Origin: Polyangia bacterium
GTDB taxonomy: Bacteria; Myxococcota_A; Polyangia; Polyangiales; Sandaracinaceae
Reading direction: 5' to 3'
Assembly: GCA_030426845.1 (NCBI GenBank)
Contig: JAUHXR010000006.1
Span: 1 to 64,000 of the forward strand
Length of the DNA stretch: 64,000 nt
Made by a program: the position numbers and the translations under genes. The stretch's first letter is position 1. Every line of letters starts with the position of its first letter. Below the pieces are notes generated by a model. That model was not told where the DNA came from and did not search any database. It saw only the letters and a program-made list of their open reading frames with translations. Below, piece by piece: positions 1 through 64,000 of this stretch.

Positions 1-224
1 GCCGGCGGCGCGCACGCGAACGTCGAGACGCAGCCCTGCGTGAGCTGCACGTCGGTCCGCCCCGGCGAGCCGAGCATGCCGCCTCGGGGGCCGGTGCCCA
101 TCAGGCTCGCGCAGGCGGTCTCGAACCGGCCGGTGCCGTCGGGCCAACTCGGCGGGGCACGTCGGCGGGACAGCGGCCAGCGCCGCGAACGCGGCCAGGG
201 CGAGGGCGCGCGTCCCTGCGCGTA
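1..224 (-). pseudogene. Broken 5' fragment of a secreted-protein gene (left edge)
   Basis: Just after the TGA of the neighbouring lipoprotein gene, one reverse-strand frame encodes a signal-peptide-like stretch (IRAGTRALALAAFAALAAV) with GC-ending codons. About 30 codons further on, coding character moves to another frame, which reads FETACASLMGTGPRGGMLGS and is rich in Gly and Cys up to the edge. No single frame covers both parts and no standard start codon was found, so this is either a frameshifted gene or a base error. The product is unknown; the other end lies outside the window. Confidence 0.25.
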
Positions 225-2369
225 TCAGGAGCCCCCCGGGCGCTCGGCGATCACGACCACGTCCCCGGTCACCGGATCGAGCTGGAGGACGCGGGTCTGC
301 CCGTCCTGCACGAGGATCCGCGCGCCGGAGACGCTGAGGCCCACGAGCTCGTCGCGGAGCGACAGCGCGTCGACCGTGCTCGAGTCGGCGACCAGCCGCC
401 GTGTGCCGTCCGGCGAGATCGCGATCACGCGTTCGCGGTCGCTCACCCAGATCGTGCCGTCCGACGTGACCCCCATGCCGTCCGGGTCCGAGATCGCCGG
501 TCCCCCGGCCGGCGCGTCGGAGATCACCGTGACCGACCCGTCGCCCGGGTCCACGGCGACTACCCGGTCGTTGGACGAGGCGACGAGGACGCGCCCGGCG
601 CTCCACGTGAGGAGCTGCCCGCCGGCGACAGCGGGCGCGCCCACCGGCTCGGCCACGCCGGTCGTCGTCGACACGGCGAACAGCGTGTAGGCCTCGTCGA
701 GCACGAACGCGCGCCCGCCGTCGGCGTCGATCGCGAGCCCCCGCGCGTCGCCGATCGAGGGGCCCGAGGTTGTCGCGTCGCGCACGATCGAGCGGGCGCC
801 CGTCGCGAGATCGATCCGCTCCAGCGCCGGCTCGACCCCCCCGACATCGAGCGTCGCGTAGGCCGCGCCCGACGGCCCGTGCACCGCGAAGGCGCGCACC
901 GACCGCGCGGGGTCGAGGTCCGCCGGGCCCACCCGCTCGGTGACCGCGCCGGCCTGCAGCCGGAGCAGCGTCCGGTCGCCCATCAGCCACAGCGCGTCGT
1001 CGACCGGCGCGCTCAGCCGGAAGGGCCAGGCCTCGAGGTCACGCGGGAGCGCGTTCTGCGCGACCGGGCTCACCGCGCCGCTCGCGTCGACCCGCGTGAC
1101 GCGGCCGGCGCTCGAGTCGCCGAACGCCATCGCGCCGTCGAGCGGGATCAGGTTGAACCCGTAGCTGTGGAAGCCGTCCGAGCGAGGCACGAGCAGCCGC
1201 CGGACGCCGGTCGCGAGGTCGACCTCGAAGAACCCGTTGAACCGATCGAGCACGTAGGCGGGCCCGCTCGCGTCGAGGCGGATCGTGCCGTTCGGCTCGG
1301 CGAGGAGCGGCGGCGCGCCGTCCGCGTTGGTCGACAGCGCGCTGCGAGCGCCGGTCGAGAGATCGATCGCGTAGAGCCCGGGGAGCGACCGGATGCGGTG
1401 CGCGGACGCGAGCAGCCGACCGCCCGCGGGGTCGAGGGCCAGGGTCAGCGAGTAGTCGAGGATCGCGGGTCCCGGGTCTGCCGTGTCGCTGATCACGCTC
1501 CGGGTGCCCGTGGTGAGATCGACGGCGAGGATCGCGCGCGCGTTTCGGTCGGCGACGATCAGCCGGCCGCCGCTCGCGTCGAGCACCACGCTCCCCGGCA
1601 TCTCGAGCACGGGCGCGCTCGTGTCCGGCACGGTGGCGGTAGAGAACGGGCCGATCGCGCCGCTGGCGAGGTCGACCACCCAGACGCCGACGTCGGCGGT
1701 GGGCCCGGGCTGGGCGACCGTGAGGAACGCGCGCTGGGTCGCGACGTCGAGCGCCAGCCCGAGCGGCTGCGCGCCTCCGCTGCCGACGAGCGACGACAGA
1801 TCGACCGCGTCCTCGGCGAGCCCGGTGGCGAGGTCGACCCGCTGCAAGAGCGGCTGCTCGCCTCGGACCGCGAGGACGATCAGCGCGTTCGCGCCCCGGT
1901 CGTGGGCCAGCTGCCGCACCCGCCCGAGCGGGGTCCGGACGAGCACGCGTCGCTCCGCGCGGGTCACGTGGCCCAGGGTGTCCTCGGCCTCGATCGGGAT
2001 GGCGTTGTCGCCCGGGCTCAGGCTCACCGTCGCGCGCCACGTCGCGAAGCCGTCGGACGACGTCGCCTCGACGCCGGCGACCCGCACGGAGGCGACTCCG
2101 GTCGCATCACGCGCGCGGCCCGCGATCAGGACGGCGTCGCGCTCGAGGAGCGCGTCGGCCATCGGGAAGTCCACCGTCAGCGTCGGGCCGTCGAGGTCGG
2201 GCCCCGCGTCCGCCGCGCCGGCGTCGCCTGCGCCCGCGTCCATTGCGCCCTCATCGCCGGCGTCGCGCGCGCCCGCGTCGATCGCGCCCGCCTCGTCCAC
2301 GCCCGCATCACCTGGGCTCGGACCGCCGCATCCCCAGGCCAAACATCCGACCACCGCGATCCAGCGCAT
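225..2369 (-). CDS. Lipoprotein with Asp-Ala-Gly linker and beta-propeller repeats
   Basis: The 714-residue product starts at the ATG preceded by GGAGGTG. A short signal peptide ends in the lipobox LAWGC, with the lipid-carrying Cys at residue 14. Residues 21-56 form an Asp/Ala/Gly linker typical of myxobacterial lipoproteins. Residues about 61-140 look like an Ig-like domain. The rest is a chain of repeats of the type 'VDLATGAR...I...DPAGGRLLV', as in NHL/SMP-30-like propellers, so it is probably a surface-exposed binding or scaffold protein. Longer in-frame starts exist upstream but would hide the signal peptide. It is divergent from the FHA gene across about 106 bases. The ligand is unknown. 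Confidence 0.75.
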   Translation of the reverse strand: MRWIAVVGCLAWGCGGPSPGDAGVDEAGAIDAGARDAGDEGAMDAGAGDAGAADAGPDLDGPTLTVDFPMADALLERDAVLIAGRARDATGVASVRVAGVEATSSDGFATWRATVSLSPGDNAIPIEAEDTLGHVTRAERRVLVRTPLGRVRQLAHDRGANALIVLAVRGEQPLLQRVDLATGLAEDAVDLSSLVGSGGAQPLGLALDVATQRAFLTVAQPGPTADVGVWVVDLASGAIGPFSTATVPDTSAPVLEMPGSVVLDASGGRLIVADRNARAILAVDLTTGTRSVISDTADPGPAILDYSLTLALDPAGGRLLASAHRIRSLPGLYAIDLSTGARSALSTNADGAPPLLAEPNGTIRLDASGPAYVLDRFNGFFEVDLATGVRRLLVPRSDGFHSYGFNLIPLDGAMAFGDSSAGRVTRVDASGAVSPVAQNALPRDLEAWPFRLSAPVDDALWLMGDRTLLRLQAGAVTERVGPADLDPARSVRAFAVHGPSGAAYATLDVGGVEPALERIDLATGARSIVRDATTSGPSIGDARGLAIDADGGRAFVLDEAYTLFAVSTTTGVAEPVGAPAVAGGQLLTWSAGRVLVASSNDRVVAVDPGDGSVTVISDAPAGGPAISDPDGMGVTSDGTIWVSDRERVIAISPDGTRRLVADSSTVDALSLRDELVGLSVSGARILVQDGQTRVLQLDPVTGDVVVIAERPGGS

Positions 2370-2475
2370 CGACACCTCCGCGATCACGGTAGCGACGCGA
2401 GCGGGTCCGCGGTCTGACGCGGATCGGACGCGCCCGCGTCCGATCCGCGTCGCGGGGATAGACTCGTCTCGCCCC

Positions 2476-3390
2476 ATGTCGCCCTCGCTCACGCCCGCGC
2501 ACGTCCGCGTCCGCGCCCCCGACGGCGGCGAGGTCCTCCTCTACCCGGGCGAGCTGATCGGCCGCGTGCCCACCGCCGCGCTCCTCGTCGACGATCCCCG
2601 GGTGTCGGAGGCTCACGCGCTCGTCTCCTTGCGGCGCGGTCGGCTGATGCTCCTCGCGCTCCGACGGATGGTGCTGGTCGAGGGGCGCCCGGTGCGCGAG
2701 GTCGCGCTCGCGGCGGGCCTGCGGGTGGAGCTGGCGACCGGCCTCGCGATCGACGTGCTGGAGGCACGAATCCCCGAGCGCGTGCTCGCGGTGGAGGCGC
2801 AGGGGCTCGGTCTGCGGAGGCTGGGCCCGGTCGCGAGCCTGTTCGGGGGCGCGACGCCGCGGCTGCTCGGGCGCTTCGACGCGGAGGCGCCGGCCCACGT
2901 GTGGTCGCTCGGCGCGGGCTGGCGCGCGCGCGTCGGTGGCGAGAGCCGCGCGGTCGCGCCGGGCGACGCGATCGAGATCGACGGGGTGCGGTTCGCCTTC
3001 GTGGAGGTGGATCGCCCGCGCGCGGCCAGCTCGACCCGAGGCCCGGAGGGGCACCTCGCGCCGATGCGCATCGTGACGTTCTACGACGGCGTCGAGATCC
3101 ACCGCGCCGGCCACCCGGTCGTGACGATCGGCGGGCTGGGCGCGCGGATCCTCAGCGAGCTGGCCGCGCTCGGTGGGCCGGTGCCCTGGCAGACGGTGGC
3201 CGAGGAGCTCTGGCCCGACGCGCGACAGCGGCCCGAGGTCGACCTGCGCCAGCGCTGGGACGCGGCGCTGCGCCGCCTGCGGCGCAAGCTGCGCGACGCG
3301 CACGTGCGTTCGGACCTCGTGCGCGCCGACCACAGCGGCTTCTTCCAGCTCGTCCTCGCGGCGGGGGACGCGCTGGAGGACCGCGCGTGA
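2476..3390 (+). CDS. FHA domain protein with C-terminal winged-helix domain
   Basis: The N-terminal part (about residues 5-95) fits an FHA phosphothreonine-binding fold: 'LIGRVPTAALLVDDPRVSEAHALV' contains the usual GR...S..H signature. A second FHA-like stretch around residues 100-190 is degenerate. The C-terminal 100 residues resemble the DNA-binding winged helix of OmpR/SARP regulators (WQTVAEELWPD, then an Arg-rich recognition helix). The stop codon overlaps the GTG start of the kinase gene (GTGA), so the two are translationally coupled. The likely role is to read a phosphorylation signal from the neighbouring kinase and pass it to DNA; this is inferred from domains and context. Confidence 0.7.
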   Translation: MSPSLTPAHVRVRAPDGGEVLLYPGELIGRVPTAALLVDDPRVSEAHALVSLRRGRLMLLALRRMVLVEGRPVREVALAAGLRVELATGLAIDVLEARIPERVLAVEAQGLGLRRLGPVASLFGGATPRLLGRFDAEAPAHVWSLGAGWRARVGGESRAVAPGDAIEIDGVRFAFVEVDRPRAASSTRGPEGHLAPMRIVTFYDGVEIHRAGHPVVTIGGLGARILSELAALGGPVPWQTVAEELWPDARQRPEVDLRQRWDAALRRLRRKLRDAHVRSDLVRADHSGFFQLVLAAGDALEDRA

Positions 3391-6320
3391 GGGCGCTCGA
3401 GTCGGGCGCCGGCTGGAGCGGCGAGCCCGACGACGAGCTCCCGGACGAGCCGCCGCGCCTGGTGCGCTACCGATGGGACGACGTCCTGGGCGAGGGCGGC
3501 ATGGGCACGGTGCACGCCGCGTTCGATCGTCGGCTCGGGCGCGAGGTCGCGCTGAAGCGGGCGCGCCCCGGCCGAGGTGACGCGAGCGCGCGGCTGGCGT
3601 GGGAGGCGTGGATCACCGCGCGGCTCGATCACCCGGGGATCGTGCCGGTCTACGACGCGAGCACCCGGGGCGAGGGCCCTCAGTTCTTCACGATGCGCCT
3701 CGTGCGCGGCGTCGCGTTCCGTGAGGCGCTGTCGCTCCGCCGCACGATCGCCGAGCGGCTCGGCCTGCTCCGCGGCTTCCTCACGGTGTGCGAGGCGGTC
3801 GCGCACGCGCACGGGCGCGGGGTGGTGCACCGCGACCTGAAGCCCGCAAACATCATGATCGGTGAGCTCGGCGAGGTCCAGGTCGTGGACTGGGGCCTCG
3901 CGGGCCTGCTCGTCCGGCCCGAGGACGAGCCGGCCGAAGGGGTTCCGCCCGAGCCCCCCCGTGGCCACGGGACGGACGGCTACGCGGCACCGGAGCAGTG
4001 GGCGGGCGCCCCGCCGGATCCGCGCGCCGACGTGTACAGCCTCGGGGTGATGCTCGGGGATCTGCTCGACGCGCCCGGCCCCGTACCCGCCGCGCTCGAC
4101 GCGGTGGCCAGGCGCGCGCGGGACCCGGAGCCGGAGCGGCGCTACGCCTCCGCGCTCGAGCTGGCGGCCGAGGTCGAGCGCTTCCTCGAGGGGCGCCGCG
4201 TGCACGCCCACGACGAGCCCAGCCTCGAGGCGATCCACCGGCTCGCGCGCCGTCACCGAGCGGCGCTGCTCGCCATCGCGGCGGGCGTCCTCGCGGCCGC
4301 GCTCGCGTTCGGGCTCTCCTACCGCGACGTGCGCGAGGGGCGGCGGCGCGCGGTCGAGGCCGAGCAGCGCACCCGGACGAGCCTGCGCGAGGCGGAGCGC
4401 GCGCTCGCTCAGGCGCTCGAGGGGAGGGCGAGCACCGCGAGCGCGATCGGCGCGATGGCCGAGGCCGAGATCTTCGCGGCCGAGGCGCTCCGGCACGGCG
4501 AATCGAGCGAGGCGCGCGGGGTCCTCGCGGCCGCCCACGGGGGAGGGCGCGTCCGCGCCGCGCGGTTCGACGCCCCCGAGGGCTGCGCCTCGGTGGTGTT
4601 CGACGTCGAGGGCTACGTGTGCCTCATGGACCGCGAGGTCGTCTACGTCCCGCGCGACGGGGGCGAGGCCCGCTGGCGAGTCCCCTTCGTCGCCGAGGAC
4701 GCCGCCTTTGCGCGCGAGCACGTCGTCCTGCGCGGGCCGGACCGCGCTTCGGTGCGGGACCTCGCCGACGGCGCCGAGGTCGCGTCGCTGCGCGGCCAGT
4801 TCGCGCCGCGGGGCCTCCTCGTCTCGCCCGACGGCGCGCACCTCGGCGCGGGCTTCCGCACCACGATGAAGCTGCGGCTCGCTGGCGGCGCCGCTCGGGA
4901 GCTCGCCCCGTGCCCCGACCGCACCGTCCACGCGATGGCGCTCGGCGCGCGCCACGTCGCGTTCGCCTGCGCCCCCGGCGAGCTGCGCGTCGTCTCGCTG
5001 GTCGGCGGGCCCACGAGGGTCGTCGCGATCCCCTTCGGCGCCGACCGGCTCCCCGCCTTCGCGCTCGCCTTCGGCCCGGAGGACGAGACGCTGCTCCTCG
5101 GCAACCTGGCTGGCGAGCTTCTCGCGGTTCCCCTCCGGGAGCGGGCCGACGGCGCGCCGACCGACGCGCTTCGCCCGTGGTCGGTGGCGGAGCGCCCCAT
5201 CGCGCGTGTCGCGTTCCTGGACCGGGATCGCGCGGTCATCCAGCCCGAGGGCGGGGTCGCGCGGGTGTGCTCGCTGTCCCTGCGCGCGGAGCTGCTGCGG
5301 CTCCCTGTCTCGGCGACCGACCGGGTGGACGTGCGGGGCGGCGGCCTCCTCACGGCGGCCGGGCGCAGCCGCTGGCGCTGGGAGCTCGAGTCCGCGCGGG
5401 CGCCGTCCACCCTCCGGGTCGGCGCGGGGCTCAGCGGCGCCGCGTTCGCCCCGGACGGCGCCTGGGTCGCGCTCGCGCGGGGCGACGGCGTCGTGTCGGT
5501 ACGGTCGCTCGCCGACGGCGCGCCGATCGCGGACGTGCGGGTAGCCGACGTGGTCGTGAAGCGCGTCGCGGTCGGCGACGCGAGCCGGCGGCTGTGGGTC
5601 GCGCTCGCGGGAGACGACGGGGCCGTCGCGCTCGACACGCGGACCTGGCGGGTGGTCAGCCGATCCAGTCAGGGGCGCGCGCTCCGGCGCGTCGGCGTGC
5701 TGCGAGGACCGGACGGCGAGCGGGTGGTCGGGGCGAGCTACGGACCGGGCCTCGACCTCGGCGAGCCGACCGGCGCGCCGCGGGTGCTCGACGCGCCCCA
5801 GACCATCGACCTCGCGATCGATCCGGACGGCCGGGGCGCGACGCTGCTCGCGCCCGACGGCGAGGTGCGGCGCCTCGTGCCGCCCGACCGCCTGAGCCTC
5901 GTCGGCACGTACCCCTTCGCGCGGGCGGTGGCGGGCGACGGCGTGCGCCTCGCGATCGCCTTCGCCGACCACGTCCGGCTCGAGCGGTCCGAGGGCGCGC
6001 TGGCGCTCCCGGCCGATGGTGGGCTCGAGGACGTCGTCTTGTCGGAGGACGGCCGATGGGTGGCGGCCGGCGCGCACGACGGCACCGCGACGGTGTGGTC
6101 GACCTCCGACGGCGTCCTGCGGGCGCGCCTCCGCGGACCTCGCGGCCGCGTGGCTTGGCTCGGCTTCGCCCCGGACGGTCGACTCGCCACCGCGAGCTGG
6201 GATGGCGCGCTGCGGCTCTACGATCTCGCGCAGCTGGACCGCCCGCGCGAGGCCCTCGCGGCGGACGCCCGGCGCGCGTGGCGCCTCGCCGTCGACGAGC
6301 TACGCGCGCCCGGGCGCTGA
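3387..6320 (+). CDS. Membrane Ser/Thr protein kinase with WD40-like propeller
   Basis: The 977-residue product is a Hanks-type kinase. Visible motifs are the glycine loop GEGGMG (35-40), the ATP lysine in VALK (Lys57), the catalytic loop HRDLKPAN (148-155, Asp150), and the activation-segment start VVDWG (166-170), with Trp in place of the usual Phe of DFG. A single transmembrane helix (about 293-311) follows. The C-terminal 650 residues form WD40-like repeats ('F.PDG..LATASWDGALRLYDLA'). With a cytoplasmic kinase at the N-terminus, the propeller would lie on the other side of the membrane as a possible sensor. The GTG start overlaps the FHA gene stop, so the pair forms one signalling unit. 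Confidence 0.85.
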   Translation: MRALESGAGWSGEPDDELPDEPPRLVRYRWDDVLGEGGMGTVHAAFDRRLGREVALKRARPGRGDASARLAWEAWITARLDHPGIVPVYDASTRGEGPQFFTMRLVRGVAFREALSLRRTIAERLGLLRGFLTVCEAVAHAHGRGVVHRDLKPANIMIGELGEVQVVDWGLAGLLVRPEDEPAEGVPPEPPRGHGTDGYAAPEQWAGAPPDPRADVYSLGVMLGDLLDAPGPVPAALDAVARRARDPEPERRYASALELAAEVERFLEGRRVHAHDEPSLEAIHRLARRHRAALLAIAAGVLAAALAFGLSYRDVREGRRRAVEAEQRTRTSLREAERALAQALEGRASTASAIGAMAEAEIFAAEALRHGESSEARGVLAAAHGGGRVRAARFDAPEGCASVVFDVEGYVCLMDREVVYVPRDGGEARWRVPFVAEDAAFAREHVVLRGPDRASVRDLADGAEVASLRGQFAPRGLLVSPDGAHLGAGFRTTMKLRLAGGAARELAPCPDRTVHAMALGARHVAFACAPGELRVVSLVGGPTRVVAIPFGADRLPAFALAFGPEDETLLLGNLAGELLAVPLRERADGAPTDALRPWSVAERPIARVAFLDRDRAVIQPEGGVARVCSLSLRAELLRLPVSATDRVDVRGGGLLTAAGRSRWRWELESARAPSTLRVGAGLSGAAFAPDGAWVALARGDGVVSVRSLADGAPIADVRVADVVVKRVAVGDASRRLWVALAGDDGAVALDTRTWRVVSRSSQGRALRRVGVLRGPDGERVVGASYGPGLDLGEPTGAPRVLDAPQTIDLAIDPDGRGATLLAPDGEVRRLVPPDRLSLVGTYPFARAVAGDGVRLAIAFADHVRLERSEGALALPADGGLEDVVLSEDGRWVAAGAHDGTATVWSTSDGVLRARLRGPRGRVAWLGFAPDGRLATASWDGALRLYDLAQLDRPREALAADARRAWRLAVDELRAPGR

Positions 6321-6340
6321 GCCGGGCGCGTCCGAGGGAT

Positions 6341-6356
6341 CGCGTCCGTGGACGCG
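6341..6356 (+). terminator. Possible hairpin after the kinase gene
   Basis: CGCGTCC and GGACGCG form an inverted repeat 20 bases after the kinase stop. No T-run follows, so intrinsic termination is uncertain. Confidence 0.25.
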
Positions 6357-6431
6357 CGCTCGTCTCAAGATTTGTAAGGATCGGGCCCGCGCCGGTGTCC
6401 GGCCGGTCGAGCTGGCCTACATCTGTTCGAC

Positions 6432-7562
6432 GTGAGGGGGTGCCGCGTCGTCGATCGTCGTCGCGCGCTGGGGAGCGGGAGCTCTCAGGCGCGGTTCGGG
6501 TCCTCGCTCGCGCTCGTCGTCCTCGCGGTCCTCGCCGTCCCTTCGGTACGCGCGGCCGCGCAGGACGCGCCGGCGACGCCTCCGCCGTCGGCCCGCGAGG
6601 GCCGGATCGACCACGTCCCCGGGCGCGCGCACGTCGTCTGGCTCAACGACGGCGACCGGCTCGATGCCGGAACCTGCGGGCTCGAAGGCGCCTCCGCCAA
6701 GGCCGACACCGTGCTGCGGCTCCTGGACCCGAGCGGGCGCGAGGTCGTCGCGAACGACGACGGCTGCTTCGGGAGCTACGGCTCACGCCTCGCTCATCAT
6801 GTCCCGCGCGGTGGGGCCGGCGCCTACACCCTCGTGGCCGACTGCTACCGAGGGGGCTCGTGCGGCGGGGTCATCGCCTACCGGGTCGAGGCCCGCGGCG
6901 TCCCCGCGGAGTCTTCGGGCGTGCGCCTCTCGTTCCACGCCCGCGGCCTGCTCGCGGTGGACAACGCGGGGGGCGGCGGCCTCGCGGATCTCACGGTGGA
7001 GGTGCGCACCCTCGCGCCGCTCGTCCTCCGCCTCGAGGCGGGCCCGGTCGGCCTCGCCGGGGGCGTCCACGGCGGCCTCCTCGGGGGCGCGGCGCAGCTC
7101 ACCTTGCTCGTCGACTGGGACTGGATGGCGATCGGCGCGGGGCTCGGCGTCGGGGTCCTCGGGCGTCGCCAGCCCGGCGTACCCGACCAGGAGGCGCTGC
7201 TGGCGGGCCTCCGGGCTCGCCTCGGGGACCTGACCGGCTTCCACGTCGCGGGCGAGCTGCGCGGGGCGGTCGTCGCCGACGCGATCCGGACCCACTCGCT
7301 GCGGGTCGAGGCGCGCCTGCCGCTCGACGGGGTGGATCTCGTCTTGCGAGGGGCAGGCGGCGACGAGGGCCTCGCCCTCGCGGAGCTCGCGGCCGTCGTC
7401 TGGCTGGATCGCGCCCCCAACCGGCCCCGGCTCGGGCTGAGCCTCAGCGCGGGGGCGGGGGGCGTCTTCTACGAGCCGCTCTGCCGCTTCGCGGAGCCCT
7501 GCGGCCGGCCTCGCTGGTACGCGGGGCCCACCGTCGGCGCGGGGCTGGAGTGGCGTCCATGA
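6432..7562 (+). CDS. Secreted hypothetical protein with pre-peptidase-like N-domain
   Basis: The 376-residue product starts at GTG. An Arg-rich N-terminus is followed by a hydrophobic core (about 26-39) and an AAAQ-D cleavage-like site, so it is exported. Residues about 55-155 (VWLNDGDRLDAGTCGL, 'D.VLRLLDPSGREVVANDDGC') resemble the pre-peptidase C-terminal beta-sandwich found in secreted proteins. The remainder is beta-rich with alternating hydrophobic residues and could be an outer-membrane barrel or another beta-sandwich. No catalytic motif is visible. The stop overlaps an ATG that is less likely as the next start than the GTG at 7577. Confidence 0.6.
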   Translation: MRGCRVVDRRRALGSGSSQARFGSSLALVVLAVLAVPSVRAAAQDAPATPPPSAREGRIDHVPGRAHVVWLNDGDRLDAGTCGLEGASAKADTVLRLLDPSGREVVANDDGCFGSYGSRLAHHVPRGGAGAYTLVADCYRGGSCGGVIAYRVEARGVPAESSGVRLSFHARGLLAVDNAGGGGLADLTVEVRTLAPLVLRLEAGPVGLAGGVHGGLLGGAAQLTLLVDWDWMAIGAGLGVGVLGRRQPGVPDQEALLAGLRARLGDLTGFHVAGELRGAVVADAIRTHSLRVEARLPLDGVDLVLRGAGGDEGLALAELAAVVWLDRAPNRPRLGLSLSAGAGGVFYEPLCRFAEPCGRPRWYAGPTVGAGLEWRP

Positions 7563-7576
7563 TCGAAGGAGGAGAA

Positions 7577-9379
7577 GTGAACCGTAGCCTGCGAATCCTC
7601 GCTCTCACCTCGTGCGCGCTGCTCGCGGCGTGCGGTCTCAACCGCAACGACCCGTTCCACGAACGCCCGACGGTGAGCCTCGCGGATGCGCCCCCGCCCA
7701 TCGCGGGGGGCACCCTCGAGGTGAGCGTGGACGGCGGCTACGCGGTGGTCGCCGACCCGGACCTCGATCGCGTGCTCCTCGTGGACCTGCGCACCCACGA
7801 GGTCCGCGAGGTCGCGCTCCCGACCGACAGCGAGCCGGGGCGCGTGGCGGTGGACGCGGCCGGTCGGGCCTACGTCGCGCTCCGCCGCGCGGGTCGCGTC
7901 GTGGAGATCGATCTCGAGCGCGGCTCGCTGACCCGGAGCCTCGAGGCCTGCGCGAGCCCGCGGGGTCTCGCGCTCGACGGCGCGACGGACCGGCTCCACG
8001 TGGCCTGCGCCGACGGGACGCTCCTGACGCTCGACCCGGACCGCGCGCCGGAGCGCAGCCTCGCGCTCGCGCCCGACCTGCGCGACGTGGTGGTCACCGA
8101 CGCGGGCCTCGTGGTGAGCCGCTTCCGGTCGGCGGACCTCATCCTCGTGAGCGCGACCTCGACGCTGTCGGCGACCGCCCTCCCGGACGTCACGCTGACC
8201 GGCGTCGACGAGGCGGGTGAGCCGACCGAGCTGCGGCAGAGCTATCGCCCGGGCGTCGCGCCGCGCATGCGGAGCGCGCGGGGCGGCGCGGTGGTGATCC
8301 ACCAGCGCGCGCGGGTGGGGCGTGAGGCGGTGTTCCGGCGCGCCTCGCGTCCCCCGAGCGGTTACACCTACTCGAACCGGCCGGTCACCTACGAGGACGT
8401 CACGTGGCGAGACCCTTGCGGCAACGCGGTCGTGCACGCCGCGGCGAGCTTCCTCGGCGAGGACGGCGCCGCGCTCCATGAGGCTCCGTCGGTCCCGGGC
8501 GGCGTCGTCCCGGTGGACGTCGCGACCTCCGAGGGGGGCCGGGTGGCGCTCGCCTTCGCGGGCGAGCCGGGCGGCGACTTCCGCTACGGGCCGCAGGTGG
8601 TCGAGACCGACGCCGCGCGCGCGTCGAGGGCCGGTGGCTGCCTCGACGTCGAACGGGACGAGGCCTACCCCGGGCAGGCCGTGGCGGTGGCCTACGCGGG
8701 CGAGACGCTGCTCGTCCAGCTCCGGGCGCCGGCCGGCCTGATGATCGGCGACGTCCACGTCCCGCTCGGCGGCCCCTCGACGCGCGACTCCGGTCACGAG
8801 GTCTTCCACCTCGACACCGGCGGCGGCATCGCCTGCGCGTCGTGTCACCCCGAGGGGGGCGACGACGGCCACGTCTGGGAGTTCGCGGCGGTGCGCCCCG
8901 TGCGCACCCTCCCGCTCGAGGGCGCGGTGGCGATGGCCCCGTACCACCGCGCGGGCGACGTCGCGACGCTCGAGGATCTCATGGGCTCGCTCGCCGAGCA
9001 GATGGCCGGCCCTCCGCTCGAGCCGGAGGTGCTCGCGGCGGTCCGCGCCTGGCTCGAGCGCTTGCCCGCGCCGCCCGCGGGACCGACGCTCGAGCCGGCG
9101 GCGGTCGACGAGGGCGCCCGCGTCTTCGCCGCGGCCGGGTGCGACACGTGTCACGTCGGGCCCGAGGGCACCGACGGCCAGTCGCACGACGTCCTCGGTG
9201 CGCGCTGGCAGACCCCGCCGCTTCGCGGGCTGGCGCTGCGCCCGCCCTACCTGCACGACGGCAGCGCGGCCACCCTCGAGGAGGCGCTCGTCGGCGCCGA
9301 GACGGGCGAGCACGGCGACCTCCGGGGGGCCTCGGACGCCTCTCGAGCCGCGCTCCTCGCGTACCTGCGATCGCGGTAG
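7577..9379 (+). CDS. Di-haem c-type cytochrome lipoprotein with propeller domain
   Basis: The 600-residue product starts at GTG 7577, preceded by AAGGAGGAG. The signal peptide ends in the lipobox LLAAC (Cys19). The first about 400 residues contain YVTN/NHL-type propeller repeats (VVADPDLDRVLLVDLR, VAVDAAGRAYVALRR). Two haem-binding CxxCH motifs follow: CASCH at 420-424 and CDTCH at 522-526. The second sits in a cytochrome-c-like segment ending 'LRGLALRPPYLHDGSAATLEEAL', typical of MauG/di-haem peroxidase-like proteins. It is probably a periplasmic or surface redox protein; the electron donor and substrate are unknown. Confidence 0.75.
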   Translation: MNRSLRILALTSCALLAACGLNRNDPFHERPTVSLADAPPPIAGGTLEVSVDGGYAVVADPDLDRVLLVDLRTHEVREVALPTDSEPGRVAVDAAGRAYVALRRAGRVVEIDLERGSLTRSLEACASPRGLALDGATDRLHVACADGTLLTLDPDRAPERSLALAPDLRDVVVTDAGLVVSRFRSADLILVSATSTLSATALPDVTLTGVDEAGEPTELRQSYRPGVAPRMRSARGGAVVIHQRARVGREAVFRRASRPPSGYTYSNRPVTYEDVTWRDPCGNAVVHAAASFLGEDGAALHEAPSVPGGVVPVDVATSEGGRVALAFAGEPGGDFRYGPQVVETDAARASRAGGCLDVERDEAYPGQAVAVAYAGETLLVQLRAPAGLMIGDVHVPLGGPSTRDSGHEVFHLDTGGGIACASCHPEGGDDGHVWEFAAVRPVRTLPLEGAVAMAPYHRAGDVATLEDLMGSLAEQMAGPPLEPEVLAAVRAWLERLPAPPAGPTLEPAAVDEGARVFAAAGCDTCHVGPEGTDGQSHDVLGARWQTPPLRGLALRPPYLHDGSAATLEEALVGAETGEHGDLRGASDASRAALLAYLRSR

Positions 9380-9435
9380 CCGGCCGATCGCGGGACGACC
9401 TGCGGGGAGGCGGCGCGAGGACGTAGGATGGGGCG

Positions 9436-10041
9436 GTGACCCCCAAGGCTCGTGGGCTCAAGCGTCCGCCGGTGCGCGCTGACTCGAAGGCGATCGTCGA
9501 GGCGATCCTCGGGGCGACGGTCGAGCTCGCCGAGGAGGGCATCGCGGACCTCTCCGTCCATCGGATCGCCGAGCGCGCGGGCGTCGGCGTGGCGAGCATC
9601 TATCGCTACTTCGGAGGCATGGAGGCGATCTTCGCGGAGCTCGCGCGACGGCGCAACGACGCCTTGCTCTGCGCCTTCGACGCGGTGCTGGCGCGCGGGG
9701 AGAGCGTCGAGGAGACGCTGCGCGCCCTCGTTGTCGGGCTCGCGCGGATGGGGCCGCGGGATGAGGCGCTCCGGCGCGCGATCAACCTGGACCTGCCGCT
9801 GCGCGGCGTGGTCGACGCCATCGACCAGGTGAACGAGTCCGTGATCACGCGGCTCTGCGCGTGGCTCCGGGAGCGGCTCGTCGCGCCGCCGGAGGACCTC
9901 GAGGTCCGCGCCTTCGTGGCGTTTGGCGCGGTCCGCGGGGTGGTCCGGTTGCGGCTGATCGTCGGCGCGCGCGCGCCGCACCAAGAGGCGTTGATCGAGC
10001 GGCTCACCGCGCTCGTGATCGAGGAGCTCACCGCGAAGTGA
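9436..10041 (+). CDS. TetR/AcrR-family transcriptional regulator
   Basis: The 201-residue product starts at GTG. Residues about 17-62 match the TetR DNA-binding domain: IVEAILGATVELAEEG, then a helix-turn-helix with VHRIAERAGVGVASIYRYFGG. The C-terminal two-thirds is helical, as expected for a ligand-binding and dimerisation domain, with no recognisable ligand signature. It converges on the lipoprotein gene that follows, with 14 bases between the two stops, so that gene is not an obvious target. Confidence 0.85.
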   Translation: MTPKARGLKRPPVRADSKAIVEAILGATVELAEEGIADLSVHRIAERAGVGVASIYRYFGGMEAIFAELARRRNDALLCAFDAVLARGESVEETLRALVVGLARMGPRDEALRRAINLDLPLRGVVDAIDQVNESVITRLCAWLRERLVAPPEDLEVRAFVAFGAVRGVVRLRLIVGARAPHQEALIERLTALVIEELTAK

Positions 10042-10055
10042 CCCCTGGGCGGGCG

Positions 10056-11096
10056 CTATGGGCCGAGGTAGACCCAGATGTCGCGCACCACCGGCGGCGT
10101 CGCGGGCGTCTCGGGAGTCGAGAGCCCGATCTGGATGCGCCACTCTCCCGGCCGCATGACCGGGGCGATGAGCTCGACCTTCCCATCCCACGGCTCGCCG
10201 CCCGACGCGCCGCGACACCTCCACTCGAGGGCGACGGAGTGGGTCGAGCCGTCCGGCGCCGTGAGCCGCGCGCCCGCGTATCCGCCGAGCGTGTCGTGGG
10301 CCGCGTCGATGACGACGCTGATGGTCGACACCGCGCCCGGAGTCGTGGCGGTGGCGCGCGTGTCGAGCACGTAGGAGAGGAACGTGTCGCGATGGGTCGG
10401 CCCGCCCGCCGGCCGCAGCAGCTCGCCCGGAGGCCGCTCGCACGCCCGCGCGTCCGTGTTGCAGATCTGGCCGCGCAGGCCATGGTCGAAGCAGGACTGG
10501 GTGCACGAGCAGGTCTCGGGGGGCCCGCACGCGCCGGTGAAGTGCTCGCAGAGCGACCCGCACGCGCTGCACTGCGAGCTGTCTGTGCAGTAGACGCCGC
10601 GGCCGCAGCGACGCTGGCAGCGCCCGCCCGCGCAGACCTCGTGGTTGGGGCATTCGCAGTCCATCGTGCACGCCCCGAGGCTCCCGACGCCGAAGTCGCA
10701 GTAGCCGTCCACGCACGCCCTGCCGCACGGACAGTCGGCGGCGTCTCGGCACTCCGGCACGCAGGCGTCGCCCTCGCAAGCTCCCTCGATGGAGCAAACC
10801 GTGTTCGAGGGGCAGTCGCACTGGGACGCGCACGCGAGGCCGCCCGCGTCGAGGGAGGCAGGGCCCGCGTCCGCTCGGGGCCCGCCGTCGGCGCGCCTGC
10901 CCGCGTCGCCCGTGAGGCCCGCGTCACTGGCTCCCGCGTCCCTGAGGCCCGCGTCCATCGTGTCGAGGACGCAGACCGCGCCCTCCCGGTGAGTCCCTGG
11001 GCCGCAGGCGACGCTGGGGCCGCAGCCGGGCGCGAGGGACGTAGCGAGCACGAGGAACGCGGCGAGCTTGAAGTCGACCGAAGCGTGGATGCGCAT
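10056..11096 (-). CDS. Cys-rich lipoprotein with Asp-Ala-Gly linker
   Basis: The 346-residue product starts at the ATG preceded by AAGGGGT. The signal peptide ends with LAPGC (Cys25). A short Asp-Ala-Gly-rich linker follows, then about 140 residues very rich in cysteine ('CPSNTVCSIEGACEGDAC', 'CPCGRACVDGYC'), as in the Cys-rich repeat proteins of myxobacteria. The last about 130 residues form a beta-sandwich-like domain (APVMRPGEWRIQIGLSTPE), similar to proprotein-convertase P-domains. The likely role is a surface protein held by disulphides; no enzyme motif is visible. Confidence 0.65.
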   Translation of the reverse strand: MRIHASVDFKLAAFLVLATSLAPGCGPSVACGPGTHREGAVCVLDTMDAGLRDAGASDAGLTGDAGRRADGGPRADAGPASLDAGGLACASQCDCPSNTVCSIEGACEGDACVPECRDAADCPCGRACVDGYCDFGVGSLGACTMDCECPNHEVCAGGRCQRRCGRGVYCTDSSQCSACGSLCEHFTGACGPPETCSCTQSCFDHGLRGQICNTDARACERPPGELLRPAGGPTHRDTFLSYVLDTRATATTPGAVSTISVVIDAAHDTLGGYAGARLTAPDGSTHSVALEWRCRGASGGEPWDGKVELIAPVMRPGEWRIQIGLSTPETPATPPVVRDIWVYLGP

Positions 11097-11217
11097 GACC
11101 CCTTCGTGACGCGTCCAGGGGCCCGCGTTCGCGTTCCCGGTCGCCGCGGAACGTCGGCCCGCCCCCGGCCGCATTCCCGTTCGATTCCGGGGCGTTGTGC
11201 TCCTCGCGAGCGGAACC

Positions 11218-11231
11218 CTCGGGGCCCCGAG
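11218..11231 (-). terminator. Palindrome downstream of map
   Basis: A perfect 14-base palindrome CTCGGGGCCCCGAG lies about 17 bases after the map stop. It could act as a terminator, but no T-run is present. Confidence 0.25.
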
Positions 11232-11247
11232 GCGCCCGACGCGCGCT

Positions 11248-12003
11248 TCACGGCAAGGCGGTCAGCAGCTCGTGGCCGTCATGGGTCACCAGCACGGTGT
11301 GCTCCCACTGGGCCGACAGGCTCCCGTCGGCGGTGACGATCGTCCAGCCGTCGTCGAGCACGCGGATCGACGGACCGCCGAGGTTGATCATGGGCTCGAC
11401 GGTGAGCGCCATCCCGGCCTTGAGCCGCGCCCCCGTACCGCGTCGGCCGGTGTGCGAGACGTGGGGGTCCATGTGCATCCGTCGTCCGATACCGTGGCCC
11501 CCGACCTCGGCCACCACGCTGACTCCTTCCGCGTGCGCGAGCTCTTCGATGGCCGCGCCGATATCGCCGAGGCGTGCGCCGTGGCGGATGACCGCGATGC
11601 CCGCGTCGCGGCAGCGGCGCGCGATCTCGACCAGCCGCCTCGCCGCGGGCTCGACCTCGCCGATCATGAACATCGCGCTGGTGTCGCCGTGGTAGCCATC
11701 TAGGGTCGTTGTCACGTCGACGTTGACGATGTCGCCCGGCGCGAGCGACTCGTCGAGCCGCGGGATCCCGTGGCACACGACCTCGTTGCGGCTGACGCAG
11801 ACCGCTGCGGGGAAGCCCTCGTACCCGAGCTGGCTCGGCCGGCCGCCGCGCCGGGCGGTATCCTCGCGGACGAGCCGGTCGATGTCTCCGGTGGTCATCC
11901 CGGGGTGGAGCTGCGCGCCGACGAACGCCAGCGTCTCGGCGGCGACGCGACCGGCGCGGCGCATGCGCTCGATCTCCGGGGAGCTGAGGATCGCGATGGC
12001 CAT
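11248..12003 (-). CDS. map: Methionine aminopeptidase, type I
   Basis: The 251-residue cytoplasmic enzyme removes the initiator Met from new proteins. Family motifs are clear: GYEGFPAAVCVSRNEVVCHG, the metal-binding Asp residues in VNVDVTTTLDGYHGDTS, the metal-binding His in VGGHGIGRRMHMDP, and Glu in LTVEPMIN and SAQWEHTVLV. The length is normal for short type I enzymes, and there is no N-terminal zinc-finger extension. It is transcribed alone, divergent from the LysR-domain gene with 107 bases between. Confidence 0.95.
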   Translation of the reverse strand: MAIAILSSPEIERMRRAGRVAAETLAFVGAQLHPGMTTGDIDRLVREDTARRGGRPSQLGYEGFPAAVCVSRNEVVCHGIPRLDESLAPGDIVNVDVTTTLDGYHGDTSAMFMIGEVEPAARRLVEIARRCRDAGIAVIRHGARLGDIGAAIEELAHAEGVSVVAEVGGHGIGRRMHMDPHVSHTGRRGTGARLKAGMALTVEPMINLGGPSIRVLDDGWTIVTADGSLSAQWEHTVLVTHDGHELLTALP

Positions 12004-12110
12004 CGCGGGGGTATGGCGCCCGCGCGGCCCGTCGGTCCAATACCGATTCGGTCTCGAGCTCGCCCCGCGCGGCGCTTGAACGCCCGCGCGCCGAACCGTA
12101 CCGTCGACCC

Positions 12111-12383
12111 GTGAGCCTCTCGCAGATCCGCTACTTCGTCGCAGTCGCCGAGGAGGGGCACGTCGGCCGCGCCTCGCGGCGCCTTCGCGTCGCTCAACCA
12201 GCGGTGAGCCGTCAGATCCGCGCCCTCGAGGACGAGCTCGGCGGGCCGCTGTTCGAGCGGACTCCGCGCGGCATGGCGCTCCTGCCGTCGGGGCGCGTGT
12301 TCCTCGGGCACGCCAGCGCGATCCTCGCCGCCGTCGATCGCGCGGTGGCCGCGACCCGCGCCGGGCGAGAGCCTCCGGCGTGA
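12111..12383 (+). CDS. Stand-alone LysR-type DNA-binding domain
   Basis: The 90-residue product starts at GTG and is a complete LysR-type winged helix-turn-helix (IRYFVAVAEEGHVGRASRRL, then 'VAQPAVSRQIRALEDELGGPLFERTPRGMALLPSGR') plus the start of the linker helix. The ligand-binding domain of about 200 residues is missing. The stop is followed at once by an unrelated reverse-strand gene, so this is either a truncated regulator or a small one working without an effector domain. LysR proteins often control a divergent gene, here map. Confidence 0.75.
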   Translation: MSLSQIRYFVAVAEEGHVGRASRRLRVAQPAVSRQIRALEDELGGPLFERTPRGMALLPSGRVFLGHASAILAAVDRAVAATRAGREPPA

Positions 12384-12439
12384 CCTCGCGGGGGTGAGGT
12401 CGCGCGGGCCGCGCCCCGTGGCCTCCTCGAGGCCGCGAT

Positions 12440-12871
12440 CTACCTCTTCGCGCGGCCGAGCCGCTTCGCGAGGAGGGCGTCTACCGAGAACCGGCCGCCG
12501 CCCGCGAGCAGCAGCGCCAACGCGGGGGCGGCGTATGTCAGAGCGAGCTCCTTGCGCTCCCACGGATCGTCGGCGTGCACCACGAACGCCGCGACGAGCA
12601 TCGTGATGAGGAACGGCGCGGCCGCGAGCCGAGTCCCGAGCCCGATCGTGAGCAGGCCCGCGGCGAGCACCTCGCCGACGAGCGCGAGCACGGCCGAGGT
12701 CGCGCTCCCCACCCCGAGCGGGTCGGGGAAGCTCTCGAGGAGCCCGGGCAGGCGCTCGAGCTTGGGCAGCCCGTGGCCGAGGAGCATCATGGGCGGGATG
12801 GTGAGCCGGAGCGCGAGCAGGCCGGCGTCGGGCATCCACTTCGGGAGCTTGCGGTCGAGCATCGCCGTCAT
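12440..12871 (-). CDS. DoxX-family membrane protein
   Basis: The 143-residue product has four predicted membrane helices. The DoxX-type start is 'AGLLALRLTIPPMMLLGHGLPKL', followed by LALVGEVLAAGLLTIGLGTR. Members of this family are small integral membrane proteins linked to redox or thiosulfate functions in some organisms; the role here is unknown. It is divergent from ssrA with about 140 bases between, which should contain both promoters. Confidence 0.8.
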   Translation of the reverse strand: MTAMLDRKLPKWMPDAGLLALRLTIPPMMLLGHGLPKLERLPGLLESFPDPLGVGSATSAVLALVGEVLAAGLLTIGLGTRLAAAPFLITMLVAAFVVHADDPWERKELALTYAAPALALLLAGGGRFSVDALLAKRLGRAKR

Positions 12872-13013
12872 CTACGGCACGCGACCTCCCAACGCGAGCC
12901 GGCTCGAGCGCCCCCCGGTCAGGGACCGCGTGCGCCGGGCCTCGGACGTGGTACCCCTTGCTCCAGCGAGCATTCGTCCGCACCTTGGGCGAGGCTCGGT
13001 TGACAATCGAATC

Positions 13014-13377
13014 GGGGGCGAAACGGTTTCGACGGGGACGGAGAAGCCCTGTTGGCGTGTCGCCGGACTGAGTAACGGCGTCAAAAACATCTCGGAACCC
13101 ATAAGTGCGAACGACAACGCGCTTGCTCTCGCTGCTTAGTCGCAGTTAGGGAGCCGTCAAAGGCTGGAGCCCGTCAGCGCTCCACCGGCGGCGTCATTGA
13201 GCTGACTGGCCAGATCCCACGTGACCCGGGGTGACGGCGAGACTTTAGGGTCGCTAGCGTCGCGATAGCCCGTCTGCGGGCGAACGCGTCGCGAAACACA
13301 AATCGCAGACTACACACGTAGATGGCAGTGTTGCGGACTGTTCGCGGACGCGGGTTCGACTCCCGCCGCCTCCACTA
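13014..13377 (+). ncRNA. ssrA: tmRNA (trans-translation RNA)
   Basis: The 5' end GGGGGCGAAACGG and the 3' end (CGCCTCC plus discriminator A at 13374) pair to form the tRNA-Ala-like acceptor stem. The T-arm GCGGGTTCGACTCCCGC is intact. The tag frame at 13107-13139 reads ANDNALALAA and ends in TAG. tmRNA with SmpB rescues stalled ribosomes and marks the product for proteolysis. The bases after the discriminator are CTA, not CCA, consistent with the end having been rebuilt by phage insertion. A GACAAT box at 13002-13007 is suitably placed to be the -10 element. Confidence 0.95.
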
Positions 13378-14630
13378 GGAATACGGGGATCAAACCGATC
13401 CCCGCCACCATTCCCGCCACCATCGAGCGATGCGCGCGGTCCCGCGGGGTCGCCGGCCGCGAGCTCGAGATGGTGGACCTGCGCGCGCTCCACCTCGAGG
13501 CGCAGGCAGGACACCGCCTCGCACATCGCCGACCACTCCCAGTCGGTGTAGCCGTCGAGCACGTCGCCCTTGGCGTTGTGCGTGACGCGCTCGAGCACGT
13601 CGCGGCGCGCGCCGTCCGAGCGAGCGAGGCTGATGAACGCGTGCCGGAACGCGTGGCAGCCGCGCCCCCGCTTCGACCCGCCGACGCGGTGCGGGATCCC
13701 CGCGCGGGCGAGGTCGCGGTAGAGCGCCTTCACCGCCTGGTTCTGCGTGCGCGGCTCGCCGGTCTTCGGGTCGGGGCAGAGCCAGTCGTCCGCGCCCGGG
13801 TGCCGGCCGTAGAGGGCGGCGAACCCCTCGCGGCGCCAGCGCTCGAGCGTCGCCCGGAGCGCGGGGTGCACGGGCACGATCCGCTCGTGCGTCTCCTCGC
13901 CGTCGTCGGTCTTGAGCGGCTGGTCGTCGTACTGCGTGTCGACGGTCAGCGCCGCGAGCCCGGCCGCGTCCTCGTCGAGGTCGCGCCAGCGCCGCCCGCT
14001 CGCCTCGCCGAGGCGCAGACCAGCGAGCCCCATGAGCGCGTAGAAGACCCGCCGGTGCTCGGCGATCGCGGGGTCGGTCATGAGCTGCCAGAGCTCGTCG
14101 CGGCTGAAGCGCGGCTTCTTCTTCTTGCCGACCTTCGGGAGCTTCCCGCGCGGGAGCGACGCGGGGTTCGCGCCGATGAGCTCGTCGAAGCGCCCGAGCT
14201 CGAGGATGGAGTGCAGCGCGCCGTGGACGTTGCGGACCGTCTTGGCGGCGAGCCCGCGACGCCCAAGCTCGGTCACGAGGTCCGCGACCATCCGCGGCGT
14301 GAGGTCGTCGAGGGCGACGTCGCCGAGCGTCGGCGCGACGTGGTTGCGGTAGCAGGCCTCGGCGTCCGAGAGCGAGCGCATGCCGTCGGCCGCCTTCTCG
14401 GCTGCCCATCGGGTCGCGAGCTCGTCGAGCGTCATCCGTGCGCCGGGGGCCTCCGGTCGGTAGGTGCCCGCCTTCACCTCGGCGAGGCGCTGGGCGCGGA
14501 CCGCGCGGGCGCGCCGGCGGCTCGGGCCGACGATCTCGAAGCGACGGGCGCCGCCCTGATCGTAGAAGTTGATCTCGTAGACGCGCCGCCCGCGGATGGT
14601 GCGCTGTCGGATGCCGGTGTCGGTCGTCAC
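13254..14630 (-). CDS. int: Tyrosine recombinase (phage integrase)
   Basis: The 458-residue product starts at the GTG overlapping the upstream stop (GTGA). The catalytic set is complete: Arg206 (GLAGLRLGEA), His326 and Arg329 (CHAFRHAF), His351 (VTHN) and nucleophile Tyr361 (DGYTDWEW). An N-terminal core-binding domain (about 65-165) and a basic arm-binding-type region precede it. It inserts and excises the prophage at ssrA. The last about 40 codons are read through the tmRNA gene on the opposite strand (CVVCDLCFATRSPADGLSRR at the end), so the C-terminus depends on the integration site. Confidence 0.93.
   Translation of the reverse strand: MTTDTGIRQRTIRGRRVYEINFYDQGGARRFEIVGPSRRRARAVRAQRLAEVKAGTYRPEAPGARMTLDELATRWAAEKAADGMRSLSDAEACYRNHVAPTLGDVALDDLTPRMVADLVTELGRRGLAAKTVRNVHGALHSILELGRFDELIGANPASLPRGKLPKVGKKKKPRFSRDELWQLMTDPAIAEHRRVFYALMGLAGLRLGEASGRRWRDLDEDAAGLAALTVDTQYDDQPLKTDDGEETHERIVPVHPALRATLERWRREGFAALYGRHPGADDWLCPDPKTGEPRTQNQAVKALYRDLARAGIPHRVGGSKRGRGCHAFRHAFISLARSDGARRDVLERVTHNAKGDVLDGYTDWEWSAMCEAVSCLRLEVERAQVHHLELAAGDPAGPRASLDGGGNGGGDRFDPRIPSGGGGSRTRVREQSATLPSTCVVCDLCFATRSPADGLSRR
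13341..13377. other. attL: attL, 3' end of ssrA
   Basis: The prophage begins directly at the 3' end of ssrA and its tyrosine integrase is the adjacent gene. This is the usual arrangement for integration into the T-arm/acceptor end of tRNA or tmRNA genes. The exact crossover core cannot be fixed because the matching attR was not found in the window. Confidence 0.7.
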
Positions 14631-14899
14631 CCTGCTCTCCTCGTCTCGCTCCACTCGAGGACATCCTCGGCCGCGAAGCGTACCTCGCGCGGGCCGAGCC
14701 GCCTCGACGGGAGGCCCTCCTCGCGTGCCCAGCGCAGCACCGTGCGGCGGTCGACCCCGAGGCGCTCGCCCACCTCGTCGGCCGTCAGCAGGCGCAGGCG
14801 CGGCCCCGCCTCGCGGGCGAGCACGCGCTCCACCTCCTCGCGGACGATGCGCCGGATGAGCTCCTCGTCGGCGACGATCATCACGGGTCGGTCAGACAT
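14627..14899 (-). CDS. Excisionase-like HTH protein
   Basis: The 90-residue product has a MerR/HTH_17-type fold in its C-terminal half: LLTADEVGERLGVDRRTVLRW, then 'LPSRRLGPREVRFAAEDVLEW'. The N-terminal half is a charged helix (IRRIVREEVERVLAREAG). Its position directly upstream of the integrase, with a 4-base overlap, matches Xis-type recombination directionality factors. The role is inferred from the fold and position. Confidence 0.7.
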   Translation of the reverse strand: MSDRPVMIVADEELIRRIVREEVERVLAREAGPRLRLLTADEVGERLGVDRRTVLRWAREEGLPSRRLGPREVRFAAEDVLEWSETRRAG

Positions 14900-15533
14900 G
14901 GGCGGCCCTCCGGAAGACGAGCACCCACACGTGCGGGTTGGCGTCCCAGCCGAAGCCGCGAGCCGCGTTGATGCTGTCCCAGAGCATCTCGAACTCGTTG
15001 ATCGCGGAGGAGTCCCACCAGCATTCACAGTGCCCGTCGCGGTGAGAGCACGAGTCCTCGTCGTCGCCGACCTCGTCACCACATCGGCAGCAACTCCCGC
15101 CTCGGACGCCCTCCGCGAACGCGTCCTCCTCGCTGATGTCCTGCACCCGCTCGATCCGCACATCGACAAGCTCCAGCGTCGTGCGCGAGGCCCAGCGCGG
15201 GCAGTAGCGGCTCGCGATGTAGCGTGCCTTCCACGGCCACCACACCAGGTGCCCGTTCTCGGCACTGACCACGAGGTCGTTCGGGGTCGCCGCGTACACG
15301 GCAAGCTCGTGGCCGCCGAGCGTCTTCGGTCGCAGCGGCTCGCGCACGTAGAGCCGGTCGCCCGGCTTGCCGTAGGGACACATCTCGATCGCGCGGGCGC
15401 GATCCTCGGGATCATCGAGGTCGAGGCAGCGTGCCCACTTCGGCGTGATGACACGCCGGGTGTTCGTCTTCCGACCCGCGCGCTCGGCGCGAACCATGTC
15501 GACCGAAAAGGGGATACCGCGGGCGGCCGTCAC
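14892..15533 (-). CDS. ASCH-like phage protein
   Basis: The 213-residue product starts at the GTG overlapping the upstream stop. It begins IPFSVDMVRAERAGRKTNTR, the hallmark of phage proteins related to the ASCH fold. Further typical pieces are PYGKPGDRLYVREPLRPK, WASRTTLELVDVRIERVQDI and the C-terminal FEMLWDSINAARGFGWDANP. A Cys/His-rich insertion (CCRCGDEV, CSHRDGHCECWW) may bind zinc. The family is thought to bind RNA or nucleotides; its function in phages is unknown. Confidence 0.75.
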   Translation of the reverse strand: MTAARGIPFSVDMVRAERAGRKTNTRRVITPKWARCLDLDDPEDRARAIEMCPYGKPGDRLYVREPLRPKTLGGHELAVYAATPNDLVVSAENGHLVWWPWKARYIASRYCPRWASRTTLELVDVRIERVQDISEEDAFAEGVRGGSCCRCGDEVGDDEDSCSHRDGHCECWWDSSAINEFEMLWDSINAARGFGWDANPHVWVLVFRRAAHV

Positions 15534-15793
15534 GAGAGCCCCTCGATCTGCTTGAGGAGACGCTCGCGCTCCGCGGCGCTCTTCGCCTTCTCGCGACCAA
15601 CGACGCCACGGAGGCTCGCGTTGCTGCGCTCCAAGGTCTCGACGCGGTCCTTCGCTTGACGGACCTTCTCGGCGGCGCACACCGGACAGGTCCCGTTCCG
15701 CGCTGGCTCGTGAGCCCAGAACCGACCGCAGTCCCAGCATCGGCAGAGAACGAGCCGGATCGACTCGTTCGCATCGAAGGGGCCGAGGCTCAT
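15530..15793 (-). CDS. Small zinc-ribbon protein with coiled coil
   Basis: The 87-residue product has a CxxC...CxxC zinc ribbon (CWDCG, CPVC, about residues 18-38). A predicted coiled coil follows (KVRQAKDRVETLERSNASLR through KSAAERERLLKQIEG). It is coupled on both sides by 4-base overlaps. The function is unknown; a DNA- or protein-binding adaptor is plausible. Confidence 0.6.
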   Translation of the reverse strand: MSLGPFDANESIRLVLCRCWDCGRFWAHEPARNGTCPVCAAEKVRQAKDRVETLERSNASLRGVVGREKAKSAAERERLLKQIEGLS

Positions 15794-15984
15794 GACTTCT
15801 CGCCCCCCGCCGGCGCGCGGCCGATGCGCATCTCGCGGCGGCAGTCCGCGCACCGGCCGTAGATCCAGCCGTCCCGCTCGACGAGCGACAGCGGCGCGGC
15901 CTCGCAGCGCTGGAAGCGCCGGTGCCACCGTACGACCGCGCGATCCGCGGCCCCGACCAGGAGCTCGAGCGCGAACTCGAACAT
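15790..15984 (-). CDS. Small hypothetical protein with CxxC
   Basis: The 64-residue product carries a CADC motif and a basic segment (RRFQRCEAAPLSLVERDG). It overlaps its neighbours by 4 bases and 1 base, so it belongs to the leftward early operon. The function is not recognisable. Confidence 0.5.
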   Translation of the reverse strand: MFEFALELLVGAADRAVVRWHRRFQRCEAAPLSLVERDGWIYGRCADCRREMRIGRAPAGGEKS

Positions 15985-16346
15985 CAGCCCGCCCTCCGCT
16001 GGCCGAGCATCGACGGGTCCTCGATCGCGTAGAGCACGCGGACGAAGTAGGTCAGCAGCCGCGGCGCGCTGATGCCGACGTCGCTCGCGAGCTGCGACAG
16101 ACCGTCGATGCAGAGCGGGGCACCGTCCGCGCTGAGACCCTCGGCGCGCCGGAGGTTGCGCGCGGCCTCGCGCAGCGCGGCCTCGAGGGCGAGGTCCTCT
16201 TCAGCACGCGGTGACGCGGCCTCGTCGCCCAGGAGCAGCCGCACCGCGCGCTCCTCGGCGGGGTTCAGGCGCAGGCACGCCCCCTCCGCCGTTCGCTCGT
16301 CGACGAGCCTTCGCACCAGCCGTTCCGCTTCACGCCGCGTGATCAT
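15984..16346 (-). CDS. Hypothetical early protein
   Basis: The 120-residue product starts at an ATG preceded by GGAGCGAG. It is helical and charged (REAERLVRRLVDERTAEGAC, EEDLALEAALREAARNLRRA). It overlaps the end of the helicase gene by 17 bases. No family was recognised. Confidence 0.5.
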   Translation of the reverse strand: MITRREAERLVRRLVDERTAEGACLRLNPAEERAVRLLLGDEAASPRAEEDLALEAALREAARNLRRAEGLSADGAPLCIDGLSQLASDVGISAPRLLTYFVRVLYAIEDPSMLGQRRAG

Positions 16347-17577
16347 CCGCTCGCTCCTCCTCGTCGCCCTCGTTCTCGCTCCACAGCTCATCGAGGCGCT
16401 CGATCAGCCCGGTGTTCCTCTTGCCGTCGCTCTGGTTCTTCACGGCGCGCTCGATGCCGGCGCGGTCGCCGACCAGAACGACGCCGCGCTTCGCCCGCGT
16501 GATCGCCGTGTAGAAGAGTCGGCGCGTCAGCATCTGCGTGTGCGTCGAGTGGCAGAGCACCACCGCCCACGGCACCTCGCTGCCCTGGTACTTGTGGACC
16601 GTCAGCGCGTACGCGAGCCGGAGCGCCGTTGCGCCTCCGCGGTCGTACGTGACGAGCTCCTCGAAGCGCACGACGAGCTCGTCGTCGGCGCGCGCCACCA
16701 CGCCGATCTCGCCGTTCATCACGCCGCGGGGGTAGTCGTTGCGGGTCTGGATCACGCGGTCGCCCACGCGGAGCTCGCGTGCGCCCTCGCCCTTGCCGAC
16801 CGTCCACGCCTTGAGGCCCGCGCGCATGGGGTTGAGCCGCGCCTGCAGGCGGCGGTTGATGAGGTCCGCGCCGGCCGGGCCCACGTTCTGCGGGACGAGG
16901 ACCTGAGCGTCCTCCGGGGCGACGCCGAGCCCGCCGAGGTCGCCGGCCGCGAGCTCGACCACCGCGTCGACCGCGTGGTCGCGTACCTCGGCCTCGTGCC
17001 ATCGGAAGTCGGCGCGGCCGCGAAGGTCAGGCACCTCGCCGCGCAGGACCCGGGGCGCCTGCGAGCAGACCCACGACTCCGCGGCCGCCCGGTGCAGGGT
17101 CGTCAGCCGTGCGACCTCCACGCGGGTGCTCCGGATGAGGTCGCCGAAGACCATGCCCGCGCCCACGCTCGGCAGCTGCGCCGCGTCGCCCACGAGGATC
17201 AGGCGCGTCGGATGCTGCACCGCCGCGAAGAGCGGGTCGGCGAGCTTCGTGTCGATCATCGACGCCTCGTCGACGATCACGACGTCGGCCTCGAGCGGCT
17301 CATCTTCGCCGTAGAAGAACTTCGACGGCCCGATTCCGAGCCCCCACTTCAGCAGGCGGTGGATGGTCTGCGACTCGCGCCCGGTCGCCTCCTCCATGCG
17401 CCGCGCGGCCTTTCCGGTCGGCGCAGCGAGGAGGTACGTCTCGCCGCGCGCGTCGAGCTCGTCGAGCGCGCGCCGCGTCGTCGTCGTCTTGCCGGTGCCC
17501 GGGCCGCCCGTCACCACGCCGAGCGGCGCGCGGAGCATCAGCTCGACGGCGGCTTCCTGCGAGGGATCGAGCCTCAC
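16330..17577 (-). CDS. RecD2-like helicase, motor half
   Basis: The 415-residue product starts at a GTG overlapping the upstream stop. It holds superfamily 1B helicase motifs: Walker A GGPGTGKTT (24-32), Walker B VIVDEAS (Asp103, Glu104), LVGDAAQLPSVG (motif III), and the C-terminal YALTVHKYQGSE and RLFYTAITRAKRGVVLVG (motifs V and VI). It corresponds to the ATPase half of RecD2/TraA 5'-3' DNA helicases but lacks the N-terminal OB/HhH half, which is encoded separately at 17,822-18,838. The two probably assemble into one enzyme for phage recombination or replication. Confidence 0.85.
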   Translation of the reverse strand: MRLDPSQEAAVELMLRAPLGVVTGGPGTGKTTTTRRALDELDARGETYLLAAPTGKAARRMEEATGRESQTIHRLLKWGLGIGPSKFFYGEDEPLEADVVIVDEASMIDTKLADPLFAAVQHPTRLILVGDAAQLPSVGAGMVFGDLIRSTRVEVARLTTLHRAAAESWVCSQAPRVLRGEVPDLRGRADFRWHEAEVRDHAVDAVVELAAGDLGGLGVAPEDAQVLVPQNVGPAGADLINRRLQARLNPMRAGLKAWTVGKGEGARELRVGDRVIQTRNDYPRGVMNGEIGVVARADDELVVRFEELVTYDRGGATALRLAYALTVHKYQGSEVPWAVVLCHSTHTQMLTRRLFYTAITRAKRGVVLVGDRAGIERAVKNQSDGKRNTGLIERLDELWSENEGDEEERADDHAA

Positions 17578-17822
17578 GCGAAGCCCCGATCCTCTGCGAG
17601 CCAGAGCGGGATCGTGAACGTCGCGACGTCGCCGTGGCTCAGCTCGTCCGGGTCCACCGGCCCGTCGTCGTCCTCGATCGACTCGACCTGACTCCACGGG
17701 AGCCAGGCCCCCTCGTCGTCGCCGAAGTCGTCCTCGAGGCGAACGCGGATCGCGCGCTCGGTCGCGCCGCCCAGCACGAAGAGCCGGACCTCGATCGGCT
17801 CGTTGCGGTCGTAGCGGCCCAT
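17574..17822 (-). CDS. Small acidic protein between the RecD2 halves
   Basis: The 82-residue acidic product (RLEDDFGDDEGAWLPWSQVE, 'DDDGPVDPDELSHGDVATF') lies between the two RecD2-like genes, joined by a TGATG upstream and a GTGA downstream. No known family was recognised. Its position suggests an accessory or bridging subunit of the split helicase, but this is inference only. Confidence 0.55.
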   Translation of the reverse strand: MGRYDRNEPIEVRLFVLGGATERAIRVRLEDDFGDDEGAWLPWSQVESIEDDDGPVDPDELSHGDVATFTIPLWLAEDRGFA

Positions 17823-18838
17823 CAGATGGCCTCCAGCAGGGCGTCCAGCTCGCCCGGCACCTCTGGCACCGGGGAGCTCGCGGAGCGCCTCGGCGACGTC
17901 GCCGGCGGCCGCTCCGCCACCTCGGCCCGCCGGCGCTCGATCGCTCCGGTCACGAGCCGCCGCACGCTCGCAGCCACGGACGCCTCGGCGGCCGCGAGCT
18001 CGGCCGGATAGACGCGCGCGCCCTTGCTGCCCTCGACCTCGCGCTGGACCATGCGGCCGGAGGCGACGATGTCTCGCCCGGCGCGCCACACGAGCTCGCT
18101 CGCGACGTTCAGGTGCGCCGCGGCCATGTTGACCAGTTTCGGCGCGGGGACGTAGCAGTGCCCGCGGTTCTCCGCCTCGCCCAGGAGGTAGAGCAGGCAC
18201 GCGCGGATGCGCGAGGGATGGTCGATCGCGAGCCCCATCCGCAGCGCGACGACGTCGGCTCGCTTGAACCCGAAGCCGTAGACCTCGTCCGCGAGAATGT
18301 AGGGGTCCTCGCGCAGCTTCGCGGGCGCCTCGGCTCCCCACCTCGCGACGACGCGCGCGGCCTGCCCGTCGGTGAGCCCCCAGCCGCGCAGCGCGACGAG
18401 GACCTCGCGCTCGTGCGCGACCTTCGCGTACGCCTCGGCGATCGCGAGCGCTCGCTGGTGCGTGATCCCGTCGATGCACGCGAGCTCGTGCGCACGTTCC
18501 TCGAGGACCTCCCAGATCTCCGGGACCGGCCAGCGCTCGAGCATCTCCGTCGCGCGGCGCCGGCCGACGCCGGGGAGCCGACTGCGGATCCACTCGATGG
18601 CCCCGCGCGCGTCGGACGGCGCGACGGTCTCGATCCGGCTCGCCTTGAACTGGCGACCGAAGCGAGGGTGGGTCGTCCACTCGCCCTCGACCTCGACCGT
18701 GTCGCCCTCGCGGATGCCGAGCGGGTGCCCGGTGACTGCCGCGCGTTCCTGCGCCGAGCCGCAGAGCACCGTCATGGTGCCCCAGCCGTCGCGGATCACG
18801 CGGACGGCCTCGACCTGTCCTCGTAGTGTCTCGCTCAC
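17822..18838 (-). CDS. RecD2-like helicase, N-terminal half
   Basis: The 338-residue product matches the N-terminal part of RecD2: an OB-like start (VTGHPLGIREGDTVEVEGEW, HPRFGRQFKASRIETV), a helix-hairpin-helix run (IRSRLPGVGRRRATEMLERW, CIDGITHQRALAIAEAY), then the YILADEVYGFGFKRADVVAL segment that normally precedes the motor. The reading frame then stops, about where a full RecD2 would enter the Walker A domain. An 82-codon gene intervenes before the motor half. Confidence 0.8.
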   Translation of the reverse strand: MSETLRGQVEAVRVIRDGWGTMTVLCGSAQERAAVTGHPLGIREGDTVEVEGEWTTHPRFGRQFKASRIETVAPSDARGAIEWIRSRLPGVGRRRATEMLERWPVPEIWEVLEERAHELACIDGITHQRALAIAEAYAKVAHEREVLVALRGWGLTDGQAARVVARWGAEAPAKLREDPYILADEVYGFGFKRADVVALRMGLAIDHPSRIRACLLYLLGEAENRGHCYVPAPKLVNMAAAHLNVASELVWRAGRDIVASGRMVQREVEGSKGARVYPAELAAAEASVAASVRRLVTGAIERRRAEVAERPPATSPRRSASSPVPEVPGELDALLEAI

Positions 18839-18854
18839 GTGGTGCTCCTCGTCC

Positions 18855-18914
18855 GAGAGGCGCGACGAGTCGGTGGCGTCGGGGGGGGGTGCACCCCGAC
18901 TCGTCGCGCCTCTC
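18855..18914. repeat. Perfect 19-base inverted repeat
   Basis: Arms at 18,855-18,873 (GAGAGGCGCGACGAGTCGG) and 18,896-18,914 are perfect reverse complements around a 22-base loop containing a G9 run. It sits in the 111-base gap upstream of the RecD2 N-half. It could be an RNA hairpin controlling readthrough of the leftward operon, or a protein-binding site. Confidence 0.8.
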
Positions 18915-18918
18915 CGAC

Positions 18919-18942
18919 GCCCGACGCCTTCACGCGTCGGGC
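18919..18942 (-). terminator. Possible attenuator hairpin
   Basis: GCCCGACGC and GCGTCGGGC form a perfect 9-base stem with a 6-base loop, 8 bases after the stop of the upstream 305-residue gene. No T-run follows. Together with the adjacent large inverted repeat it may reduce expression of the helicase genes. Confidence 0.4.
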
Positions 18943-18949
18943 ACGGAGG

Positions 18950-19867
18950 TCAGAAGCGGTTGGCCGCGGGCTCGGCGGCCTCGCGGGGCGGGAAGTCGTC
19001 GTCCTCGAAGTCGCCCGGGCTGACCGCCCCGGCCCCCGAGTCACCCCGCGGCGCGTCGCCGTCCTCGTCGGGACCGTTCTCGGCCGCGTGCCGCATCTCG
19101 TCGAGGTAGAGCTCCTTGAAGCCGCGCGCGCTCTCGGCGAAGTAGAGGATCTCGTCGCGCGAGAAGGGCTTCTCGCCGCGCTCGAGCACGGGCAACGCCC
19201 AGGTCAAGTTGCCCTTCTTCTCCATCTTGATCGACACCTCGGTGGGGTACGCGAACAGCGGCATGTTCTGCCGGCGGCCGTTCACGATCCGCTTGCCGAG
19301 GATGTACTTGTTGAGGAAGTCGCTCCACGCGCGCGCGGCCGTCCGCCTGAAGCGGAGCACCACCGGCTGCCCGTCCTCGAGGTCGAGGCCGACGACGTTC
19401 GCGACCTCGGAGCAGCGACGCGTTCGCTTGCCCGTCTCCGGGTTCTTCGTCCACTGCCGATCGGGGCAGCCCTCGCACGAGCGACGCGTACCGTCCGCCA
19501 TCTCGCCCGTGACGCGGTCCCAGCTCGAGCAGCGGCGCTCGCTCTTCTGCGCGGCCTCGTCGAACTCCTTCCACTCGTGGCTCTTGTGGAGCACGAGGAG
19601 CGCGACGCGCGCGTCGTCCTTCGTCTCCTCGGTCACGGTGTTGAAGAGGGTGTCGGGGCTCACCGCCTTGCCCGTCTTCTCGTTGACTCCCTTGAAGTTC
19701 CAGATGAGCTTCGCGAGCCGGACGTCGCTCGCGTCCGCCTCCTCGACTCCCGTGATGCCGAGGTCCTCGTCGCCGAGGACGTCCGCGAGGGGGTCGTTCC
19801 CCGCGAGCACCATCGACGTCTGCTCCTCGGTCTCGCTCTCGCTCTTCGCTGCGCTCTTGCGTGCCAT
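18950..19867 (-). CDS. Probable phage DNA-binding recombination partner
   Basis: The 305-residue product has a charged N-terminus, a conserved-looking core with cysteines (CSSWDRVTGEMADGTRRSC, EGCPDRQW, RRCSEVANVVGLDLE), a beta-rich section (PVVLRFRRTAARAWSDFLNK, TEVSIKMEKKGNLTWALPVL) and an acidic tail (SPGDFEDDDFPPREAAEP). An acidic C-terminus and a position next to a RecB-like exonuclease are features of phage single-strand-binding or annealing proteins. I could not match it to a named family, so that role is inferred. Confidence 0.55.
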   Translation of the reverse strand: MARKSAAKSESETEEQTSMVLAGNDPLADVLGDEDLGITGVEEADASDVRLAKLIWNFKGVNEKTGKAVSPDTLFNTVTEETKDDARVALLVLHKSHEWKEFDEAAQKSERRCSSWDRVTGEMADGTRRSCEGCPDRQWTKNPETGKRTRRCSEVANVVGLDLEDGQPVVLRFRRTAARAWSDFLNKYILGKRIVNGRRQNMPLFAYPTEVSIKMEKKGNLTWALPVLERGEKPFSRDEILYFAESARGFKELYLDEMRHAAENGPDEDGDAPRGDSGAGAVSPGDFEDDDFPPREAAEPAANRF

Positions 19868-19891
19868 CTCTATCCTCTCGATCGCGCGGCC

Positions 19892-21136
19892 TCAGACCGC
19901 GTAGTTGGTGAGCTCGTCGAGCTCGACGCCCGCGAGGGCGCGGTTCACCTGCGTCATCTCGCTCCGGTCGACCTCGTGCCCCTCGTTGAGGCAGATCGAG
20001 CGGAACGCGCACCGGCCGCACTGGTCGCCGATGCTCTCGAAGAAGCGCCCGAGCCGGACGGTGCCGACGATGTTGTCGAGCGAGACGCGGAGCCGCGCGA
20101 CGTCGTCGGGGCTGCGGTGCGCCGCGTACCAGGCGGGCCCGCGCCGATCGCCGATGAGCTTCACGAGCGGCGGCTTCGACCGCGCGCGCGACTTGTAGGG
20201 CTCGCCGTTCTTCTTCGTCCTGGGCGGCGGCGCGGTCGTGGGCTCGACCTCGACGCGCGAGCCCGGCCCCAGGTGAGCGAGGACGCGGTCGGCCTCGCGC
20301 TCGTCCGCGACGTCGGCGCGGACGCTCGGCAGCTCTCCGCGCACCGCGGCCGCGACCCACTCGACCTCTTCGGTCCGCTCGAGCGTGAAGGTCGTGCGCT
20401 TCGCGTAGGGCAGCAGCTCGCGGAGGTGGACGATCCAGATCTCCGACGGGAATTGCCCGAAGGAGACCTCGCGCTCGGTGCCCGGCCAGAAGGTCCCGAG
20501 CTCCACCGCGTGGGCGTAGATGGCGGCCTGGTAGCCGTGCGCGAGCACGATGGGGTGCATGCGCAGCTGGCCGCTCTTCCAGTCGAGGAAGCCGACCTGG
20601 CCGGGCAGCCCCTTCGGCTCGTAGACGAGGTCGATCGTGCCCTGCAGGTGGTAGTCGCGATCGCGCTGCCCGCGCACCGCAACGCGAAAGGGGGCCTCGA
20701 CCGCGAGCGGGCGTTCGATGCGACCGAGGAGGTCGACGAGGACCTCGCGCACCATCGTGCACGCGTCGTCGCGCACGGCGTCGGGGTTGTCGCGGCCCCA
20801 GTCGACTGCGAGTCCCTCGGCCGCGTCCTCGAGGGCCTCGGGGTAGAGCTCCTGCAGGCGCGCGAAGAACCGCGGCTGCCGGATGAGCTCCTCGCCGCCG
20901 GCCGCGAGCTTGCTCCACACGTGCGGCGCCAGCGTCCGCTCGATCAGCTTGTGGATGGCGCTCCCGTTCACGCGTCGCCACGGCGCGGAGTGGCGCTCGA
21001 CCACGCGGCCGTCAGCCTCCTCCGACTTGCGGAAGTAGAATCGCTTGCTGCACCCGTGCGGCGACGCGATGTCGTTCAGGTCGCTCTGCCGCGCAGGGTC
21101 GTCCGCCGACGCGTACTGCCGATGGTCCCAGGTCAC
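19892..21136 (-). CDS. PD-(D/E)XK exonuclease with Fe-S cluster cysteines
   Basis: The 414-residue product is RecB/Cas4/AddB-like. The active site is Asp169 (GTIDLVYE), Asp185-x-Lys187 (FLDWKSG) and the QxxxY motif (GYQAAIYAHA, 201-210). Four cysteines fit a 4Fe-4S site: Cys29 (PHGCSKRF) and Cys373, Cys376 and Cys382 (CGRCAFRSIC). Such nucleases resect DNA ends. With the next gene (18,950-19,867) it probably forms a phage recombination pair. The GTG start overlaps the upstream stop. Confidence 0.85.
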   Translation of the reverse strand: MTWDHRQYASADDPARQSDLNDIASPHGCSKRFYFRKSEEADGRVVERHSAPWRRVNGSAIHKLIERTLAPHVWSKLAAGGEELIRQPRFFARLQELYPEALEDAAEGLAVDWGRDNPDAVRDDACTMVREVLVDLLGRIERPLAVEAPFRVAVRGQRDRDYHLQGTIDLVYEPKGLPGQVGFLDWKSGQLRMHPIVLAHGYQAAIYAHAVELGTFWPGTEREVSFGQFPSEIWIVHLRELLPYAKRTTFTLERTEEVEWVAAAVRGELPSVRADVADEREADRVLAHLGPGSRVEVEPTTAPPPRTKKNGEPYKSRARSKPPLVKLIGDRRGPAWYAAHRSPDDVARLRVSLDNIVGTVRLGRFFESIGDQCGRCAFRSICLNEGHEVDRSEMTQVNRALAGVELDELTNYAV

Positions 21137-21312
21137 GCCGGCACCTCAGCGACAGCGGGGGAAGGCTGGCGCCCCGCCGTCTCGCCCCGCCAGCCCGGGG
21201 TGCCATCGCTCTGCTCGAAGGCGAGTTCCTCGTCGGGCTCGTCTTCCTCGTCGGGCCCGACCATCCAGTCGCGGTAGTCGGACACGAGCTCGTCCTCGTA
21301 GGCGCCGCCCAT
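21133..21312 (-). CDS. Small acidic early protein
   Basis: The 59-residue acidic product (WMVGPDEEDEPDEELAFEQ) is coupled upstream by TGATG and downstream by GTGA to the exonuclease gene. The function is unknown. Small acidic phage proteins at this place can be nuclease inhibitors or DNA mimics, but nothing in the sequence proves it. Confidence 0.5.
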   Translation of the reverse strand: MGGAYEDELVSDYRDWMVGPDEEDEPDEELAFEQSDGTPGWRGETAGRQPSPAVAEVPA

Positions 21313-21686
21313 CACGGCACCTCGACGAGCGCCGCGTCGATCGGCTCCGCCCACGGCATCATCTCCTCGCCGTCCATGGAGGGCGCGGCGGCGGCGGCCA
21401 CGGGCGGTGCCGCCGGCTTCGGGAGCCGGAGCTCGACGGCGAGGGCGCGGGCGAGCTGGCCCGCGGCCGATCGCTGGAGCAGCACCGCGTTGTCGCGGCA
21501 GCCCTGGGCGACCCCGCGGTAGAGCGCCGCGCGATGCATCTGGCCGTCGTGCGTCATCACGTCGGCCTCGGCCTCCCACCACGCGGCTTCCGCGCTCGCT
21601 GCTTCGGCCTGGGCGAAGTCGGCGTCACCCCGCGCGCGCAGCACGCGCGCCCGGAGCCGCTCGAGATCGACGCTCCGCGCGGTCAC
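21312..21686 (-). CDS. Hypothetical helical early protein
   Basis: The 124-residue product starts at a GTG within a GTGA overlap. It is Ala-rich and helical (ERLRARVLRARGDADFAQAE through AEAAWWEAEADVM), followed by a Pro/Ala segment. It has no recognisable family and is part of the leftward operon. Confidence 0.5.
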   Translation of the reverse strand: MTARSVDLERLRARVLRARGDADFAQAEAASAEAAWWEAEADVMTHDGQMHRAALYRGVAQGCRDNAVLLQRSAAGQLARALAVELRLPKPAAPPVAAAAAPSMDGEEMMPWAEPIDAALVEVP

Positions 21687-22474
21687 GAGCCCGCTCCCAG
21701 CTTGACGGCCGGCACCCGCGCGCGCGTCTGGTAGGGGCTCCCCTCGCACTCGTCCTCGAGGAAGAGGGGCATGATGCAGGCCTGCCAGCCCTCGCCGAAC
21801 GCGAGGAGCGGCGGCAGCTTGGTGTGGCGCTGCTTGCCCAGCCCAACGCGGAACCGCTCCGCCCCAGCCGCGCGGGCCGCCGCCCAGACGTATGCGCGGA
21901 GGAGCCGGCCCTCGAACGCCAGCCCGAGGAGGTCCACCGCGTGCTTGCTGTGGTCGTGCCGCAGCACCTCGCCGAGCTCGGCCGTCGAGACCTCGTGCGT
22001 CGGCGTGATCGCGAGCATCTCGGCGATGTGGCCCCCGATGCGCTGGGCGTCCGCGCCGCCGGTCGCGGACTCCGTCGTCTCGCAGCGAAGCGCCGCGCGG
22101 CCGTTGGTGACGTGACGCCAGCCGGCGACCACCCCGTTGCGGTCCGCGTCGAGCGGCCGATCGACAGCGTGCGTACCGGCCTCGAGCCACTCCGACATCG
22201 AGGCGACGCCCTCGGGCGGCTCTGGCGGCTTGCCAGTGCGCCCGTCGAGGATCTCCTGGCCGGTGAAGTGGTCCGCGTCCCCAAGCGGCACCACCTCGAG
22301 AAGGTGGAGGAGGTGCGACTCGATGACGTCGGTCACGTGGACGCGCTCCACCTCGACGTCGATCGAACCGTCCTCGATGAGGTCGTAGGCGAGCCGCTTC
22401 GCGTCGTCCCAACCACGGGCCGCGATGAGCGTGCTCGACGTCACGCGGTAGAGCTTCGGGGGCGGGGCGGTCAC
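21683..22474 (-). CDS. Hypothetical early protein
   Basis: The 263-residue product uses the GTG in the GTGA overlap; an in-frame GTG three codons upstream is possible. The sequence alternates beta and helix and includes LLGLAFEGRLLRAYVWAAAR and RFRVGLGKQRHTKLPPLLAF. The overall look is somewhat like a DNA-clamp or repressor-type fold, but no motif confirms this. It is the second gene after the leftward operator/promoter. Confidence 0.5.
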   Translation of the reverse strand: MTAPPPKLYRVTSSTLIAARGWDDAKRLAYDLIEDGSIDVEVERVHVTDVIESHLLHLLEVVPLGDADHFTGQEILDGRTGKPPEPPEGVASMSEWLEAGTHAVDRPLDADRNGVVAGWRHVTNGRAALRCETTESATGGADAQRIGGHIAEMLAITPTHEVSTAELGEVLRHDHSKHAVDLLGLAFEGRLLRAYVWAAARAAGAERFRVGLGKQRHTKLPPLLAFGEGWQACIMPLFLEDECEGSPYQTRARVPAVKLGAGS

Positions 22475-22731
22475 GCGGCCCACCGCTTCCCGCGCGTCGG
22501 CTGCGCGCCCACGTCGAGGCCGTCACCCTCGCCGTACTCGAGGTCCCAGCGGGTCAGCTCGGCCTGCGCCTCGACGAGCTCGCGGCGGAGCGCCGGGACG
22601 AGCGCGACGTCACCGCGCAGCTTCGCGGTCTCGAGCGCGAGGAAGGCGTTGCTCACGCGGTCACGCAGCCGATGCCGGTGCGCGCGCACGAAGAGCTCCG
22701 AGGGGTTGCTGGGGGAGTCGCTGTCAGCCAT
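22471..22731 (-). CDS. First gene of the leftward early operon
   Basis: The 86-residue helical product starts at the ATG 12 bases from the nearest operator (RAHRHRLRDRVSNAFLALET, then 'LVPALRRELVEAQAELTRWD'). No family was recognised. As the promoter-proximal gene of the leftward operon it is the first expressed on induction and could be an antiterminator or early regulator; that role is inferred from position alone. Confidence 0.55.
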   Translation of the reverse strand: MADSDSPSNPSELFVRAHRHRLRDRVSNAFLALETAKLRGDVALVPALRRELVEAQAELTRWDLEYGEGDGLDVGAQPTRGKRWAA

Positions 22732-22742
22732 GCGCCACACAC

Positions 22743-22779
22743 TGACTACTGTCAGCGATGGCGTCAATGACAAAAGTCA
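22743..22779. promoter_or_regulatory. OL: Left operator cluster and leftward early promoter
   Basis: Two copies of the palindrome TGAC-N4-GTCA, TGACTACTGTCA (22,743-22,754) and TGACAAAAGTCA (22,768-22,779), are centred 25 bases apart. A leftward -35-like TTGACG (reverse complement of 22,762-22,767) lies between them, and the promoter-proximal operator would cover the -10 region. The layout matches the right cluster at 25,131-25,191, so the same repressor should bind both. Confidence 0.8.
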
Positions 22780-23451
22780 GCGCTGGGGTGAATTTCCGAG
22801 GAGCACCTCGCCGTCCGCGACGCAGAGCACGCGCTCGTAGGGATCGTCGAGGACGGGCCAGGCGCGGACGCCGCCGACCGGCTCCACCGCGTGCCGCGTC
22901 GCCAGCGCGAGCTGCATCGCCTCTTGCTCGAGTGGGGAAGGGTGGGGGCTGGACCACCGCCAGCCCGGACTCAGCACTCGGCGCCGGTTCCAGCGCGGCC
23001 GCACATCCCAGACCCAGAGGTGCAGGCTCTCGCCGAGGCCCACGAGCCGGCGCGCGATCATCTCGTTCGAGGCGTGGGGGAACACCGTCACGAGCTCGTC
23101 GAGGCGACCGTCCGCGCGTCGGACCTCGCGGAGGAAGTGCGCACGCGGGAGCAGCAACGCGGCCGCGAGCCACCACGCGTGGTCCTCGTCGTTGGGTAGG
23201 CCGTGGTGGCGGAGCAGCACGTGCGCGAGCTCGTGGAGCACCGAGGCCGCGACGCGCCCCATGTTCGCGTTGCCGTCGACCGTCGCGACCCACTCGCCCG
23301 CGCGCCACTCGATGCGCGCCTTCGCCCCGCGTGGCCCCGCTTCGACCGCCACGTTGAAGGCGGCCGTGACCGCCCACGGGCTCACCGGCTCGGTGATGTC
23401 GTGGCGGTCGAGCAACGCGTCCGCCAGCCCCTCCACATCCTGTCGGCTCAC
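22777..23451 (-). CDS. ImmA/IrrE-family metallopeptidase
   Basis: The 224-residue product has the zinc-binding HELAH motif at residues 73-77 (ASVLHELAHVLLRHHG) followed by ED at 89-90 and the AWWLAAALLLPR helix, the ImmA/IrrE pattern. In ICEBs1 and many phages such proteins cleave the neighbouring repressor and thereby cause induction. Here it is the last gene of the repressor operon, so the repressor at 24,547-25,125 is the predicted substrate. Its 3' end runs into the left operator. Confidence 0.85.
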   Translation of the reverse strand: MSRQDVEGLADALLDRHDITEPVSPWAVTAAFNVAVEAGPRGAKARIEWRAGEWVATVDGNANMGRVAASVLHELAHVLLRHHGLPNDEDHAWWLAAALLLPRAHFLREVRRADGRLDELVTVFPHASNEMIARRLVGLGESLHLWVWDVRPRWNRRRVLSPGWRWSSPHPSPLEQEAMQLALATRHAVEPVGGVRAWPVLDDPYERVLCVADGEVLLGNSPQR

Positions 23452-23472
23452 CGGCCGACGGACGCGCGAGGG

Positions 23473-23682
23473 TCAGTCCGACTGACGGGATCGCGCGCCG
23501 GGCCGAAGAGCGGCCGCGCTTCCTGCCAGCAGCAGCAGCGCAGTAGCCATGCCGATCGCTGCCACGGCGACGCGCACCTCGACCGCGGACAAGTTATTGA
23601 CCAGGCTCCAAGCAGTGGTGGACAAGGCAACGAAGCCCAGAACCGCAAGAACCACTCCCCAGCCGCGCCTACTCATTGGCAT
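23473..23682 (-). CDS. Small two-helix membrane protein
   Basis: The 69-residue product has two membrane segments (GWGVVLAVLGFVALSTTAW and VAVAAIGMATALLLLAGSAA) and a basic C-terminus. The ATG at 23,682 or the one at 23,676 could be the start; both overlap the upstream gene. It lies with the next membrane gene inside the lysogenic operon in DNA of lower GC. The position suggests a superinfection-exclusion or lysogeny-expressed cargo gene, but the function is unknown. Confidence 0.6.
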   Translation of the reverse strand: MPMSRRGWGVVLAVLGFVALSTTAWSLVNNLSAVEVRVAVAAIGMATALLLLAGSAAALRPGARSRQSD

Positions 23683-24550
23683 CGCTCTCCATCGCAGTCT
23701 TCTGCTGAGCGGTTTCCAGCGCAAGCTCCTCCAAGTCGTCTGGCTCTGACGGCGCCCGCAGCTTGAGTGTCTCCGCCGGGTGTGGAGCGTGCGGTAGCGT
23801 GCTCTGGCCGCTCCGTGGGGGCGCTGGCATTGCCTCGAGCGGCGGTTCTTCAAGCACGCCGGCTACCCACGACCCGATCGCAGCAACTATTCCCAGTACG
23901 ATGAACGCCACCGCCGACGGGTCGACAGCTGCCCCGATCATGCTCACGATGGCGAGAAGACCGAGCAGGTGTTTCGCTGCTCGAAACCCGCTGATCGACC
24001 AGCGACCAATCCTCAGCCGCCAGTCGGAGGTCGCGTGCGTGGAAGCAGTAGTAGTTCCCGGCGGCTCACGTTCTTCGGGGGCATCTCGATAGGTGCCAAC
24101 GATGTCTGAGGCAACAGACGCCAAGGCTGCAGCCTGTTCCTCGTTGCTCGTTAAGGGCCGCTCTCGCATCTCGCGAACTCGCTGCCTGAACCTTTCTGCA
24201 AGCGTCGCAACGCGAACGATCTGGTTTGACAGATCGGTCTCAGCCTGTGCCAGTTCAGCCGCAACGCTGTCGGCAATCTCGTAGAGGACGAGGGCGTTGG
24301 GAGATCCCGCCTCGGCCCACTCCTTGCCCGTCGAACGAAGACCCGCCTCCGACTCCCTCAGAGTCTCCGCCCGCGACGCCATCGAGCGGCTGGCGTGCAC
24401 CTCAACGATGAGCATCTCGGCGTGCTGCCGAAGCATGAACTCGATGTCGGGCGACAAGCCGCCTGCCTGCTCAAGAACGCCCTTGAGGAAGTTCTCGGTG
24501 CTCGAGAGAACTGTGCGGATCTTATCCGCAGCAGAGGATGGCGAGTTCAT
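23669..24550 (-). CDS. Membrane protein with N-terminal helical domain, possible exclusion factor
   Basis: The 293-residue product has a helical, coiled-coil-prone N-terminal domain (1-155), then a hairpin of two membrane helices (about 195-209 and 212-232) and an acidic cytoplasmic-type tail. Codons are less GC-ending than in neighbours (many AAC/GAT/CGA/ATT choices), so it looks recently acquired. It is coupled to the repressor gene by ATGA and would be expressed in the lysogen. No family was recognised. Confidence 0.6.
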   Translation of the reverse strand: MNSPSSAADKIRTVLSSTENFLKGVLEQAGGLSPDIEFMLRQHAEMLIVEVHASRSMASRAETLRESEAGLRSTGKEWAEAGSPNALVLYEIADSVAAELAQAETDLSNQIVRVATLAERFRQRVREMRERPLTSNEEQAAALASVASDIVGTYRDAPEEREPPGTTTASTHATSDWRLRIGRWSISGFRAAKHLLGLLAIVSMIGAAVDPSAVAFIVLGIVAAIGSWVAGVLEEPPLEAMPAPPRSGQSTLPHAPHPAETLKLRAPSEPDDLEELALETAQQKTAMESDANE

Positions 24551-25125
24551 TCAGGCGTCTCTTCGGGTCCCCGCAGCCTCGTGACCCGGCCACCCTCTCG
24601 CTGACGCCGCTCCCGCGCCTCCTTCGACTCCGGCAGCTCGCGGTCGGCCGGGCTCGCCTTGAAGTGGAGCGACCGACGCGCGCGAGCGATCGCGCGGTCC
24701 AGCATCTCGCGGAAGTCCTCGGCGGCGAGGCCGTCGCGCCCGTCGGAGTAGTGGCGGATCGACTGGATCTCCTCCTCGAGCACGCCCTCGCCGCGGGCGT
24801 ACTCGACGTACCCCTCGTCGACGAGCTCGAGCCAGGCCGCGCGGTCTTCGTGCTCCACGTACGAGTCCGGTGAGCCGAGAAAGTCGCGGTAGCGTGGGGT
24901 GTCACCAAGGCTCGGGTCGCTGAAGAACCGGTCGGCGATGCGCAGGCGCCGCCGGGCCTCAGCGAGAACCCGTGCGCCAACATCACGGTGCCCCTCGCGA
25001 CGCAGCTTCGAGGCGTAGCCCTTCGCCATCCCGAGGCGAGCCTCGGCCTTCGCCTGGCTCCCGAGTTCCTCGGAGAGCTGGTCGATCAGGATGAGGAATC
25101 GCTCGGTGCGGAGCGCGCGCGCCAT
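24547..25125 (-). CDS. Predicted phage repressor (HTH)
   Basis: The 192-residue product has an N-terminal helix-turn-helix region (LSEELGSQAKAEARLGMAKG, then YASKLRREG, about residues 14-41). The C-terminal region is helical and charged, without the Ser/Lys autoprotease site of LexA/CI repressors. It is the first gene leftward from the three-operator cluster and shares an operon with an ImmA-type protease, so it is the best candidate for the lysogeny repressor. The ATG chosen directly borders the operator; an in-frame ATG upstream would lie inside it. Confidence 0.7.
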   Translation of the reverse strand: MARALRTERFLILIDQLSEELGSQAKAEARLGMAKGYASKLRREGHRDVGARVLAEARRRLRIADRFFSDPSLGDTPRYRDFLGSPDSYVEHEDRAAWLELVDEGYVEYARGEGVLEEEIQSIRHYSDGRDGLAAEDFREMLDRAIARARRSLHFKASPADRELPESKEARERRQREGGRVTRLRGPEETPE

Positions 25126-25130
25126 CGTGC

Positions 25131-25191
25131 TGACAAGTGTCACACACGAACCGCTGACATTTGTCGTTGACACGAGTGCTGACAGAAGTCA
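25131..25191. promoter_or_regulatory. OR: Right operator cluster with divergent early promoters
   Basis: Three palindromes of the form TGAC-N4-GTCA occur: TGACAAGTGTCA (25,131-25,142), TGACATTTGTCG (25,155-25,166) and TGACAGAAGTCA (25,180-25,191). They are centred 24 and 25 bases apart, as in lambda OR. A TTGACA -35 box at 25,167-25,172 points right, towards the Cro-like gene. The first operator lies 5 bases from the repressor start codon, so autoregulation is likely. Confidence 0.85.
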
Positions 25192-25201
25192 GCGTAGCCG
25201 C

Positions 25202-25492
25202 ATGGACGAAGCTCGTGAGCGGCTGCGGAGGTGGGTTGACACCCACGATTCCCTCGTCGCGGTCGCCAAGAAGCTGGGGTGTCACCCCTCATATCTGTCT
25301 CTGCTCCTGCGCGACGGGTCGACCCGTCGTCCGGGCCTCGACGTGGCCTTCGCGATCGAGCGGGAGACGCGCGAGTGGCCGGAGGGACCGGTCCTCGCGA
25401 GCGAGTGGACCAAATCCACTGATGAGCTTCCCGACCTTGGCCATACCAGCAGCCTGGGCACGGCCGGCGCTGGGGGGGAGTCGTGCCGATGA
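25202..25492 (+). CDS. Cro-like HTH regulator
   Basis: The 96-residue product has an HTH near its N-terminus (SLVAVAKKLGCHPSYLSLLL, residues 17-36), similar to YdaS/Cro-type phage regulators. It is the first gene to the right of the operator cluster and divergent from the repressor, the classic Cro position. The start lies only 10 bases after the last operator, so the transcript may be nearly leaderless. Confidence 0.75.
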   Translation: MDEARERLRRWVDTHDSLVAVAKKLGCHPSYLSLLLRDGSTRRPGLDVAFAIERETREWPEGPVLASEWTKSTDELPDLGHTSSLGTAGAGGESCR

Positions 25493-25983
25493 GCACCCGG
25501 ACCACTGCACGGGAGCGCAGGGCCGCGCTCAAGGCCGAGATGGCCCGCGTGCTGACGCGAACGCTCTTCGAGCGCGACGTCGATCAGGGCGAGCTCGCGG
25601 AGGCGGTCGGCGTTGGCGCGTCGATCGTTCAGCGCTGGGCCGACCGTCGTCGCTCCGAGACGATGACCGTCGCGGACCTGGTCCTCGCGGGGCAATCCCA
25701 CGAGGTCGTCGCGCGAGACCTCCTCGCCTGGGTGGCGGAGAGGCTGGATCTCGAACTCCGCCCCACCACCAACACGTACGACACCGAGACCGGTCGGCGG
25801 ACCATCCACGAACTGCTCGACGTCGTGCGCGCGATCACCGACCACGACCTCGACGGCACGCTCGATGCGGAGGAGGCACGGCGAGAGCTGCGCGAGCTGC
25901 GCGAAGCGAAGGACGCGCTCGCCGAGCGTGAGGCCCAGCTCCTGGCCGCGTGCGGGCTCGCGCCGGTTCGTGAGGCACGCTGA
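25489..25983 (+). CDS. HTH regulator, possibly CII-like
   Basis: The 164-residue product starts at an ATG overlapping the upstream stop (ATGA), with a GGGGGGAG ribosome site. The HTH is ELAEAVGVGASIVQRWADRR (about residues 36-55). The C-terminal half is a charged helix (EEARRELRELREAKDALAER). The position after a Cro-like gene fits a CII-type activator, but identity is not certain. Confidence 0.65.
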   Translation: MSTRTTARERRAALKAEMARVLTRTLFERDVDQGELAEAVGVGASIVQRWADRRRSETMTVADLVLAGQSHEVVARDLLAWVAERLDLELRPTTNTYDTETGRRTIHELLDVVRAITDHDLDGTLDAEEARRELRELREAKDALAEREAQLLAACGLAPVREAR

Positions 25984-26582
25984 TGCTGCGCGACCGCCTC
26001 GCCCACGCGCTGCGCGCGGCCATCCTCTTCGGCCTCCTCGCGCTTGCGTGGTGGACGCTGCGCGGCATCGGTCACGCGCAGGACCGAGCGCCCAGGGTGC
26101 CCGCGCCCGCGCACCTGAGCACGACGGAGCGCGTCTACGCGCTGCTCCTCGCGCGGGTCAGCTACAACGAGGCCGGCGACAGCGAGGCGGACCTCGCCCT
26201 CGTGCACCAGGCGGCCCGTGCGCACGGTCCGAGCGCGGAGCGCTGGATCGGCTGGCTCTCGCGGCACTCGCCGTGCGTCTCGGGTCGGCTCCCGCTCGAG
26301 CGCGCCCTCGAGCGCCCGGGGCGCTGTCGGTGGACGCGACACCTGCGACCCGACGGCCGGCTCCCTCGGCAGTGGCCGGGGACGCAGACGGCATGGCACC
26401 GCGAGCGCCCGCGATGGCTCGCGCACCTCGAGCGCGCGACTCGCTTCCGCACGCTCCCGATCGTTTGCCCGGTCGCGCCGCAGAGCTGGGACGGAGCGCG
26501 GTGGGTCGCCGACGTGCTCGCACGCGGCTGGCGCGTCCTCCAGTGCAAGGGCGAGCCGCGCAACCTCGGGGTCGTCCGATGA
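25983..26582 (+). CDS. Membrane-anchored phage protein, possible cell-wall hydrolase
   Basis: The 199-residue product has an N-terminal signal anchor (AAILFGLLALAWWTLRGIG). The segment YALLLARVSYNEAGDSEADL followed by a Cys-containing SPCVSG vaguely recalls SleB-like cell-wall hydrolases (ARV..NEAG). The C-terminal part with CPVAPQSW and a second Cys suggests a disulphide, consistent with export. Enzyme activity is a weak inference. Confidence 0.5.
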   Translation: MLRDRLAHALRAAILFGLLALAWWTLRGIGHAQDRAPRVPAPAHLSTTERVYALLLARVSYNEAGDSEADLALVHQAARAHGPSAERWIGWLSRHSPCVSGRLPLERALERPGRCRWTRHLRPDGRLPRQWPGTQTAWHRERPRWLAHLERATRFRTLPIVCPVAPQSWDGARWVADVLARGWRVLQCKGEPRNLGVVR

Positions 26583-26677
26583 TCGACGAGCTGGTCGCTG
26601 CGTTCGTGCACGGCGCCTTGCTGGCCTCGCCGGCGCTCGTTCTCGCGGTGCTCGCGTGGGAGGCGCGCCCGCGATGA
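26579..26677 (+). CDS. 32-residue single-helix membrane peptide
   Basis: This tiny gene is linked by ATGA overlaps at both ends (26,579 and 26,674). The product (AAFVHGALLASPALVLAVLA core) is a single membrane helix. The coupled position and clean junctions support translation. A holin-like or regulatory micro-protein role is possible. Confidence 0.5.
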   Translation: MIDELVAAFVHGALLASPALVLAVLAWEARPR

Positions 26678-26961
26678 GCCGCAAGCCCTACGAGCGTCCG
26701 GCGATCGTGGCGTCGACCGAGCTCGAGCAGACGGTCGCCGCCTACGCGAACGGCCTCGCCGCGGGCGTCGACGCGGCGAGCATCGCGCGGCTACGGCGCA
26801 TCGAGCGCGCGGCCGAGCGGCTCGTCGCGTTGCACGACGCGAACGCGCGGGCGCAGGCGTTGAGCGCCTCGGGGCGCGACACGTCGCCCGCGCCCAGCGC
26901 CCCGCCGCGCCGGGCCATCCTGGACGCCGAGCGCGCGCTCCGCGAGGCGGTGCGTCGATGA
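26674..26961 (+). CDS. Hypothetical small helical protein
   Basis: The 95-residue product is Ala/Arg-rich and helical (TVAAYANGLAAGVDAASIAR, then LRRIERAAERLVALHDANAR). It is coupled to both neighbours by ATGA. No family was recognised. Confidence 0.5.
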   Translation: MSRKPYERPAIVASTELEQTVAAYANGLAAGVDAASIARLRRIERAAERLVALHDANARAQALSASGRDTSPAPSAPPRRAILDAERALREAVRR

Positions 26962-27230
26962 GCGTGCAGGTCATGTCGAGCGCCGCGTGGAAGCGCGCGG
27001 CCGCGCTCGCGGTCGGCCAGCGCATCCGATCGGCGCGCGTGGCGGCCGGCCTGAGCCAGGGTGGCCTCGCGGAGCTCTGCGCCTCTCACCGCCCGATCAT
27101 CTGCCGCATCGAGAAGGGGCGGCACCTGCCTGACCTCGAGACGCTCTACCGAGTCGCCCACGTGCTGCGCGTCTCGGTGACCGAGCTCGTCGCCCCGCTC
27201 AACGTCCTCCAGCGGTGGCTGCCGCGATGA
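26958..27230 (+). CDS. XRE-family HTH regulator
   Basis: The 90-residue product is a typical Cro/CI-type HTH domain (QRIRSARVAAGLSQGGLAEL, then 'ICRIEKGRHLPDLETLYRVAHVLRVSVTEL'). It has no effector domain. The start lies in an ATGA overlap. It probably regulates phage genes, but its target is unknown. It is the third HTH protein of this early operon. Confidence 0.8.
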   Translation: MSVQVMSSAAWKRAAALAVGQRIRSARVAAGLSQGGLAELCASHRPIICRIEKGRHLPDLETLYRVAHVLRVSVTELVAPLNVLQRWLPR

Positions 27231-27871
27231 CCGGACAGCTCGCGATCGCCGCATGCGGGCCCGTGCCCTCACCTGAACTCGCTCAGTGGTTCACCCGGCC
27301 CGAGGATGCTGACCGGCTCGTGGGGCTCGCCAGCGCGTTCTGGGAGGACGCGAACCGTCGTTGGTACCGGCCGCGCGTCCTCGAGCCGTCGGCCGGCGCC
27401 GGGAACCTCGTGCGCGCGGTGATTCGGGCATGCCCAATGGCGCGCATCGACGCGATCGAGTTCGACGCGCGCCACATCCCCGCGCTGGCCGCGCTCGCGC
27501 CAGGCCGTGTCACGTACGGTGACTTCCTGACCGTCGATCTCCCGCGCACCCGCTACGACATCGCGGTCGCGAACGTCCCGTTCGACGGGGGCGAGGAAGG
27601 GCCGCACCTCGCCCGCATCTTCGACGTCTGCGACCGCGCGCTGCTCCTTCTGCCCGCGCGATCCCTGCATGGGCGCGCGCGGTTCGCCGAGGTCTGGAGT
27701 CGCTTCTCCGACGACGACGCTCAGCGAAAGCCGGGCGAGGTCCGATGGTACCTGCGCCAGAAGGTGCACCTGATCAGCCGGCCCCCGTTCGGCGAGAAGG
27801 GCGGCAGCGACGAGATCGTGCTCCTCGACGCCCGACGCGCGCCGGGACCGTGCCGCGTGAGGTGGATGTGA
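27227..27871 (+). CDS. DNA adenine-methyltransferase-like protein
   Basis: The 214-residue product has a SAM-binding motif I (VLEPSAGAGNLVRA, residues 51-64), the acidic loop AIEFD (76-80) and motif IV-like ANVPF (115-119). N6-adenine methyltransferases usually have (D/N)PP(Y/F) at that site; here the second residue is Val (Asn116-Val-Pro-Phe). It may protect phage DNA from host restriction or act as a diverged methylase. The short length and lack of a target-recognition domain resemble phage orphan methylases. Confidence 0.7.
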   Translation: MTGQLAIAACGPVPSPELAQWFTRPEDADRLVGLASAFWEDANRRWYRPRVLEPSAGAGNLVRAVIRACPMARIDAIEFDARHIPALAALAPGRVTYGDFLTVDLPRTRYDIAVANVPFDGGEEGPHLARIFDVCDRALLLLPARSLHGRARFAEVWSRFSDDDAQRKPGEVRWYLRQKVHLISRPPFGEKGGSDEIVLLDARRAPGPCRVRWM

Positions 27872-28212
27872 GCGAGCCGACGATGTTCGAGCGCGTGCGC
27901 GCCGCGGCCCTCGAGGAGCTCGCGGACGTCCTGTCGATCCCTCTTGGCGAGAACTTCCACTTCGTCGCCGAGGCCGCGGTCGACGACGTGCTGCTCTGGG
28001 ACCGCGACGATCCCTACGAGCCCTTCTTCTCGGCGCTGCTCATCGGGCACCAGCGCGACTTCGGCGGGACCGACTACGTCACCACCGAGCGCGCGGCCGA
28101 ACTCGCCGAGGCGTGCGTCGAGGCCCTGCTCCGCGGGATGCGTCGCGCGCGCGAGGAGGCGCGGCCGAAGGAGACGGGCGGAGCGAACTTCCAGCGCGGA
28201 GACACGCGATGA
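27868..28212 (+). CDS. Hypothetical early protein
   Basis: The 114-residue acidic product starts at a GTG in a GTGA overlap. The sequence (FHFVAEAAVDDVLLWDRDDP, then LIGHQRDFGGTDYVTTERAA) has no known motif. It is coupled to the methyltransferase-like gene. Confidence 0.5.
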   Translation: MSEPTMFERVRAAALEELADVLSIPLGENFHFVAEAAVDDVLLWDRDDPYEPFFSALLIGHQRDFGGTDYVTTERAAELAEACVEALLRGMRRAREEARPKETGGANFQRGDTR

Positions 28213-28988
28213 AGGCCGACCCGGATCTCGTGCGGCGCGCCAAGAGCGCCGTCGAAGAGCGCCGCCCCGTCTGCCCGTCGTGCGGCACGCGTGCGCCGCG
28301 CGACTGCGGCGCGGAGTGGTTCAAGCCCCACGAGCACCGCTGCCCTCACGGCGAGCCCTGCCCGGGTTTCGCCGAGAGCGTGTCCGCCTACCTGACCGCG
28401 TGCGCCGTCTGCGATCCGCAGCTGCCCATTCGCTCGAGCAGGTGGACCGGCGGCGACAACGACGACAGCCGCGCTCCTGAGCCCGAGGAGGCCGCGGGCG
28501 AGGCGGATGACGACGAGACGAACGACGAGCCGGCATCCGCCGCTGGAGGAGACGTGACAACGGGAACGAGGACCATCGCGTGCGGTGCGTGCGGCCGGAC
28601 GGTCGTCGGCGCGCACCCGCGGCGCAAGTACTGCGAGCCGTGCTCGAGCAAACGACTGAAGGAGTCGAAGCGCCGCTCCGACGCGAAGAAGCGCGGTCGC
28701 ACCGCCTCGGCGAAGCGCTCCAAGCCGAAGCGCTCGAGCGCCGCGAAGACCGCCGCCGGGCGTCGCCTCAACGAGCACTTCGAGGGCGCGGGTGGCGAGA
28801 CCGCGCCGCCGGCCTCGGCCGAGCCGAAGACCTCGAGCATCGCGAGGACCCTCGCCGAGCTCGAGCGCGTCATCGCCGACCGACAGCACGAACTCCACGC
28901 GCTCATGACCTCGGCCAACGTGCTCGCGCGGCTGCAGGGCGAGCCCGCGCCGTACCCCGACCTCGTGGAGGTGGCCCGTGCCGAGTAA
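28209..28988 (+). CDS. Zinc-finger protein with basic Lys/Ser-rich region
   Basis: The 259-residue product has Cys-rich segments near its N-terminus (CPSCGTRAPRDC, CPHGEPCPGF, TACAVCDPQ) and a later zinc ribbon (IACGACGRTVVGAHPRRKYC with EPC) followed by a very basic stretch (KESKRRSDAKKRGRTASAKR). The C-terminus is helical. The pattern suggests a nucleic-acid-binding protein. No family name can be given. Confidence 0.55.
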   Translation: MKADPDLVRRAKSAVEERRPVCPSCGTRAPRDCGAEWFKPHEHRCPHGEPCPGFAESVSAYLTACAVCDPQLPIRSSRWTGGDNDDSRAPEPEEAAGEADDDETNDEPASAAGGDVTTGTRTIACGACGRTVVGAHPRRKYCEPCSSKRLKESKRRSDAKKRGRTASAKRSKPKRSSAAKTAAGRRLNEHFEGAGGETAPPASAEPKTSSIARTLAELERVIADRQHELHALMTSANVLARLQGEPAPYPDLVEVARAE

Positions 28989-29178
28989 CCCGCACCGCCC
29001 CGGCGCGGCCGCCTCGACCTCGTTCCGCGCGAGCGAGGTCATGTGGCTCGACCAGGTCCTCGCCATCATCCGCCGCGGCGGCGACGCACGCGACCTCATG
29101 CGCCGCGACCCCGGCGTGCAGCGCAAGGTCGAGTCGATGAAGGCGAGCCTCCGTCGCCAGCGCGAGGTGCGCTCGTGA
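28978..29178 (+). CDS. Small hypothetical protein
   Basis: The 66-residue basic product starts at GTG, overlapping the previous gene by 11 bases and the RuvC-like gene by 4. The core is MWLDQVLAIIRRGGDARDLM. The function is unknown; it may act with the resolvase. Confidence 0.45.
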   Translation: MPSNPHRPGAAASTSFRASEVMWLDQVLAIIRRGGDARDLMRRDPGVQRKVESMKASLRRQREVRS

Positions 29179-29771
29179 TCGCGCTCGGCCTCGACCCGGG
29201 CTTCGCGTCGTTCGGCTGGGCCGCGGTCCGTGTGCAGGACGGCCCGACCCCGATCGACCCCGTCTCGCTCGACCTCCTCGCCCTCGGCGTCATCCGGACG
29301 AAGAAGGCGCAAGGCAAGGTCCTGCTCCGCGACGACGACCACCGTCGCTGCGGCGAGATCGTGCGCGCGCTCCTCGCGGTCACCCGCGAACACCGGCCCG
29401 CCATCCTCTGCGCCGAGGCCTTCAGCCACGGGGGAGGCGGGCCCGAGGCTCGGAAGCAGGTCGCGACCATCGCGAAGATGGGCCGCGCCTGGGGCATCGT
29501 CGACACGCTCTGCGAGGTCCTTCAGGCCGGCCTCCTCCAGGTCAGCCCCCAGACCATCAAGAAGGCCACCACGGGCCAGCGCAAGGCGAGCAAGGCCGAG
29601 GTGCGCCGCGCCCTCGACGAGCGTCTCAGCGGCCAGCTCGAGGCCCACCTCGCGGGCATCCGCGCCACCAAGCAGCACGAGCACCCCGTCGACGCGCTCG
29701 GCTCGATCGTCGCCTCGCTCGACCACGACCACTTCCGGCTCGCGCGCGCAGTCCACGCGCGAGCCTCCTGA
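29175..29771 (+). CDS. RuvC-like Holliday-junction resolvase
   Basis: The 198-residue product starts at a GTG within a GTGA overlap. RNase-H-fold acidic residues are visible: Asp7 in LGLDPGFASFGWA, Glu in ILCAEAFSHG and Asp in HEHPVDALGSIVASLDH. The length matches RuvC and phage resolvases. It should cut branched DNA made during phage replication or recombination before packaging. Confidence 0.85.
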   Translation: MIALGLDPGFASFGWAAVRVQDGPTPIDPVSLDLLALGVIRTKKAQGKVLLRDDDHRRCGEIVRALLAVTREHRPAILCAEAFSHGGGGPEARKQVATIAKMGRAWGIVDTLCEVLQAGLLQVSPQTIKKATTGQRKASKAEVRRALDERLSGQLEAHLAGIRATKQHEHPVDALGSIVASLDHDHFRLARAVHARAS

Positions 29772-29788
29772 ACCCGGAGATGATCACG

Positions 29789-30352
29789 ATGAGCCAGCCC
29801 CAGTTCCGACAGCTCCCGGTCAAGCTGACCGACGAGGAGCGCATGACGCGCGCGACGACCGCCGCCGAGAAGCAGCGCGAGATCGGCCAGATCGAGACGC
29901 AGAAGAAGGAGGTCTCGAGCGAGCTCGGTCGCAAGCTCAAGGACCTGCGCAAGGAGATCGAGACGATCCAGCGCGCGGTCCTCACGGGCAGCGAGCACCA
30001 GAAGGTCCAGGTCGAGGAGCGCCGCAACGAGGAGAGGCGGACCATCGAAACGGTCCGCCTCGACACCGTCGAGGTCATCGACACGCGCCCGATGACCTTC
30101 GAGGAGCGCCAGGGCAAGCTCGCCCTCGAGGCCGAGAAGAAGACCGCGCGCAAGCCGGCCAGCAGCGACGCGAAGAAGACGCCGTCGAAGAAGAAGGCCG
30201 GCGCGAAGGCCGCGAAGAAGTCGCCGCCCAAGAAGGCGGCCGCGAAGCGCTTCGGCACCAAGAAGAAGGCCGCGGCCAAGAAGCCGACGACCTCGCCGCC
30301 GAAGTCGGACGGCGCGCCCGCGCCCGCGGCCAAGGTCACCCGGATCCACTGA
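29789..30352 (+). CDS. Coiled-coil protein with histone-H1-like tail
   Basis: The 187-residue product starts at the second of two close ATGs because CCCGGAG is well spaced for it. Residues 1-100 form a charged coiled coil (SSELGRKLKDLRKEIETIQR). The last about 80 residues are Lys/Ala/Pro repeats (KKAGAKAAKKSPPKKAAAKR) like bacterial histone-H1 proteins. It probably binds DNA non-specifically at the replication site just upstream of the primase gene. Confidence 0.7.
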   Translation: MSQPQFRQLPVKLTDEERMTRATTAAEKQREIGQIETQKKEVSSELGRKLKDLRKEIETIQRAVLTGSEHQKVQVEERRNEERRTIETVRLDTVEVIDTRPMTFEERQGKLALEAEKKTARKPASSDAKKTPSKKKAGAKAAKKSPPKKAAAKRFGTKKKAAAKKPTTSPPKSDGAPAPAAKVTRIH

Positions 30353-30385
30353 GCGCGCTCCTCCCCCGTCACCGCACGGACCTCG

Positions 30386-33289
30386 ATGAACGAAGAGACC
30401 TTCGACGCGCGCGGCGCCGCCCGCGCCCTACGGGCCGCCATCGCACGCGGCACCGTCGACGTGACCTCCCTCTACGGGGGCTCGCGCGGCGGTCCGCGCA
30501 TCCCGTGCCCGCTGCACCGGGGCGACAGCGCGAACTTCGAGGTCTACGAGGACGGGGGGTGGCGCTGCCACTCGCAGTGCGGCACCGGCGGCGACGTCTT
30601 CCACTTCGTCGCCATCCGCGACCTCAGCGTCACGGCCGGCGAGAAGCTCCGCGGCGAGATGTTCCAGCGCGCGGTGCGCGCGACCTTCGAGGCCCTCGGC
30701 GTCGACCTCGACGGCAGCTTCGCCCTCGCTCGCGACGGCAGCGCGCCAGGGCAGGGCGGCCGCGCGAAGAACTCCAAGCCGTACCCTCCGCCCCGCGAGG
30801 TCGCGCGGCTGCTCGCCAACGCGCACGAGCCGCCGTCCTCGGGCGAGGTGTTCTCCCTCGGCGGCCGCGCGCGCCCCGGCGTGGGCACCTACGCGACCGT
30901 CGGTGGCCTGGGCCTCTGCGTCCTGCTCGGCGACGACGTGCGCAAGCTCCGGCCGAAGTGGGCCGAGCGCTGGCCCCCCGGGAAGCTCTTCGCCCTCTAC
31001 GACGCGCGCGGCTCGCTCGCGACCGTGCACCTGCGCCCCGACGACGTGGTGAAGGGCAAGGCGAAGAACCCCGCGAAGTTCAACCCGCGCGCCTTCCTCA
31101 TGAACGAGCCGATGCGCGCGCTCTGCCGCGGCGAGTCCAAGGACGAGCGCAACCGCGCGCGCCTCCTCGGCTACGAGACCGCGCTCCAGAGCGCCCGCTC
31201 GACTGGCGTCCTCCTCGTCGAGGGAACCCCGAGCTGGTGCGCGTGGTCGCGTTGGTTCGCGGGCCCCGTGGGCGGCTTCCCGGGGCAGGAGCCGACGCGA
31301 GAGTGGCTCGCGCGCATCCCCCGCGACGCCCCGGTCTACCTCGATGTCGATCCCGACGTCACCGGGCTCAAGTACCTGAGCGCGGCCCTGCGCGAGCTCG
31401 TCCAGCACGAGGACGTCCGCATCAGCGCACGCACCCGCTGGATCCTCGACCACGCGGCGCAGGCGAGGCGCGAGCCCGACGTCGTCGCGGCGATGCTCGA
31501 GGCGGCGCGGCAGAGCGACCCGCGGCTCCTCGAGCCGGACGAGCTCGCCGACGGCCCGCGCGTCGACGAGTCGTGGTTCAGCCACGTCTCGGTCGAGGAG
31601 CGCATCGAGATCATCGGCGAGGGCAGCTCGTTCGGCGCGAAGTGGATGCTCGACCTGCGCCGGAACAAAGAGGACCGTGTTGTCGCCTCCGAGGGCAACC
31701 TCATCGTCGCGCTCAAGGCCGACGAGAGATGGCTCGGCGTGCTCGGCTACAACGAGCGCTCGGAGCAGGTCACGTGGCTCCGCAAGCCGCCCGTGCCCGA
31801 CCTCGCCGGCCCGTTCCCGCGCGAGATCCGCGACGAGGACGCGAGCCACGTCGGCGCCTGGTACGAGGATCAGCTCGGCGTGGAGTTCAAGAACGCGACC
31901 ATCCACCGCGCCCTCATCGCCGTCGCGACGCTCTCGCCGTTCGACCGGGTGCGTGAGTACCTCAAGCGCGCCGGCGCCGCCTGGGATGGCCAGGAGCGGC
32001 TCGAGCGGTGGCTGCCCGAGCTGCTCGGCGCCGACGACACGCCTCTCGTCCAGGGCATCGGCGCGAAGTGGCTGATCAGCGCGGTCGCGCGGACGATGCA
32101 GCCGGGGTGCAAGGCCGACTACGTGCTCGTCCTCGAGGGAGCGCAGGGCATCGGCAAGAGCACCGCGCTCGCGGAGCTGTGCCCGGACTCCGAGTACTTC
32201 ACCGACGCGATGCCCGAGCTTCGGAGCAACAAGGACGTGGGCGAGCTCGTCAGCTCCGGCGTCTGGATCTGTGAGATCGCGGAGCTGGATGCCATCGCGA
32301 AGAGCGAGTCGAGCTCGGTGAAGGCCTTCTTGACGCGCCGCGACGACTCGTTCCGCCCCGCCTACGGGCGCTACTTCCGCCGGCACCCGCGTCGCGTGGT
32401 CTTCTGCGCGACAACCAACGATGCGCAGTACCTGCGCGACGCCACGGGCAACCGACGCTACTGGCCGGTCCTCGCGCGGAAGGTCGACCTCGTGGGTCTG
32501 CGCGCGTGGCGCGACCAGCTCTGGGGCGAGGCCGTGCGCCGCTTCCAGTCGGGCGAGGCGTGGCACCTCTCGAGCGAGCTCGAGGCCGAGGTCGCCGAGG
32601 AGCAGGAGAGCCGGCGCGAGGTCGACCCCTGGGAGGTCCCGATCGGCGGCTACCTCGAGACCTACCGGGAACTCGCGGTGCGGACCATCGCGTCCGGCCG
32701 GCGCGCCCGCTTCGAACAGTTGCCCGGGCAGTGCCTCGAGAAGCTGGACATCAGCGTCTCGAAGACGACGAGGCGCGAGTCGAGGCGCATCTGCGCGGTC
32801 TTGCGGGCCCTGGGGTGGGAGCGTATCCAGAGACGTGATGGAGCGGACGGGCGGCGGCGCTGGGCCTGGGAGCCGACGAACGCGTGGCTCTACCCGAACG
32901 GCCGGGGAGATGCTCCCGAGGGCGGCGAGGGAGGCGAGGGCGGTGGCACGGCAGGTGCACCGGGTGACCGTGTTGCCGGGGCTCCGGGGGGTGTCACCAC
33001 TAGTGTCACCACTACGTCACCACTACTCGGGCCAGCCGAAAAAGCGAATGATTCCGGGCATGTCACCGCTGTCACCAGTGTCACTCGCGCCCGCGCGCGG
33101 GAGAAAGACATCTCGTTTGCGCAAGCAGACAAAGTTGGTGATCAACCCTTAACGGAGCCCCGATCCACTACCGGTGACGTGGTGACACCGGAGGATGGGC
33201 AGCAGGACCTGCTCGCCCTCCAGCTGGACGACGGGGACGACTTCGACCGACCCGCCAGCCCCCGGCGCGAGGAGCCGGCCCGATGGTGA
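30386..33289 (+). CDS. VirE-family primase-helicase
   Basis: The 967-residue product has a CHC2-type zinc finger (Cys41, His44, Cys61, Cys65 in PCPLHRGD and CHSQCGTGGDVFHF), a toprim-like region (GVLLVEGTPSWCAWSRWFAG, VYLDVDPDVTG) and a VirE/phage helicase ATPase with Walker A (EGAQGIGKSTAL, about residue 585) and Walker B-like ICEIAELDAI. It is the central replication protein of the phage, priming and unwinding DNA. The last about 110 codons are Gly/Thr-rich, lower in GC, and hold the repeat array described separately. Confidence 0.85.
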   Translation: MNEETFDARGAARALRAAIARGTVDVTSLYGGSRGGPRIPCPLHRGDSANFEVYEDGGWRCHSQCGTGGDVFHFVAIRDLSVTAGEKLRGEMFQRAVRATFEALGVDLDGSFALARDGSAPGQGGRAKNSKPYPPPREVARLLANAHEPPSSGEVFSLGGRARPGVGTYATVGGLGLCVLLGDDVRKLRPKWAERWPPGKLFALYDARGSLATVHLRPDDVVKGKAKNPAKFNPRAFLMNEPMRALCRGESKDERNRARLLGYETALQSARSTGVLLVEGTPSWCAWSRWFAGPVGGFPGQEPTREWLARIPRDAPVYLDVDPDVTGLKYLSAALRELVQHEDVRISARTRWILDHAAQARREPDVVAAMLEAARQSDPRLLEPDELADGPRVDESWFSHVSVEERIEIIGEGSSFGAKWMLDLRRNKEDRVVASEGNLIVALKADERWLGVLGYNERSEQVTWLRKPPVPDLAGPFPREIRDEDASHVGAWYEDQLGVEFKNATIHRALIAVATLSPFDRVREYLKRAGAAWDGQERLERWLPELLGADDTPLVQGIGAKWLISAVARTMQPGCKADYVLVLEGAQGIGKSTALAELCPDSEYFTDAMPELRSNKDVGELVSSGVWICEIAELDAIAKSESSSVKAFLTRRDDSFRPAYGRYFRRHPRRVVFCATTNDAQYLRDATGNRRYWPVLARKVDLVGLRAWRDQLWGEAVRRFQSGEAWHLSSELEAEVAEEQESRREVDPWEVPIGGYLETYRELAVRTIASGRRARFEQLPGQCLEKLDISVSKTTRRESRRICAVLRALGWERIQRRDGADGRRRWAWEPTNAWLYPNGRGDAPEGGEGGEGGGTAGAPGDRVAGAPGGVTTSVTTTSPLLGPAEKANDSGHVTAVTSVTRARAREKDISFAQADKVGDQPLTEPRSTTGDVVTPEDGQQDLLALQLDDGDDFDRPASPRREEPARW
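32963..33186. repeat. ori: GTCACC iteron array, candidate replication origin
   Basis: GTCACC occurs at 32,993, 33,005, 33,016, 33,062 and 33,071, with GTCACT at 33,080, so the motif recurs at 9-12-base steps in two groups. Inverted copies (GGTGAC) lie at 32,963, 33,173 and 33,181. A-rich patches lie between and after the groups (CCGAAAAAGCGAATGATTCC, and 33,105-33,150). This is like lambdoid origins, where iterons and an easily melted segment sit inside the initiator gene. Confidence 0.55.
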
Positions 33290-33708
33290 GCGCGGCCCTC
33301 GACGAGGTCCTCGGCCTCCCGGTGCGCCTCCTCGCGGAGATGCCCGCGGCGAGCACGCTCAGCGTCCGCGTGGCCGGGGTAGGGGACGTGCTGCTCACCG
33401 CGTCGCGCGCGCGGGCGCAGAGGGCCGCCCAGGCCGGCGAGGTGTGCCTCACCCCGCTCGAGTACGAGTCCCTCGCGGTCGCCCTCGCCGACGGCGCCTG
33501 CACGCGCGCACGCGCCCTCGAGGAGCTCCGCGCCAAGGCCCACCCCCTCGGCCATCGCATCACCCTCGCGCGCCTTCTGCACCCCGTGGTGCGCCCGGAT
33601 GGTGACGGGGCGCGCTGGACCTTCGGGCAGCTCCTCGAGGCGCTGGGGGCCGAGCTGGTCGGGGTCCACGTCGAGGGCGCGGCCGCGGCCGGGGAGCAGG
33701 CGGCGTGA
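33283..33708 (+). CDS. Hypothetical protein at the end of the early operon
   Basis: The 141-residue product has a beta-rich N-terminal half (STLSVRVAGVGDVLLTASRA) and a helical C-terminal half with GHRITLARLLHPVVRPD. It overlaps the primase gene by 7 bases. No family was recognised. It is the last gene before the early/late junction. Confidence 0.5.
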   Translation: MVSAALDEVLGLPVRLLAEMPAASTLSVRVAGVGDVLLTASRARAQRAAQAGEVCLTPLEYESLAVALADGACTRARALEELRAKAHPLGHRITLARLLHPVVRPDGDGARWTFGQLLEALGAELVGVHVEGAAAAGEQAA

Positions 33709-33712
33709 CGAT

Positions 33713-33911
33713 GGACCCCACAGCGTCCGCGAACATGGGTCCGGGGCGGGGTCGGATGGCCCCGCTAGAGTCTAACTGGGGATTGCTGACCCCGGATAGG
33801 GATCGGAGGGCAACCCTCTCAGACACTTCGGCGGTCAAAATCGGGGTCTCAACTACCCATTTGGGGCCCCGCAGTCGCCCTCTTCGCCCCGGTATGGGGT
33901 CTATTGGACCC
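33713..33911. promoter_or_regulatory. Early/late junction with GGGGTC-type repeats
   Basis: This 211-base stretch between the early operon and the small terminase gene has lower GC and no convincing gene. GGGGTC or its complement (some ending GGGTCC/GGACCC) occurs at 33,713, 33,737, 33,748, 33,788, 33,843, 33,896 and 33,906; the last two form an inverted repeat around ATTG. A small GAGGG/CCCTC hairpin is at 33,806-33,818. It may hold the late promoter, a regulator's sites or a packaging signal. Confidence 0.5.
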
Positions 33912-33919
33912 GGCACGAG

Positions 33920-34507
33920 ATGACCAGGAAGACCCCGAAGAAGCGCGCGAAGACATCGACGAAGCCGCTGGTGCCGCGGGCGCGAGCGTTCGCCGAGCGG
34001 TACCCCGGGCCGCGCGGAGGCATCAAGACCGCCGGCGAGGTCGGCTACTCAGGCGACTCGCGGACGCTGAGCGCGCGCGCCGCGACGCTCCTCGCGGATC
34101 CCCGGGTCCAAGCGATCCTCCGCGCTCGACGCGAGCGAGGGGAGTACTCCGGTCCCATCGGCGACGAGCGGCGCTACGACCCGCCCGACGAGGCGAAGGT
34201 GCCCGCGGCGCCCGCAACGATCCGAACGGAGGCCAAGACGAGCGAGGAGTACTTCCGCTCGATCATCAACGACGAGCGGGTGCCCCTCGGCGAGCGCGGC
34301 CGCGCGGCCGCGCAGCTTCGGCAGATCGAGAAGGACCGCGCACGCGAGCTCGAGCGAGGGGGCGACGACAAGCTCGCGGCGCTCCGCAAGAAGGTCGCCG
34401 CGATCATCACGAAGCGGAGCCTGCCGGATTCGCTCCGGCACCTCGCGCGCCGTCACCCCGATCACGCCGACCGCCTCGAGGCGCTGGCGACGGAGGTCGA
34501 GAGCTGA
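33920..34507 (+). CDS. terS: Terminase small subunit
   Basis: The 195-residue product has the phage terminase small-subunit pattern: AFAERYPGPRGGIKTAGEVG, then YSGDSRTLSARAATLLADPR and VQAILRARRE (residues about 22-75), a helix-turn-helix DNA-recognition domain. A helical oligomerisation region and a basic C-terminus follow. It recognises phage DNA for packaging and works with the large subunit at 36,264. It is unusual that three genes separate the two. Confidence 0.75.
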   Translation: MTRKTPKKRAKTSTKPLVPRARAFAERYPGPRGGIKTAGEVGYSGDSRTLSARAATLLADPRVQAILRARRERGEYSGPIGDERRYDPPDEAKVPAAPATIRTEAKTSEEYFRSIINDERVPLGERGRAAAQLRQIEKDRARELERGGDDKLAALRKKVAAIITKRSLPDSLRHLARRHPDHADRLEALATEVES

Positions 34508-35388
34508 TGTCGAAGCTCCGGGTCCACTGGCCCCACACCAACGCCGACTTCGCGTCGAACCTCTGGACGCTGTGCGGCCGGGCGGCGCACGACGCCGATC
34601 ACCTCGCCGCCGAGGTCGCTCAAGTGACCTGCCGCGGATGCCAGAAGAGGCTCGCACTCGTGGAGCCGCCGCCGCCGCCGTTCGAGCCCGAGCTGCTTGA
34701 GCGCGCGCGCCGCGGAGCGCACACGCTCGACGACTACGGCCGGCGCGCGATCGAGGATTCGAAGCGCGCGCCCAGCGACGGTGTTCGCCCGTGGGCTCGG
34801 AGCGCCGAGGCGGCGGTGAAGCGCTACGTGCGCGTGCACGACGAAGGCGCGGCCTTGCGCTCCACGTGCGACCCGTCGCGCGCCAACCGTGTCCAGACCT
34901 CGAGCGATCCGAGTCTCGGCGGTCGCGAGCACGCCGCGGTCGAGCAGGTCGCGACGGTGGCTCGCGCGCTCGATGCCGCCGAGCAGCTGCCGATGCTCAT
35001 CAGCGAGGCGTGCCCGTGCGTCACTCCTCGGCAGGCGCGCCAGCTCTACCTGTTGTTGCTCGTCGGCCGGGAGCGCGCGCAGCCGACTCGGCCCGGGCAC
35101 CACCGACAGCACCGCGAGCGCGTCACGATGGGCGCGCTCGACCTCGTCGAACACGTTCGCATCGACCACGGGCTGCGCCTCTGCCACGCGGACCGCGCCG
35201 ACTGCGGGGTCGCCGGCCAGGACTCGTGCGACGCGATCGCGGTCCACAACATCCAGAAGCTGCGCCGCCTGTTCACCCGGGTGGTCGAGGTCGCGCTCCT
35301 CGAGAGCGGCGAGATGGAGCCGCGTCGGCCGCGAGAAGGCCGGCGGGGATGGAGCCCGCTCGGGCGGGTGAAGGGAACGAACGGATGA
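34507..35388 (+). CDS. Hypothetical protein with CxxC and Cys/His residues
   Basis: The 293-residue product begins with a zinc-binding-like segment (HWPHTNADFASNLWTLCGRA, CRGCQKR). The rest is helical (AAVEQVATVARALDAAEQLP, RQARQLYLLLLVGRERAQPT) and includes HNIQKLRRLFTRVVEVALLE. It lies in the packaging cluster via a TGATG junction. No family was recognised. Confidence 0.5.
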   Translation: MSKLRVHWPHTNADFASNLWTLCGRAAHDADHLAAEVAQVTCRGCQKRLALVEPPPPPFEPELLERARRGAHTLDDYGRRAIEDSKRAPSDGVRPWARSAEAAVKRYVRVHDEGAALRSTCDPSRANRVQTSSDPSLGGREHAAVEQVATVARALDAAEQLPMLISEACPCVTPRQARQLYLLLLVGRERAQPTRPGHHRQHRERVTMGALDLVEHVRIDHGLRLCHADRADCGVAGQDSCDAIAVHNIQKLRRLFTRVVEVALLESGEMEPRRPREGRRGWSPLGRVKGTNG

Positions 35389-35831
35389 GGAAGAAGGAGC
35401 AGGACCCGCGCAAGAAGATGCTGCCGAGCATCGCGCTCGTGCACCCGGTCATCGATCGACACGGCAACCCGCGCCGGGTCTTCTACGCCGACGAGGCGCA
35501 GTGGACGCTCCGGCCCAAGCTCATGGTCGTCTCCCAAGGCTCGGCGGTGATCGCGGTGCCCGGCCAGGACCAGCCGCAGGCCGCGCGCGCCGTTCCCGTC
35601 CCGGTGTGGGAGATCGTGGAGCTCGACCCCGAGGGCGACCGCGGCGTCATCCACTACGTGCCGATCGAGCACGCCAGCGAGCGGATCCCGGTCGGCGTGC
35701 TCGAGCGCGGGACAGCCGACGGGAAGAAGGAGCGGACGATCGTTCCCCTCGTCGAACTCGATGCGCGCGCCGCGGAAGAGAAGCGTCTCGCGGACGCTGG
35801 GCTCGTGCGCGGGGCGAGCGCCTCGCACTGA
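35385..35831 (+). CDS. Hypothetical beta-rich protein
   Basis: The 148-residue product contains many beta-type segments (LRPKLMVVSQGSAVIAVPGQ, VPVWEIVELDPEGDRGVIHY) and could be an OB-like or SH3-like small fold. The basic N-terminus MRKKEQDPRKK suggests nucleic-acid contact. It overlaps the previous gene by ATGA. Confidence 0.5.
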   Translation: MRKKEQDPRKKMLPSIALVHPVIDRHGNPRRVFYADEAQWTLRPKLMVVSQGSAVIAVPGQDQPQAARAVPVPVWEIVELDPEGDRGVIHYVPIEHASERIPVGVLERGTADGKKERTIVPLVELDARAAEEKRLADAGLVRGASASH

Positions 35832-35839
35832 CGCACGAC

Positions 35840-36130
35840 GTGGGCCGCCCGACCACAGCCGGCCTCCCGTTCTTCTGCAGCACCGGCGACGTGGCTGCGA
35901 CGCTCGGGTGGAGCCAGGACACCATCCGCCGTCACCTCGTGCCCCGTGACGAGTGGCGGCAGATGGTGGAGCTCGACCCGAGCGCGCGGTTCGACGCGAT
36001 CCCGTGCATCCGGATCGGCCGGGGCAAGCGAGCCCAGTACAAGATCCCGCGTACCTGGCTCGAGGACCTCCTCGCGCAGGGGGAAACGCCACCCGAGGCC
36101 GAGGGCACGCTCGGCGCCGACGACCGGTAG
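35840..36130 (+). CDS. HTH DNA-binding protein near terminase
   Basis: The 96-residue product starts at GTG. The HTH (FCSTGDVAATLGWSQDTIRR) is followed by a wing-like IRIGRGKRAQYKIPRTWLED, as in MerR/excisionase-type folds. It lies directly before the direct repeats at 36,156-36,201 and may bind them. It could be an accessory packaging or late-gene regulator. Confidence 0.6.
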   Translation: MGRPTTAGLPFFCSTGDVAATLGWSQDTIRRHLVPRDEWRQMVELDPSARFDAIPCIRIGRGKRAQYKIPRTWLEDLLAQGETPPEAEGTLGADDR

Positions 36131-36155
36131 TCGTCGATGCCGCAGCAATGCGCAT

Positions 36156-36201
36156 CAACCGCGATCAATAGGCAACAACCGCAACAATGGGCAACAACCG
36201 C
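36156..36201. repeat. CAACCGC direct repeats upstream of terL
   Basis: CAACCGC is repeated at 36,156, 36,176 and 36,195, about 20 and 19 bases apart, the last two inside identical 13-base units GGCAACAACCGCA (36,171-36,183 and 36,190-36,202). Spacing near two helical turns is typical of protein-binding iterons. A packaging (pac/cos) site, a terL regulatory site or a secondary origin is possible. Confidence 0.7.
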
Positions 36202-36263
36202 ACGCGCCCCGCTCGAGGTGGGGTAGATATCCCCAAGCTCGGCGAGGCGTGCGGGAGGACGCG

Positions 36264-37892
36264 GTGACCGTCGAGGACACCGACCTCGCCCACGAGGTCG
36301 CAGAGGTCCTGACCGACCTGCGCCTCTTCGGCGAGCTGCTCGAGATCAAGAACGCCAGCGGCACGGGCGCGCCGACCATCGACTTCGGCGTCAGCAACTG
36401 GCACCCCGAGCAGCGCCGCTTCGAGCGCGAGCGGACCGGCTTCGACCTGATCCTCAAGCCGCGGCAGATCGGCTTCAGCACGCTCGAGCTTGCGCGCGAC
36501 CTGCAGTTCGCGCTGCTCCACCCGAGCAGCAACGTTCTGATCATCGTCCACGACCAGGAGGTCAAGGACGACTTCTTCGCGCGGCTGCGGAAGATGGCGC
36601 ACGCGCTCGAGGCCCTGGGCCTCTCGCCGCCGACGAAGCGCGACACGGTCAACTACATCGCGTGGAAGGACCTCGAGAGCACGGTCCGGATCATTGAGAG
36701 CGGCAGCACGGAGGCGACCGCCCAGAAGCGTGCGCGCTCCGGGACCATCGATCGGCTGCACGCGACTGAGGTCGGCTTCTGGCCCGCGGCCGAGGTGACG
36801 TGGGGCTCGCTCCTCGGATCGACGAAGCTCGCGCGCGAGGTGGTCTTCGAGAGCACCGCGGACCGCGCAGGGACCTGGTTCCACGAGAAGGTCGTCGACC
36901 TGCAGAAGGGCGGCTTCCGACCCTACAAGTTCCACTTCTACCCGTGGTTCGAGCACCCTGGTCACGTCGCAGACCCCGCGGTCTACTGCGAGCCGCCGCA
37001 GACCCGTCGAGAGCAGCTCTGGGAGAAGCGTCTGCTCCGGATGGGGGTGAGCGCCGAGCAGCTCGCGTGGTGGCGGATGACGGTCGGCGCGGGCAGCCTG
37101 GACAAGGCGCTCCGCGAGTTCCCGCCGACGCCGGAGGCGGCCTTCGCCTCGGGGACCGATACCTGGCTTGAGCCGGAGCACCTCGAGCGCGTCAACGACG
37201 CGGTCCGGACGCCGCTGCGGTTCGGGCCGATCATCATCCTGAAGAGCGAGCTCTCGTCGCTCCGTGTCTACGTCGACCCGATCGAGGGCGCGCGGTACGT
37301 GATCGGGTGCGACCCTTCCGAGGGTGGCGGGAGCGACGAGGCCGGCATCTACGTCCTCGACCATCGGACCGCGGTGACCGCGGCCGTCTGGGACTCCAAC
37401 GAGGTGAAGCCGGGTCTGCTGGGGCGCGTCGTCGCGACGATCGGCCGGATGTACAACCGCGCGATCATCGGCGTCGAGCGCAACGTCTGGCGCAAGGAGA
37501 AGGACAGCGCGAGCGGCGGCGGCCGCGCGACGCTCAAGAAGCTGCTGACCGACGAGCGCTACCCGCGCAGCCGCGTTTTTCACACCGAGGACGGCAAGCC
37601 CGGCTGGGCGACGTCGCACGTCACCCGCGACATCCTCTTCAGCGACCTCGCCGACGGCATCGAGGAGGGGTCGCTGGTCACCCCCGACGCGAAGACCGCG
37701 GCCGAGCTCGCGAGCATCGAGCTGGTGAAGGGCCAGCCCCGTGTGCCTCGGAAGGGCAAGGGGCGCGCGGACGACGGGCTGGTCGTCGCGTGGGCGATCG
37801 CGCTGCAGATGAAGCACCGGAACCGGATCCCGGGGAGGGTGACTGCGCAGGTTGTCGGCGACGAGCTCGACTCGGTGAGCTTCCGAACCTGA
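36264..37892 (+). CDS. terL: Terminase large subunit
   Basis: The 542-residue product uses the GTG preceded by GGGAGGA. The ATPase P-loop is of the deviant terminase type, LKPRQIGFST (64-73), with a Walker-B-like LHATEVGFW. The C-terminal nuclease has CDPSEGGGSDEAG (about residue 348), GVERNVW and RADDGLVVAWAIA, giving the RNase-H-like acidic triad. It packages DNA into the prohead and cuts the concatemer. Confidence 0.93.
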   Translation: MTVEDTDLAHEVAEVLTDLRLFGELLEIKNASGTGAPTIDFGVSNWHPEQRRFERERTGFDLILKPRQIGFSTLELARDLQFALLHPSSNVLIIVHDQEVKDDFFARLRKMAHALEALGLSPPTKRDTVNYIAWKDLESTVRIIESGSTEATAQKRARSGTIDRLHATEVGFWPAAEVTWGSLLGSTKLAREVVFESTADRAGTWFHEKVVDLQKGGFRPYKFHFYPWFEHPGHVADPAVYCEPPQTRREQLWEKRLLRMGVSAEQLAWWRMTVGAGSLDKALREFPPTPEAAFASGTDTWLEPEHLERVNDAVRTPLRFGPIIILKSELSSLRVYVDPIEGARYVIGCDPSEGGGSDEAGIYVLDHRTAVTAAVWDSNEVKPGLLGRVVATIGRMYNRAIIGVERNVWRKEKDSASGGGRATLKKLLTDERYPRSRVFHTEDGKPGWATSHVTRDILFSDLADGIEEGSLVTPDAKTAAELASIELVKGQPRVPRKGKGRADDGLVVAWAIALQMKHRNRIPGRVTAQVVGDELDSVSFRT

Positions 37893-37906
37893 CCTCTGGA
37901 GGCTCC

Positions 37907-39313
37907 ATGGGACTGCTCGACGCGATCCGTCCTCGGGTCAGCGCGCTCGCCTCCGCGTTCGGCGACCTGCCGAAGAAGCCCCCGAAGGGGCCGGTGACCG
38001 CCGCGGGGTTCACCGCACCCTCGGCGCACGAAGAGCTCGTCGACTACCTCGCGGAGCGGGCGGACCACCGCGACTGGTTCACCGCGATGCGCGCGGCCGA
38101 CCTCGGCGACACGTCGCGCATGATCGACGTCTTCTCGGACGCGCGCGATCGAGACGGCTTCCTCAACGGCGTCGCGAGCAAGCGCGCGATCTCGATGATG
38201 GGGCGCCCCATCGTCTTCAAGCCGCAGGACGGTCTCGAGAACGACAAGGAGGCGCTCGCGGCAGCCCAGCTGGTTCGCGAGACGCTGCTCGTCCGATCCC
38301 TCGGGTTCCGCTCTCAGCTTCAGCATCTCAGCTCAGCCTCGCTGAACGGCTACGGCGCCCTCGAGAAGATCTGGACCGGCTCACGCGAGGGCGAGTACGT
38401 CCCGCACCTCGTGGACCGGCGGTCGCATCCGAACCGCTTCGGCTTCCACCGCGACACGCTCGAGCTCGGGTTCTACGTCGGCGGGCGCTACGGCTGGGAG
38501 ATCGAGCCGCTGAGCAACTACCCGGACTCGTTCATCAGCCACCTGCCGGTCATCGGGCAGTCGGACTATCCCTGGCGCCGCGGTGCACTGCGCTCGTGCA
38601 TCATCCCGAGCTTCATCAAGCGCAACGGCATCAAGTACTGGCTGACGCTCGCCGAGCGTTTCGGGATGCCGCAGGTCTACGCGACGACCGACCTCGACGC
38701 CGACGACGAGAGCACCTCGTCCACGAAGGCGCTGCTCGAGCGCTCCCTCAAGAGCCTGAGCCGCTACTGGTACGCGGTCTTCGGCAAGGAAGTCGAGATC
38801 CACAAGATCGAGGGCTCGGGCGAGGCTGACGCCGAGGTGCACAAGGCGCTGACGGAGTGGGCCAAGATCGAGATCGCGATCTCCATCCTCGGACAGAACC
38901 TGACGACCGAGGTGCAGGGCGGGAGCTTCGCGGCGAGCGAGACGCACCGCTGGGTCGCCGACGACATCTTCATCGCGGATGCGGTCGAGCTGGCGGAGAC
39001 GATCACGCAGCAGCTCTGCGAGCCGATCATCCGGTTCAACATGCCCGGCGCACCGGTCCCGATCTGTGAGATCAACACCGGCCGCAAGCAGGTGTTCAAG
39101 ACCGAGCACTACCTCAACGGCCTGTGCAACGCCGACGAGATGCGCCACACGATGGGACACCCGGCCAAGCCCGAGGGGACTGGCGGAGACACCTACCTGC
39201 CCCCGCAGACGGGGCTGAAGGTCCGCGGAGCCGCGCCGGGGCCGGCGCCTGACGAGCCCGACGACGGGACGAGCCCGGCAGACGACGAGAGTGGCGCGCG
39301 TCGCGCGCTGTAG
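37907..39313 (+). CDS. Portal protein, Mu gp29-like
   Basis: The 468-residue product starts at an ATG preceded by TGGAGG. It matches the DUF935/Mu gp29 portal family: SLNGYGALEKIWT, RRGALRSCIIPSFIKRNGIK, YWLTLAERFGMPQVYATTDL, EVEIHKIEGSGEADAE and the C-terminal LCEPIIRFNMPG. It forms the ring through which DNA enters and leaves the head. The C-terminal tail is acidic and Pro-rich. Confidence 0.9.
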   Translation: MGLLDAIRPRVSALASAFGDLPKKPPKGPVTAAGFTAPSAHEELVDYLAERADHRDWFTAMRAADLGDTSRMIDVFSDARDRDGFLNGVASKRAISMMGRPIVFKPQDGLENDKEALAAAQLVRETLLVRSLGFRSQLQHLSSASLNGYGALEKIWTGSREGEYVPHLVDRRSHPNRFGFHRDTLELGFYVGGRYGWEIEPLSNYPDSFISHLPVIGQSDYPWRRGALRSCIIPSFIKRNGIKYWLTLAERFGMPQVYATTDLDADDESTSSTKALLERSLKSLSRYWYAVFGKEVEIHKIEGSGEADAEVHKALTEWAKIEIAISILGQNLTTEVQGGSFAASETHRWVADDIFIADAVELAETITQQLCEPIIRFNMPGAPVPICEINTGRKQVFKTEHYLNGLCNADEMRHTMGHPAKPEGTGGDTYLPPQTGLKVRGAAPGPAPDEPDDGTSPADDESGARRAL

Positions 39314-39322
39314 GAGGCCACG

Positions 39323-39547
39323 ATGGCGGTCGTACGACGACTGATCCTCAAGGGGATCGGAGGCACCGGCGCGCGCGCGCAGGCTGTGCTCGAGCTCGAG
39401 CGTCCCGCGCGCCTCACGACCGAGGACATGCGGCGCGCGCTCGACGCTGCGGCCAGCGCCCTCGGCGCCAAGGTCCGCGTTCGCCGCGACATCGCGGCCG
39501 CGCAGCCCCCGAGTGCAACGACGGAGGACCGTGATGACGACGCCTGA
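39323..39547 (+). CDS. Small head-module protein
   Basis: The 74-residue product starts at an ATG preceded by TAGGAGG. The N-terminus RRLILKGIGGTGARAQAVLE is followed by an acidic tail. It overlaps the protease gene by 14 bases. No family was recognised; a portal-linked or connector role is possible from position. Confidence 0.5.
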   Translation: MAVVRRLILKGIGGTGARAQAVLELERPARLTTEDMRRALDAAASALGAKVRVRRDIAAAQPPSATTEDRDDDA

Positions 39548-41216
39548 GCGGCAGATGTCGCAGAGCCTGGCGTGGTTCTGCCGCGGCGAGGTGCTCGCCG
39601 ACCTCGCTTCCCAGCGCGAGGCGCGCGAGGGCGCCGATCTCGAGGAGGCGCGCGCGCGCATCGATGCGCGCCGCGCGGAGCGAGACGGGCCGATGAGCCT
39701 GTCGGTGCGCGGCAGCGTCGCCGAGATCCGGGTCGAGGGCGTGCTCACGATGAAGCCCGACCTCTGGCTGGAGATCTTCGGGGTCGCGAACACCGCGTAC
39801 GAGGACCTGCTCGCGGCGATCGAGGAGGTGCGCAGCGACGCATCGATCCGCGAGGTCGACGTGATCGTCGACAGCCCCGGCGGCTCGGCCTCGGGTCTCT
39901 ACGAGACGATGGACGCCTTCGCTCAGCTGCGGTCCGAGAAGACCGTCCGTGTGAAGGCGGCCTCCGCACACTCGGCCGCGTACGGCATCGCCGCGGTGGC
40001 GGGGCCCATCGAGGCCAAGAGCGACGCGAGCATGTTCGGGTCGGTCGGCGTCGCAGTGAGCTTCTGGGTCTCCGACTTCGTCCTCGAGCTCACGAACAGC
40101 GAGAGCCCGGACAAGCGGCCGAACCTGAAGACGGACGAGGGGCGGGCCGTGGTCGTGCGCGAGCTCGACGCGCTCTTCGACCTCTTCGCCACTCGCATCG
40201 CCGTCGGCCGCGGGGTCGCCCGCGACGAGGTGGCCGAGACGTTCGGTCGGGGCGCCAGCTTCGTCGCGCATGAGGCCGAGCGTCGCGGGATGATCGACAG
40301 CGTCCGCGCGGGGCGCAGTCACCGCGACAGCGCGCGCTCGGCCTTGGCCGCGCGCGGCGAAGCGCGCGTGTCGGTCCAGCTCTTTTCGCCGTCCGCGGTG
40401 ATGACCGAGTCCGAGCGTGCGCTCGTCCTCGGCGAGGCACTGAACGCCGCCGCCGCGGCAACCACCCACAGCACCAAGGAGCGCCCCATGGCGAACAGCT
40501 CGAACGCGGCCGAGTCCAGCACCACCGACGACGAGGAGACCTCGGACTCCGCCTCCGGCGTCTCCGAGGCGACCACGGTCGACGCGCCCGCCGCCGTCGA
40601 CGAGGAGGAGGACGAGGACGAGGAGATGGCCGACGACGTCGAGGAGGACGAGGAGTCGCCCATCGACGGCCCGGTCGACGAGGACGAGGAGGAGGACGCG
40701 AGCGCGGTGGCGAACCGGCGGAAGCTCGCGACCCTCGAGGGCCGGGTGGCCAGCCTGACGTCGCGCGCCCGCGAGCTGCTCGGCGACGACGAGGCCACGC
40801 TCGAGGACGCCCTCAGCGCACTCGAGACGGCGCAGCTCGATCGCTGGGTCGACGAGCAGTGCGCGCGCGCCGGCGCGACGCTGACCGCGGAGGAACGGAC
40901 CGACGTCGTCGACCTCGCGCGGAGCGGCAAGGAGAAGCTCGCGATCAGCACCATCGACCGCCTCGGCGCGAGTCGGCAGGAGCCGCCGAGCACCAGCGTA
41001 CTCGCGGCGCACGGGATCCAGCCCAAGGCCGGCAAGGCGCCGAAGATGAGCCCAGCGAGTCTCGACGAGGCCGCGGCCGAGCACACGGAGGCGGCCCGCG
41101 CCGAGTTGGGGCCGAACGCGCCCGACCATCACATCCACGCCTACGCCAAGAAGCTCGCGGCGAAGGCCCATCCCGAGCTCGCCCCGAAGCCCGCGCGCGA
41201 GGGCGACGAGGGCTAG
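39534..41216 (+). CDS. Head-maturation protease (S49/SppA type) with scaffold C-domain
   Basis: The 560-residue product starts at an ATG preceded by GGAGG. The N-terminal part (about 30-265) is an S49 Ser peptidase: VDVIVDSPGGSASGLYETMD, then AHSAAYGIAAVAGPIEAKSD with the catalytic Ser, SMFGSVGVAV, and GRGASFVAHEAERRGMIDSV. The C-terminal 242 residues are acidic (EEEDEDEEMADDVEEDEESP) and then helical with no enzyme motif, as in phage scaffolds. An internal start at 40,488 can make that part alone, as in lambda C/Nu3. Confidence 0.88.
   Translation: MTTPERQMSQSLAWFCRGEVLADLASQREAREGADLEEARARIDARRAERDGPMSLSVRGSVAEIRVEGVLTMKPDLWLEIFGVANTAYEDLLAAIEEVRSDASIREVDVIVDSPGGSASGLYETMDAFAQLRSEKTVRVKAASAHSAAYGIAAVAGPIEAKSDASMFGSVGVAVSFWVSDFVLELTNSESPDKRPNLKTDEGRAVVVRELDALFDLFATRIAVGRGVARDEVAETFGRGASFVAHEAERRGMIDSVRAGRSHRDSARSALAARGEARVSVQLFSPSAVMTESERALVLGEALNAAAAATTHSTKERPMANSSNAAESSTTDDEETSDSASGVSEATTVDAPAAVDEEEDEDEEMADDVEEDEESPIDGPVDEDEEEDASAVANRRKLATLEGRVASLTSRARELLGDDEATLEDALSALETAQLDRWVDEQCARAGATLTAEERTDVVDLARSGKEKLAISTIDRLGASRQEPPSTSVLAAHGIQPKAGKAPKMSPASLDEAAAEHTEAARAELGPNAPDHHIHAYAKKLAAKAHPELAPKPAREGDEG
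40488..41216 (+). CDS. Nested scaffold protein (internal start)
   Basis: An in-frame ATG at codon 319 of the protease gene is preceded by AAGGAG with a spacing of 7 bases. The leader CCAAGGAGCGCCCC recurs before the tail-tube gene at 44,835, supporting its use as a strong translation start. The product of 242 residues has an acidic N-terminus and helical C-terminus (SVLAAHGIQPKAGKAPKMSP), fitting a capsid assembly scaffold that is removed by the protease. Confidence 0.65.
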   Translation: MANSSNAAESSTTDDEETSDSASGVSEATTVDAPAAVDEEEDEDEEMADDVEEDEESPIDGPVDEDEEEDASAVANRRKLATLEGRVASLTSRARELLGDDEATLEDALSALETAQLDRWVDEQCARAGATLTAEERTDVVDLARSGKEKLAISTIDRLGASRQEPPSTSVLAAHGIQPKAGKAPKMSPASLDEAAAEHTEAARAELGPNAPDHHIHAYAKKLAAKAHPELAPKPAREGDEG

Positions 41217-41243
41217 CCGCCCTCTCGAGCACCACCCCCTGAC

Positions 41244-41260
41244 GGCGCCTGGAGGGCGCC
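41244..41260 (+). terminator. Hairpin between scaffold and decoration genes
   Basis: GGCGCC is repeated on both sides of TGGAG, giving a 6-base stem. No T-run follows. It may stabilise or partly end the upstream transcript before the highly expressed capsid genes. Confidence 0.3.
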
Positions 41261-41306
41261 AAGCGGCCTGGACGCGTCTGCGCACCGGGCACGGAGGAGT
41301 CCGTCC

Positions 41307-41711
41307 ATGCATTACAACAAGCCCACCCTCATCATGCCGATGGTCGCCGGCGAGGACCTGCTCGCGAAGCGCCTCGTGATCATCGGCGCCACCGACGACG
41401 CGGTCATCTACCCCACCGGGGCCGAGGACACGCAGCTCGTCGGCATCACCCTCGAGGACGCGCTGAGCGGGCAGCCGATCAGCGTCGCGGTCGCCGGCTT
41501 CGCGCTCTGCGCGGTCGACGGCACGGCCAACGGCGGGATCGCCTACGGCGCCTCGATCGCGGCGCACAGCGCGCTCGGCCTCGGCGAGAACGCGACCGGC
41601 GGTTCGGCGGGCAACGTCGAGTGCATCGGCTTCGCCGAGGAGGCCAGCGCGGCCGACGGCGACGTCATCAGCATCCGCATCCAGAAGCACCTCGTCTACT
41701 TCGCGGCCTGA
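41307..41711 (+). CDS. Capsid decoration protein-like (DUF2190 type)
   Basis: The 134-residue product starts at an ATG with GGAGGAG upstream. It is small and beta-rich (KRLVIIGATDDAVIYPTGAE, LVGITLEDALSGQPISVAVA, ending ISIRIQKHLVYFAA), as in head decoration or stabilisation proteins that lie just before the major capsid gene. Family assignment is by pattern and position. Confidence 0.7.
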   Translation: MHYNKPTLIMPMVAGEDLLAKRLVIIGATDDAVIYPTGAEDTQLVGITLEDALSGQPISVAVAGFALCAVDGTANGGIAYGASIAAHSALGLGENATGGSAGNVECIGFAEEASAADGDVISIRIQKHLVYFAA

Positions 41712-41760
41712 GCGGGCCTGGTCAGCAACCCCACCTCACCTCTCATAGGAGCCAACGATC

Positions 41761-42702
41761 ATGCCCAGCGCAAACCAGGTGCACGTCGACAAGGCGCTCA
41801 GCGACTTCGCGAGCCGCTACTCCAACGGCGACTACCACGCCGACAAGCTCTCGCCCCCCGTGCCGGTCGACAACCGGAGCGACAAGTACTTCACGTACTC
41901 GCGCCGCGACGTCACCAAGCGCGTGGACGACCGCCTCAGCGTGCAGGGCCACGCGAACGAGGTCGGCTACACGCAGGGCAACCAGAACTACTCGGTCGAG
42001 GATCGCGGCCTCAACGGCGTGGTGCCGATGGAGGTCGAGCGCAACGCCGATGCCCCGCTCAGCCCCGAGGAAGACGAGACGGACGTCGTGATGGAGGCGC
42101 TCATGCGTGAGCGCGAGATTCGCGTCGCGACGCTCCTCACGACCGCCGCGAACTTCGCGTCGGGGAACTCGACGACCCTCACGAACGCGTGGACCGACCG
42201 GACCAACGGCGTGCCCGTCGACGACTTCAACACGGGGCTCGCCGTTCTGCCCCCGATCGCGAACAGCCGCACGCTCGCCATCATGAGCCGGCCCGTCTGG
42301 AACGCGCTGCGCACCCATCCGCAGCTGACCGGTCTACGCGCCGGCGGCGGCACGGTGGCGGGGCAGGTGTCGCGCGAGGAGGCGGCCAAGGCGCTCGAGG
42401 TCGACGAGATCCTCGTGTCGGACGCGTGGGTCGACTCCGCCAACGAGGGTCAGGCGATCTCGCTCTCGCGGATCTGGGACGCGACCAAGGCGGTCATCGT
42501 CCGCGTGCCGCAGCGGCCGCGCGGCAACCGCATCCACGCGTTCAGCGTCAGCTTCCGGTGCAAGCCGGGGATCACCGTCCGCCGCTGGTTCGATCCGGAC
42601 CGCGGCAAGGGCGGCTCGACCATCATCCGCGTGGAGTTCTCGGACGACGAGGTCATCGTCCAGAACGACGCGGCCTACCTGATGCAGAACGCCGCCGCGT
42701 AG
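41761..42702 (+). CDS. Major capsid protein
   Basis: The 313-residue product follows decoration and scaffold genes, with ATAGGAG upstream. Segments typical of phage coat proteins include TLAIMSRPVWNALRTHPQLT, 'EEAAKALEVDEILVSDAWVD', ISLSRIWDATKAVIVRVP and FSVSFRCKPGITVRRWFDPD. It assembles into the icosahedral shell. It belongs to the HK97-fold group by context and pattern; the exact subfamily is uncertain. Confidence 0.85.
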   Translation: MPSANQVHVDKALSDFASRYSNGDYHADKLSPPVPVDNRSDKYFTYSRRDVTKRVDDRLSVQGHANEVGYTQGNQNYSVEDRGLNGVVPMEVERNADAPLSPEEDETDVVMEALMREREIRVATLLTTAANFASGNSTTLTNAWTDRTNGVPVDDFNTGLAVLPPIANSRTLAIMSRPVWNALRTHPQLTGLRAGGGTVAGQVSREEAAKALEVDEILVSDAWVDSANEGQAISLSRIWDATKAVIVRVPQRPRGNRIHAFSVSFRCKPGITVRRWFDPDRGKGGSTIIRVEFSDDEVIVQNDAAYLMQNAAA

Positions 42703-42740
42703 TCGGCACTCGTCGCGCATCGCCCAGGAAGGGATCGCTC

Positions 42741-43310
42741 ATGAACTGCATCGTCACCAGCCCCATCCACCTGAAGGGGAAGCGGATCGAGCCGGGGGAG
42801 ACGGTTTCCCTCTCGGACCCCGACTTCGAGCGTCTCCACGCGCTCAACTGCGTGGTCTCCACCGAGGAGCACGAGGCCAAGCTCGCGGCCGCGCGGGAGC
42901 AGGCCGAGTTCGACCGCCAGGTCGAGGCCGAGCTCGACGAGGTGCGCGCGCGGGTCAAGGCCCGCATGAGCGCCGAGGCGTCCGAGCCCGCGACGCGGGA
43001 GAAGCTCGAGAGCGAGCTCGGCCGCGTCGCGTCGATGCTCGACGAGCTCGCCGACACCGAGGGCGCCGAGGCGTCCGAGCCCGCGACGCGGGAGAAGCTC
43101 GAGAGCGAGCTCGGCCGCGTCGCGTCGATGCTCGACGAGCTCGCCGACACCGAGGGCGCCGAGGCGCTCAAGGACTTCGCCCGGCGCCACGAGCTGACCG
43201 AGGGCCTCGACCTGCGCCTTGGCGCGGAGAAGCTCGCGGCCGCGCTCGAGGAGTCGATCACCCAGATCGACGCCGACCTGCGCGACCAGCTCGCCGATCT
43301 CGAGGTCTGA
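42741..43310 (+). CDS. Coiled-coil protein with internal duplication
   Basis: The 189-residue product has a small N-terminal domain (NCIVTSPIHLKGKRIEPGET, then VSLSDPDFERLHALNCV), a helical coil, and a perfect repeat of 31 residues (SEPATREKLESELGRVASML with DELADTEGA). Its position between capsid and connector genes suggests a head-associated role, as for small 'gp35'-type Mu-like proteins. The function of the extension is unknown. Confidence 0.6.
   Translation: MNCIVTSPIHLKGKRIEPGETVSLSDPDFERLHALNCVVSTEEHEAKLAAAREQAEFDRQVEAELDEVRARVKARMSAEASEPATREKLESELGRVASMLDELADTEGAEASEPATREKLESELGRVASMLDELADTEGAEALKDFARRHELTEGLDLRLGAEKLAAALEESITQIDADLRDQLADLEV
42972..43157 (+). repeat. Perfect 93-base tandem duplication
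   Basis: Two identical 93-base copies lie head to tail at 42,972-43,064 and 43,065-43,157, followed by a 9-base third start (GCCGAGGCG). The frame is kept, adding 31 residues to a coiled-coil protein. Complete identity indicates a recent event. Confidence 0.95.
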
Positions 43311-43323
43311 GCCGAGCTGAACC

Positions 43324-43788
43324 ATGGCCACCAAGTACGTCGCCGAGGCAACCGTTCGCGGTCGCCTCGGCGGACGTGCGCCCGCCCTGCTCGACCGCAG
43401 CGGCGGCGGGGCGGAGGACCCCGGCCTCCTCACCGACATCATCGACGAGATGGGCGCCATCATCGACGCCCGCCTCGACCAGCGTCTGCAGACGCCCTTC
43501 GCCGCCATCACGGACACGCCGGCGACCCCCGACATCATCTCCCGGATCGCGCTCCACCTCGCGCTCTCCGACGTCTACGCGTACTGGGAGCCGGACGGGC
43601 GAGACGCTACCACGCACTTCGACAAGGCGGACACCTGGCTCAACGAGATCCTCGCAGGGAACCTCGATGTCCCGGGCGCGCCGCGGCAGACCGCCGCGAA
43701 GGCCCGAGGCGGCACGGCCTACGAGGCGAGCACTCCGACCTACGCGGGCGTCGACGAGTACGGCGTCGACCGCACCAACGGGATCTGA
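43324..43788 (+). CDS. Head-tail connector (Mu gp36-like, DUF1320)
   Basis: The 154-residue product shows the DUF1320 pattern: a helical domain with TDIIDEMGAIIDARLDQRLQ, TPDIISRIALHLALSDVYAY and HFDKADTWLNEILAGNLDVP. Members bind the portal on the head side and join it to the tail. It follows the capsid block in the usual order. Confidence 0.8.
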   Translation: MATKYVAEATVRGRLGGRAPALLDRSGGGAEDPGLLTDIIDEMGAIIDARLDQRLQTPFAAITDTPATPDIISRIALHLALSDVYAYWEPDGRDATTHFDKADTWLNEILAGNLDVPGAPRQTAAKARGGTAYEASTPTYAGVDEYGVDRTNGI

Positions 43789-43791
43789 ACC

Positions 43792-44277
43792 ATGGTGACC
43801 GTGCGCATCGAGCATCGCTCGACCCGCGAGGGCGACGCGGACGCGTGGATCGAGGCCATCCGCGGACCGCGCGAGGCGATGGACGCGGTCGCCGAAGTCG
43901 TCGCCAACGACGTCTCGGAACGTTTCAACACCGAGACCTCGCCCTGGGGCGACCCGTGGCCCGCGCTGCGGCCGGCAACCATCGCGATCTACGAGCGACG
44001 ACAGAAGGCGGGCGGGCGTCGGCGCCTCGAGCGCAGCCGGTTCGCGCGCGTCGTCGACGGAGGGCGCCGCGCCGTTATCGGGCTTCGCTCGAAGGTGGCC
44101 CGGTGGTTCCAGTTCGGGAACCCGGCGAACCGGATGTTCGGCCGGCCCGCGCCGCGGCCGCCGCGCGAGGTCCTCCCGGTCCGCGAGGACGGCTCCCACG
44201 ACCTGCCCGGTCCGCTCCGCGCGGAGGTCATGGAGGCCTTCCGGGAGGGGTTCCGCCGCGCGATCCGACGAGGCTGA
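43792..44277 (+). CDS. Phage virion morphogenesis protein (Mu G/gpG-like)
   Basis: The 161-residue product has the tail-completion family pattern: an N-terminal helix, RFNTETSPWGDPWPALRPAT, then basic LERSRFARVVDGGRRAVIGL and RWFQFGNPANRMFGRPAPRP. It is thought to act at the head-tail junction. The motif order and gene position agree. Confidence 0.82.
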   Translation: MVTVRIEHRSTREGDADAWIEAIRGPREAMDAVAEVVANDVSERFNTETSPWGDPWPALRPATIAIYERRQKAGGRRRLERSRFARVVDGGRRAVIGLRSKVARWFQFGNPANRMFGRPAPRPPREVLPVREDGSHDLPGPLRAEVMEAFREGFRRAIRRG

Positions 44278-44283
44278 AGACCG

Positions 44284-44814
44284 ATGGCCACGACGACCGC
44301 CTTCCTCCTTGAGCGGATCTACGAGCTGCTCGTAGACGGCGCCGGCACTGCACGACGGCTTGCCAAGAGCGAGCGGTTCGCGCGTCTTCGAGCGTCCACC
44401 GGGGACCCACGAACGCTCTCGGCTCGGGCCCGTGTTCAGCCCCTCGTCGAGGCGCGAATCACGGAGCTCTCCACGGAGCAGGGGCCGGCGGACGAGCTCC
44501 ACAGCGACCACCACTACCGCTTCGTCGTGGTGGTGCAGCGCTGGTACTTCCTCGGGCACGAGTCCGACCCGGCCTCGGTCGAGAAGACGTTCGTCCGGGT
44601 CGCGGATGACCTGATGCGTACGCGCGCGGTCCTGTGCCACCCGTCCAACCTCCTCCGCACCGTCGAGGACCAGGACACCGGGATCGGCGGGCCAGCGCTC
44701 GTGCTGCTCCGCTCGCGGATGCTGCGCCCTCAGCAGGTCGGCGAGGGAGCCGACCGGCTGCTCGGCTACATGGACGAGTACGAGGCCACGTTCGCGTTCA
44801 GCCCCGACGCGTAG
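44284..44814 (+). CDS. Tail terminator-like protein
   Basis: The 176-residue product lies between the morphogenesis and tail-tube genes, the usual place for a tail terminator. It has ELHSDHHYRFVVVVQRWYFL and VEKTFVRVADDLMRTRAVLC. Length and beta/alpha pattern fit the family, but the assignment rests mainly on position. Confidence 0.6.
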   Translation: MATTTAFLLERIYELLVDGAGTARRLAKSERFARLRASTGDPRTLSARARVQPLVEARITELSTEQGPADELHSDHHYRFVVVVQRWYFLGHESDPASVEKTFVRVADDLMRTRAVLCHPSNLLRTVEDQDTGIGGPALVLLRSRMLRPQQVGEGADRLLGYMDEYEATFAFSPDA

Positions 44815-44848
44815 GCGTCTTCACCCACCCGACCAAGGAGCGCCCCCC

Positions 44849-46108
44849 ATGGCTCGCTACGATCGCCGCCAGGTCCAGCGGATCCGGTTCGCGCTGGAGT
44901 CCGCCTTCGGCGTCGACCAGACCGGAGACGTCGCCAACAACTTCTTCGACCTGCGCCACTTCGGGACGGCCATCGTGCCCGACGCGCTCGTCGAGAAGGA
45001 CATGACCGTCCGACAGCGCTTCTTCCAGGAGCGCGGCGTCGTGCTCGGCCCGAAGCGCGGCAGCATCCAGATCCAGAACTACCTCACGAGCACCAACGAG
45101 GCGCTCGACGCCACCACGACATCGCCGACGAAGACCTCGCAGAGCCGCTTTCTCGAGGCGCTCATGGGTGGCTACGTCGCCGGCGCCGGCGGGTCAACGG
45201 TGGCGGCTTCGCCATCGCCCACGACGACCGGGGCGACCGTTCAGGCCGGGCACGGCGCTCGCTTCAGCGAGGGGCAGCTCGCCCTCGTGGAGGTCGCCGG
45301 CGTCCACTACCCGGTCTACATCACCGACGTCTCGACGGACGCGCTCACGTGGTGGCCGGCGCTGCCGGCTGCGCCGAGCTCCGGCGACGACGTGCTCAAC
45401 GCGCAGTGCTGCTACCTCGACGAGACCGACGAGACGTGGCTCCAGATCCTGGCGGAGACCCAGATCGACCGGGGCAACATCTGGCTGCTCCGCGGCTGCC
45501 AAGGGAACCTCGAGCTGAGCCTCGAGCGCGACGGCCTCATCACGTGGCAGTCGACGCTGCGCGGCGCGCGACGCGATCACGACGACGAGATCGCGACCCC
45601 GCAGGGAGGCAGCGCGCTCGCCGCGGCGACGTACGACGGAACGCGACCCATCTTCGGGTCGGCCGGTGGCTTCCACTTCGGTCCGAGCGCGAGCTCGACG
45701 CGAAACCTGGTACGCGTGAGCGAGTTCAAGGTGAACCCCGGCATCGCCTTCAGCGACGTGCCCGACCACGCGGGGCTCGACGGCATCGGCGAGATGGAGC
45801 GCGACCTGCCGGAGATCACCGTCGAGATGACGGTGCTCATCGACGCGACGGCCGGAGCCTACGAGGCCTACCAGGACGCCTTCGAGGCGGAGACCGAGTA
45901 CGGCCTGCTGTGGTGGGTCGGCTCGAGCGGCGGGAACGTCCCGGCGATCGCGATCCCGACGATGCAGATCCAGGCCGCGCCGGAGCCTGCCGAGGCGGTC
46001 AACGGCTACGAGGCGCTGAAGCTCTCGCTCCTCGTGAAGGAGTCGAACCTGACCGGGGCCGTCGCGAACGCCCTGCAGGTGAGCCCCATCGTGATCGGCT
46101 GCGGCTGA
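44849..46108 (+). CDS. Tail tube (major tail) protein
   Basis: The 419-residue product has a strong ribosome site (CCAAGGAGCGCCCCCC before ATG). It is long for a tail-tube protein and contains a Ser/Thr/Gly-rich insert (AGAGGSTVAASPSPTTTGAT). Pieces such as GRYDRRQ..RFALESAFG, LTSTNEALDATTTSPTKTSQ and VSEFKVNPGIAFSDVPDH fit Mu-like/siphovirus tail tubes. It polymerises around the tape measure. Confidence 0.75.
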   Translation: MARYDRRQVQRIRFALESAFGVDQTGDVANNFFDLRHFGTAIVPDALVEKDMTVRQRFFQERGVVLGPKRGSIQIQNYLTSTNEALDATTTSPTKTSQSRFLEALMGGYVAGAGGSTVAASPSPTTTGATVQAGHGARFSEGQLALVEVAGVHYPVYITDVSTDALTWWPALPAAPSSGDDVLNAQCCYLDETDETWLQILAETQIDRGNIWLLRGCQGNLELSLERDGLITWQSTLRGARRDHDDEIATPQGGSALAAATYDGTRPIFGSAGGFHFGPSASSTRNLVRVSEFKVNPGIAFSDVPDHAGLDGIGEMERDLPEITVEMTVLIDATAGAYEAYQDAFEAETEYGLLWWVGSSGGNVPAIAIPTMQIQAAPEPAEAVNGYEALKLSLLVKESNLTGAVANALQVSPIVIGCG

Positions 46109-46122
46109 AGGCGAGGAGACGG

Positions 46123-46791
46123 ATGCACGACCCGAATGACATCCTGGTCGCGGTCAGCGTCTACGACCCGGCGATCGACTGGGCGAAGACGGACCTCGGC
46201 CGCTACCAGGAGACCCGCGACCTTCGGCTCGTCCACGCGATCCCAGGGATGGCGCTCCGCGAGGTCTCGATCCGCCCACTCCGCTTCCACGAGATGGCGG
46301 CCATCGCTTCGGCCCCGGGCGAGGCCGGCGTGGTGATGGCCTTCCGGCAGGCCGTGACGCAGATCCGGAACGCGCAGGGCGCGGACCGTCACCTCGCACC
46401 GAGCGTCCTTCGACGTCAGGCGGACGGCACGGACGCGCGGACCTGGGAGGATGACGACCTACAGCTCGTGATGGAGCTGTTCGGCTGGAAGTTCCTCCTC
46501 GAGATGGCGGACGTCGCCATCACACGGGCCCGTGAGGGAAAAGCGTGGAGCGGCACCGTGACCTACACGCTGCCGCCCTTGTGCAAGCACGCGTTGACGA
46601 TGCACGCCGGCCGGCTTGCGGAGCTCGGCCGCGAGACCGCTACCCAGGCGCCCACCGGCGCGTCTGCGAGCAGCAGGACGCCCTCGGGCCCGGGCTCGGC
46701 GACGAGCTCCGCCGCGGCTACCGATGCCCCTGCGCCGGCTGGGATCGGGAGCGAGGCTGGGAGCCCTCCGCCGCCGCCGCACAGCAGCTGA
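46123..46791 (+). CDS. Tail assembly chaperone, zero-frame product (gpG-like)
   Basis: The 222-residue product follows the tail-tube gene and precedes the tape measure, as for lambda G. It is helical (RFHEMAAIASAPGEAGVVMA, DDDLQLVMELFGWKFLLEMA) and then low in complexity with a Pro/Ser/Ala tail. Codons of the tail are less regular than those of the overlapping -1 frame, as expected if the latter is also translated. A slippery heptamer in frame lies at 46,536-46,542. Confidence 0.75.
   Translation: MHDPNDILVAVSVYDPAIDWAKTDLGRYQETRDLRLVHAIPGMALREVSIRPLRFHEMAAIASAPGEAGVVMAFRQAVTQIRNAQGADRHLAPSVLRRQADGTDARTWEDDDLQLVMELFGWKFLLEMADVAITRAREGKAWSGTVTYTLPPLCKHALTMHAGRLAELGRETATQAPTGASASSRTPSGPGSATSSAAATDAPAPAGIGSEAGSPPPPPHSS
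46536..46542 (+). other. Candidate -1 frameshift site G_GGA_AAA
   Basis: The heptamer GGGAAAA is positioned exactly as G GGA AAA in the zero frame (codons GAG GGA AAA). This is the X_XXY_YYZ form, almost the same as lambda's G GGA AAG in gene G. A slip here continues into the open -1 frame to 47,093. A second, GC-type candidate G_GGC_CCG is at 46,686-46,692. Confidence 0.6.
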
Positions 46792-47093
46792 GCAACGGCG
46801 AGACGGCGACGGGGTGGACGCCACCGACGTGTCCGTGGTGGGTGCTTCGGGACCCGTTCATTCAGGCGGTGATCATCGCGCATCGCGACTGGACGCGCGG
46901 CGCGCTGGGCGCATCCGACGTCCCCCTCTCGGTCTGGGATGGCGTCCACGTCTTCGAGAGCGCGCTCAACACGGTGCGCGCGCACGACTACGAGGTCGAG
47001 CTCGAGGAGCAGAAGGTGCGCGACGAGGTGGATCGCCTTGGGCGTCGGGGCGGCAAGCCTCGGGCAGGCGTGCCGCGTCGACTCGTGAAGTGA
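46542..47093 (+). CDS. Tail assembly chaperone, -1 frame extension (gpGT-like)
   Basis: The -1 frame is open from before the slippery site to 47,093. It overlaps the zero-frame gene for about 250 bases and then continues alone with clear coding codons (TCPWWVLRDPFIQAVIIAHR, 'HVFESALNTVRAHDYEVELEEQK'). No good ATG with a ribosome site starts this part, so it is expected to be made as a fusion. Such fusions chaperone tail assembly around the tape measure. Confidence 0.6.
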   Translation, partial: SVERHRDLHAAALVQARVDDARRPACGARPRDRYPGAHRRVCEQQDALGPGLGDELRRGYRCPCAGWDRERGWEPSAAAAQQLSNGETATGWTPPTCPWWVLRDPFIQAVIIAHRDWTRGALGASDVPLSVWDGVHVFESALNTVRAHDYEVELEEQKVRDEVDRLGRRGGKPRAGVPRRLVK

Positions 47094-47111
47094 ACCCCTA
47101 CGGAGGCCCGC

Positions 47112-48962
47112 ATGCCCGACGAAGTCTTCGAGATCGGCTTCGAGACGACGGGCGACGCGCAGGCGGCCGCCGCGTTCGAGAAGCTCAAGCTCGAGCAGCG
47201 CGAAATGCAGGGGCAGGCGCGCGCGCTAAATGCGCGATTGCGCGAGCTCGAGAAGACGGGCCAGACGAGCACCCTCGAGTTCCAGGAGCTGTCGCGCGCG
47301 TACATCCAGGCCCGCGAGGCCGCAGGCCAGCTCGGCCGCGAAGCCAACGGGATCGCCGCAGGCCTCCGCGAGCAGGCCACCGCGTCGGAGACGGCCGCTA
47401 CGGGGCTACTGAGCACATCGCGCGCGAGCAAGAACGCGGGCCGCGAACTCGGCCTCACCGTCAACTCGATCGCGGAACTCGGCTTCTCCCTCGGGACCGC
47501 GATCCCGGGGATGCAGACCTACGGGACGCAGCTCGCCATGATGGGCGGCAACGCCGTCCAGTTCGGCGCGTCCCTCGGGCCGGCGGGCGTCGCGCTCGGC
47601 GTGCTCTCGGGCCTGTTGCCGGTGGCGATCAGCGCCTTCGTCGACTTCAGTGAAGCGACCGACGAGGCGAGCGAATCGCAGTCGACGCTCGAGGTCGCGA
47701 CCAAGGACGCCAACGACGCCCTCCGCGCGCAGATCGAACTGCTCGGTCGCCGGGACCGGCTCTCGCGTCTGGGAGGTGACCGAGGCCTCATCACCGGTGA
47801 GGACGCGACTGCCGAACAGGAGACGCTGCAGCGCACCATCGACCGGCAGCGCGCGCAGCTCGATGACGTGCGCACCGAGATGGCTGCGGCACAGAGCGCC
47901 TTCCAGGAGGCGGAGACCGCGCGCGTGCAGAGCGCGAGCGCCGAACGAAACCGCGCAGCCAATGAGGCGCTCGAGCGCGTGCGACGTCTCTCGGCGCAGG
48001 AGTACGCGATCCGGTCGCGCCTCGAGGAGTCGGTCGCGGAGCAGACGCGGGTTGTCCAGCTCGGTCTCTCTGCCGATCGCCAGGACCGGGCGGCACGCGA
48101 GGAGGAAGAGGACGAGCGTCAGGCCGATCGGCGCCGCGGTCATCGCCGCCGGCTGAGTGAGGCCGAGCGGGAGGAGGAGCGAAAGCGTGTCGAGGCGGTG
48201 CGGGCCTCGTCCCAGGCGATCGTCGACCAGATCGCGTCCGAGTACCGGCAGCGTGAGGAGATGGCCCGCGCGCACACGCAGATGCTCCTCGCGGAGCAGC
48301 GGCGCGAGGAGCAGGACCTGGCCGAGCGGATGCGTCGCGTCGACGACGACATCCAGCAGGAACTCCGCCTCGACGACCAGGAGGCCCGGCGCGCGATGCA
48401 GGCAGCCGAAGAGGACATGCAGCGAATGCACCAGCGCCAGCAGGAACTCGGCCAGATCACCGAGGGAATGTGGGGCAGCATTGGCGGCACCGTCACCAAG
48501 GCCGCTGGAGACATGTTCCGCTTCCTGATCAGCGGGGCGGAAGGCGGCTCGGACGCGTTCCTTGCGCTGCTCGACAGCTTCCTCGAGTCGACCGCGGTCG
48601 AGTACTCCATCAAGGCCCTCGCCGAGGGTGCGAACGCGGTGGCCGCAGCGGCCCGCTACGACTACGCGGCCGCCGCCCAACACGGCGTGGCTGCGGGGCT
48701 CGCGGTCGCCGTAGCCGCCGCGACGGGCATCGCCGGTGCGGCGATCCAGGTGCCTCAGCCAGGCCAGGCGACAGCCGGTGGAGGCGCCGGTCGAGGACAG
48801 ATCGGCGCGCCCTCTCCTGGCGCTGGTCCCGGGGCGGGCAACATGACGATCAATCTGTTTGCCCCCAACACCGTGATGACGCAGGCCGAGCAGGGGCAGC
48901 TCATCGGCAACCTTCAGCGGGCGGCGCGTCGTGAGTTCGGCGCCCAGTCGGTCAGGGTCTGA
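47112..48962 (+). CDS. Tape measure protein
   Basis: The 616-residue product has a helical N-terminus (AAFEKLKLEQREMQGQARAL), two hydrophobic regions (GTQLAMMGGNAVQFGASLGP with AGVALGVLSGLLPVAI; and VAAGLAVAVAAATGIAGAAI near the C-terminus) and long charged coiled coils in between. It sets tail length and may form a channel during DNA entry. It is short for the family, so the tail is likely shorter than in lambda. Confidence 0.85.
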   Translation: MPDEVFEIGFETTGDAQAAAAFEKLKLEQREMQGQARALNARLRELEKTGQTSTLEFQELSRAYIQAREAAGQLGREANGIAAGLREQATASETAATGLLSTSRASKNAGRELGLTVNSIAELGFSLGTAIPGMQTYGTQLAMMGGNAVQFGASLGPAGVALGVLSGLLPVAISAFVDFSEATDEASESQSTLEVATKDANDALRAQIELLGRRDRLSRLGGDRGLITGEDATAEQETLQRTIDRQRAQLDDVRTEMAAAQSAFQEAETARVQSASAERNRAANEALERVRRLSAQEYAIRSRLEESVAEQTRVVQLGLSADRQDRAAREEEEDERQADRRRGHRRRLSEAEREEERKRVEAVRASSQAIVDQIASEYRQREEMARAHTQMLLAEQRREEQDLAERMRRVDDDIQQELRLDDQEARRAMQAAEEDMQRMHQRQQELGQITEGMWGSIGGTVTKAAGDMFRFLISGAEGGSDAFLALLDSFLESTAVEYSIKALAEGANAVAAAARYDYAAAAQHGVAAGLAVAVAAATGIAGAAIQVPQPGQATAGGGAGRGQIGAPSPGAGPGAGNMTINLFAPNTVMTQAEQGQLIGNLQRAARREFGAQSVRV

Positions 48963-49786
48963 TGGCCTACCTGATGACGGGCCTGTCGATCGCACGGGTT
49001 GGCGCGCTCGCGGCCGCGATCGACGACGGGCTCGACCCGGGCACGGCGGAGCTCGCGAGCGGCACCTACGCCCACCGCGACCTGTCGGGCGCGGGCGGTG
49101 TGGCTGCGAGCTACACGGACCTCGCGACCGCCGTGCAGCTCGCGATGAGCACGGTGCTGACGACGCTCGGCGCGACGGTCACCTTCTCTCTCTCCACGCT
49201 CCGCTACACGGTCACGTTCGGTGGGAGCGGCGTCATCGACTTCCGAACGGCAACGCTTGGCGACGACCGCGGCAAGCGGATGGCCGCGGCGCTCGGCTTC
49301 AACTACGCCCACGTGAATGCGGTCGGTGGGAGCGCGAGCGACCCGTTCAACTTCTTCCTGTCCGGGGCCGTCAGCTTTGCCAGCAACGTGGCACCCTACT
49401 ACCTCCTCGATCTCTCACGAGACGGGATCAGCGACTACGAGCCGCCGTACGAGAAGGAAGGGCAGACCAAGCGCGTCGAGTCCTCTTTGGGTAACGCGTT
49501 CTCGATCGGACCTCGCACCAGAGTTCAGCACGTGGACTGGACGGTGCGCTTTCAGACTCGGGAGACCGTGTTGTCGCGGTACTCAGCGGATGAGGCGTGG
49601 ACCTACGAGGACCTCGTCAAGCACGCGCGCGCGTGGGAGCCCATCTTGCTTCACACGACCGAGCTCGACCTGGTCTGCCTGAACCGCGAAGGCGACTTCC
49701 ACCGTCGCGCTCGCCAGCCGGAGTGGAGCAACTACCACGGCCGCTGGTCGCTTCCGTTTCGCGGGCAGTACGTGGGGGAGATCTAG
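48962..49786 (+). CDS. Probable distal tail protein
   Basis: The 274-residue product directly follows the tape measure with a one-base overlap. The sequence is beta-rich with LSTLRYTVTFGGSGVIDFRT and VQHVDWTVRFQTRETVLSRY. In siphophages this position encodes the Dit hub protein. Sequence similarity alone would not settle it. Confidence 0.55.
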   Translation: MAYLMTGLSIARVGALAAAIDDGLDPGTAELASGTYAHRDLSGAGGVAASYTDLATAVQLAMSTVLTTLGATVTFSLSTLRYTVTFGGSGVIDFRTATLGDDRGKRMAAALGFNYAHVNAVGGSASDPFNFFLSGAVSFASNVAPYYLLDLSRDGISDYEPPYEKEGQTKRVESSLGNAFSIGPRTRVQHVDWTVRFQTRETVLSRYSADEAWTYEDLVKHARAWEPILLHTTELDLVCLNREGDFHRRARQPEWSNYHGRWSLPFRGQYVGEI

Positions 49787-50097
49787 TCGGAGTGCTCGAC
49801 CCCGTCGCAGGGGACAGTCACACAGGCAGGCGAGCTTCCCTCGGGGCATGCCAGCTCACCCATGCCGCAGCCGATGACTCCGCTCAGCTGAACGGGGCCG
49901 CCCGGCGCACAGCGAACAGCCCAGTTTCCGGTGCACACCGGGATCGTCACCGAGGCCTCCTCGCCGTTCTCGTCGTACTCGACGAAGTCGCGGCTGTCCT
50001 GCTGGCCCTCGCAGAGGGCACCACGGAACTCATCGCATCTGGGCCCGGGCGCGCACCCAACGGCGAGCAGCCCCAACACCAACAAGTACCTGTGCAT
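49783..50097 (-). CDS. Reverse-strand Cys-rich lipoprotein (cargo gene)
   Basis: The 104-residue product starts HRYLLVLGLLAVGC with the lipobox LAVGC, then a small Cys-rich domain (CDEFRGALCEGQQDS, CTGNWAVRCAPGG, GCGMGELACPEGSSP, CVTVPCDG) with eight cysteines after the lipidated one. It is the only reverse-strand gene in the tail block, set exactly between two tail genes, a typical 'moron' layout. An outer-membrane lipoprotein made by the lysogen could block phage receptors. No family was recognised. Confidence 0.7.
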   Translation of the reverse strand: MHRYLLVLGLLAVGCAPGPRCDEFRGALCEGQQDSRDFVEYDENGEEASVTIPVCTGNWAVRCAPGGPVQLSGVIGCGMGELACPEGSSPACVTVPCDGVEHSD

Positions 50098-50125
50098 CGC
50101 TGCACAGTAGCCATTGGGGAGGCCG

Positions 50126-52750
50126 ATGACACTCGAGAACCTCCTCGAGACTGGCAACGGCGACATGGCCGTTCGGCTGGTGCTGCCCGGACTTGGCACG
50201 GAGTTCGTCTCCGACCTCGCCATGCAGCGGACGACGGCGGACGGGAGAGTGCGTGTCTGCGCTCTACCGCTTGGAGGCGAGGGGATCGTCTTTGAAGAGC
50301 AGGTCAACTTGCCGGAGGCGAAGCTCGAAGTGGGCGGGATCTCGATCCGGCTCTTCGAGACCCGCAACGAGGACGTGAGCGGGGCGCTCCGCACGGCGCC
50401 GGACATCACCCGCTGGCTCGCGTCCAACGTCGACTCCACGGACACGACGCTCTCGCTCCTGACCGCTACCGGCATCTCGCCCGGAGACGTGGTGCACCTC
50501 GGCACCGAGGCCGTGCTGGTTGGCGGAGTGAGCGGTGGCGACCTCACCGGCTGCACGCGCGGATACTGGGACACGATCGCGCAGGACCACTTCACGCAGA
50601 CCGGGACCGCGCGCGCTCTCGGGCTGGTGACGAACCGACCGATCCGGATCCGTGGGCGCCGCGCTCTGCTCTACCTCTACGGCACCGCCGACGACCTGCA
50701 GGGTGACGGGTCTCTTCGCTGGACCGGAGAGGTGAACAGCGAGCCGCAGTGGGTCGACGCCGGGCTCGAGTGCACGTTCCAGCTGGCGAGCGTCGCCACA
50801 CGGATGGAGCAGAGCATCGGCGGCGAGCTGGCGGCGCCAGCGACGGTGCGCGGGGTCTACTACTCGTGGGCGGCGCCGCTCAGGGTGCGCTACCGCGAGG
50901 TCCCGACTGCTGGCGTGGCGGTCGAGGGCGGCGATCTCTACACCGGCTTCGCGGAGGACCAGAACGAGCTCCTCGGGAACTACGACGGCTCGAGCGCAGG
51001 CTCGCTCAACGAGTTCTTGCTCGCGACCGGCGTGTCGGACATCGGCACGAAGCAGGCCGCCGGTGACTTCGCGTCGACGCTCCGCGCCACCATCGATCCG
51101 CAGGACCCGACTCGTTGGACCTTCGAGGTGGTCGTCGGCGCAGGCGTGTTCGCTCTGGAGCTGCAGGCCTACTCGCCGGTCGACGGCGAGATCGAGTTCG
51201 CGCAGTGGCAGTACGCCGACGGCTCGGTCGTCACCGCGTTCAACTCTGGCGACGTCATCTACCCCGTCTGGGCCGAGTCGATCGCGGGCGCGCGCCAGGT
51301 GCCTCGCGGCTACATGGGCACCGTTCAGGACGCGCCGCCGTTCGCGTCCACCGCGCCGGACCGCGCATCGACCTGGCCCGAGACGCGGCTGTACCTCGCG
51401 ACCGAGCTCCCCTCCGACCTCGACACGGTGTCCATCGAATGGGCGACCGGCGAGGACCAGACGAACCCCGTTCGGGTCCTCAACACCACCGACAACTACA
51501 TCGAGACCGCGCCGCGCGCGGGCGTGGCCGCCTACGGCTTCCGCGTCCCCTACACGGCCCAACTGCTCCCCAGCGTCGCGATCCTCCGGACCTTCGCTAC
51601 TGGGAGCCTCGCCGACTTCCGCGACGCGCTCGCGTCCGAGTCGATCAACTTCGCGAACCGCGGGACTGCGCCGTTCCTCCCGGCCGCGTTCCTCGGCGAC
51701 TGGGCGGCCGTGGTGAGCGAGGTTGCGCGCGGACGCCCCGAGCTCGAGTCGCGCGTGTGGCAGCTCGCGGAGCCGGTCGAGCTCTTCGAGCTGCTCCAGG
51801 CCGAGTTCCTGCTCACGTCGACCTTCCCGGTCGCGGAGGCCGACGGCCGGCTCGGCCTGCGCGTGCTGCGGCTGCCGAACCAGAGCGTTGTCACGGCGAC
51901 GCCGATCGACGAGGAGATCAACGAGTCCACGTGGTCGACGATGTCGACGAGCGGGCAGACGCTCAACCGCTTCCTCGTGCAGCGCGGCTACAACCCGCGC
52001 GAGGACGAGTACACCGAGCGAACTGTTGTCGTGTCGGATGTCCAGGCCGTCAGCCTCGACCAGCGGCCGCGCCCGGTGGAGATCGCCCCGAAGAGCCGCG
52101 CCGACGCGGAGGCCCTGCTCGACGAGGAGCTGCTCGCGGAGCTGCTCCTTCCTCGGCTGACGATGTTCGGCTTTCCGTACCACCTCGTGCCCGTGAAGGT
52201 GGACTGGCGCTATTTCAACCTGCTCCTCGGCGACGTCGTCTCGTTCACCGCCGACCACCTCCCCGGGGCGAGCGGCCGTAGGGGTCTCGTCGACGTGATG
52301 GCGATCGTCGTTCGCCGGCGCTGGGAGATGGGCAACCCGGAGGGCGAGCTCACGCTGCTGTTCCAGGACGAGCTCAGCCTCGCCGGGTACTCCCCGACCG
52401 CGCGCGTGACGTCGCAGGTGAACGTCAGCGGCAACACGTGGAACCTCACGATCAACAACACGCTCTACGCGCCGACCGATCCGGCGGGGGCAGTCGAGGC
52501 GACCGTCGACAGCTTTTTCGAGGCCGACGACGTCGTGCGGATCGTCGAGTACGACAGCGAGTCCCCGACCGTGGTGCGCGGCACCGTCGTGTCGAGCGGG
52601 GGGGGCGTCGTCCAGGTCACCTTCGACTCGGCGTGGACGCCGAGCACCCTGACGTGGGAGCTCATCTACGCGTCGCAGGCGGACGTGCAGGAGTCCCAGA
52701 AGCGCTTCGCCTTCATCGACGGGAACCCCGTTCGAGTCTGGGGGCCGTGA
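50126..52750 (+). CDS. Large tail-tip protein
   Basis: The 874-residue product uses the ATG preceded by GGGGAGG. It is beta-rich and Thr/Asp-rich, with VRIRGRRALLYLYGTADDLQ-like segments and LPRLTMFGFPYHLVPVKVDW, DVVSFTADHLPGASGRRGLV towards the C-terminus, as in central tail/hub proteins. It is the largest tail-tip gene, and the order (Dit, then hub, then fibre) is as expected. The exact subunit is uncertain. Confidence 0.6.
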   Translation: MTLENLLETGNGDMAVRLVLPGLGTEFVSDLAMQRTTADGRVRVCALPLGGEGIVFEEQVNLPEAKLEVGGISIRLFETRNEDVSGALRTAPDITRWLASNVDSTDTTLSLLTATGISPGDVVHLGTEAVLVGGVSGGDLTGCTRGYWDTIAQDHFTQTGTARALGLVTNRPIRIRGRRALLYLYGTADDLQGDGSLRWTGEVNSEPQWVDAGLECTFQLASVATRMEQSIGGELAAPATVRGVYYSWAAPLRVRYREVPTAGVAVEGGDLYTGFAEDQNELLGNYDGSSAGSLNEFLLATGVSDIGTKQAAGDFASTLRATIDPQDPTRWTFEVVVGAGVFALELQAYSPVDGEIEFAQWQYADGSVVTAFNSGDVIYPVWAESIAGARQVPRGYMGTVQDAPPFASTAPDRASTWPETRLYLATELPSDLDTVSIEWATGEDQTNPVRVLNTTDNYIETAPRAGVAAYGFRVPYTAQLLPSVAILRTFATGSLADFRDALASESINFANRGTAPFLPAAFLGDWAAVVSEVARGRPELESRVWQLAEPVELFELLQAEFLLTSTFPVAEADGRLGLRVLRLPNQSVVTATPIDEEINESTWSTMSTSGQTLNRFLVQRGYNPREDEYTERTVVVSDVQAVSLDQRPRPVEIAPKSRADAEALLDEELLAELLLPRLTMFGFPYHLVPVKVDWRYFNLLLGDVVSFTADHLPGASGRRGLVDVMAIVVRRRWEMGNPEGELTLLFQDELSLAGYSPTARVTSQVNVSGNTWNLTINNTLYAPTDPAGAVEATVDSFFEADDVVRIVEYDSESPTVVRGTVVSSGGGVVQVTFDSAWTPSTLTWELIYASQADVQESQKRFAFIDGNPVRVWGP

Positions 52751-53394
52751 TGGCGAGCAGCGAGCTCGGACACTACGTCCGCTTCGGCGAGTCGCTGATG
52801 AACGCCGACGAGGGCGTCGACACCGGCATGATGCGGCGCGCCGTGGGGAACACGAACCACGTCGCGGACCAGTACGCGCAGACGCGCTGTCGCTGGACCC
52901 TCGGGAGTCACCAGACCCCGCTCGGCTGGCCTGCCGACGTTGGCAGCCCCGCGGTCGACACCTACTACCCGGTCTGGAGCGGAGTCCCGCTCGACCACCA
53001 CGTCCGACTGAGCAAGGGCGCGCTCGAGACCTACCGCATGCGCGTGCGCCTGCGCATCGACTCGAACTCCGGCTCCGACCAGGCGGTGTTCCGTGCGGTG
53101 CTGGCCTTCCCCGGCCAGGCCGTCGCCGAGCGCGAGATCAACGGGCCGAACGTGGTCCAGTTCGCGGTCACGTCGACGACGACCGCGTGGGTCGACGGCG
53201 CGTCGCTGATCTACCTCGACGAGTACCGCGTCCGCGCCTTCCGCGCGCTCGCGTCCACCCTCAACAGCGTCGGCGGCGGGAACGTCTCTGCTCCGTGGCT
53301 GCGGCTGCAGCTGACGGTCTTCGGCAAGACGATCTCGGGAGGCGGCGCGCCCCGCCTCCATGGCGTCGAGCTCACCGAGTACGTGCATCCCTGA
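52750..53394 (+). CDS. Tail-tip accessory protein
   Basis: The 214-residue product is beta-rich (RMRVRLRIDSNSGSDQAVFR, FAVTSTTTAWVDGASLIYLD, LRLQLTVFGKTISGGGAPRL) and is linked by TGATG junctions to both neighbours. It looks like a jelly-roll carbohydrate-binding or baseplate protein. No family was identified. Confidence 0.5.
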   Translation: MASSELGHYVRFGESLMNADEGVDTGMMRRAVGNTNHVADQYAQTRCRWTLGSHQTPLGWPADVGSPAVDTYYPVWSGVPLDHHVRLSKGALETYRMRVRLRIDSNSGSDQAVFRAVLAFPGQAVAEREINGPNVVQFAVTSTTTAWVDGASLIYLDEYRVRAFRALASTLNSVGGGNVSAPWLRLQLTVFGKTISGGGAPRLHGVELTEYVHP

Positions 53395-54410
53395 TGGCCG
53401 CCACCACTCCCGAGGACCGGATCGCCGCGGCGGTCAGCGGCATCTCCATCTCGCGTACGACGCGTGCGATCCACGCCGTCGACGCTGCGCGGGTGCAGTG
53501 CTGGGCGGCCGGTCGCGGCTGGCCGATCGTTCCGTGCCACGCGCCGCTCGCCACGATCGGAGGCAGCGTCACCGCCTTCCGCTACCGAGTCCTGCCGCGC
53601 TTCCAGGACATCCGATACGCGTTCCACTTCGTGATGAGCGCCTCGACGCGGACCGGCTGCGCGATCGAGGTGCTGGAGGGGTCGACCGGCGTGCTCCGCG
53701 CGGTTCAGACGCACTCGAACGCCTTCCCGATCACGGTGCTGTACGACCCGGCCTCACAGAGCGCGGCGGAGCGCGCGCTCGACTTCGGCATCGCGTCGAC
53801 CGGCGACGACATCGTCCTGGAGTCGGTCGCGATCGAGGCGCTCCCGCGAGCGCTGCTCCAGACCGGCAACGCCGACCTAGGGAGCGACCGTTTCGAGTTC
53901 TGGCCTCGCAACCCCATCCTCGAGGCGAACGTCTTCGACCAGTTTCTCGCCGACAACGACGCGTTGCGTGCGGCGTGTCGGCGCGCTCAGTTCCAGCACA
54001 GCTTCGGCGACAGCTCGCCCTGGTCGACGAACGACACCTCGTTCGACGCAGTCTTCCCCGGCGGGGTGAACCTCCTCGGGCGCTACCTCTTCAACGGCGA
54101 CACGACGCGCACACTCAACGGCCGGATCCTCGCCTACTGCAGCGACGGCACGACCGCGGGCGAGTTCCGGATCACGATGACCAACGGGGACTCAGTCACC
54201 GTGACCATCCCGGCCGGCACGACCGGCGCGACGTGGCTCCCGAGCACCTCAGGTTCGCCCTTCGAGATCGACGTCGACGCCGAGGACAACAGCTCGTCGG
54301 ACGGGCGGCGCTCGAGTCGCTGGGACATGGCGACGATGGAGGCCCGCCGGACGGCGGGCGCCGGCGAGATCCGCATCGAGACGATCAGCATCTGGGAGCC
54401 GGCGGAGTAG
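53394..54410 (+). CDS. Tail-tip accessory protein
   Basis: The 338-residue product has two beta-rich halves (ITVLYDPASQSAAERALDFG; GRILAYCSDGTTAGEFRITM) and ends IRIETISIWEPAE. It is coupled to the previous gene, whose product has a similar style, so both may be parts of one receptor-binding complex. The role is by position. Confidence 0.5.
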   Translation: MAATTPEDRIAAAVSGISISRTTRAIHAVDAARVQCWAAGRGWPIVPCHAPLATIGGSVTAFRYRVLPRFQDIRYAFHFVMSASTRTGCAIEVLEGSTGVLRAVQTHSNAFPITVLYDPASQSAAERALDFGIASTGDDIVLESVAIEALPRALLQTGNADLGSDRFEFWPRNPILEANVFDQFLADNDALRAACRRAQFQHSFGDSSPWSTNDTSFDAVFPGGVNLLGRYLFNGDTTRTLNGRILAYCSDGTTAGEFRITMTNGDSVTVTIPAGTTGATWLPSTSGSPFEIDVDAEDNSSSDGRRSSRWDMATMEARRTAGAGEIRIETISIWEPAE

Positions 54411-54489
54411 CCGCCGGCCCCGACTTCCTCACCACCACAGCGCGGGCTGGCCCTTCGTGGGTCGGGCACCCGTGCGCGCGGGAGGCACC

Positions 54490-56724
54490 ATGGCTTCGAC
54501 CATCGACAGCGGGGGCGGAGGCTCGGCGGCCGCGACGACGTTCACGGCTGACGGTGACATCACGTCGACGGACGTCCAGGCGGCGATCGTCGAGGTGCGC
54601 GACGACACCGACGGCAAGCTCGCCACCAAGGCAGACACGTCCGCGCTCACGGCGCACACGAGCGCCACCGCGAACCCCCACGCGACGTCGATCGCGAACC
54701 TCGGGGCCGGCACTCTCGCTCAGCTCAACGTAGCGCTCACCGGCGCAACGCTCGACGAGGCCGGGACCGCGCGGCCGCCGACCACCCACGCGAGCGACCA
54801 CGTCGGCGGCTCAGACCCGATCCCGAACGCCACCGCAGGGACCGCCGGGCTCATGCCCGCGGCGGACAAGAGCAAGCTCGACGGCTACCCGGCGACGCCC
54901 GCGGGCTTCGAGACCACGTCGAGCAAGGGCGTGGCCGGCGGCTACGCGAGCCTCGACGGCGGCGGCAAGATACCCGCGGCTCAGATCCCGGCGGTCGCGC
55001 TCCCGACGGTCTCGGTCGTCGCCGACGCGACAGCGCGGCTCGCGCTCACGGTCGAGGAGGGCGACGAGGCCGTCCAGACCGACGACGGCAGCCACTGGAT
55101 CTACGACGGCACGACGTGGATTCAGCGCGCGACGGCGGGCACCGGCGACGTCCTCGGCCCCGCGGGGGCGACGGCCGACGAGCTGGCGGTCTTCGATGGC
55201 CTGACCGGGAAGGTCCTCAAGGGCGGCTCGGGCGTCAGCGCGGCCGGCGGCAACATCACGCTGAGCGGGACCGTCGACGGGCGCGATGTCGCGGCCGACG
55301 GGGGCGTGCTCGACGCGCACGTCGCCGCGTCCAACCCGCACGCGGGCTCGCTCTCGACCTCGCACGAGGGCGCGGGGGGAGCTGTCCACGCGGCGGCGAC
55401 GACCGGCGCGGCCGGCTTCATGAGCGCGGCCGACAAGGCGAAGGTCGACGGCGTCGAGGCCGGCGCGCAGGTCAATACGGTTACCTTAGTGTATGGGCGC
55501 GCTGGGGCAGTCGTCTCGGCGGCGAGCGACTACGACGCCTCGCAGGTCGACAACGACTCGGCCGTGGCTGGGGCCACCGTCGCCGAGGCGCTCGATCAGC
55601 TCGACACAGACGTGGCGGCCGTGGCCGCGACCGCGAGCGCGGCGGCTGGAGCGGCCGCGGCTGCGCAGGGCGATGCGACCACGGCGCTCGGGAACGCGGC
55701 CACGGCGCAGTCGACCGCCAACACGGCGCTCGCGAACGCCGCGACCGCGCAGTCGGCCGCTGACGCCGCGCAGACGACGGCCGACGCCAAGGCGGCGATC
55801 GCCGGGCAGCTCGGCGGCACCGCCGCGAGCCCAGACGTACGCGGTGTGCGGACGACCGAGGGCGGCGGAACGCTTCTCACGCTCGGCGCGGTCGCCGACG
55901 GTGAGTACCTCTTGCGCAGCGGCACGACGATCATCGGCGGGACGCCGGCCGGCGGCGGGGGAGGGAGCCCTTCGATCGACTACGTCGAGGGGGTCAGCAA
56001 CACGGACAACTGGAGCGAGTCCGGGGGCTCTGATCCGCTGACCGGGACCGCCTGGACCATGAGCTCGCTCCAGTGCCTGCGCACCGACACGGCGTCGGGG
56101 TTCGCGCGGCGCATCCCGATCGGCACGCGCGACACGGTGGTCAACAGCGGCGGCGCCGTCGGCGGAGGAGCCTGCATCTACTTCCTCTACGGGCGTCTCT
56201 TTGGCTACGGGTTCAGCTTCGTCGACAACGGCGGCAACGAGGTTTTCCGCGACATCACGATCAACGTGTCTGGCACGGGCGTTCAGACGTTCTTGCAGAA
56301 CAAGGTCGTGCTGCTCCACCTCGTCTTCAACGGCTCGGCCGCTCAGCTCTACGCCAACGGGTCGTTGGTCGACGAGGCGTTCGTGGTGAGCGCCGGAGCG
56401 ATCACAGCCGGCGGCGCCCTGGGACTCGGCGCCACGGCGGGCGGCGCGGCGGAGAACGGGATCGACGCCGGCGGGCTCAACGGCGGCGGCTACGTTACGC
56501 GAGCGATCTCCGAGGACGAGGTGCAGGAGCACCTGCGCGCGTCCATGGAGGCGAATCGCTTCGAGTCGATCCCTGGCGGAGGCGGCGACTGGACGCGCTC
56601 CTGGCGCGTCGACGGCGGCGACCCGGGCGCCTCGTGGGCTCCCTTCGTGGGCGCGGGCGCGCTCACTCGCAACGGCTCGACCGCGCCCACGTACCGGGCC
56701 GCGCCCAACCCGCAGTGGAGGTGA
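54490..56724 (+). CDS. Tail fibre protein
   Basis: The 744-residue product starts with MASTIDSGGGGSAAATTFTA and has repeated fibre-type elements (TGTAGLMPAADKSKLDG-like segments twice, VNTVTLVYGRAGAVVSAASD, DYDASQVDNDSAVAGATVAE). An Ala-rich triple coiled coil follows (about residues 375-440). The C-terminal about 250 residues look like a concanavalin/LamG fold (LLHLVFNGSAAQLYANGSLV), probably the receptor-binding tip. Confidence 0.8.
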   Translation: MASTIDSGGGGSAAATTFTADGDITSTDVQAAIVEVRDDTDGKLATKADTSALTAHTSATANPHATSIANLGAGTLAQLNVALTGATLDEAGTARPPTTHASDHVGGSDPIPNATAGTAGLMPAADKSKLDGYPATPAGFETTSSKGVAGGYASLDGGGKIPAAQIPAVALPTVSVVADATARLALTVEEGDEAVQTDDGSHWIYDGTTWIQRATAGTGDVLGPAGATADELAVFDGLTGKVLKGGSGVSAAGGNITLSGTVDGRDVAADGGVLDAHVAASNPHAGSLSTSHEGAGGAVHAAATTGAAGFMSAADKAKVDGVEAGAQVNTVTLVYGRAGAVVSAASDYDASQVDNDSAVAGATVAEALDQLDTDVAAVAATASAAAGAAAAAQGDATTALGNAATAQSTANTALANAATAQSAADAAQTTADAKAAIAGQLGGTAASPDVRGVRTTEGGGTLLTLGAVADGEYLLRSGTTIIGGTPAGGGGGSPSIDYVEGVSNTDNWSESGGSDPLTGTAWTMSSLQCLRTDTASGFARRIPIGTRDTVVNSGGAVGGGACIYFLYGRLFGYGFSFVDNGGNEVFRDITINVSGTGVQTFLQNKVVLLHLVFNGSAAQLYANGSLVDEAFVVSAGAITAGGALGLGATAGGAAENGIDAGGLNGGGYVTRAISEDEVQEHLRASMEANRFESIPGGGGDWTRSWRVDGGDPGASWAPFVGAGALTRNGSTAPTYRAAPNPQWR

Positions 56725-56728
56725 CGCG

Positions 56729-58003
56729 ATGCTGACAGTGGAACGCGATGGGACCCTCCCGCTCGAGCTGCTCGTGACGAGCGGCGGCGCGGGCGCGACG
56801 GGCCTGAGCCCGGTCGCCGCGGTGCGCGACGCAGCGACCGACGGCTCCTACCTCGACTTCGCGGACGGGACCTTCAAGACGAGCGCGTGGACGACGCGGC
56901 AGGCGGCGCTGACCGAGCTCAGCGCGAGCAACGCGCCCGGCAAGTACGCGCGGCGCATCGCGCTCTCCGGCGTGACGCTCCCCGCGGGCGAGCACCTCGC
57001 GATCGAGTACTCCGCGCCGGGGCACGGCGTCTCGCACGAGCTCGTCCGGCTCGAGCGCACCTCCGCGCGGCGCGGCGCGCTCATGGCGCTCTACGGGGGC
57101 GCGATCTGGATCGACACGGTCAACGGATCGCCGGGAACGACGCTCGGGACGCACGGGACCGAGACGGCCCCTGTGTCGACCCTGGCAGACGCGCTCACCC
57201 TCGCCGCGGCGCTCGGCGTTCGGACGCTGCGGCTGGAGGGCACGATCACGCTCACCGCTCCGCTCGAGGACTACCGGGTGATCGGTCAGGCGGCCAACGC
57301 GTCGGTGGCCTCGGTAAGCCCGAACGGCCAGTCGATCGATGGCTCGCACTTCGAGCACGTGCAGGTCAACGGCGCGATGTCGGGGCGCGCCCACTTCGTC
57401 GAGTGCCTGATGACGTCGGTGACCGGGCTCAGCGGCGTCGCCTACCGCTGCCGCTTCGCGGGGACCGGTCCCTCGCTCGCGAGCGGCGGGGGTACGCAGC
57501 TCGTGGGCTGCGTCAACGCGAACGCCGGCGCCTACACGATGCCCATCGCCTTCACGGGCGCGCACAACCTCGTCGTGACCGCGTGGCAGGGCGCGCTCGA
57601 GCTGGCCAGCATGACGATCAGCACGTGCCTGGCGAAGATCACGATGCAGGGCGACCGCCTCGTGATCGGCGCGACGTGCACCGCGGGCACCGTACGCGCG
57701 TCGGGGATCGGCGCGGTCGAGGACGCGGGCGGTGGGGTGACCGTCGAGGACGGCCTGATGCTCCCGGCCGGGACGCTACGCGCGACGGTGACCGCGGACA
57801 TGGCGATCGCGAACAGCGTCGCGCAGCTCCTCGCGACGTTGGGCGCGGGGATCGTTCGGACCAACATCGATGATCAGCGCTACGAGTTCCTCAGCCCGGA
57901 CGGCCTGACGGTCCTGCAGAGCTGGCCGATGGCGACGGCGGGCGGCGAGCTGGTCACCACCGAGACGGGGGTCCAGACGACGAGGGGAGCGCCGCTGCTG
58001 TGA
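56729..58003 (+). CDS. Beta-helix-like tail spike or fibre protein
   Basis: The 424-residue product has an N-terminal adaptor (VERDGTLPLELLVTSGGAGA), then short repetitive segments (LRLEGTITLTAPLEDYRVIG, GSHFEHVQVNGAMSGRAHFV, TQLVGCVNANAGAYTMPIAF) typical of right-handed beta-helices. It probably trimerises as a receptor-binding spike. No hydrolase active site can be assigned. Confidence 0.65.
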   Translation: MLTVERDGTLPLELLVTSGGAGATGLSPVAAVRDAATDGSYLDFADGTFKTSAWTTRQAALTELSASNAPGKYARRIALSGVTLPAGEHLAIEYSAPGHGVSHELVRLERTSARRGALMALYGGAIWIDTVNGSPGTTLGTHGTETAPVSTLADALTLAAALGVRTLRLEGTITLTAPLEDYRVIGQAANASVASVSPNGQSIDGSHFEHVQVNGAMSGRAHFVECLMTSVTGLSGVAYRCRFAGTGPSLASGGGTQLVGCVNANAGAYTMPIAFTGAHNLVVTAWQGALELASMTISTCLAKITMQGDRLVIGATCTAGTVRASGIGAVEDAGGGVTVEDGLMLPAGTLRATVTADMAIANSVAQLLATLGAGIVRTNIDDQRYEFLSPDGLTVLQSWPMATAGGELVTTETGVQTTRGAPLL

Positions 58004-58206
58004 TCACGCGCGGCCTCAACACGCGTGGCGGCGCGGTCACCAACGGGCTGAACCCGCGCCGCAACTTCACCGCGCCGCCACCGCTCACCGGGGGCCCGAT
58101 CGACTGGGCGGTTGTCCGCCTCGGGCTGAGCGCCGTCGACGAGGTCCGCGTCGGGATGAACGCGACGGCGATCGTTCGGATCGGCCTGAGCACCGAGGAG
58201 GGGTGA
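58000..58206 (+). CDS. Small structural protein
   Basis: The 68-residue product starts at a GTG in a GTGA overlap. It is short and beta-prone (PIDWAVVRLGLSAVDEVRVG). It could be a fibre chaperone or linker, judged from position. Confidence 0.45.
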   Translation: MITRGLNTRGGAVTNGLNPRRNFTAPPPLTGGPIDWAVVRLGLSAVDEVRVGMNATAIVRIGLSTEEG

Positions 58207-58532
58207 TGGCGAGCTGCTTCCACCACTACGACGACGAGGGAACGAGCTTCGGCTTCGTGATCCGCGACTGCAACGACGCGCTCGTGGACCTGTCTCCGGT
58301 CGGGACCGTTGTGACCGCATTCCTCATGGCCCCGTCGGGTGCCGTGAGCAGCGGGCCCGCGACCATCGTCAGCCCGGGGACCGAGGGTCGCGCGACCTAC
58401 GTGCGAGCCACGGAGTTCGGCCTGACGGAGGTTGGCCTCTGGCGCCGGTGGGCGCGGGCCGCGATTCCCGGAGTGGGCGACTTCACCTCGAGCCCGGTCA
58501 GCTTCTACGTCCACAACAACGAGGCCGCGTGA
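58206..58532 (+). CDS. Baseplate-type small protein
   Basis: The 108-residue product uses the ATG well spaced from GAGGAGG. It is a small beta-sandwich type: FVIRDCNDALVDLSPVGTVV, AFLMAPSGAVSSGPATIVSP and VGDFTSSPVSFYVHN, resembling the N-terminal domain of BppU-like proteins. It probably belongs to the tail tip. Confidence 0.55.
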   Translation: MASCFHHYDDEGTSFGFVIRDCNDALVDLSPVGTVVTAFLMAPSGAVSSGPATIVSPGTEGRATYVRATEFGLTEVGLWRRWARAAIPGVGDFTSSPVSFYVHNNEAA

Positions 58533-59080
58533 TGCGCGCCGTCCTCGCCCTCGCCGCCGCCCTCCTCGCCGCCGGCTGCGCGAACCTCCCGCCGAACCGC
58601 CCGGCGACGCCGCCCGAGCTGCGCGCGATCGCGGCCGCGCGCGCCGCGTGGGATGCGGCGGGGCGCCCGGGCACCGCACGGACCGAGGTCGACCCCGAGC
58701 GCGTGATCGTCTCGGAGTTGCCGCGCGAGGAGCTCTTCGGCTGGTGCGCTGCCTGCTACCCGGGGCCCGAGTGCCGCGAGGTGCGCGCGTGCCTCTGGAT
58801 GCCGAACGTGCACGCCTTCGACGCGCCGCGCGCGCACGTCCTCGTCCTCACCGGCGTCGACGGCGAGACGCACATCGCGCTCGTGGTGCACGAGTACCTG
58901 CACGCGCTCCGCGGGACCGTCGTCCTCGAGCTGCTCGAGCGCGGGGCCGAGCTGCCCGCGTGGGCGGTCCAGGGCGAGGCCGGGGCCGCGGGGGACCTCC
59001 CCGACCGGCCGCACCGTGACGTGGCTCTGTGGGGCGCCATCGAGGCCGATGCGCTCCGCCGGTGGAGGGCCAGCCGGTGA
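58532..59080 (+). CDS. HExxH lipoprotein (putative zinc metallopeptidase)
   Basis: The 182-residue product has a signal peptide with lipobox LLAAGC (Cys16) and a zinc-binding-type motif HEYLH at 120-124 (IALVVHEYLHALRG). A following LPAWAVQGEA recalls the Peptidase_MA third-ligand region 'P.W..EG.A', but Gln stands where Glu is expected and Glu comes two residues later. It lies at the start of the lysis-type block via TGATG. It may act on the envelope during lysis or be a host-altering cargo gene. Confidence 0.6.
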   Translation: MRAVLALAAALLAAGCANLPPNRPATPPELRAIAAARAAWDAAGRPGTARTEVDPERVIVSELPREELFGWCAACYPGPECREVRACLWMPNVHAFDAPRAHVLVLTGVDGETHIALVVHEYLHALRGTVVLELLERGAELPAWAVQGEAGAAGDLPDRPHRDVALWGAIEADALRRWRASR

Positions 59081-59634
59081 TCAGCGATGAGCAGGTCGGG
59101 GTGCTCCTGGCGAGCCAGGCGCGGTGCGAGGAGGGTCACCGGCGTATCGCCCGCGAGATGGAGCAGATGCGCGAGGAGGCGCGCGCCGAGCGGGCCGCGC
59201 TCCGGAAGGCCTTCGAGGCGGCGCTGAGCTCGGTCGACTCGCGCAGCACGAAGATCGAGGAGGACCAGGCCGAGATCAAGGAGCGCGAGCAGCGGCGCAC
59301 CGGGATCGTCCTCGCGCTCCGCGTCGTCGGCGGACTCGTGCTCGCCGGCGCGTCTGTGGCCTCCGGGTGGGCGGTGAATGCGATGAGTGCGCAGGCCGAC
59401 CAGGTCGAGGAGCACGGGGCGAAGATCATCCACCTCGAGGCGCAGGTGGAGCGGGTGCAGTCCGACCTCTCGGTCCACGAGGCGCGGGGCGGTCCCCAGG
59501 GTCACCCGGAGAGCGTCCTCGACCGCGTGCGTACGCTCGAGGGGCGTCAGAGCACCCTCGAGGCGACCCAGGCCGCGCAGACGCGGATGCTCGAGGAGGT
59601 GCACGCGCGCGTCGTGCTCGGGAGACGCCGGTGA
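59077..59634 (+). CDS. Single-pass membrane coiled-coil protein, holin-like
   Basis: The 185-residue product has one membrane helix (IVLALRVVGGLVLAGASVAS, about 85-104) between two long coiled coils (EMEQMREEARAERAALRKAF and KIIHLEAQVERVQSDLSVHE). It starts at a GTG overlapping the upstream stop. A role as holin partner (XhlA-like) or spanin-like bridge fits its place, but no signature is decisive. Confidence 0.55.
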   Translation: MISDEQVGVLLASQARCEEGHRRIAREMEQMREEARAERAALRKAFEAALSSVDSRSTKIEEDQAEIKEREQRRTGIVLALRVVGGLVLAGASVASGWAVNAMSAQADQVEEHGAKIIHLEAQVERVQSDLSVHEARGGPQGHPESVLDRVRTLEGRQSTLEATQAAQTRMLEEVHARVVLGRRR

Positions 59635-60077
59635 TCGGCCCCGACGACACGACGCCCCCGCGCGGGGTGCCGATCGGCGCGATGACCGTCGGTTCGCTCG
59701 AGGAGGTGTCGACGCACGCGCGCGTCCGGCAGACGGTCGACCGGCTCGAGCGGACGTCGAGCTCGCAGGCCCTCGACCACGCCCAGACGCTCGCGATCAT
59801 TGTCTCGCAGGTCGTCCCGTCGATGACGGCGGACGAGTGCGAGGACATCCGCGAGGCGCTCCACGAGCCGCTGCGCCGGTGGGCGGCCGAGGCGCGGCGC
59901 GGGCTGATCGCGCACCTCGAGCGGACGGAGCGACAGCTCGACGAGCTCCAGGACGCCGTCCGTCGCCGGCAGCAGGACGAGCGGATCTGGGCGCGGCACC
60001 GGGAGCTCCGACGACGACTGCGGCCGCTGGCCGCGCAGTACCCCGAGGTCCGAGAGGCCCTCGAGCAGGACAGGTGA
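59631..60077 (+). CDS. Hypothetical helical protein of the lysis block
   Basis: The 148-residue product starts at GTG (GTGA overlap). It is helical and basic (LIAHLERTERQLDELQDAVR, RIWARHRELRRRLRPLAAQY-type) with no membrane segment. Its role is unknown. Confidence 0.45.
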   Translation: MIGPDDTTPPRGVPIGAMTVGSLEEVSTHARVRQTVDRLERTSSSQALDHAQTLAIIVSQVVPSMTADECEDIREALHEPLRRWAAEARRGLIAHLERTERQLDELQDAVRRRQQDERIWARHRELRRRLRPLAAQYPEVREALEQDR

Positions 60078-60085
60078 GGGAGACC

Positions 60086-60940
60086 ATGACGCTGATCGAA
60101 GCCTGGCAGGCGCTGCAGGACGCCGCGCCCTACATCGTCGCGATTCTCGTCGCGACCACGGCCCTCGCGCGGGTGGCGCAGCGGGCCGCCCACGCCCTCG
60201 ACCGGTGGGCCGCTGCGAGCGCCTACGCGTGGGATGACGAGCCGGCCTCCGCGGTCGCGCGCGCCGCCGACGCGCTCGTCCGCGCGCTCGACTGGCTCTC
60301 GGCGCTGCTCCCTCGGATCGGGTTCGGCTCGCTCTCGACCTCGGCGAGCGCGGCCGCGAAGAAGCGGGCCGAGCGCGACGACCGGCGCGGTCCGCCCGGG
60401 GCAGGCGGTGCGGGCGCGGCCGGTGCTGCGATCCTCGCCCTCGTGATCGCGGCCGGCGCGGCACCGCTCACCGCGTGCGGCGGTCCGCCCCGCGAGGCGC
60501 GCGAGGCCGCCGAGGGGATCGCGCTCGCGGTCGATCGCGCGGACGTCCTCGTCGCGGCGCGGCTCGAGCGCCGGGGCGCGGAGGCGCGGGCGAGCATGCT
60601 CGAGCAGGTCGCGCGCGGCGCGATCACGTCGGTCGAGGAGGGGCTCGCCTACCTCGACGAGCAGCTCGCCCCCGAGCGGACGGCCGTCCGGGTGCTCCGC
60701 GTGGCCCGGGCGGCGCTCCTGACGGCCGAGGATGCTCTCGACGCCTGGGACTCCTCGGCGGCCGGGGACGGGCTCCTGGTGCCCGCGGCGTGTGTCGTCG
60801 CGGCGCTCGAGGACGTGGCCGAGGCGCTCGACGCGCTCGGGGTCGAGGTCCCCGAGGCGATCACGAGCGGCGCGGTCACGATCGCGCGCTTCGCCGGCCC
60901 GCTGTGCCCGGCGCCCGCGTTCGCGGCGGTGCCGTCGTGA
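60086..60940 (+). CDS. Membrane protein of the lysis block, holin-like
   Basis: The 284-residue product has an N-terminal membrane helix (PYIVAILVATTALARVAQRA), a Gly/Ala-rich basic linker and a second hydrophobic stretch ending in a lipobox-like LTACGG (AAILALVIAAGAAPLTACGG, about residues 113-132). The C-terminal 150 residues are helical. The N-terminal piece resembles a holin, and the internal lipobox could allow lipidation after a second export signal; both are inferences. Confidence 0.5.
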   Translation: MTLIEAWQALQDAAPYIVAILVATTALARVAQRAAHALDRWAAASAYAWDDEPASAVARAADALVRALDWLSALLPRIGFGSLSTSASAAAKKRAERDDRRGPPGAGGAGAAGAAILALVIAAGAAPLTACGGPPREAREAAEGIALAVDRADVLVAARLERRGAEARASMLEQVARGAITSVEEGLAYLDEQLAPERTAVRVLRVARAALLTAEDALDAWDSSAAGDGLLVPAACVVAALEDVAEALDALGVEVPEAITSGAVTIARFAGPLCPAPAFAAVPS

Positions 60941-61140
60941 CCCCCGCCGAGATCGCGAAGCTCGCCCTGCAGGGCGCCGGCTACGTCGCGGAGATCATCG
61001 CGCGCTACATCGCCGGCGAGGACTCCCGCGAGGTCCGGCGCGTCATCGACATCCTGCCCGGCGACCTTCGGAGCGAGGTGGAGCTCCAGCGCCAGCGCGC
61101 GCTCGCCGAGGCCGAGCTCCGGGCCGCGGGGCTCGAGTGA
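60937..61140 (+). CDS. Small helical protein
   Basis: The 67-residue product starts at GTG with a GTGA overlap. It contains YVAEIIARYIAGEDSREVRR and an amphipathic helix, so it may lie at the membrane surface. The function is unknown. Confidence 0.45.
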   Translation: MTPAEIAKLALQGAGYVAEIIARYIAGEDSREVRRVIDILPGDLRSEVELQRQRALAEAELRAAGLE

Positions 61141-61481
61141 CCCCGCGCCTGCGCGCGCGCCCGCTCGAGCGCCTCGCCGACGCCGACCCGGCGTGGGTCG
61201 ACTCGTCGGGCGGCCGGCGCGGCGTGATGCTGCAGTTCGAGTGCCCGATCCACGAGAGCGACGCCCATGGCGACACCTGCCGGATCGCGGTCCCGCTCGA
61301 CCCGCCGCTCGACGGCGGCGCGCCGATCGAGCGCGGGTGGCGCCGGAGCGGGGGCGAGGACTTCGACTCCGTCACGCTCGCGCCGTCGATCCGCCGGCTG
61401 GGCGAGAGCGACGGGACCGGGTGTCGGTGGCACGGCTTCGTCCGCGGCGGCCGCTTCGAGACCTGCGGGGACTCCCGGTGA
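61137..61481 (+). CDS. DUF6527-like phage protein
   Basis: The 114-residue product has the pattern of this phage family: VMLQFECPIHESDAHGDTCR, then a GWRRSGGEDFDSVTLAPSIR segment and CRWHGFVRGGRFETC, with possible metal-binding Cys/His residues. Its function is not known. The start is a GTG overlapping the upstream stop. Confidence 0.6.
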   Translation: MTPRLRARPLERLADADPAWVDSSGGRRGVMLQFECPIHESDAHGDTCRIAVPLDPPLDGGAPIERGWRRSGGEDFDSVTLAPSIRRLGESDGTGCRWHGFVRGGRFETCGDSR

Positions 61482-61714
61482 GCGCCCGCCCCTCGGTCCG
61501 GTGGGTCTGCGACCGCTCCGCGCAGGAGTCGGCGGACCTCGCGCTGCCCGCCGCGCGCCCCGGGGCGCCGATCCCTCCCCCGGAGGTCCCGCCGGACTGG
61601 GCGCGGATCAACATCATGCCGATCCTCGACGGGGTCGTGGACCTCTGCCCGGCGTGCCGGTCGGCGCTCGCCCGCTGGTACGGCGAGGCCGAGCTCGCGC
61701 AGGGGGCCGCGTGA
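61478..61714 (+). CDS. Small protein with CxxC
   Basis: The 78-residue product starts at GTG (GTGA overlap), includes a VDLCPACRSALARWYGEAEL motif that may bind zinc, and is coupled to the next gene. It has no recognised family. Confidence 0.45.
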   Translation: MSARPSVRWVCDRSAQESADLALPAARPGAPIPPPEVPPDWARINIMPILDGVVDLCPACRSALARWYGEAELAQGAA

Positions 61715-62586
61715 GGACGCGCGAGCAGGTCGCGGAGGCCGTCGCCCGAGAGATCGGCGCGCGCGGCGCGAAGGCCGTCGAGGACCCGTGGGGCACCGGC
61801 CTCGCGGTCGCCGATCGGCTCGGGTTCGACCCAATCGCGAAGCCCGCGCCCGCGCGCGGGGAGTCGTGGCTCTTCGTTCGCCAGGTCGACGACGTCCCGC
61901 CGGAGGTCGCGGCCCGCTTCGACGGGGTGATCGTCGCCGCGCGCGTCTACCGCGCGGGCCGGGTGCGGCTCGCCAACCAGGACGCCTCGTGGTTCGCCGC
62001 GGTGCGCGCAGCCAGGGTGCGGGTCGCGGTCTTCGACTGGATGCTCCCGCCCGGGACCTGGGCGCAGGGCCTCGCGGCGTCGGTCGCGTGGGCGAAGTCG
62101 GTCGGCGCCGAGGCCTACTGCCTGAACGTCGAGCCGCGCCCCGCGACGTACCCCCACGGCCGGTGGGAGGGGCAGCACGACGAGGCCGCGCTGTACGCGT
62201 CGACCGCGCGGGATCTCTGCGACCGGCGCGGGCTGCAGCTGTGGATCACGAGCTGGGCGAAGCCGTCGCAGCGGAAGACGTTCCCGATCCGCGAGTTCGT
62301 CCGCCCCGCGCACGTCTGCATCCCGCAGCCCTACGAGGTCCACCACCCCGGCGGCTCGGCCTACGTCGAGGCGGTGATCGCGGAGTGGCGGGGGTACGGG
62401 GCGAAGGAGGTCTGGATCGGGCGCGGCGCCCACGAGATCGACCGGTCCGACAACGACGCGTGGCGGACGCCGGCGGAGATCGCGGCGCACCGGAGGAGCA
62501 CGCCGGCGGGGGCGACCGAGGTGTGGTGGCCCCCCGCGGGTAGCCTCGCGCGCCGGCCGGCGGTCGTCGCGGCGATGGTGAGCTAG
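61711..62586 (+). CDS. TIM-barrel glycoside-hydrolase-like protein, possible endolysin
   Basis: The 291-residue product starts at GTG. The pattern VRVAVFDWMLPPGTWAQGLA, SVAWAKSVGAEAYCLNVEPR, 'YASTARDLCDRRGLQLWITSWAKPSQ' and KEVWIGRGAHEIDRSDNDAW fits a (beta/alpha)8 hydrolase fold, with an acidic residue at a strand end (LNVEP). As the last gene of the lysis-type block it is the best candidate for the endolysin. The linkage cut is not known. Confidence 0.6.
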   Translation: MRTREQVAEAVAREIGARGAKAVEDPWGTGLAVADRLGFDPIAKPAPARGESWLFVRQVDDVPPEVAARFDGVIVAARVYRAGRVRLANQDASWFAAVRAARVRVAVFDWMLPPGTWAQGLAASVAWAKSVGAEAYCLNVEPRPATYPHGRWEGQHDEAALYASTARDLCDRRGLQLWITSWAKPSQRKTFPIREFVRPAHVCIPQPYEVHHPGGSAYVEAVIAEWRGYGAKEVWIGRGAHEIDRSDNDAWRTPAEIAAHRRSTPAGATEVWWPPAGSLARRPAVVAAMVS

Positions 62587-62879
62587 GGCAACGGAGGAGG
62601 CTGGGGAGGAGCCAGGATCTGTTCGATCTCGGCCCACCCGCCGCTCCTGATGAGCCCTTCGACCGCTCTCACTGCTCGCGTGGCGTCGGCGAGGGCGCGT
62701 CCAGGCGGCTCGTCCTGCGAGAACACTCGGACGTGGACCTTGTGCCCGTCGGAGTCCTCGGTCCAGACCGTCCAGGTTCTGCGCTCCGGGTATGTGCCCC
62801 CCACTGGTCTGCCGGCCTTCCGCACCCTGATTGCTGCTTCCCCTCGCGGGTCGTGCGTGGCGGTCGTGTCGTCAGGCAT
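62583..62879 (-). CDS. Small hypothetical protein on the reverse strand
   Basis: The 98-residue product is basic at the N-terminus (GEAAIRVRKAGRPVGGTYPE), then RTWTVWTEDSDGHKVHVRVF and a helix. It ends 4 bases inside the stop of the endolysin-like gene on the other strand. It belongs to the leftward right-end cluster. No function was recognised. Confidence 0.5.
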   Translation of the reverse strand: MPDDTTATHDPRGEAAIRVRKAGRPVGGTYPERRTWTVWTEDSDGHKVHVRVFSQDEPPGRALADATRAVRAVEGLIRSGGWAEIEQILAPPQPPPLP

Positions 62880-62985
62880 CCGTGCATGCTACCCGATCAG
62901 TCGGGATGCCGTCGTCGGCGACGGCCGGGCAATCCCGCGGGCGTGGTACCTGGCCGGGGGCGCGGCTGCCGAAGACCGCCGCGCG

Positions 62986-63930
62986 TCACCGCATCGCCTG
63001 TTCCAAGGTTTGCAGCAGACCGGGGGGGGCGGACGGTACGGCGTCGAGATCCATGAGGTGTTGGTAGTCGACAGCAACAACTCTGCCGTTAGACATGCCC
63101 AGGCCCCACCAACGCGCGACTATGGCGTGGGGCGCGCTCGTGCCGGGAATCGATGCGAACTCCCGCTGAAGGAGTGGCTCGAGATCGATCGTTCGAATCT
63201 CGCAGAGATGCTTGAGCGGAACCACGGCCAAGAACGTCACCACGTTCAGGCCGAGGACCCCGTCCTCGGAGCTTCGGCGTCGCAGGGCCGGGGCTGCCTC
63301 CGCCACAGTACTGGCGAGTTGCCGTCCGAACCACAGGCCGTCGCGTTCCGGGTTCCAGCTTGCGGCGAACGTCTTCATCTTCGCCTCGAAGCGCACGCGC
63401 CCCCCTTGATGGGTCGCCCACTCAACATCGAGCCCGGGCGATCCCGCTCCGAAGACCGTGAGGCCCTGCCCGCCTGCGAGAGCACATCTGGCCGCCGTGT
63501 AGAGTGTGCCGAAGCTCCGAGGCTGCGGTAGGAACGTGTCTGAGCCGGTTTGGTCCGGCGCTAGAAGCTCGTCCTTGACGAAGCTGGCGTGGATGTCGGG
63601 CTGTCCGATACCTGAACTTCCGCAAATGGCCCGGACAGACCACGCGGCTACTCGGCCGAGGTAGAGGTCGACCATCGTAGGGAACGGGTGAGGCACCGGG
63701 GCGGCCGGGTCGATGGTGCCATCGCGGATTCCCCGGCGCCTCACTGCCTCGCTCCGCTGCGCCGCGATCCAGCGGGCAAGCGGTGATGCAGGGCGGAGCT
63801 TGCTTGGCGCGTGGTGCTCGGCGAACCACTCCAGCACGTCAGCGTCTTCATCCCACTCAGCGGGAGGCACGCTTTCGGACATGATGGGCATCTGCTCAGT
63901 CGAGGGTGGAGCCGCCCAACGAAAGCTCAC
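62986..63930 (-). CDS. Orphan PD-(D/E)XK-type nuclease
   Basis: The 314-residue product starts at the GTG overlapping the upstream stop (internal ATGs are alternatives). A nuclease signature is seen as GLDVEW (Asp168) and VRFEAKMK (Glu182-x-Lys184), the D...ExK active site of restriction-type enzymes. A helical N-terminal region could be the DNA-recognition part. Codons are less GC-ending than phage neighbours, suggesting acquisition. It may be the cutting part of a restriction or anti-phage unit with the upstream gene. Confidence 0.6.
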   Translation of the reverse strand: MSFRWAAPPSTEQMPIMSESVPPAEWDEDADVLEWFAEHHAPSKLRPASPLARWIAAQRSEAVRRRGIRDGTIDPAAPVPHPFPTMVDLYLGRVAAWSVRAICGSSGIGQPDIHASFVKDELLAPDQTGSDTFLPQPRSFGTLYTAARCALAGGQGLTVFGAGSPGLDVEWATHQGGRVRFEAKMKTFAASWNPERDGLWFGRQLASTVAEAAPALRRRSSEDGVLGLNVVTFLAVVPLKHLCEIRTIDLEPLLQREFASIPGTSAPHAIVARWWGLGMSNGRVVAVDYQHLMDLDAVPSAPPGLLQTLEQAMR

Positions 63931-64000
63931 GCCGCCCCCGGTCGTTGCAGCGTCCCCGGCGCATAGACCACCCGCGGCGCGGTCTCCGTCCCGATCACGC
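63927..64000 (-). CDS. 3' end of a further leftward gene (partial)
   Basis: The reading frame to the right edge encodes VIGTETAPRVVYAPGTLQRP-GAA and then stops in a GTGA overlap with the nuclease gene. The two are therefore one operon. The rest lies outside the window, so it cannot be identified; a methyltransferase partner for the nuclease would fit but is speculation. Confidence 0.5.
   Translation of the reverse strand, partial: VIGTETAPRVVYAPGTLQRPGAA

Follow-up and report, generated by a model that had tools for sequence, protein, structure and literature searches.

The open reading frame (ORF) at the right end of the window, the window being the whole 64,000-nucleotide stretch analysed here (positions 1-64000 of contig C413, in a genome of 9.4 Mb), is an orphan cargo gene housed in the arm of a prophage. 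The reading favoured here, at a probability of roughly 45%, is that of a lone, recently acquired cargo gene whose 314-aa product is most likely a nuclease of the PD-(D/E)XK type, harming the DNA of competitors or of the infected cell. A 60-kb prophage residing in the tmRNA gene would have gained the gene as a single "moron", at an insertion point immediately after an unrelated HTH gene of its variable right arm. The product would most likely be a metal-dependent enzyme in which D168 and E182 hold the metal and K184 positions the attacking water. Its expression in the lysogen would lead to DNA damage, whether in competing phages or plasmids or in the infected cell, and a role in phage competition is plausible. 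Features of the prophage and its right arm are collected in Table 1.

Table 1. Features of the ssrA-integrated prophage and its right arm. Positions are those of contig C413, on which the window occupies 1-64000.
Feature	Position	Strand	Details
tmRNA gene (ssrA)	13014-13375		tag ANDNALALAA; prophage integration site; ARAGORN
attL	13354-13374	+	3' end of tmRNA gene, GTTCGACTCCCGCCGCCTCCA; exact 21-bp repeat at attR
Tyrosine integrase	13254-14654	-	prophage left end; PHROG phrog_1, E=2.1e-40
98-aa ORF	62583-62879	-	3' of the 314-aa ORF; GC3 0.788
Endolysin-like gene, 3'-end remnant	62911-62965	+	91% identity over 55 bp to contig C301
5.7-kb block	62966-68711		314-aa ORF, HTH gene, 104-aa gene, a 209-aa gene, and the two genes at 65636-67103
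314-aa orphan ORF	62986-63930	-	GTG start; PD-(D/E)XK-like residues
HTH gene, MerR/excisionase-like	63927-64988	-	353 aa; 3' end (63927-64000) in window; weak HTH matches
104-aa gene	65053-65367	-	upstream of HTH gene
DUF3560 gene and ribbon-helix-helix gene	65636-67103	+	inside the 5.7-kb block
Metallo-beta-lactamase-fold lipoprotein gene	68741-70486	+	apparent lipobox LAVLLAGC
Two small membrane-protein genes	70251-71667		after the metallo-beta-lactamase gene
N6/N4 methyltransferase	72667-73554	-	adjoining attR; strong N6/N4 type II match
attR	73807-73827		identical to the 21-bp attL

The contig continues for approximately 10 kb beyond the window, to position 73967, and it is in this continuation that the right end of the prophage is located. 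The 21-base stretch at the 3' end of the tmRNA gene recurs there exactly, and is absent from the rest of the contig. An integrase gene marks the left end, its frame as listed overlapping the tmRNA 3' end on the opposite strand, and genes for a primase/helicase, a head protease, a major head protein and a tape-measure protein are also present. With att repeats in ssrA, an integrase and phage genes, the element is therefore a prophage, of approximately 60.5 kb. An earlier reading of the window, made from the sequence only (the sequence-only reading), had anticipated a temperate phage with its attR to the right of the window; this is borne out, the ORF lying in a variable cargo arm approximately 10 kb inside attR.

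The variability of this arm is evident from comparison with another, related prophage of this genome, part of which is found at the end of contig C301 (15270-19000). Common to the two are a late gene (61301-61692, 85%) and the blocks 68712-68851 and 71731-71884, along with the 55-bp remnant of an endolysin-like gene standing between the 98-aa and 314-aa ORFs; a different gene occupies that place in the C413 prophage. The 5.7-kb block carrying the 314-aa ORF is, judged from this comparison, inserted or swapped cargo, because C301 has approximately 245 bp with one 61-aa ORF in its place. An Rfam search of the right arm gave no match.

The 314-aa ORF is probably a real gene, because it is the sole stop-free frame of the six and also has the top codon score. 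The GTG at which it starts shares the sequence GTGA with the stop codon of the HTH gene, confirming the overlap described with an upstream gene severed by the window edge; alternative ATG starts are available at 63891 and 63882, either of which would abolish the overlap. Codon composition is foreign, with a GC3 of 0.749 that is level throughout (range 0.73-0.76) and far under that of neighbouring genes (0.929 +/- 0.027 for 15 other genes). The strand switch that had been described past the last late gene is found, that gene ending at 62586, while the accompanying shift to less GC-ending codons holds for the 314-aa and 98-aa ORFs and fails for the coupled HTH gene, whose GC3 is 0.944 with its C-terminal extension included. 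The leftward genes at the right end are thus not one cluster of common origin, because the coupled gene is without the low-GC3 trait. As for the 98-aa ORF, relatives are absent from 57 genomes, and an assignment to fvmRadSAM-pep (PF20007, an FtsH ternary system-associated peptide family) was rejected, the Pfam match (E=0.004) scoring 17.8 bits, short of the cut-off of 27.

Relatives of the 314-aa ORF were sought at several depths. Overlapping draws comprising 97 close genomes, 379 from the phylum, 184 from the order and 318 from the class yielded none. A scan of 84,980 species genomes and four scans of viral contigs (three with further ORF segments), all of which detect close relatives only, likewise returned none, as did phages and plasmids. 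Weak phmmer matches (E 6e-4 to 6e-3) from the phylum set, in eight other genomes, were set aside as chance; each of the four whose alignments were inspected was either an unrelated protein (luciferase-like, NfeD-like or desaturase-like) or a spurious frame of short length. Plasmid matches at E>1 were similarly dismissed. Autonomous, of foreign composition, missing from the sister prophage and positioned inside the att sites in a variable arm near attR, the ORF resembles prophage cargo (moron) genes, among which are single-gene phage-encoded defence genes, but it differs from known single-gene defence cargo in having no known relative.

The nuclease assignment is a motif-level guess, with about even odds that it is correct. 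D168, E182 and K184 are at the positions claimed for them (GLDVEW...VRFEAKMK), forming a motif II Asp and a motif III (D/E)xK with a suitable spacing of 14 residues, in hydrophobic surroundings typical of these motifs as described for PD-(D/E)XK enzymes (PMC1913061). Single-sequence AlphaFold2 gave a model of low confidence (pLDDT 35) that is uninformative as to the fold; D168 and E182/K184 are tentatively placed in it on two neighbouring strands followed by a long helix, a weakly predicted strand-strand-helix order of the kind seen in the restriction endonuclease-like superfamily. The ORF differs from described families of the superfamily in showing no recognisable resemblance to them in sequence or structure: Foldseek with the same model returned probabilities of at most 0.04 and no meaningful match, searches of Pfam, NCBIfam, PADLOC and PHROGs gave zero matches, and no credible one was obtained among PDB sequences at any threshold used. 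The earlier statement that the protein matches no known restriction family was thus correct. A missing family match is compatible with PD-(D/E)XK membership, because families of this superfamily keep the core fold and motifs yet elude sequence searches (PMC1913061).

The main competitor to the favoured reading, and a real possibility, is that the motif is accidental and the product an orphan cargo protein with a different fold and function, for example in lysogenic conversion or regulation. That the protein has neither family nor homologue nor usable fold is consistent with this, as is the frequency of the bare motif D-x(8-25)-[DE]-x-K, which is present in 29% of shuffles of the sequence. Against an accident stand the 14-residue spacing and the hydrophobic positions flanking each of the three residues, which fit motifs II and III; the fuller pattern GhDh[DE]...hxh[DE]hK arises in only 0.04% of shuffles, though it was written post hoc with the sequence already seen. 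A bolder version of the nuclease reading is unlikely; in it, the ORF would found a PD-(D/E)XK family not yet described and would serve the phage as a one-gene effector of defence, perhaps rendered conditional by the coupling to the HTH gene.

The sequence-only reading had further proposed that the coupled genes form a restriction or defence unit, possibly of a new type. This is not supported: the gene coupled to the ORF is part of a different module, and the methyltransferase lies far off. The immediate neighbours of the 314-aa ORF, where a methyltransferase or sensor had been looked for, are the HTH gene and the 98-aa ORF. The HTH gene belongs to a separate conserved pair with the 104-aa gene, found in three other genomes without the nuclease-like ORF, and differs from that ORF in codon composition (GC3 0.944 vs 0.749). 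Phage DNA methyltransferases are often orphan. It is accordingly very improbable that the ORF belongs to a restriction-modification system, or to a new anti-phage system of several genes, with the sole methyltransferase, adjoining attR, as its modification arm: that gene shares the minus strand and the prophage arm with the 314-aa ORF and has a strong type II match, but it is 8.7 kb away with plus-strand genes between, it matches phage DNA methyltransferases (phrog_67), and the ORF itself has no PADLOC defence match. It is also improbable, if less so, that the ORF is the last gene of a functional counter-defence or phage-competition operon, in which the 104-aa protein would deplete SAM or a signal derived from it, regulation would fall to the HTH protein, and the nuclease would attack DNA left without protection. 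The three genes do lie on the same strand in tight order with the GTGA overlap, and the predicted structure of the 104-aa protein is nearest to a SAM lyase; on the other side, the nuclease is missing beside the pair in 3/3 other genomes, the GC3 values of the ORF and the HTH gene are sharply different, and a strong hairpin separates the 104-aa and HTH genes.

Relatives of the HTH gene are found in five genomes, G006 (52% identical in alignment), G026, G366, G410 and G168, and in all four genomes that have the 104-aa protein (this one, G006, G366 and G168) it directly follows the 104-aa gene. Conservation of the pair is judged on these four Myxococcota genomes only, two of the pairs being in phage-like elements. 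No relative of the 314-aa ORF is present in the fetched neighbourhoods of the pair in G006, G366 and G168, so that the HTH/ORF pairing is not conserved, and over the DNA compared between C413 and G006 similarity is essentially confined to the pair (70% over approximately 1 kb). Because the pair occurs without the nuclease-like ORF and the similarity to G006 essentially stops at its borders, the pair is a self-contained module, which the ORF follows as a passenger in a single genome. The hairpin in C413 is GC-rich with a 12-bp stem (64988-65053), and another lies between the two genes in G006 (L019:10159-10229), with TTTT after the stem; a 16-bp perfect hairpin is present 5' of the 104-aa gene in C413. 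The G006 pair is itself located in a phage-like element, flanked on one side by a SIR2-like gene (L019:11762-12835; PADLOC SIR2, E=4e-9) and on the other by a TPR gene and a small ORF that has HNH-like residues. A match of the HTH gene to mad1 of MADS (E=0.0026) covers the HTH motif only and was rejected.

Phage SAM lyases are counter-defence enzymes, and the 104-aa protein may be related to them. Its model is of good quality (pLDDT 86, pTM 0.79) with a predicted PII/CutA-like fold, and the top PDB match is the phage SAM lyase Svi3-3 (6zm9; E=1.4e-4, TM 0.73), followed by CutA1-type proteins. Annotated phage SAM hydrolases are among its viral matches, with weak E-values. Svi3-3 requires Glu69 and uses Gln104, located in the loop before the last strand (PMC7877911), and this Glu and Gln are retained in SAM-AMP lyases (PMC12255297). 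In the 104-aa family, Q90 is invariant (4/4) in the loop after helix 2 and before the last strands, and early in strand 3 there is an acidic residue (D58, replaced by E in G168); the correspondence with Svi3-3 was drawn by eye from secondary structure, without superposition. Likeness to phage SAM lyases and SAM-AMP lyases is thus predicted in fold and in these two residues, while differing from phage SAM lyases in the accompanying HTH gene and in having no sequence similarity to T3 SAMase. The SAM-lyase reading is one of fold, because hhalign with T3 SAMase gives no sequence support (probability 0.6%), and it is a lead, not an assignment. The 104-aa/HTH pair is nevertheless a candidate counter-defence module, anti-restriction or anti-signalling in nature, and as an unexpected by-product from just outside the window it is the more tractable lead, one that predicts such a module.

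Should the 314-aa protein be a nuclease, it would represent an unplaced lineage in a superfamily for which sequence searches often miss members, and the right arm of ssrA-integrated myxobacterial prophages would be a place to seek phage-carried defence genes. Elsewhere in this arm, the metallo-beta-lactamase-fold protein is matched in PADLOC by the MBL domains of both LmuA and RTasMBL, and C301 carries other genes where C413 has the metallo-beta-lactamase and membrane-protein stretch. Towards the left of the prophage, a minus-strand gene pair at 23669-25173, neither member of which matches Pfam or PHROG, includes a 293-aa member (23669-24550) with an unusually low GC3 of 0.71.
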